Source: a virus
Length of the DNA: 20,052 nucleotides
Reading direction: 5' to 3' (one strand)
Virus record (IMG/VR): IMGVR_UViG_3300023301_000156
Span: 1 to 20,052 of that record
Shown here: piece by piece, positions 1 to 20,052 of the stretch
How positions within the stretch are numbered: position 1 is the first letter of the stretch
Layout of the letters: every line of letters starts with the position of its first letter
Program-made: the position numbers and the translations under genes
Notes under the pieces: generated by a model
What the model was told of the DNA's origin: nothing
The model's input: the letters and a program-made list of their open reading frames with translations, nothing else
The model's database searches: none

Positions 1-129
1 ACGCAGCATCCCAAGCAGCAGCCCAAGTAGCCTCTTCCGCAGCATCCCACGCAGCAGATCGCGCAGCAGACCACGCAGCATCCCAAGCAGCAGCCCAAGT
101 AGCCTCTTCCGCAGCATCCCACGCAGCAG
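1..129 (-). repeat. 72-bp in-frame tandem repeat encoding Ala/Trp-rich peptide
   Basis: A 57-base block at 1-57 recurs exactly at 73-129, a period of 72 bases or 24 codons. It lies in the C-terminal part of the Imm-5-like gene, so copy changes keep frame. Copy number beyond the left edge is unknown. Confidence 0.85.
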
Positions 130-505
130 CCATCGCAGCACCCTTCACAGCCGCCGCAGCAGCCATCGCAGACCTTGCAGCATCACTCGCAGCAGCTAGA
201 TCCTCAGCGGTTGCCAAGCCGCTTGCAAAACGCTCTGCAACATCCAGCGCATCAAGGCTTCGCTTATCTGTCATCAGGTGTTGCACTTGCCTGGCGCACC
301 ACACCGCGTAGAGTCTAATTTCGCGGTCATGGTTTTCGACTGCTCGTAAGCACCACAGGGCATCATCGAGGCCGTTACTGTCGAGTATTGTGAGGATACT
401 TAGGGCCTCGTCATCAGCCTGCGTTTTGCCTAAATGTGCTAACAGCTTTTTCCAGCCATCGGCAAAGGGTTTCTTAGTACGAATTTTATTTAGTGTGGTT
501 TTCAT
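1..505 (-). CDS. Imm-5-like alanine-rich repeat protein, C-terminus cut by window edge
   Basis: The frame read leftwards from the ATG at 505 gives 168 codons with no stop before the edge. Residues 1-100 are a non-repetitive domain containing ADDEALSILTILDSNGLDDALW, split by eye into ADDEALSILTILDSN and GLDDALW, followed by YAVWCARQVQHLMTD and LDALDVAERFA. This pattern is that of proteins annotated as putative immunity protein (Imm-5-like) in bacteria and phages, recalled from memory. From about residue 100 it becomes an Ala/Trp repeat (AAWDAAEEATWAAAWDAA type), probably one long helix. The start has an AAGGGGA Shine-Dalgarno and overlaps the stop of the 40-aa gene upstream by ATGA, so the two are probably translationally coupled. 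True biochemical role is unknown; the immunity label is by similarity only. Confidence 0.8.
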   Translation of the reverse strand, partial: MKTTLNKIRTKKPFADGWKKLLAHLGKTQADDEALSILTILDSNGLDDALWCLRAVENHDREIRLYAVWCARQVQHLMTDKRSLDALDVAERFASGLATAEDLAAASDAARSAMAAAAAVKGAAMAAAWDAAEEATWAAAWDAAWSAARSAAWDAAEEATWAAAWDAA

Positions 506-624
506 ACCGTCCCCTTATTTTGCTGCGCTATGGCAGCCAAAGCAGCAGCCCAAGCAGCATCCCTCGCGGCATCCCAAGCAGCATCCCTCGAAGCATCAAA
601 TATTTTTTGCATATCTGTTGTCAT
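502..624 (-). CDS. 40-aa alanine/tryptophan-rich microprotein, repeat-sharing
   Basis: ATG at 624-622 is preceded by AAGGAG with about 8 bases spacing. The product starts MTTDMQKIFDASRDAAWDAA, continues with RDAAWAAALAA and ends AIAQQNKGTV. Its stop overlaps the start of the Imm-5-like gene (ATGA). The (R/W)DAAWDAA repeat is the same type as the C-terminal repeat of that gene, so it is either a truncated paralogue, a spill-over duplication of the repeat, or a small partner that packs against the repeat helix. The good ribosome binding site and clean coupling argue that it is translated. No function can be assigned. Confidence 0.65.
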   Translation of the reverse strand: MTTDMQKIFDASRDAAWDAARDAAWAAALAAIAQQNKGTV

Positions 625-647
625 GTGTTCTTCTCCTTTATCTTTGC

Positions 648-911
648 TTAAATCTCCTTAATTGACGCGTAGGTCAGTTCAGTTACCTCTTCATCCGTCA
701 GCCCTACCCATTCGCGCTTAGGCAAACCCGAATACAAAGGCCAGCCCTCTACTACCGGCTCATGTTCGTTTTTCTCCGTTTTGTTAACACGTTCTTCTGA
801 TGTGTACGTTGTGTGTACATGTTCTCTAAGCTCAACAACAAGAGGGACATCGGCGTTAAAGAGCAACTCCATTTGTGCCAAGCATTTCTTTAGTAGTTCG
901 GCGTCAGTCAT
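648..911 (-). CDS. Hypothetical 87-aa phage protein
   Basis: Starts at ATG 911-909 with AAGGGGG upstream and overlaps the stop of the preceding gene by ATGA. The product is acidic; the C-terminal part carries GLPKREWVGLTDEEV, a short motif recurrent in small proteins of many tailed phages. There is no signal peptide, membrane segment or catalytic motif. It belongs to a train of small overlapping genes (648-2285). It could be a small host-takeover or regulatory protein, but that rests only on the setting. Confidence 0.8.
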   Translation of the reverse strand: MTDAELLKKCLAQMELLFNADVPLVVELREHVHTTYTSEERVNKTEKNEHEPVVEGWPLYSGLPKREWVGLTDEEVTELTYASIKEI

Positions 912-1123
912 CCCTGCCCCCTTGCGCGTATCATGTCAGCATACTGACCACCTAAATAATAATCATCATCATCAATTTCATCGCACATCTTCGCGCATTC
1001 CTCCCGCTCGGCAGCAGCAACAAGTTCAGACAATTGAATCACTTCGGGAATAAACTTTTTAAACATTCCCCAATCATCTCCGCTAACTTCTTTTGCCATT
1101 CGGATAATGTCGTCAGTGTTCAT
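908..1123 (-). CDS. Hypothetical 71-aa phage protein
   Basis: Starts at 1123 with AAAGGTGA close upstream and overlaps both neighbours by four bases (ATGA at each end). The sequence contains IIRMAKEVSG near the N-terminus, then LSELVAAAEREECAKMCDEI at about residues 31-50, a helix with two cysteines that recurs in many unassigned small phage proteins, then an acidic DDDD stretch. The family is familiar by pattern but its role is not known to me. Confidence 0.8.
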   Translation of the reverse strand: MNTDDIIRMAKEVSGDDWGMFKKFIPEVIQLSELVAAAEREECAKMCDEIDDDDYYLGGQYADMIRARGQG

Positions 1124-1317
1124 TCACCTTTCCTCGCTTTCATCATTGCGTCTGCCCAACCATAGGAGGCATCCGGAACCCAACTACCAAATGCGCCACC
1201 TGTATTTAATATTTGCTCTTGTAGTTTTGGGTTAGACAACAAACCCTGCATAGCCTGCGCAGCAAAGTAATCGCGTAGCTCCATGCCTCCTGCTCTGTTT
1301 GTTGGAAATGCTTTCAT
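1120..1317 (-). CDS. Hypothetical 65-aa phage protein (MELRDYFAAQAM family)
   Basis: The product contains GGMELRDYFAAQAMQGLL at about residues 10-27 and ends with WADAMMKARKGE. This arrangement, GM-x-LRDYFAAxAMQG followed by a C-terminal ADAM-helix, recurs as a free-standing small protein in many tailed phages. The ATG at 1317 overlaps the stop of the 37-aa membrane protein gene (ATGA). An internal ATG at MELRDY has an excellent AGGAGG directly upstream but too close, so the upstream start is preferred. Function unknown. Confidence 0.8.
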   Translation of the reverse strand: MKAFPTNRAGGMELRDYFAAQAMQGLLSNPKLQEQILNTGGAFGSWVPDASYGWADAMMKARKGE

Positions 1318-1427
1318 TCTTCTTCGCCCCCTAGGAATTTAAACGCTAACAGCGCAACTGCCACACACACTAACGCTGCCCCAAAAAACATGCCGGTAAA
1401 AATTAAAGTAAATTCAAATATACCCAT
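1314..1427 (-). CDS. 37-aa single-pass membrane microprotein
   Basis: ATG at 1427-1425 is preceded by GTGAGGAT, 6-8 bases away. The product begins MGIFEFTLIFTGMFFGAAL, continues VCVAVALLAFKFLGG and ends EEE. About residues 5-32 are hydrophobic with small residues, giving one transmembrane helix with an acidic C-terminus. It is separated by 7 bases from the 57-aa gene upstream and overlaps the next gene by ATGA. It could be a holin-like or superinfection-exclusion peptide, but it lies among early-type small genes rather than with a lysin, so no role is claimed. Confidence 0.7.
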   Translation of the reverse strand: MGIFEFTLIFTGMFFGAALVCVAVALLAFKFLGGEEE

Positions 1428-1434
1428 ATCATCC

Positions 1435-1608
1435 TCACTTAAATCCGCAAATGGTTCGTAGTATCGTACCCATCAAACGCTCGTGCCATCTGTATGGGCT
1501 GTCAAGGTGTATCAAGTTCTCTGTATCTGTCTGCCGTTTAAAGTTCGTCTGCCCCTTCCAGTGCCTACTGATAACTGGATGTGGCGTAGTTTGTTTTCCG
1601 CTACTCAT
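1435..1608 (-). CDS. Hypothetical 57-aa basic protein
   Basis: ATG at 1608-1606 is preceded by GGAGGTAA at ideal spacing, and the start overlaps the stop of the upstream membrane-protein gene by ATGA. The product is hydrophilic and basic, containing HWKGQTNFKRQTDTE and YRWHERLMGTILRTI, with no membrane segment or known motif. The gene is supported by the ribosome binding site and by its exact fit between two neighbours, which would otherwise leave a 180-base hole in a fully packed operon. Confidence 0.65.
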   Translation of the reverse strand: MSSGKQTTPHPVISRHWKGQTNFKRQTDTENLIHLDSPYRWHERLMGTILRTICGFK

Positions 1609-1799
1609 TTCTTACCTCCACACATACGTTTGCGTACATCTTTCATGTTGGCTTCGAACAACCACTGCACACACTGCATATCAGTTGTCTTAACTACAGG
1701 GGGTGGGGGTACTGATGCAACACCACGATCGAACGCTATCAAGTACCCTGCAAGAAAACCAAACGCCCATCCTGTAATCCAAAACCCCGCGCCTTTCAT
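1605..1799 (-). CDS. 64-aa single-pass membrane protein
   Basis: Residues 3-23 (GAGFWITGWAFGFLAGYLIAF, read as GAGFWITGWAF plus GFLAGYLIAF) form one hydrophobic helix with glycines. A short proline run (PPPP) follows at about 32-35 and then a soluble tail with two cysteines ending CGGKK. The final codons of this gene (GGA GGT AAG) also form the Shine-Dalgarno of the next gene. ATGA overlaps occur at both ends. An N-terminal anchor with a small soluble domain is the likely topology. Rz-like spanins also have an N-terminal anchor, but this is too short and lacks a coiled coil. Confidence 0.75.
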   Translation of the reverse strand: MKGAGFWITGWAFGFLAGYLIAFDRGVASVPPPPVVKTTDMQCVQWLFEANMKDVRKRMCGGKK

Positions 1800-2146
1800 A
1801 CAGCCCCCGCTTCGCGCTTCCTACGCTCTACTGCAACCTCTTCGCGCTTTCGGCGTGTGTTTATGTTCTTACCCCTAGCCAGTACTAACGTCTCTTTAGG
1901 TGTCCAGTCTTTCTCGCCAAACCCATTCACCCAACAAGCAAACATAATGGCAACAGATGAGTCAGACCAATCAATCGCTATCTTTACTGTTTCTTTATAC
2001 CAAACCGCGAACTCCAATCTAGCGGCCTGAAACTCTTCAAGTAAATTAGCTTGTTTCTTCCTAGCGATCTCTCGTGCGTGGCGTTTCTCTTCTTCTTCGT
2101 CCTGATCTAACATCATGTTAGATTTTTTAAGCGTAGAGTTTTTCAT
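1796..2146 (-). CDS. Hypothetical 116-aa highly charged protein
   Basis: The product has an acidic patch DQDEEEE at about 14-20, a basic helix RHAREIARKKQANLLEEF, a central hydrophobic segment around SVAIMFACWVNGFGEKDW, and a basic C-terminus NTRRKREEVAVERRKREAG. Start 2146 has AAGGAAG about 9 bases upstream. The alternative ATGs at codons 11-12 fall exactly inside palindrome copy 2107-2121, so this gene may start either before or within that element. It overlaps the 52-aa gene upstream by 20 bases in another frame. No family recognised. Confidence 0.7.
   Translation of the reverse strand: MKNSTLKKSNMMLDQDEEEEKRHAREIARKKQANLLEEFQAARLEFAVWYKETVKIAIDWSDSSVAIMFACWVNGFGEKDWTPKETLVLARGKNINTRRKREEVAVERRKREAGAV
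2107..2121. promoter_or_regulatory. Palindrome copy 1 (CTAACATCATGTTAG)
   Basis: Perfect 7+1+7 palindrome followed on the + strand by ATTTTTT. It lies inside the start region of the 116-aa gene (codons 10-15) and just after the stop of the 52-aa gene. Confidence 0.8.
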
Positions 2147-2285
2147 TTTGTTTAGCTTCCTTTATGTCTTCTAGTCTTCTACGGATGTCTACGCGTTCTT
2201 GTCTGATACTAAGCGCAGCAGTTTCTGTGTAAATCCCCCGCGCATCTGGGGCGGGAGGAGTCTTAGGTTTAGTGGGCTTGATCAT
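2127..2285 (-). CDS. Hypothetical 52-aa protein
   Basis: ATG at 2285-2283 lies 3 bases after the stop of the 277-aa gene, so expression is probably by re-initiation; no strong Shine-Dalgarno is seen. The product has a Pro/Lys-rich N-terminus (KPTKPKTPPAPDARG) and then a charged amphipathic helix (ALSIRQERVDIRRRLEDIKE). It overlaps the downstream gene by 20 bases. The composition and the otherwise empty gap support a real small gene, possibly a helical adaptor. Function unknown. Confidence 0.55.
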   Translation of the reverse strand: MIKPTKPKTPPAPDARGIYTETAALSIRQERVDIRRRLEDIKEAKQNEKLYA

Positions 2286-2288
2286 CAA

Positions 2289-3122
2289 TTACTCTAAATT
2301 AAAACCATCGCCTACATATAAATGAAACAAATTACTTTCCGCTTTGTAGCCCATGTTAGTAGTTACATCGCCGATCGAGGACAACTTTATCATACCTATT
2401 TTATATAGTAAATCTTCTGATACTTGGTCTCGCGTAAATACTTTAATCCTAGCCCCGTGCATCATGGTATATACCCCATTTTCTATATGCACTGCTACCC
2501 CACCAAAATTAGTAAACTGAAACTCCATAGCTACTAATCTCTCTAATGTGTTTTCTAGCCCACCTATAGTATTCGCCGCCTCAAGAACATTAGGTGTATC
2601 TAGGAACGAAACAAACTCATCCCAATGCTTGTCTATAAACGCCCGCCTATCATGATTAAGCATCGCATCTACCGTATGGTATTCCCGCTGCGCATGATAC
2701 GCTGCTATTCTCAGCGTCCCCTCTGCCTTCTCCCTAACCTCTGCAAGTGCCATCTCTACAGACTGCACTGAGAAATACTTTTTAGCTGCTGCTATAGCTG
2801 TCTTGATAGTCCTAGTCTTAATGCACTTATCTCTACGCTCCACATGTATCCTAGGGCTTCTAAGTACCAGCGCCTCATCTACCCTAGGATACGGGTCTTG
2901 CCCGATACTACCTATCAGCTTCCCGTGTTTGAACACGTTTAAAACATACACAGTAGTTTGATTCTTGATGCTAAACGGGTTGCTCCTAGCGCGTACATAT
3001 TCCCAATCAGGGTGCGCCGGATACGCCTGATATATAAACCGGCTAAGTCCATTTGTAATTACCGCTGGATACCGATCGGTTGCGCCTTTTTCGTGCGTCA
3101 GTGTTAATTTAGCTTGTGTCAT
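2289..3122 (-). CDS. Hypothetical 277-aa protein downstream of the MoxR/VWA module
   Basis: Start chosen at MTQAKLTL (ATG 3122-3120), which has AAGGAG about 8 bases upstream; the longer frame to 3161 lacks a ribosome binding site and runs into the preceding gene. The N-terminal half has a conserved-looking segment YVLNVFKHGKLIGSIG followed by a basic region around KTRTIKTAIAAAKKYF (roughly residues 100-118). The middle is helical. The C-terminal part is beta-rich (GGVAVHIENGVYTMMHGARI). It follows the DUF3150-like gene by 10 bases, so it is probably co-expressed with the ATPase module. I recognise no family. Confidence 0.85.
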   Translation of the reverse strand: MTQAKLTLTHEKGATDRYPAVITNGLSRFIYQAYPAHPDWEYVRARSNPFSIKNQTTVYVLNVFKHGKLIGSIGQDPYPRVDEALVLRSPRIHVERRDKCIKTRTIKTAIAAAKKYFSVQSVEMALAEVREKAEGTLRIAAYHAQREYHTVDAMLNHDRRAFIDKHWDEFVSFLDTPNVLEAANTIGGLENTLERLVAMEFQFTNFGGVAVHIENGVYTMMHGARIKVFTRDQVSEDLLYKIGMIKLSSIGDVTTNMGYKAESNLFHLYVGDGFNLE

Positions 3123-3132
3123 ACCTATCTCC

Positions 3133-3990
3133 TTACCAGTCAAACTTCTCAAGGATTGCATCGACCTTACTCTTCACGCTACTGCGTACCTCTGGACTCT
3201 CTTTGATACCCTCAATGTCCACGTTGACCATAGTCAGCTCCAGTGCACGGCGAGCCTCCTCCAGCTTAGGATCGTTAGTAATATTCATCTTGGTCAGCAG
3301 GTTACACAGACCTTGCGCATTGCTAACAAAGCTATCGTGGTATCGCTTGCGGCTCTCAGTCTCGCCCTCTTCTTCAACCAGCTTGCGGGACATACCTTGC
3401 AACATATCGTGCAGTCGCTCCCACGGTTCACGCATAGCGTTGCCTAGTCGCTCCTCGTAGTCCGCTTTATAACTTAATGTTAGATCTTGCAGCTCATCGT
3501 TAGCAACGTCGATACGGAAGTCACCAGCCTCTGGCAGTGGGCTGAACACCAGCTTCCAACCGAACTTAGACTTCACATCATCGAGGGACGGGTAGTCACT
3601 ATGATTAAACATCGAGCCAAGGTTCTCCTCTGCTGCAAAAATAACATTCGTGTACTCAGAATAAAACTTCCAGAGTAATGTATTGAACGCCAGCTCCATC
3701 TGGTTCATAACCTGCTTGTACTCCAGCACCATCTTGGTCGGTAATAGACGCGCACCCTTAGTAGCCCAAGGTAATGTCATTGCATTGTGTGTCTGCCGAA
3801 CCTTAGCTGCGAAGTCCGATACATCCTTGCGCAGTGAACTGCCCGCTGTCAGGTTCTTGTGTACCTTGGCTGCATTACGCGTAGCACCGTTGTCGTTGAT
3901 AACCTCGTCAGTCACTACCCTGTCAATCTTAGTCGCGCCCCATACAGAGACGTTGAGTTCTACCAGTACTGCGCTTGATGAAATACCCAT
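3133..3990 (-). CDS. DUF3150-like protein of the MoxR/VWA module
   Basis: Start taken at MGISSSAVL (ATG 3990-3988), because GGAG lies 7 bases before it but too close to the ATG two codons upstream. The 285-aa product opens with VLVELNVSVWGATK, the hydrophobic strand plus Trp found at the start of DUF3150 proteins. It continues with an Ala/Arg-rich helical region, then LPWATKGARLLPTKMVLEY, and ends in long charged helices. DUF3150 genes are known to sit beside CobS-like AAA+ and CobT-like VWA genes in plasmids and phages, and that is the arrangement here. Assignment rests on pattern plus neighbourhood. Role probably a substrate or adaptor of the ATPase-VWA pair. Confidence 0.7.
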   Translation of the reverse strand: MGISSSAVLVELNVSVWGATKIDRVVTDEVINDNGATRNAAKVHKNLTAGSSLRKDVSDFAAKVRQTHNAMTLPWATKGARLLPTKMVLEYKQVMNQMELAFNTLLWKFYSEYTNVIFAAEENLGSMFNHSDYPSLDDVKSKFGWKLVFSPLPEAGDFRIDVANDELQDLTLSYKADYEERLGNAMREPWERLHDMLQGMSRKLVEEEGETESRKRYHDSFVSNAQGLCNLLTKMNITNDPKLEEARRALELTMVNVDIEGIKESPEVRSSVKSKVDAILEKFDW

Positions 3991-4003
3991 GATCATTCTC
4001 CAA

Positions 4004-4258
4004 TTAGTTTTGTGGTTTGCCAGCTAGTTTGTACATCTTGTAGCTACTCTCGTTCACAAACTCGACGCTGTTAATTAACTTCTCGTCCGCATTAAGGTCA
4101 TACACATGCTGCGTATAGAACCCCGGCTTACCTTCCTCACCGCTGTGGTACTTGTCCTCGTACATCTCGACACTATCGAGCAACTCCAACAGTGTGACTG
4201 CTTTAGCAGCAGGTAATATGAACGACCTGTAGCCCATCGTAATTTTTATTTTAGCCAT
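4004..4258 (-). CDS. Hypothetical 84-aa protein inside the MoxR/VWA module
   Basis: Start chosen at MAKIKITMG (ATG 4258-4256) with AAGGGTGA upstream and 10 bases after the VWA gene stop; the longer frame would run through that gene's coding end. The product starts with two short beta strands (KIKITMGYRSFILP), then a helix AVTLLELLDSVEMYED, then a Gly/Lys turn and a second beta segment LINSVEFVNESSYKMYKL. It looks like a small alpha/beta domain. It lies between the VWA protein and the DUF3150-like protein, so it may be a fourth member of that complex. No family recognised. Confidence 0.75.
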   Translation of the reverse strand: MAKIKITMGYRSFILPAAKAVTLLELLDSVEMYEDKYHSGEEGKPGFYTQHVYDLNADEKLINSVEFVNESSYKMYKLAGKPQN

Positions 4259-4268
4259 ATCATCACCC

Positions 4269-5459
4269 TTAGTTTTTAATATGAATCGTCTTGCCACTCG
4301 GAGCAACTGCATCATTACCTCCTGCGATAACCCACAACACAGGGCAGTCCCACGCCCCACCCCAGTTCTGATCTACATATCCATCGGTCAACATGATCAT
4401 GCACTCAGGCTGTAACGCCTTGTCTCTCAGGTACTGCGTCACACACGTAGAGTCAGTGCCACCACCGTTCATCGGCTTAGTCGATGCAATCAAACCACCG
4501 AGTGAGTTCATGTCGTACGTCTCATGCCCAACCACGCTGCTGCCCCAGTACAACAAGTCAACAAGCTCGGGTGTCACTTCCTCTGCGATCGCCTTAACCT
4601 CAGACATAAACTCAGCCAGCTCCGCACCACCGATGGAGCCTGATGTATCTACGCCGACAACCAGATGCCCAACACGCTGCCCAATAAGCGTAGGCATGTA
4701 CATACCTTGCCCGATGAACCGCCGATTGACCCTACCCCATGACGGCACGTCCTTACCCCTGAACGTAGACTTGATGTACTCCCGCAACGCATCACGCCAG
4801 TCAATCTTGGGTGCAAGCAGGTCATCCAACTCACGCGACCCAGTACCGCTGCCCTTACCCGCCCGCTTTGCACTGATAGCACCCTGACGCAGGGCAGCAT
4901 CGATCTCCTTCTCCAGTGTCTTGCACTCCTCCTCAGTCCGTGCCTCCGCACCCTCCCAGTCATGCTCATCGAACCCATCACCGCAGCCGCCGCCCTCCTC
5001 TTGCTCCTTCTTTAGAAGGTCGAAGACTTGTTTAGTGTTCATGCCACGGTACTTCTCATCAATTAAACCCATCACCTTGCCGTCCTTCATAGGCATTTGC
5101 ATGATGCGTTCCTGCGGATCAAGGTCTTTCAGTTGCAGGTTGATCACGTAGTCACACGCAGCATTAGCCAGATGGTGGTTCTCGTCATGCAACTTCTTCC
5201 ATGTAGTCAGGTGGCGGTATGCCTTGTGACTAGCCTCATGCATGATGACGAACGCCAACTCCTTCTCGCTCAGGTCACGGATGAACTGCCGACCATAGAT
5301 CTCATCACGCCCGTTGGTACACGCCGTAGGTATAGCGTCACTGATCGAAGTCTTACCGACCATCATCACGCCCTGCCACAGTGCAAACTGTGAGTCGCGC
5401 ATCAGGTTGATCTTTACCTTCTTGATCTTGCGCTCTTCTTTATCGATTAAATCTAACAT
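4269..5459 (-). CDS. DUF2201-type putative metallopeptidase with C-terminal VWA domain
   Basis: The 396-aa product has an N-terminal domain with the zinc-protease motif HEASH at residues 74-78 (AFVIMHEASHKAYRH), followed by an acidic linker about 150-190 and a C-terminal von Willebrand A domain. The MIDAS metal site is complete: DTSGS at 271-275, GGGTD at 332-336, LTDG at 357-360. This is the layout of DUF2201/YwmD-type VWA proteins that pair with MoxR AAA+ ATPases. The gene follows the MoxR gene by 12 bases with AAGGAGAT before the ATG. The start codon lies inside a degenerate palindrome copy (5453-5467). Likely a metal-dependent partner that receives or releases clients of the ATPase; proteolysis is unproven. 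Confidence 0.9.
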   Translation of the reverse strand: MLDLIDKEERKIKKVKINLMRDSQFALWQGVMMVGKTSISDAIPTACTNGRDEIYGRQFIRDLSEKELAFVIMHEASHKAYRHLTTWKKLHDENHHLANAACDYVINLQLKDLDPQERIMQMPMKDGKVMGLIDEKYRGMNTKQVFDLLKKEQEEGGGCGDGFDEHDWEGAEARTEEECKTLEKEIDAALRQGAISAKRAGKGSGTGSRELDDLLAPKIDWRDALREYIKSTFRGKDVPSWGRVNRRFIGQGMYMPTLIGQRVGHLVVGVDTSGSIGGAELAEFMSEVKAIAEEVTPELVDLLYWGSSVVGHETYDMNSLGGLIASTKPMNGGGTDSTCVTQYLRDKALQPECMIMLTDGYVDQNWGGAWDCPVLWVIAGGNDAVAPSGKTIHIKN

Positions 5460-5467
5460 TGTGTTAT
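5453..5467. promoter_or_regulatory. Palindrome copy 2, degenerate (CTAACATTGTGTTAT)
   Basis: Two changes from consensus. It contains the start codon of the VWA gene, so occupancy of the site in DNA or folding in RNA could act directly on initiation. Confidence 0.6.
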
Positions 5468-5471
5468 CTCC

Positions 5472-6539
5472 TTACAACAGATCTTCGTTACGACTTACCC
5501 AGTCAGCGAACGCCTTGCAACCGAACGCCACACCCTGTTTGGTCTTGTTACGTGCAATGGCAATACAGAACACAGCCTGCCACTCAGCATCCATACGCGC
5601 CAGATACTGCATGAAGGGAGTCATGGTCTCCTTAGTAACCTTAGCTATCGCACCGTAAGCCACGATGGCACACGCACCTGCACTGGTCGGAACTGTCGCT
5701 GTCTTCGGACTCTTGATCGTCGCCTCCCATGTCGGTAGCTGGTCACTGAACTCCAAGTAAGCCTGCAAGTCACGCGCACCACTCTCACCGATAGCACCAG
5801 TCAACGCAGCAATAACACTGTCGGTATCCAACTGCTTACGAACCTTGATGATGTGGCTTGCTCTCTCCAACGAACGCGGACTAACGAACGCATCCTGCAC
5901 CTTGCGCGGGTTAAAGATGTACGGGTTGTCGCCCTGCCCACCATCGGTATAGCTTGCGAAAATATGCGGGAACTGCTTGCCCCACGCCAACACCTCCGGT
6001 GCAATGTCAGCACCCATCGCCCACTCAGACCACTGAGCGAAGTCAGGTTTAGCCACAGTCAGCGGCTGTATGCGGTTCTTTGTATGCGCCTTCATCGAGT
6101 CGCCCACGCCGTCACTGCTCAAGTTGCCCGTCATAAAGATGATGCTATCCGGATGCACAGGGATGTCACCGAGTCGCGGGTTGTTGATCTCCAACAGTGG
6201 GTGCAGCATATTCTTAACAGAGTCGAAGCCCTTGGTGTACTCATCCAGCATCACGATCATCGGCTGGCCGGTGTGGAAACCGAACCGATTGTTAGGGTAG
6301 TAGCGGGTTGTCTTGGTATCATGGTCGATCACTGGCATCGCAACGTCACCCAAGTCCATGTTAGGCACATCGATGTAAGCCACGCCGTGATTAGGTAGTG
6401 CAGCCTGTAGTGTCTTGATGATGGAACTCTTGCCTATACCAGCCTCGCCTTGCAACAGGTAGCGGTTCATCGGTGTGGACAGGATGATCTCAGCCGCTTG
6501 CTTCAGTGATACCTTCTTACCGAAATTGATCTCAGACAT
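5472..6539 (-). CDS. MoxR/CobS-like AAA+ ATPase
   Basis: The 355-aa product carries Walker A GEAGIGKSS at residues 31-39 (Lys37), Walker B MIVMLDE at 94-100, and sensor 1 Asn139 in FMTGN, all typical of MoxR-family AAA+ ATPases such as CobS. These are hexameric chaperones that remodel or load metal into partner complexes together with VWA proteins. The next gene downstream is the matching VWA protein. The gene starts at 6539 with AAGGAG spaced 6 bases, preceded by palindrome copy 6558-6572 and sigma70 promoter 6635-6663, so it is the first gene of its transcript. Cobaltochelatase activity is not implied: no CobN-like subunit is in the window. Confidence 0.9.
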   Translation of the reverse strand: MSEINFGKKVSLKQAAEIILSTPMNRYLLQGEAGIGKSSIIKTLQAALPNHGVAYIDVPNMDLGDVAMPVIDHDTKTTRYYPNNRFGFHTGQPMIVMLDEYTKGFDSVKNMLHPLLEINNPRLGDIPVHPDSIIFMTGNLSSDGVGDSMKAHTKNRIQPLTVAKPDFAQWSEWAMGADIAPEVLAWGKQFPHIFASYTDGGQGDNPYIFNPRKVQDAFVSPRSLERASHIIKVRKQLDTDSVIAALTGAIGESGARDLQAYLEFSDQLPTWEATIKSPKTATVPTSAGACAIVAYGAIAKVTKETMTPFMQYLARMDAEWQAVFCIAIARNKTKQGVAFGCKAFADWVSRNEDLL

Positions 6540-6557
6540 TTACTTCTCCTTAGTGTT

Positions 6558-6572
6558 CTAACATCGTGTTAG
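6558..6572. promoter_or_regulatory. Palindrome copy 3 (CTAACATCGTGTTAG)
   Basis: One change from consensus. It lies in the leader of the MoxR gene, with CCCCGTAAAAAT on its promoter side and ACTAAGGAG on the gene side, the same flanks as copy 6. Confidence 0.8.
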
Positions 6573-6634
6573 ATTTTTACGGGGTTGTGTGTACATTGTG
6601 TGTACGCTTGGTACTTCTTACTTACTGAAACTCT

Positions 6635-6663
6635 AGTATACCTTAGCCACTATACATTGTCAA
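6635..6663 (-). promoter_or_regulatory. Sigma70 promoter for the MoxR/VWA operon
   Basis: Read on the - strand: TTGACA at 6663-6658, 17-base spacer, TATACT at 6640-6635. The bases just after the -10 (AGAG, then CAGTAAGTA) match those of the 8424-8452 promoter. The predicted leader of about 85 bases holds palindrome 6558-6572 and a doubled GTACACACAA at 6586-6606. Confidence 0.85.
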
Positions 6664-6696
6664 TCTTTTAGAACTTACCAACAGCATCTATATGCA

Positions 6697-6870
6697 TCAC
6701 TTCTCCTCTGTTATGTTAAGGACAAACTGCTCGAACCTGCTAGGCACATCGCCCTGCTCCCAGTTGTCCGTGAATAACCTGTTCGCCTCAGCCATCGCGC
6801 TGTCCTCATCGATAGCATTGATCTCATAGTCCTTGGTTACCTTGGCTCGCACTGTTACTGTGTATCTCAT
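6697..6870 (-). CDS. Hypothetical 57-aa protein
   Basis: ATG at 6870-6868 overlaps the stop of the 30-aa gene (ATGA), and AGAGGG lies immediately upstream, so coupled re-initiation is likely. The product reads MRYTVTVRAKVTKDYEINAI followed by an acidic region with DEDSAMAEANRLFTDNWEQG. It has an N-terminal beta hairpin and then a helix, the pattern of many small phage proteins in which a strand pair is followed by SxEEA-type helices. No known function. It is the last gene before the MoxR operon promoter. Confidence 0.7.
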   Translation of the reverse strand: MRYTVTVRAKVTKDYEINAIDEDSAMAEANRLFTDNWEQGDVPSRFEQFVLNITEEK

Positions 6871-6959
6871 CCCTCTTCGTCATCCACAAAGTATTCGGCC
6901 AGCGTCATGGCATAGTCAATCAGGCGCAGTTGGTCTTCGGTTACCATGTACTGTTTCAT
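6867..6959 (-). CDS. 30-aa acidic microprotein
   Basis: ATG at 6959-6957 is preceded by AGGGAG with 7 bases spacing. The product is MKQYMVTEDQLRLIDYAMTL followed by AEYFVDDEEG, an amphipathic helix with an acidic tail. Its stop overlaps the next start by ATGA. Tiny, but the ribosome binding site and coupling support translation. It could also serve mainly as a leader for the downstream gene. Confidence 0.55.
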   Translation of the reverse strand: MKQYMVTEDQLRLIDYAMTLAEYFVDDEEG

Positions 6960-6972
6960 GTGCTTCTCCCTG

Positions 6973-7149
6973 TTATCTAACATCTGTTAGTTTTGTTGGC
7001 TCGAATGAGCGGCAGTTGTCCTCGAACGCATAAGCCTCAAGCTGCAACATGTAGTCAGCCTCAGCCCGTGCGAACTGCAGCATGTCCTTCTCGTCCTGCA
7101 TGCGCTTCATGTACAGGATCTCCTCGTAGTACTGCTTAACCTTGCTCAT
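6973..7149 (-). CDS. Hypothetical 58-aa helical protein
   Basis: ATG at 7149-7147 has AAGGGAG about 8 bases upstream. The product is strongly helical and charged (VKQYYEEILYMKRMQDEKDM, then LQFARAEADYMLQLEAYAFE) and probably forms a coiled coil. Its last codons and stop are formed by palindrome copy 6977-6990. It overlaps the end of the upstream 35-aa gene by 14 bases. No family recognised. Confidence 0.65.
   Translation of the reverse strand: MSKVKQYYEEILYMKRMQDEKDMLQFARAEADYMLQLEAYAFEDNCRSFEPTKLTDVR
6977..6990. promoter_or_regulatory. Palindrome copy 4 (CTAACATCTGTTAG)
   Basis: One base shorter than consensus but with perfect 6-base arms. It forms the 3' end of the 58-aa gene and sits 18 bases before the 30-aa gene start. 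Confidence 0.7.
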
Positions 7150-7243
7150 GCTCTGCTCCCTTAGTTATCCTGACCTCTGCATCAGTCTCCATCCATACCT
7201 TGGCTCCGCAACAGACAACAGTCACCCAGCCATGCTCATCCAT
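7136..7243 (-). CDS. 35-aa microprotein with paired cysteines
   Basis: Start chosen at MDEHGWVTVVCCGAKVW (ATG 7243-7241), which has GAGGAG about 8 bases upstream; the longer frame to 7318 lies within the coding part of the upstream gene. The product has adjacent cysteines at 11-12 and ends DAEVRITKGAEHEQG. It overlaps the upstream gene by 8 bases and the downstream gene by 14. Probably translated; no function visible. Confidence 0.5.
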   Translation of the reverse strand: MDEHGWVTVVCCGAKVWMETDAEVRITKGAEHEQG

Positions 7244-7535
7244 GTAATTTCTCCTCGCTAAATAACGCACCCAACACATGATGCGGATCGTAGACAGACC
7301 AATGCCCCATGGACGCACTGCCCTTGTAGTCCCATATCGCAGCTACCTTGCCGTCAACCTTGAACAACCACGAGTATTTGACCTTGTCCACATCATCCTC
7401 TACGTTAGGCATAAAGCCCAGTGTTTGCACAACTCCAGCATATGAAGTGCCTTTCAGATATCCCGTCCGGTGTGTAGGCTCGTACTCGTCATGCCGCTCG
7501 ATACCTAATATCTTTTGCTTCAGTCTGATTTCCAT
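7236..7535 (-). CDS. Hypothetical 99-aa phage protein
   Basis: Start chosen at MEIRLKQKILG (ATG 7535-7533) because GGAGAGAAC precedes it; an alternative ATG eight codons upstream falls inside palindrome copy 7550-7564. The product contains YLKGTSYAGVVQTLGFMPNV, then EDDVDKVKYSWLFKVDG and AAIWDYKGS. This is a compact alpha/beta domain pattern (G-x-PNxxDDxDKVxxSW followed by IWDYK) that I recall from unassigned proteins of tailed phages and some bacteria. No catalytic motif is evident. Confidence 0.8.
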   Translation of the reverse strand: MEIRLKQKILGIERHDEYEPTHRTGYLKGTSYAGVVQTLGFMPNVEDDVDKVKYSWLFKVDGKVAAIWDYKGSASMGHWSVYDPHHVLGALFSEEKLHG

Positions 7536-7549
7536 GTTCTCTCCAATAT

Positions 7550-7564
7550 CTAACATCATGTTAG
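7550..7564. promoter_or_regulatory. Palindrome copy 5 (CTAACATCATGTTAG)
   Basis: Perfect copy, followed on the + strand by GTTTTTAT. It lies between the DUF7227-like gene and the 99-aa gene, immediately upstream of the latter's ribosome binding site. Confidence 0.85.
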
Positions 7565-7594
7565 GTTTTTATAGGCGGCCTGCGCCGCCCTTGT

Positions 7595-8338
7595 TTACGC
7601 TGCCAGTGATGCTGCGAACCGGCTTTTGAATGAACCGTGCACCACGATAGTCACGCTGGCTTTCTTCAAGTCAACACCACCACTGCAAGCCATGCATGTA
7701 TTGCAAGTCAACCGCTTACCTGCTTCCTCACTAGCAGGGCAGATCATCTCGTGACTGAATTCAGGTGTGCCGTCCGCTTGCCGTACACGGAATGTTCTCC
7801 AGCCGTCCATCTTTGCTATAGCGGCTTCTTTCGGTGTGTCCACGCTTGCCATACACCACTGCTTAACGTGATCTGCTTTACCGCTTGCCCATTGGTGCGT
7901 GTATCCGGTGTGACCTGATGCATTTTTGAGTATATTTGCCCATACATAAGCCGGTACAGCAGCAGAATCTCCATATGTACCCAAGCGCACTTTACGGTCT
8001 AGTACTGCCGTAGCCGCGTTATACCCATCATCCAGCTCATAAATACCGCGCATAACACCGCTCATAACCGAACGCGCACCTTGACCTAGATTAACGTAGC
8101 AGGAACCGCCCGTACCACGACGATGTTTGCAATCACCACATACTGCAGCGTCATCCAGTGCTTTGGCTGACTCGACTGGACTCTTACCATTATCTGCAAG
8201 GATATATGTTTGCACCATATCGCCGGTTTTACTGTTACTGGATTTACCGGTTATCACAACGACTACGATAGGCTCGCCGTTTAATAACGATGCGCCGCGA
8301 TAAATAATGTAGCCGGAAGCTTTTTTAGTTTGTGCCAT
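7595..8338 (-). CDS. DUF7227-like cysteine-rich phage protein
   Basis: The 247-aa product begins YIIYRGASLLNGEPIVVVVI, continues with SSNSKTGDMVQTYILAD and AAVCGDCKHR, then SCYVNLGQGARSV. This sequence pattern is widespread in phages and plasmids and is, to my recollection, the DUF7227 family. Eight cysteines at 67, 70, 80, 162, 200, 212, 215 and 218 form a CxxC-x9-C group and a C-x11-CxxCxxC group, consistent with two zinc or Fe-S sites. The start at 8338 has AAGGAG; the gene is first behind promoter 8424-8452 and the closest gene to the origin-like block. A nucleic-acid-related role is plausible but unproven. Confidence 0.8.
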   Translation of the reverse strand: MAQTKKASGYIIYRGASLLNGEPIVVVVITGKSSNSKTGDMVQTYILADNGKSPVESAKALDDAAVCGDCKHRRGTGGSCYVNLGQGARSVMSGVMRGIYELDDGYNAATAVLDRKVRLGTYGDSAAVPAYVWANILKNASGHTGYTHQWASGKADHVKQWCMASVDTPKEAAIAKMDGWRTFRVRQADGTPEFSHEMICPASEEAGKRLTCNTCMACSGGVDLKKASVTIVVHGSFKSRFAASLAA

Positions 8339-8357
8339 TTTGCTGCTCCTTAGTTAT

Positions 8358-8372
8358 CTAACATGATGTTAG
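8358..8372. promoter_or_regulatory. Palindrome copy 6 (CTAACATGATGTTAG)
   Basis: Perfect copy in the leader between promoter 8424-8452 and the DUF7227-like gene, flanked by CCCGTAAAAAC and ACTAAGGAG when read leftwards. Confidence 0.88.
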
Positions 8373-8423
8373 GTTTTTACGGGCTTGCTGGGGGGGAACC
8401 ACTTATCTACTTACTAAGGCTCT

Positions 8424-8452
8424 ATTATAGCCCAGATGTTATACATTGTCAA
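8424..8452 (-). promoter_or_regulatory. Perfect-consensus sigma70 promoter
   Basis: Read on the - strand: TTGACA at 8452-8447, exactly 17 bases, TATAAT at 8429-8424. It drives the DUF7227-like gene and the small genes behind it. A GTATTGTAAGG repeat motif sits 2 bases from the -35 (8455-8465), so an origin-binding protein could also control this promoter. The transcribed start AGAG with AGTAAGTA is shared with promoter 6635-6663. Confidence 0.92.
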
Positions 8453-8468
8453 GTGTATTGTAAGGAAA

Positions 8469-8645
8469 GTGTATGAAATGCAGTGCTGCTTAAAAAAGAG
8501 GCAGTGTAAGGAAATGGTGTAAGAAATGCAGTGCTGCTTAAAAAAGAGGCAGTGTAAGGGAATGGTGTAAGTTTGGCGTAAGAAATGAAGCGCTGCTTAA
8601 AAAAGAGGCAGTGCCTAAAAAAGAGGCAGTGTAAGAAAAGTTCGG
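8469..8645. repeat. 48-bp direct repeats with shared GCTGCTTAAAAAAGAGGCAG core
   Basis: Copies start at 8469, 8517 and, with an 11-base insertion, 8565. A partial fourth copy of the AAAAAAGAGGCAGTGTAAG part follows at about 8621-8638. Each unit also carries GTGTAAG-type words related to the TTGTAAG motif. CTGC and GCAG within the core can form a short stem. Confidence 0.85.
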
Positions 8646-8747
8646 GGGATTTTTGTAAGATTGTAAGGTTTTCAAAACGGTTTTCTAACAAGTTTTCTAA
8701 CAAAGCAAATCTAGGCTCTACGCCCCACAAAATAGTTAAAAAAAGTT

Positions 8748-8902
8748 GTATTGTAAGATTGTAAGGTTTTTTTAGATATATATAGCGGCGCCAAAATTTT
8801 CCTTTTTTCTGAGGAGTGCAACACTTGCGAGACCTTTTGTTAGGAAACTGTCCGCCAGATTTCCCGCTATACCCTTAAAATTTTCCTACAATCTTACAAT
8901 AC
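8748..8902. repeat. Inverted repeat flanking an AT-rich core
   Basis: GTATTGTAAGATTGTAAGG at 8748-8766 is matched by CCTACAATCTTACAATAC at 8885-8902, its reverse complement apart from one missing base. The 118 bases between contain TTTTTT and TATATATA tracts, a GGCGCC palindrome and AAAATTTTCC twice (8793-8802 and 8877-8886). Confidence 0.85.
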
Positions 8903-9021
8903 ACTTAAGTCATTGATTTTAAACGGAAAAGTCCCGAAAAAGCACTTGACACATTCTCTTACAATACACTCACTTTTCTTACAATAGCTTTTTGATACTT
9001 TTCCGTGCAATTTCCATGTTT

Positions 9022-9153
9022 CCTTACAATACAAAACCTTACAATACAAAACCTTACAATACAAAACCTTACAATACAAAACCTTACAATACAAAACCTT
9101 ACAATACAAAACCTTACAATACAAAACCTTACAATACAAAACCTTACAATACA
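9022..9153. repeat. 15-bp tandem iterons, 8.8 copies
   Basis: The unit CCTTACAATACAAAA repeats without a single change in eight full copies and a ninth partial copy (CCTTACAATACA). Further single CTTACAATAC words lie at about 8893-8902 and 8956-8965, and CTTACAATAG at about 8976. Exact identity suggests recent expansion or strong selection. Confidence 0.97.
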
Positions 9154-9215
9154 TTTTCGCTGCGGGCTAAGCCATGCTCTAACGGGTGTCAAAAAACCTT
9201 ACAAAACGATGGACG

Positions 9216-9239
9216 TAAAAAAGCCCACCGAAGTGGGCT
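9216..9239 (-). terminator. Rho-independent terminator, leftward
   Basis: On the - strand AGCCCAC, loop TTCG, GTGGGCT (stem 9239-9222), then TTTTTT. A 7-bp GC-rich stem with a tetraloop. It ends transcription from the 171-aa gene before the origin-like block. Confidence 0.95.
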
Positions 9240-9246
9240 GGATCTT

Positions 9247-9369
9247 TCAAGGTACGGTTAATACAAAACCCTGTTTTTCGCACCATGCGCGCTGTTACGC
9301 TTCAGTACATTCATCCCAAGATTTAAAACCCGAATGGTATTTATTATCCTTTGAGAGTTTTAATAGTTC
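9247..9369 (-). pseudogene. Remnant of a small gene interrupted by an in-frame stop
   Basis: Read leftwards from 9369, one frame gives ELLKLSKDNKYHSGFKSW plus DECTEA, then TAA at 9297-9295, then in the same frame QRAWCEKQGFVLTVP and a TGA at 9249-9247, directly before terminator 9216-9239. Both parts look protein-like (aromatic and Cys residues in a W-x-x-C-x-x-A pattern on each side), and no ATG, GTG or TTG is in frame upstream. The simplest reading is a small gene that lost its start and gained a nonsense codon. Palindrome copy 7 lies where a leader would be, as for intact genes. Chance similarity cannot be excluded. Confidence 0.4.
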
Positions 9370-9385
9370 CCGCTTTTGCGGGAAC
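9366..9385. other. Perfect 8-bp stem hairpin, no U-run
   Basis: GTTCCCGC, loop TTTT, GCGGGAAC. Neither side has a run of T, so it is not a classical terminator. It abuts palindrome copy 7 after the stop of the 171-aa gene. It could be a processing or RNA-stability hairpin. Confidence 0.75.
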
Positions 9386-9400
9386 CTAACATGATGTTAT
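9386..9400. promoter_or_regulatory. Palindrome copy 7 (CTAACATGATGTTAT)
   Basis: One change from consensus. It lies 3 bases after the stop of the 171-aa gene and upstream of the broken small gene at 9247-9369, directly abutting hairpin 9366-9385. Confidence 0.75.
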
Positions 9401-9403
9401 ATT

Positions 9404-9919
9404 TCAGATTATCGGTATCGCGCCTAAAACTGCGGATAACCGCTTGACTTGCTCGACGCTATCGAACGAAGGTTTCTCAAGTTTCTGTATTTTCTTAATC
9501 GCGTTCTCAATCGATTCACGAATTTTCTGTATATCAGACTTCGCTGATTTTGCTTCGGCTTCGGCTTCTTCAAACTCTTCATCCGGCATGGTATAACCGA
9601 ACAAACCCTTTGCCATTGCATCCTCCGTACCGGCTTTGCGAATACGGGACCATGCCGTAGACCAATTGTGCTCAACACCGTTTGTTTTAACCGCAACAGT
9701 TTTATATGCAAAACGTTCAGCGTTAACCAAAGGCTTGAGATTTTCCGGGATATCTTTTTCGAACCAAGCGAACCCTAAAGCCTTATTCAGTACTGCTCCC
9801 ACTGCGGTAATACATTGTTGCCCTTTAGCTATTCCAGCGTAGAGTTTAGCTGCTTCGGCATTACCCTTAACTTCAACATTGATAACTTCAACTACTACTA
9901 CCGATTTAACTTTTGCCAT
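9404..9919 (-). CDS. Hypothetical 171-aa protein beside the origin-like block
   Basis: Start chosen at MAKVKSVVVVEVINVEV (ATG 9919-9917), with AAAGGA upstream; the longer frame to 9967 lacks a ribosome binding site. The N-terminal third is beta-rich (KSVVVVEVINVEVKG). The middle has GFAWFEKDIPENLKPLVNAE and HNWSTAWSRIRKAG. The C-terminal 60 residues form a charged helix (EEFEEAEAEAKSAKSDIQKI onward), likely a coiled coil. It is the first clear gene of the leftward region and lies between the divergent control region and the iterons, the position expected of an initiator or regulator, but no DNA-binding fold is recognisable. Confidence 0.85.
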   Translation of the reverse strand: MAKVKSVVVVEVINVEVKGNAEAAKLYAGIAKGQQCITAVGAVLNKALGFAWFEKDIPENLKPLVNAERFAYKTVAVKTNGVEHNWSTAWSRIRKAGTEDAMAKGLFGYTMPDEEFEEAEAEAKSAKSDIQKIRESIENAIKKIQKLEKPSFDSVEQVKRLSAVLGAIPII

Positions 9920-10009
9920 GATAATTTCCTTTGAGTTTTTTGCCCGCCCTGTTGAGCGAGTGAACATATTATCGCTTGTTCATTAGACTTTGTATAGTAC
10001 TATCGAATT

Positions 10010-10024
10010 CTAACATCATATTAG
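10010..10024. promoter_or_regulatory. Palindrome copy 8 (CTAACATCATATTAG)
   Basis: One change from consensus, followed on the + strand by GTTTTCA. It lies 90 bases upstream of the 171-aa gene start, at the head of the leftward region. Confidence 0.75.
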
Positions 10025-10153
10025 GTTTTCACATCGTTTCGGCAATCCAGCGACCCCACTACACCCCCACCACCCCGATCCTAGGAAGGAGTCCCGTCCC
10101 TCTACACTATGATATGCACGATCGATTTCCAGTTTTATAGTTCTTGTTGTCAT
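10016..10153 (-). CDS. Doubtful 45-aa reading frame
   Basis: ATG at 10153-10151 opens MTTRTIKLEIDRAYHSVEG and ends at a TGA within palindrome copy 8, similar to the way the 58-aa gene ends in copy 4. The N-terminal half looks protein-like; the C-terminal half (GSGWWGCSGVAGLPK) does not. There is no clear Shine-Dalgarno, only a G-run about 11 bases upstream. Listed because it would be the first gene of the leftward region; equally likely to be chance. Confidence 0.25.
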   Translation of the reverse strand: MTTRTIKLEIDRAYHSVEGRDSFLGSGWWGCSGVAGLPKRCENLI

Positions 10154-10482
10154 TGTATTAAGACCCCCCTACCCCCTTCGATTTCCACCTAGCTATATAC
10201 AACTGCTATATATGCGGAACCACCCCCATGCAAAAATAAAGGGATGTCTAAAAAATTTTATGCTATTATTTTTACGTTGGGGAAGCGGATGCTGGCGGGC
10301 TTTAACATAAGTGAGCCTACAGGTGCAGCGAGTACCAACACCAAGACGCATGGGGATTGCCTATTGGGTTAGCGCCGGTAGGATGTGGGGTTGTAAATTC
10401 TGTGTCGTTGTTCAACTGCAACGCTGCTCTATGCGAACAGTCCCCAGTCGTGTTGGTATAAAAGCTAGGCAAGGAATCTTAG
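10025..10482. other. Divergent intergenic control region, C-run rich
   Basis: Separates the leftward genes from the rightward head operon. It holds three C-rich tracts on the + strand (10062-10076, 10164-10179, 10221-10227), CGATTTCCA twice (10121-10129 and 10179-10187), and alternating TATATA words at 10193-10217. A TATAAA at 10457-10462 and a TATAAC at 10490-10495 lie near the terminase small-subunit start but lack good -35 boxes. No tRNA fold or credible long gene is seen. A packaging site near terS is possible; nothing in the sequence proves it. Confidence 0.5.
10244..10372 (+). CDS. Doubtful 42-aa reading frame
   Basis: ATG at 10244 opens MSKKFYAIIFTLGKRMLAGF, followed by a hydrophilic NISEPTGAASTNTKTHGDCLLG. 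AAAGGG lies directly against the ATG, too close for a good Shine-Dalgarno. The N-terminus could be a short membrane-associated helix. It could be a leader peptide ahead of the head operon; the evidence is only an open frame. Confidence 0.25.
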   Translation: MSKKFYAIIFTLGKRMLAGFNISEPTGAASTNTKTHGDCLLG

Positions 10483-11073
10483 TTGTGGTATAACTCCCGC
10501 ATGGTTAATATCGAACCAACAAAAGATCATCCGATGCCTTACGATACTTCTCCAGAGAGCCCAAGCAGCTTTCGGGACAAGGTGATTGTTGCCGCCAATA
10601 CGGCGGACTTGCTAAGTGATCTTGGTGCACCGATGGAAGTAACCATCGAGGATATGATAGAGACAAGCAAGCTGTTTAAAACTACAGACAAAGTTGCTGC
10701 CGCTACCGCTCTAGCCCGCCCTTCAACTGCACATGCTGCTGCCATATTCATCAGAGAGTATGCAAACCACGTAGTAGCTGATATTACCGAGGTACGTTCT
10801 GCTATCACTGCAAAGCTCATGGAGCTAGCCAACTGTGGTGAACCTAAGTACGAACTCAAAGCCCTAGAACTACTAGGCAAACATTCTGACGTTGGGCTTT
10901 TCACTGAGCGCAGCGAGATCACAATCAATCACAAATCATCCGACGACCTAGAGACCGCCATTAAAGAGCGCGTCAAACGGCTTATGAACGCCAATATCAT
11001 TGATGTGCCAGTTTCCATCGAGAGTTTGGACGAAGAGCTAGGTATTGCGGAACCGATTGATGATGTTGAATAA
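10483..11073 (+). CDS. Terminase small subunit
   Basis: The 190-196-aa product resembles small terminase subunits of podovirus-like phages: helical N-terminal part (VIVAANTADLLSDLGAPMEV), a central VAAATALARPSTAHAAAIFI segment, and the closing SEITINHKSSDDLETAIKER, a pattern seen before the C-terminus of this family. It recognises the packaging site and hands DNA to the large subunit, whose gene overlaps it by 14 bases. Start is uncertain: a TTG at 10483 has AAGGA 7 bases upstream, while the ATG at 10501 (MVNIEPTK) has no ribosome binding site. I give the TTG but regard it as open. Confidence 0.85.
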   Translation: MWYNSRMVNIEPTKDHPMPYDTSPESPSSFRDKVIVAANTADLLSDLGAPMEVTIEDMIETSKLFKTTDKVAAATALARPSTAHAAAIFIREYANHVVADITEVRSAITAKLMELANCGEPKYELKALELLGKHSDVGLFTERSEITINHKSSDDLETAIKERVKRLMNANIIDVPVSIESLDEELGIAEPIDDVE

Positions 11074-12577
11074 CATTTCCCTAGCAGACATACCCAAGAT
11101 CCTGCCGCACTTAAGTGTTGTGGAGCAGCGCAAGCTGTTAGTGGACTTGGAAACCCTAGCGGAGATGAAACGCAAAGAAGGTGCGCGGGATAAGTTCTTA
11201 AGCTTCGTCAAAGAGATGTGGCCTATATTTATTTCGGGTAGACATCATGCGCGGATGGCCGATGCGTTCGAGCGGGTAGCTAATGGTACGTGCAAGAGAC
11301 TGATTATTAACATGCCACCACGGCATACGAAGTCTGAGTTTGCATCTTATTTGCTTCCGGCGTGGTTTTTAGGTAAGTTTCCGCACAAAAAGGTCATTCA
11401 AACGTCCCATACCGCTGAATTAGCGACGGGATTTGGCCGTAAAGTACGAAATTTGGTGGACTCCGAGGCGTATAAGTCTGTTTTTCCTGATGTTTCCCTG
11501 CAAAGTGACTCAAAAGCGGCGGGGCGGTGGAATACAAACAAGGGTGGTGACTACTTCGCTATCGGTGTGGGCGGTGCAGTGACCGGTAAAGGCGCTGACA
11601 TCCTAATTATTGATGACCCACACTCTGAGCAAGAGGCTGCACTAGCCGAAGTTAACCCAGATATTTACGACAAGACGTACGAATGGTATACGTCGGGCCC
11701 ACGGCAGCGTCTGCAACCGGGTGGAGCTATTGTTGTTGTTATGACACGATGGTCGTTGAGAGATTTGACGGCTCAGGTTATTAAAAGCTCAGTCAACCGG
11801 GGTGGTGACGAGTGGGAAGTTATTGAGTTTCCTGCAATCCTGCCTAGTGGCAAGCCGTTGTGGCCTGAGTTTTGGAAGCTAGACGAGCTTGAACGGATTC
11901 GCACTGTTCTGCCTAACGGCAAGTGGATGGCTCAGTACCAGCAACAACCGACCTCGGATCAGAGCGCGATTATCAAGCGTGAGTGGTGGCAGATATGGAC
12001 GGGCGAGAGTCCACCGCACTGCGAGTACGTGTTACAGACTTGGGATACTGCGTTCGAAAAGAACAACAGGGCTGACTACTCCGCATGTACTACGTGGGGG
12101 ATCTTCCGGAACGAGGAAGACAACAATAACCAGCACATTATCTTGCTAAATTCGTTTAAAGAGCGATTAGAGTGGACAGACCTTAAAAAAACTGCGTTTC
12201 AGCATTATAATGACTGGGAACCTGACGGCGTACTAATTGAAAAGAAGGCTACCGGTGCTCCACTGATTAGTGAGTTTCGGGCTATGGGTATACCAGCTCA
12301 AGAGTTTACGCCGGGCAAAGGTAACGATAAGATTAGTAGGTTGAATGCAGTGTCTGACCTGATAGCTTCGGGTCGAGTATGGGTTCCAGAGACTAGATGG
12401 GCAGAAGAGCTGGTGGATGAGATAGCTAGCTTCCCTGCTGGAGAACATGATGACTTGGTTGATGCGACAACACTTGCATTGATGAGGTTCCGTAAAGGTG
12501 GATTCATTCGGTTACCGACTGACGAAGCTGAAGACCCGATATATTTTAAGTCCCGTCGTGGGACTGGGTACTATTAA
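11060..12577 (+). CDS. terL: Terminase large subunit (TerL)
   Basis: The 505-aa product has the packaging ATPase in its N-terminal half: Walker A-like MPPRHTKSE at 85-93, Walker B ILIIDD at 181-186 and a coupling-type segment VVVMTRWS at 225-232. The C-terminal nuclease has acidic metal-binding candidates at D329 (QTWDTAFEK), E394 (VLIEKKATG) and D464/D465 (EHDDLVDA). It pumps DNA into the prohead through the portal and cuts the concatemer. Start at 11060 or 11063 (tandem ATG) inside the end of terS, indicating translational coupling. Length and all motifs are complete. Confidence 0.96.
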   Translation: MMLNNISLADIPKILPHLSVVEQRKLLVDLETLAEMKRKEGARDKFLSFVKEMWPIFISGRHHARMADAFERVANGTCKRLIINMPPRHTKSEFASYLLPAWFLGKFPHKKVIQTSHTAELATGFGRKVRNLVDSEAYKSVFPDVSLQSDSKAAGRWNTNKGGDYFAIGVGGAVTGKGADILIIDDPHSEQEAALAEVNPDIYDKTYEWYTSGPRQRLQPGGAIVVVMTRWSLRDLTAQVIKSSVNRGGDEWEVIEFPAILPSGKPLWPEFWKLDELERIRTVLPNGKWMAQYQQQPTSDQSAIIKREWWQIWTGESPPHCEYVLQTWDTAFEKNNRADYSACTTWGIFRNEEDNNNQHIILLNSFKERLEWTDLKKTAFQHYNDWEPDGVLIEKKATGAPLISEFRAMGIPAQEFTPGKGNDKISRLNAVSDLIASGRVWVPETRWAEELVDEIASFPAGEHDDLVDATTLALMRFRKGGFIRLPTDEAEDPIYFKSRRGTGYY

Positions 12578-12586
12578 GGATGTGCG

Positions 12587-15073
12587 ATGGCAACTAATAT
12601 GGATAAGTCGCTTTACCAAGCGCCACTAGGGCTAGATAGCCTCGATAGTGAAGAGCCTGAGATTGAAATTGAGATCGAAGATCCCGAGGCAGTTCATATT
12701 GGTATGCCGGGCATGGAGATTGATATTGAGAAAGAGATTCGGGACGAGGAGTTTAGTGCTAACCTCGCCGAAGACATGGATGAGTCTGAGCTATCATCGC
12801 TAGCAGGTGATCTGCTGGGTGAGTTTGAAGATGACATATCTTCCCGCCAAGACTGGATGCAGACATACGTTGACGGCCTTGAGCTGTTGGGCATGAAGAT
12901 CGAGGAGCGAAGTGAGCCGTGGGAGGGAGCTTGTGGTGTGTATCACCCCCTGCTGTCTGAGGCTCTCGTTAAGTTCCAGTCCGAGACTATCATGGAGACG
13001 TTCCCGGCAGCGGGCCCTGTCAAGACCCAGATCATCGGCAAAGAAACACCTGAGAAAAAAGAAGCAGCTGACCGTGTATCTTCCGACATGAACTATCAGC
13101 TTACCGACAAGATGGTTGAGTACCGCCCGGAGCACGAGCGTATGTTGTGGGGCTTGGGTCTGTCAGGTAATGCGTTTAAGAAAGTGTACTACGATCCATC
13201 GCTGGGTCGTCAGGTCTCCCTGTTTGTTACCGCTGAAGACATCGTGGTGCCTTACGGCGCGAGTAATCTGGAGACTGCAGACCGTGTAACCCACGTGATG
13301 CGTAAGACAAAAAACGAGATGCGCAAGCTGCAGGTAGCTGGCTTCTATTGTGATGTCGATCTGCCAGAGCCGTCGAATAGCCTTGACGAAGTAGAGAAAA
13401 AGATCGCTGAAAAGATGGGCTTCCGAGCTACATCCGATGATCGCTACAAACTCTTGGAGATGCAGGTCAATCTCGACTTGCCGGGCTACGAAGATGAAGA
13501 TGAGGATGGTGAGCCAACAGGTATCGCCCTGCCGTACATCGTTACTATCGAGAAAAGCTCACAGACTATTCTGGCTATCCGCCGTAACTATAGACCAGAA
13601 GATGAAGCTAAGATCAAACGTAGCCACTTAGTCCACTACGGTTACATTCCGGGCTTTGGGTTCTATAACTTTGGTTTGATTCACCTGATTGGCGCATTCG
13701 CTAAGTCCGGTACGTCGATCATTCGACAGTTGGTTGACGCTGGTACGCTGGCTAACCTGCCGGGTGGTTTGAAGACCAAGGGCATGCGCGTTAAGGGTGA
13801 CGACACACCGATTAGTCCGGGCGAGTTCCGTGACGTTGACGTAGCTTCGGGCACTATTCGCGACAACATTCTTCCTCTGCCGTACAAAGAGCCAAGTCAA
13901 GTTCTGGCTACGCTGCTGGGTACTATCGTTACTGAAGGTCGTGCGTTGGCAGGTTCAGCGGATCTTAAAGTATCTGATATGTCGGCTCAGTCCCCAGTTG
14001 GGACTACCTTGGCTTTGTTGGAGCGTCAGCTCAAGGTTATGTCTGCAGTTCAGGCGCGTATCCACTACGCGATGCGCCAAGAGTTCCGGTTGTTGCGCGA
14101 CATTATCCGTGACTACACTCCAGACGAGTACAGCTACGAGCCAGAAGAAGGCGGTCGTAAAGCTAAGAAGGCTGACTATGACATGGTGGAAGTTCTGCCT
14201 GTCTCAGATCCTAATACCGCAACGATGTCCCAGAAGGTTGTTCAGTACCAAGCCGTTATGCAGATGGCTCAGGGCGCACCACAGATTTACGACATGCCTG
14301 AGTTGCACCGCCAGATGCTAACCGTACTGGGTATTAAGAATATCGGTAAGTTGATTCCAACAGCCGACGACCAGAAGCCACGTGATCCTGTGTTTGAGAA
14401 CATGGCGATGATGAACGGTAAGCCGGTCAAAGCCTTTATTCACCAAGACCACGAAGCTCATATTGCAGTGCACCAAGCGGCTATGCAAGATCCGAAGCTT
14501 GCTGCAATCATGGGTCAAAACCCTATGGCTCAACAGCTTCAAGCCGCAGCTATGGCTCATATTGCCGAGCACGTAGGTTTTGCGTACCGTAAGCACATCG
14601 AAGAGCAATTAGGTATCCCTCTGCCGAAAATGGACGAAGAGATGTCTAAAGAAGTTGAGATTGAGTTTTCCCGTCTTATGGCTGCAGCCGGTCAGAAAGT
14701 CTTGCAAGCAAATAAAGCCGAAGCTGCACAACAGCAGGCTCAACAGGCTCAACAAGATCCTATCGTCCAGATGCAACAGCAAGAACTGCAGATCAAACAA
14801 GCCGAGCAGAAACTTAAAGAAACTAAGCTTCAGTTTGATGCCGCAGGTAAGGCTGACCAGTTGGAGATTGAACGTGAACGTATAGCAGCCCAGAAAGAAA
14901 TCGCGGGTATGCAGGTTGGCGCTCAGACTGCTAAGAATAAAGCGGAACTTGAAGCCAAGATGGAACTTGAGGGTTTAAAAGTTGGTACAAAAACGAAACA
15001 CCAACAAGCTCAACTTCTAATTCAAGCTATGCAAGCGGATAAAGCCGAAAACAAACCTAAAAAGGGTGAGTAA
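12587..15073 (+). CDS. Portal protein, P22-like, with long C-terminal coiled coil
   Basis: The 828-aa product follows TerL by 9 bases with TAAGGATG as ribosome binding site. Residues 1-75 are acidic (IEIEIEDPEA), the core contains PWEGACGVYHPLLSEAL near 109, HERMLWGLGLSGNAFKKVYY near 184 and VPYGASNLETADRVTHVMRK near 222, patterns typical of large podovirus-type portals. The stretch from about residue 695 to the end is Gln/Ala/Lys-rich heptad-like helix (AAQQQAQQAQQ onward), consistent with a P22-like helical barrel. As a dodecamer it forms the DNA entry channel and docks TerL. Its stop overlaps the next start (TAATG). Confidence 0.93.
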   Translation: MATNMDKSLYQAPLGLDSLDSEEPEIEIEIEDPEAVHIGMPGMEIDIEKEIRDEEFSANLAEDMDESELSSLAGDLLGEFEDDISSRQDWMQTYVDGLELLGMKIEERSEPWEGACGVYHPLLSEALVKFQSETIMETFPAAGPVKTQIIGKETPEKKEAADRVSSDMNYQLTDKMVEYRPEHERMLWGLGLSGNAFKKVYYDPSLGRQVSLFVTAEDIVVPYGASNLETADRVTHVMRKTKNEMRKLQVAGFYCDVDLPEPSNSLDEVEKKIAEKMGFRATSDDRYKLLEMQVNLDLPGYEDEDEDGEPTGIALPYIVTIEKSSQTILAIRRNYRPEDEAKIKRSHLVHYGYIPGFGFYNFGLIHLIGAFAKSGTSIIRQLVDAGTLANLPGGLKTKGMRVKGDDTPISPGEFRDVDVASGTIRDNILPLPYKEPSQVLATLLGTIVTEGRALAGSADLKVSDMSAQSPVGTTLALLERQLKVMSAVQARIHYAMRQEFRLLRDIIRDYTPDEYSYEPEEGGRKAKKADYDMVEVLPVSDPNTATMSQKVVQYQAVMQMAQGAPQIYDMPELHRQMLTVLGIKNIGKLIPTADDQKPRDPVFENMAMMNGKPVKAFIHQDHEAHIAVHQAAMQDPKLAAIMGQNPMAQQLQAAAMAHIAEHVGFAYRKHIEEQLGIPLPKMDEEMSKEVEIEFSRLMAAAGQKVLQANKAEAAQQQAQQAQQDPIVQMQQQELQIKQAEQKLKETKLQFDAAGKADQLEIERERIAAQKEIAGMQVGAQTAKNKAELEAKMELEGLKVGTKTKHQQAQLLIQAMQADKAENKPKKGE

Positions 15074-15264
15074 TGGATAGAACGTTGGAAATTATTCTTG
15101 ATCAACTTAGGAATAAACGAATTCAAATCTCGGAAGCGGTGTCTACAGGAGCCGCTAAAGATTACGCAGAGTACCGTGCCCTTTGTGGTGAGATTCGAGG
15201 TCTCAGCACTACGGAGGGTTATATTTTAGACCTCGCAAAAGCAATGGAGCAATCTGATGAGTGA
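15073..15264 (+). CDS. Hypothetical 63-aa head-operon protein
   Basis: Starts in the portal stop codon (TAATG) and overlaps the GroES-like gene by 8 bases, so it is strongly coupled to both. The product is helical: LEIILDQLRNKRIQISEAVS, then AAKDYAEYRALCGEIRGLST, forming a probable helix-turn-helix hairpin with a coiled-coil tendency. Small genes of this form commonly follow the portal in related phages. A structural or assembly role is likely from position; no motif proves it. Confidence 0.85.
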   Translation: MDRTLEIILDQLRNKRIQISEAVSTGAAKDYAEYRALCGEIRGLSTTEGYILDLAKAMEQSDE

Positions 15265-15664
15265 AATCCTGATCGGTTCAAACCCCGATAGTTTGGATGC
15301 AACTGTATTACCACAAGCAGCAGAAGACAAAGCTAAACAGCTTCCTACTCCATCTGGATACCATATTCTTTTGGCAATTCCTGACTCAGAGGAAAAGTAC
15401 GACAGCGGTTTGATCAAAGCAGATACCACGCGCCACCATGAGGAAGTACTGGCAACAGTGTTCTTTGTAGTGTCTATGGGGCCTGATTGTTATTTAGACA
15501 AAAATAAGTTCCCTACCGGCCCTTGGTGCAAGGTTGGTGACTTTATTCTTGCGAGACCCAACTCTGGTACTCGGTTGAAGATCCACGGACGTGAATTCCG
15601 TATGATTAACGACGACTCCGTAGAAGGCACAGTGATGGATCCACGCGGCATTACCCGCGCATAA
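15257..15664 (+). CDS. GroES-like co-chaperonin
   Basis: The 135-aa product aligns by eye with Cpn10/GroES from about residue 33: GYHILLAIPDSEEKYDSGLI corresponds to the first barrel strand and the start of the mobile-loop region (KSxGGI in GroES), EEVLATVFFVVSMGP to the G-E/V-V-x-A-V-G core, KVGDFILARPNSGTRLKIHG to KVGDxV, and EFRMINDDSVEGTV to the closing strands. The N-terminal 30 residues are extra. Phage GroES analogues (T4 gp31, RB49 CocO) replace host GroES on GroEL to fold the large capsid protein. Location just before scaffold and capsid fits that role. No GroEL gene is in the window. Confidence 0.78.
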   Translation: MSEILIGSNPDSLDATVLPQAAEDKAKQLPTPSGYHILLAIPDSEEKYDSGLIKADTTRHHEEVLATVFFVVSMGPDCYLDKNKFPTGPWCKVGDFILARPNSGTRLKIHGREFRMINDDSVEGTVMDPRGITRA

Positions 15665-15674
15665 GGAGATATGA

Positions 15675-16643
15675 ATGGCTACAAGTAACCTAGACCAAGT
15701 CGAGTTCGAATTTCCTGATGAGATTGAGGATAAGGCTAAGGGTGTTGCAGTAAAACAACAGGCTCCTGAACTGGAGATCGAAGACGATACCCCTGTTGCA
15801 GACCGTAATCGTGAACCTCTACCAAAAGAAATTGTAGATGAGCTTGAGAAGGACGAGCTGGAAGATTATTCCGACAAAGTTCGTACCCGAATGAAGCAAA
15901 TGAAGAAGGTTTGGCATGATGAACGCCGGGAAAAAGAACGCGCAATGCGCGAGCAACAGGAAGCTGTTGTCTTTGCCCAGAAGATTCTTGCTGAAAACAA
16001 ATCGCTGAAAGGCCGTCTGTCCGAGGGTGAAAAGAACTACTTGGACACGTACAAAGGCGCTGCTACGCTGGAACTAGATGCTGCTAAACGAGCATATAGA
16101 GAAGCATACGACGCTGGTAATTCGGATCTTTTGTTAGAGGCTCAAGAGCAGTTAGCAAACGCTAACTATAAGCTCCAAAAGGCTAGAGAATATGTTCCTA
16201 CTTTACAAACAGAAGAAATTCCTGTAAATAGTGAACCTGAAACCCAAGTATCTCGCCCTGACCCAAGAGCTGCTGCGTGGCAAGAGCGCAACACATGGTT
16301 CGGTAAGGACGAGGAAATGACTAGTCTGGCACTTGGCCTACATCAAAAACTAGTCAATCAGCACGGTGCTAGCTATGTTAGTACTGATGAGTACTGGAGC
16401 AAAATCGATGACACCATGCGCCGTCGGTTCTCTGAGCACTTTGCTGATGAAGCAGATAAAACGCCTACTGAGAAATCAGTGCGTACAGAAAGACCTTCAA
16501 CGGTCGTAGCGCCAGCGACTCGCAGTACATCTTCAAAAAAGGTGACACTGAAGCAGTCGGAGTTAGGTCTTGCCAAGAAGCTCGGTTTAACACCTGAGCA
16601 ATACGCCCGTGAAAAAATGAAAATGGAGGCCAAAAATGGCTGA
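15675..16643 (+). CDS. Probable head scaffolding protein
   Basis: The 322-aa product follows the GroES-like gene by 10 bases with AAGGAGAT. The N-terminal 70 residues are very acidic, then a long charged helix (VRTRMKQMKKVWHDERREKE through about residue 115), an Ala-rich helical middle, a conserved-looking block WQERNTWFGKDEEMTSLALG near 205, and a basic C-terminal end with LAKKLGLTPEQYAREKMK. Acidic, helical, non-globular composition with a basic C-terminal capsid-binding helix and the position between portal and capsid fit a scaffold. No protease domain is seen. Confidence 0.75.
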   Translation: MATSNLDQVEFEFPDEIEDKAKGVAVKQQAPELEIEDDTPVADRNREPLPKEIVDELEKDELEDYSDKVRTRMKQMKKVWHDERREKERAMREQQEAVVFAQKILAENKSLKGRLSEGEKNYLDTYKGAATLELDAAKRAYREAYDAGNSDLLLEAQEQLANANYKLQKAREYVPTLQTEEIPVNSEPETQVSRPDPRAAAWQERNTWFGKDEEMTSLALGLHQKLVNQHGASYVSTDEYWSKIDDTMRRRFSEHFADEADKTPTEKSVRTERPSTVVAPATRSTSSKKVTLKQSELGLAKKLGLTPEQYAREKMKMEAKNG

Positions 16644-17100
16644 AAACAAAACTGAACAAAACCGTCTCGTCCGTGAACTTGAAACTCGTGCTATTCAGGA
16701 GCGCCCTAAGCAGTGGTCGCAGCCTGAGCTTCTGCCTGAACCAGATAAGCAGCCGGGTTATGCGTACAGATGGATTCGCGCTTCAACTTTGAACAACGCT
16801 GACCCACGGAATTTGTCCGCAAAACTACGTGAAGGTTGGGAACCGGTTCGAATTGAAGAGCAACCCAAGTTTACACTGCTAGCCGATCCGAATAGTCGCT
16901 TTAAGGACAACGTCGAAATCGGTGGATTGTTACTTTGCAAGACCCCAATTGAGTTTGTGGAACAGCGTAATGCGCATTTCTCGCAGCAAGCTGCAAACCA
17001 AATTGAATCGGTCGATAACAATCTTATGCGTCAGAACGACCCTCGCATGCCTTTGTTTAGTGAGCGTAAGTCCAGTACCTCATTCGGCAAGGGTAAATAA
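16636..17100 (+). CDS. Hypothetical 154-aa head-operon protein
   Basis: ATG at 16636 overlaps the scaffold gene by 8 bases with GGAGGCC upstream. The product contains YRWIRASTLNNADPRNLSAK, then LREGWEPVRIEEQPKF, VEIGGLLLCKTPIEFVEQRN and a Ser/Gly/Lys tail. The mid part suggests a small beta domain, the rest helices. The same protein type recurs between scaffold and capsid in related phages and is normally left unnamed. A minor head or scaffold-partner role is inferred from position only. Confidence 0.85.
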   Translation: MAENKTEQNRLVRELETRAIQERPKQWSQPELLPEPDKQPGYAYRWIRASTLNNADPRNLSAKLREGWEPVRIEEQPKFTLLADPNSRFKDNVEIGGLLLCKTPIEFVEQRNAHFSQQAANQIESVDNNLMRQNDPRMPLFSERKSSTSFGKGK

Positions 17101-17118
17101 ACTTTTTTGGAGTTATAA

Positions 17119-17775
17119 ATGGCTTATCCTATTGTTTCAGGCCCCTACGGCCTACAGCCGGTCAATTTGATCGGTGGTCAGGTTTACGCTGGCTCAACTC
17201 GTTACCTTCCAATTGCTAGTGGCTATGCTGCTAACATTTTCTACGGTGATGTAGTTAAGCTGATTAATGATGGCACCGTGCAAAAAGACACTGGTACTAC
17301 GACCGTTGCAGCTAACGGCGTTGCTGGTATTTTTGTTGGTTGCACCTACACCAGCCCTTCGACTAATCAAAAACTTTTTGCTCAGTACTGGCCTACTGGT
17401 ACCGTTGCTTCCGATGCGCAAGCTATCGTTGTTGACGATCCTGATGTCTTGTTTAAAGTTGCTGCTGTATCCGGCACCACCGTCGTTGCTTACTACGGCC
17501 AAACCGTAATTGGTAACAACGTGGCTCTGGTACAAAACGCTGGCTCGACCAGCACAGGCGATTCTAAAGTTGCTATTGACGGCACTACCGCCGCCGCTAC
17601 CTTCTCGTTGCCAATCCGTATTGTTGCTGGTGTTCCTGACACTGCCAATGCTGCCGGTGAATTCTCTGAGTTCATTTGCAAATTTAACGCTCCGTATATC
17701 ACGCTGACCGAAGGCTCGCCTAACGTTGTTGCTTGGAACGGTGGTCATATGTACAACAACCCAACCGGCATCTAA
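17119..17775 (+). CDS. Probable head decoration or accessory structural protein
   Basis: The 218-aa product has TTTGGAG before its ATG. It opens MAYPIVSGPYGLQPVNLIGG and is rich in Val, Thr, Ala and Gly with little charge: many short beta strands (TGTTTVAANGVAGIFVGCTY; FKVAAVSGTTVVAYYGQTVI). It lies directly before the major capsid gene with a 13-base gap and shares its strongly biased codons (GCT, GGC, CGT), so it is probably made in large amounts. This fits a capsid decoration protein; a minor coat protein is the alternative. Confidence 0.75.
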   Translation: MAYPIVSGPYGLQPVNLIGGQVYAGSTRYLPIASGYAANIFYGDVVKLINDGTVQKDTGTTTVAANGVAGIFVGCTYTSPSTNQKLFAQYWPTGTVASDAQAIVVDDPDVLFKVAAVSGTTVVAYYGQTVIGNNVALVQNAGSTSTGDSKVAIDGTTAAATFSLPIRIVAGVPDTANAAGEFSEFICKFNAPYITLTEGSPNVVAWNGGHMYNNPTGI

Positions 17776-17788
17776 TAGGAGCTAAATT

Positions 17789-18700
17789 ATGGCTATTTCA
17801 CGCGCACAACTACTTAAAGAACTGCTCCCGGGCCTGAACGCTCTGTTTGGTCTGGAATATGCTCGTTACGGCGAAGAGCATAAAGAGATCTACGAAACCG
17901 AGACCTCCGAGCGTTCGTTCGAAGAAGAGACCAAGCTGTCTGGTTTCTCCGCTGCTCCTGTCAAGAATGAAGGTTCGGCAATTCGATACGACAACGGCCA
18001 AGAAGCTTGGACTGCACGTTACAACCACGAAACCATCGCCCTCGGCTTCTCGCTGACGGAAGAGGCTATTGAAGATAACCTGTACGACTCCCTGTCGGCT
18101 CGTTATACCAAAGGTCTGGCTCGTGCTATGGCGTACACCAAGCAAGTTAAGGCTGCTTCGGTTCTGAACAATGGCTTCTCTGCTGGTCAGTATGCTGGCG
18201 GCGACGGCGTTGCTCTGTTCTCGACGGCTCACCCACTGGTTTCCGGTGGCACCAACAGTAACACCCCAGCTACCGCTGCTGACTTGAACGAGACTTCATT
18301 GGAGTCTGCTGTTATTCAAATCGCTGCTTGGACGGATGAGCGTGGCCTGTTGATCGCTGCTAAACCTAAGAAGCTGATTGTTCCACCATCACTGCAATTC
18401 GTTGCTACTCGTCTGTTGGAAACCGAACTCCGCGTCGGCACTAACGATAACGACATCAACGCTTTGAAGAGCAATGGTTCAATCGCTGAAGGCTATACGA
18501 TCAACCACTTCCTGACGGATACGAATGCTTGGTTCTTGACGACCGACGTTCCTAACGGCATGAAGCACTTTGAACGTATGGCTCTGTCGAACTCGATGGA
18601 TGGTGATTTCGATACCGGGAACGTGAGATACAAGTCCCGCGAGCGATATTCTTTCGGATTTTCGGATCCGCTCGGAATGTTCGCGTCGCCCGGCGCATAA
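17789..18700 (+). CDS. Major capsid protein (HK97 fold, Mu gpT-like)
   Basis: The 303-aa product contains KLSGFSAAPVKNEGSAIRYD, ARAMAYTKQVKAASVLNNGF, GDGVALFSTAHPLVSGGTNS and LLIAAKPKKLIVPPSLQFVA, a series typical of Mu gpT-type major head proteins of the HK97 fold, and the usual length. TAGGAG precedes the ATG. Codon use is strongly biased (Gly as GGC/GGT) until about residue 275, after which GGG, GGA, AGA, GCG and CCC appear, a clear break near the 3' end. A strong terminator follows. Self-assembles around the scaffold to form the head shell. Confidence 0.93.
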   Translation: MAISRAQLLKELLPGLNALFGLEYARYGEEHKEIYETETSERSFEEETKLSGFSAAPVKNEGSAIRYDNGQEAWTARYNHETIALGFSLTEEAIEDNLYDSLSARYTKGLARAMAYTKQVKAASVLNNGFSAGQYAGGDGVALFSTAHPLVSGGTNSNTPATAADLNETSLESAVIQIAAWTDERGLLIAAKPKKLIVPPSLQFVATRLLETELRVGTNDNDINALKSNGSIAEGYTINHFLTDTNAWFLTTDVPNGMKHFERMALSNSMDGDFDTGNVRYKSRERYSFGFSDPLGMFASPGA

Positions 18701-18730
18701 CCAAAACCTAGGCTACATGCGGGTTTTAAG

Positions 18731-18750
18731 AGGGGCTTCGGCCCCTTTTT
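18731..18750 (+). terminator. Rho-independent terminator of the head operon
   Basis: AGGGGC, loop TTCG, GCCCCT, then TTTT. It lies 30 bases after the capsid stop and separates it from the homing endonuclease. Confidence 0.95.
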
Positions 18751-18759
18751 CTATTTCTC

Positions 18760-18788
18760 TTGTGTTACTGATTCAAATCAGGTACATT
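18760..18788 (+). promoter_or_regulatory. Weak promoter candidate before the GIY-YIG gene
   Basis: TTGTGT, 17 bases, TACATT. The spacer contains an interrupted palindrome CTGATTCAAATCAG (18768-18781), which could be an operator or a remnant target half-site. Confidence 0.35.
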
Positions 18789-18813
18789 ACGTACATCTAC
18801 ACAAGGAGGCCCT

Positions 18814-19521
18814 ATGGCGCAAGGAATTTACAAGATTATTAATGTAGTTAACAACAAGTTTTATGTTGGAAGCGCGGTAGATCTTAAGCGACGCAAAACA
18901 CGACACTTCTCTGAGCTGCGTACTAGCAAGCATAACAATAGGTACTTGCAAGCTGCATGGAACAAGTACGGGGAACAAGCTTTTGTTTTTGTTGTGGTAG
19001 AAGATCTGCCAAAAGGTGCTGATTTACTAGCGGCAGAAAATGTATGGCTTAACGAACATGTTGGTAAGGAGTACTGCTATAACATAGGTATTAATGCCAC
19101 TGCACCCATGCTAGGTATGTCTGGGGAACTTAGCCCTACTTGGGGGTACAAACATACTCCAGAAGCTATAGCCAAAATAGCCGAAACCTCCCTAGGTCGT
19201 AAACAATCTGCGGAAACCATAGAAAAGAAAATAGCGTATATGCGGGGTAAGCCTAAATCCGCAGAAGCTAGAGCAAAAATCTCCGCAGCCTTAATGGGCG
19301 AAGGTAATTTCTGGTTTGGTAAGAAGCGCCCAGAACATGGGGCTAAGGTAAGTAGGGCTGTTGTAGCTACAAGCCCGGATGGAAAAACACTAGAGTACGA
19401 CAGTATTCAGGCGTTGCGAGAAGCCTCTGGTATGAAGCCCCCAACTATAAACCGTGCGTTAAAGTCAGGTAAACTATTGACACGGGGGCCTTACAAGGGC
19501 TGGAGCTTTAAATACGCTTAA
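18814..19521 (+). CDS. GIY-YIG homing endonuclease with NUMOD3 and NUMOD1 modules
   Basis: The 235-aa product has GIY at 4-6, YVG at 17-19, a basic RRKTRHF segment at 26-32 and the catalytic-type Glu75 in LLAAENVWL, so the nuclease domain (1-90) looks intact. Two NUMOD3 DNA-binding motifs follow (GYKHTPEAIAKIAETSLGRK at 111-130; RGKPKSAEARAKISAAL at 144-160) and then a NUMOD1/IENR1 helix-turn-helix at about 184-235 (SIQALREASGMKPPTINRAL). AAGGAGG precedes the ATG. Free-standing enzymes of this type cut a homologous locus lacking the gene and spread by repair. Codon use differs from the head genes, indicating separate origin. No intron is evident. Confidence 0.95.
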   Translation: MAQGIYKIINVVNNKFYVGSAVDLKRRKTRHFSELRTSKHNNRYLQAAWNKYGEQAFVFVVVEDLPKGADLLAAENVWLNEHVGKEYCYNIGINATAPMLGMSGELSPTWGYKHTPEAIAKIAETSLGRKQSAETIEKKIAYMRGKPKSAEARAKISAALMGEGNFWFGKKRPEHGAKVSRAVVATSPDGKTLEYDSIQALREASGMKPPTINRALKSGKLLTRGPYKGWSFKYA

Positions 19522-19527
19522 CCGTAG

Positions 19528-19552
19528 CCCCGCTCACAAGGTGGGGTTTTTT
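19528..19552 (+). terminator. Terminator of the GIY-YIG gene
   Basis: CCCCGCT, loop CACAA, GGTGGGG (two G-T pairs), then TTTTTT. Its stem overlaps the last codons of the convergent HNH gene. Confidence 0.85.
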
Positions 19553-19875
19553 CTTTGGTTGTAGTGTTCTTTACGATGACAGTTAGCGCAGAGGACTACA
19601 CACTTCTTAATCTCTTCCCTAGCCTGTTTGTACGCCCCGTTAGCTGTTAGGCGGTGTACTTTCTTATCGCTATCTGAGGGGTTTATATGATGAAAGTCTA
19701 GGATTGCGGAGTGTGATTCACCGCATTTTATGCAGGATAAAGTCTGTTTAAACTCTTCCCATTCAACCCGAACTCTTTTCTTGCGGATGTTGTTACGTGA
19801 GATTACTAAAGCCTTGTGCTTTTTGTAGTGCCGATCGTTAGCTAGTTTACGTTGGGCGGGGTCTTTTGATGGCAT
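19534..19875 (-). CDS. HNH endonuclease
   Basis: The 113-aa product is the compact two-CxxC HNH type: zinc pairs C48/C51 (CIKCGE) and C96/C99 (CANCH), catalytic LDFHHINP at 59-66 with His62/His63, and Asn98. The N-terminal 40 residues are basic (RKLANDRHYKKHKALVISRN). It is a nicking or cutting DNase that is probably a free-standing homing enzyme. It faces the GIY-YIG gene tail to tail, opposite to all structural genes, and has no clear Shine-Dalgarno (GTAGAATG only), so expression may be low. Its start region overlaps the promoter zone of the next + gene. Confidence 0.93.
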   Translation of the reverse strand: MPSKDPAQRKLANDRHYKKHKALVISRNNIRKKRVRVEWEEFKQTLSCIKCGESHSAILDFHHINPSDSDKKVHRLTANGAYKQAREEIKKCVVLCANCHRKEHYNQRKNPTL

Positions 19876-19888
19876 TTGCGCATTCTAC

Positions 19889-19916
19889 TTGTATTTTATC
19901 TTCTCTGTGGTATAAA
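19889..19916 (+). promoter_or_regulatory. Sigma70-like promoter for the gene at the right edge
   Basis: TTGTAT, 16-base spacer, TATAAA. A TATTCCGGGAATA palindrome (19922-19934) lies at the expected start point, suggesting an operator or a 5' RNA hairpin. The leader to the ATG at 20010 is about 85 bases. Confidence 0.55.
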
Positions 19917-20009
19917 GAAGCTATTCCGGGAATACCGGTGCGAACGAATGGCTCCCGGCCTGTTACATGCATATCGTCGCGCTTAACTCGCATGTGAGGA
20001 CAACTCAAA

Positions 20010-20052
20010 ATGGCACTTTCTACTACCCAAAGCATCTGGCGTTCGGGCGGCG
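20010..20052 (+). CDS. Start of a further structural gene, cut by window edge
   Basis: ATG at 20010 has GAGGA about 8 bases upstream and opens MALSTTQSIWRSGG with no stop before the edge. Only 14 residues are visible. The position downstream of the capsid gene on the same strand suggests a head or neck protein. Confidence 0.7.
   Translation, partial: MALSTTQSIWRSGG

Follow-up and report, generated by a model that had tools for sequence, protein, structure and literature searches.

A gene-free block of repeated words in this uncultured, tailed water phage is probably a replication origin of the PICI/SaPI type, which a DUF927 helicase would read. The DNA analysed here, the window, is a linear viral fragment of 20,052 bases, and the initial annotation had suggested an origin at this place from its repeats. 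Comparison with relatives supports that suggestion: because the position of the block, the opposed words, a core of low stability and an IHF-type box are all kept, and because the relatives encode a helicase like SaPI Rep and Cch, an origin is the best explanation of the block.

Layout of the block and its surroundings

The block spans about 8420-9250, between leftward genes at 7595-8338 and 9404-9967 (table 1). It contains no convincing genes, as the initial annotation had stated, and the open reading frames present there are repeat-encoded. The eight exact 15-base repeats described earlier are present as tandem copies of CCTTACAATACAAAA with a period of 15 bp, starting at 9022, and a ninth unit (9142-9156) terminates in ATTT. 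Exact copies of the word CTTACAATAC number 13 (11 on the plus strand, 2 on the minus strand), every one of them inside 8455-9152 and none elsewhere in the window. With one mismatch allowed there are 18 matches, compared with 1.29 expected from shuffled sequences (shuffle maximum 4). The two minus-strand copies, at 8455 and 8748, lie on the opposite side of the AT-rich core, which bears out the earlier claim that the word is inverted across it. Since the left side carries about 10 TGTAAG words, part of them within a 48-bp direct-repeat family (8469-8641), the array is two-sided rather than one-sided.

Table 1. Features of the block and its neighbourhood in the window.
Feature	Position	Strand	Remarks
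phrog_2554 gene	7595-8338	-	first gene leftward of the promoter; neighbour, no demonstrated part in the origin
Early promoter, sigma-70 type	8424-8452	-	leftward; TTGACA-17-TATAAT, 12/12 consensus; left edge of block
Left word array	8455-8770	-	about 10 TGTAAG words in a single orientation (0 plus, 10 minus)
Word CTTACAATAC(C)	8455-8465	-	two bases from the promoter -35
AT-rich core	8725-8790		presumed unwinding element; least stable 60 bp of the window start at 8725
CACTTGC motif	8822-8829	+	between core and right array; also in several relatives
Right word array	8893-9207	+	13 CTTACA words (13 plus, 0 minus)
IHF-consensus box AATCAATGACTTA	8906-8918	-	candidate site; fits WATCARNNNNTTR
Iterons CCTTACAATACAAAA	9022-9156	+	eight exact 15-bp units and a ninth, variant copy
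Intrinsic terminator	9222-9239	-	shields the block from the leftward gene to its right
Likely small terminase subunit (TerS)	10483-11073	+	neighbour; assigned by position and sequence pattern, without a family hit
TerL	11045-12577	+	rightward
Portal	12587-15073	+	rightward

The IHF-type box stands among the right-hand words, and IHF-consensus sites are scarce, at 1-3 per roughly 20 kb. No DnaA box was found inside the block at up to one mismatch, the one weak match lying outside it at 9431, and an Rfam search returned no match. The promoter and the terminator that had been placed on either side of the block are both found, at 8452-8424 and 9222-9239, and so is the word two bases from the -35 element, at 8455. 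An initiator bound to this word would affect the early promoter, as in the autoregulation proposed initially, and the promoter may itself help to open the origin. The first gene downstream of it does not encode a recognisable initiator: phrog_2554 was rejected for this role, having no supporting family and no match among the long relatives compared.

Gene layout divides the window into early genes running leftward to about 10 kb and packaging and head genes running rightward thereafter. Cumulative GC skew, which had been recommended as a check, was computed but gives no support for the origin: in this clade it follows the direction of transcription, and it is monotonic in 023Pt and DSL-LC04, so that it is uninformative.

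Several further elements were recorded in these genomes. The near-palindrome TCTAACATSATGTTAGRTTT is dispersed over the window (2107, 5453, 6558, 6977, 7550, 8358, 9386 and 10010), several copies sitting just upstream of leftward gene starts. Relatives bear CCTAACATTGTTAGG-like versions of it, with up to 28 CCTAACA words in a 15.5-kb locus (L072), and these copies are possibly regulator sites or RNA hairpins. At 4269-6539 of the window an AAA ATPase adjoins a DUF2201 metallopeptidase/VWA-like protein, a pair that is kept in the clade; the annotation of Rhizobium phage RHph_TM3_14A likewise lists proteins with ATPase and metallopeptidase domains. After the major capsid gene lie adjacent GIY-YIG-type (18814-19521) and HNH-type (19534-19875) homing endonucleases, assigned by sequence pattern, the latter with homologues in G001, G003 and DSL-LC04. 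One TAG stop interrupts a TerL homologue (G062:C1:32030-33556).

Equivalent blocks in related phages

About 25 related contigs, collected as TerL-based relatives, carry an equivalent block 2-4 kb upstream of terL. Their words differ (CTTACA, GTAACAT, CTAACAT, ACAACA, CTAATA), with the CTTACA core shared by the closest relatives, and this change of words explains why an exact 26-mer search of viral contigs and a distant BLAST of the block against phages gave no match. The initial annotation had taken absence of the repeats from close relatives as evidence against an origin; the exact 15-mer array is indeed absent from those contigs, and equivalent arrays are present. In G001, G003 and G008, and also in G002 and G004, no other 7-mer in the entire record is clustered as strongly as the block word.

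The opposed orientation is kept as well. Over 18 loci, with the word for each locus picked from that locus's own block, minus-strand words outnumber plus-strand words by 95 to 24 on the left of the core, and the reverse holds on its right, with 108 plus and 19 minus, so that 203/246 fit the left/right plan; the relatedness of the phages means that the words do not count as independent observations. In 8/11 contigs of 20-74 kb the block contains the 60 bp of lowest stability in the entire contig, and in a ninth it ranks second. Despite the change of words, an IHF-consensus box is kept in 13/18 related blocks, as AATCAANNNNTTA in most, on a strand that varies between phages. Promoter equivalents (9-12 of 12 consensus positions, mostly with a spacer of 17) stand at the same edge in most of the 18 loci, with words close by in several relatives and word-like sequences inside the promoter spacer in some. 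Terminator-like hairpins recur at the right edge in most relatives. At this edge, six loci (L051, L072, L075, L110, L293 and L294) also bear a repeated element ending GAACTATCAT / GAACTGTCAT / AACTGGTCA, often as two or three copies next to CCTAACA palindromes.

Two cultured phages have comparable regions. In RHph_TM3_14A a repeat-rich, AT-rich gap contains TCATAAT-type words and two IHF-consensus boxes. In Pseudomonas phage Rollin the gap bears TTGCATA words together with an IHF-consensus box and has an AT-rich stretch close to the start of the record; the words of both phages are less cleanly two-sided than those of the window's clade. Clusters of TGGCACA and CTAGGAAA words were also seen upstream of terL in more distant, pelagiphage-type genomes (023Pt_psg01, 13573-13800; HTVC023P, 11680-11790), and a homologue of the DUF927 helicase was not found in the records, or parts of records, of these genomes that were compared.

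A primase-helicase as candidate initiator

Long relatives (G001, G003, G006, G008) encode a PrimPol-DUF927 helicase of about 950 residues, 16-18 kb from the block. Its gene is absent from the 20-kb window, and we infer that the genome of the window phage encodes it outside this fragment. The DUF927 domain matches PF06048 (E 1.9e-27), while the match to NCBIfam SCCmet_Cch1 (E 7e-10) is far under the family cut-off. A profile built from 31 members of the family matches SCCmec Cch (5dgk) with E 1.4e-13. The N-terminus is PrimPol-like by a profile match (E 0.0085) and by the match of its model to cyanophage S-2L PrimPol. The full protein was modelled with moderate quality (pLDDT 75, pTM 0.41), and this model places Cch and SaPIbov1 Rep first (E 1e-18 to 1e-16). 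The model of the C-terminal 215 residues (pLDDT 78) has the helix-strand-helix-helix-strand-strand order of a winged helix, with SaPIbov1 Rep (Z 9.3) and Cch (Z 8.7) as best matches and other winged helices after them; the SaPIbov1 Rep and Cch fits have a large rmsd over both domains, so that domain placement differs. By sequence and predicted fold the helicase is thus kin to SaPI Rep and Cch, and it is probably the reader of the block words. Distant homologues in RHph_TM3_14A and Rollin share 24-32% identity. The Rhizobium phage homologue (L299 31240-34323, MN988472.1) is annotated as 'putative integrase protein', which looks like a misannotation.

We then compared the words with variable positions of the shared proteins. 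Inspection of 8 genomes by eye, later extended to more, first drew attention to residue 910 (G001 numbering) at the predicted wing's base. Every CTTACA phage has T or V here, and N is confined to phages whose words are of the TAAC type. Among 3971 variable columns of the shared proteins compared in 18 genomes, column 910 ranks first by normalised mutual information with word class (0.77), followed by a TerL column (0.68), with terS columns at 0.65. Five predictions from this residue were fixed before the blocks were read, of which three were right and two wrong, and the rule that V excludes CTTACA failed in G057 and G061. With these five added (23 genomes), column 910 still ranks first of 784 helicase columns (0.69 versus 0.64), and in a two-class test of the 23 genomes it is second to a different column. 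A simple code also fails for G032, where T accompanies a weak TAACA block, and for G040/G041, where V accompanies GTAACAA. The genomes are related, and the tree points to no more than about two or three independent changes. The link between word and residue 910 is suggestive rather than conclusive. Similarity over the whole C-terminal domain gave no coevolution signal. Two fast-evolving early proteins, of 297 and 290 aa, were rejected as initiators, having no Pfam or PHROGs family and no word-linked column, although sampling of the 290-aa protein was too sparse for column scoring.

At the proposed origin, the PrimPol-DUF927 (MCM-like) helicase would bind both word sets through its C-terminal winged helix and load as opposed hexamers, melting the AT-rich core between them, and IHF or a similar host protein would bend the right-hand side. 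Such an origin would be expected to fire bidirectionally.

Alternative roles and known systems

The words could instead bind a phage regulator of the strong early promoter and have no role in starting replication. In favour of such an operator cluster are the consensus promoter that marks the left edge, the word 2 bases away from the -35 element, the promoter's conservation in relatives and the word-like sequences in the spacer of some of them. However, the words reach 700 bp away, flank the AT-rich core and reverse orientation there, most contigs have their least stable DNA in this core, and an IHF-type box lies between the right-hand words, which makes a purely regulatory role improbable; regulation and origin function are compatible rather than exclusive. 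It is less probable still, and very unlikely, that the repeats form a pac/cos site bound by the small terminase subunit, whose gene lies about 1.3 kb off. Both terS and terL are close by, and lambda cosB and P1 pac combine repeats with an IHF site, but a least-stable AT-rich core within a two-sided array suits melting better, and the association with word class is weaker for terS columns (0.65) than for helicase column 910 (0.77). The records of the closest isolates have been circularised, or opened at genes. Repeats with an IHF site also occur in attP arms, which the block resembles; a site for recombination (attP arms) or partition (a centromere) nevertheless seems extremely unlikely, as no integrase or ParA/B was found among the scanned proteins of the window and G001 or in the annotations of the closest isolates. 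The helicase family was found in bacterial genomes in two MAG contigs only, and we therefore see no sign of prophages. Promoters for a phage RNA polymerase were rejected as the identity of the words because the words are confined to one block.

An origin might also be read by another, unrecognised phage protein. Several early proteins that evolve fast belong to no known family, and the code linking word and residue is imperfect, yet the helicase has a fitting fold, its relatives are known to bind iterons, and no column in the other shared proteins compared tracks the word as well; we consider another reader unlikely. Operator-only, packaging and recombination roles are thus less likely than an origin; the simplest explanation is that the block is an origin and that the phage's own helicase reads it.

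With about even confidence, this origin reading may extend to a large clade of tailed phages that infect water bacteria and are apparently virulent; they would use a two-sided PICI-type origin and a distant, fused primase-helicase-initiator. Recognition word and winged-helix residue would change together in these phages, and the origins of related phages would therefore be mutually incompatible. If true of autonomous phages, this would bear on the source of the replication module of satellites. One clade would then combine an origin and its candidate initiator with a series of altered recognition words, making origin-initiator coevolution directly testable.

Parts of this arrangement are found in known replicons. 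Iteron plasmid origins such as those of pSC101 and R6K have iterons, an AT-rich region, an IHF site and an autoregulated promoter, whereas here no plasmid-type Rep was recognised, the block has no DnaA box and opposed words lie on both sides. The alpha protein of phage P4 combines primase, helicase and origin binder and acts with repeats and AT-rich DNA at ori, a likeness to the present case, although P4 is a satellite. SCCmec Cch (5DGK) is the nearest solved helicase to that of the relatives. Cch2, which binds direct-repeat iterons via its C-terminal domain (PMC7581432), belongs to another helicase family, and its putative origin has three iterons downstream of the operon. The closest parallel in layout is with SaPI/PICI origins. 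PICI origins always have two iteron sets around an AT-rich region (PMC6092414), and the window shows 0/10 (plus/minus) words on the left and 13/0 on the right with the AT-rich core between them. SaPI Rep reads origin iterons through its C-terminal domain (PMC7581432), and SaPIbov1 Rep (8TCH) shares with the relatives' helicase the DUF927-type helicase and, as predicted here, the winged-helix fold. The phage version differs in having a fused primase domain and an IHF-type box and early promoter in the block. It also belongs to tailed-phage genomes rather than satellite islands: PICIs are small elements without virion genes, whereas the window carries TerL, portal and other structural-gene homologues. 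In SaPIs and PICIs the origin lies directly 3' of rep, and in the long relatives 16-18 kb separate it from the helicase gene; because of this difference in distance, we class the block as working like a PICI-type origin and not as a PICI.
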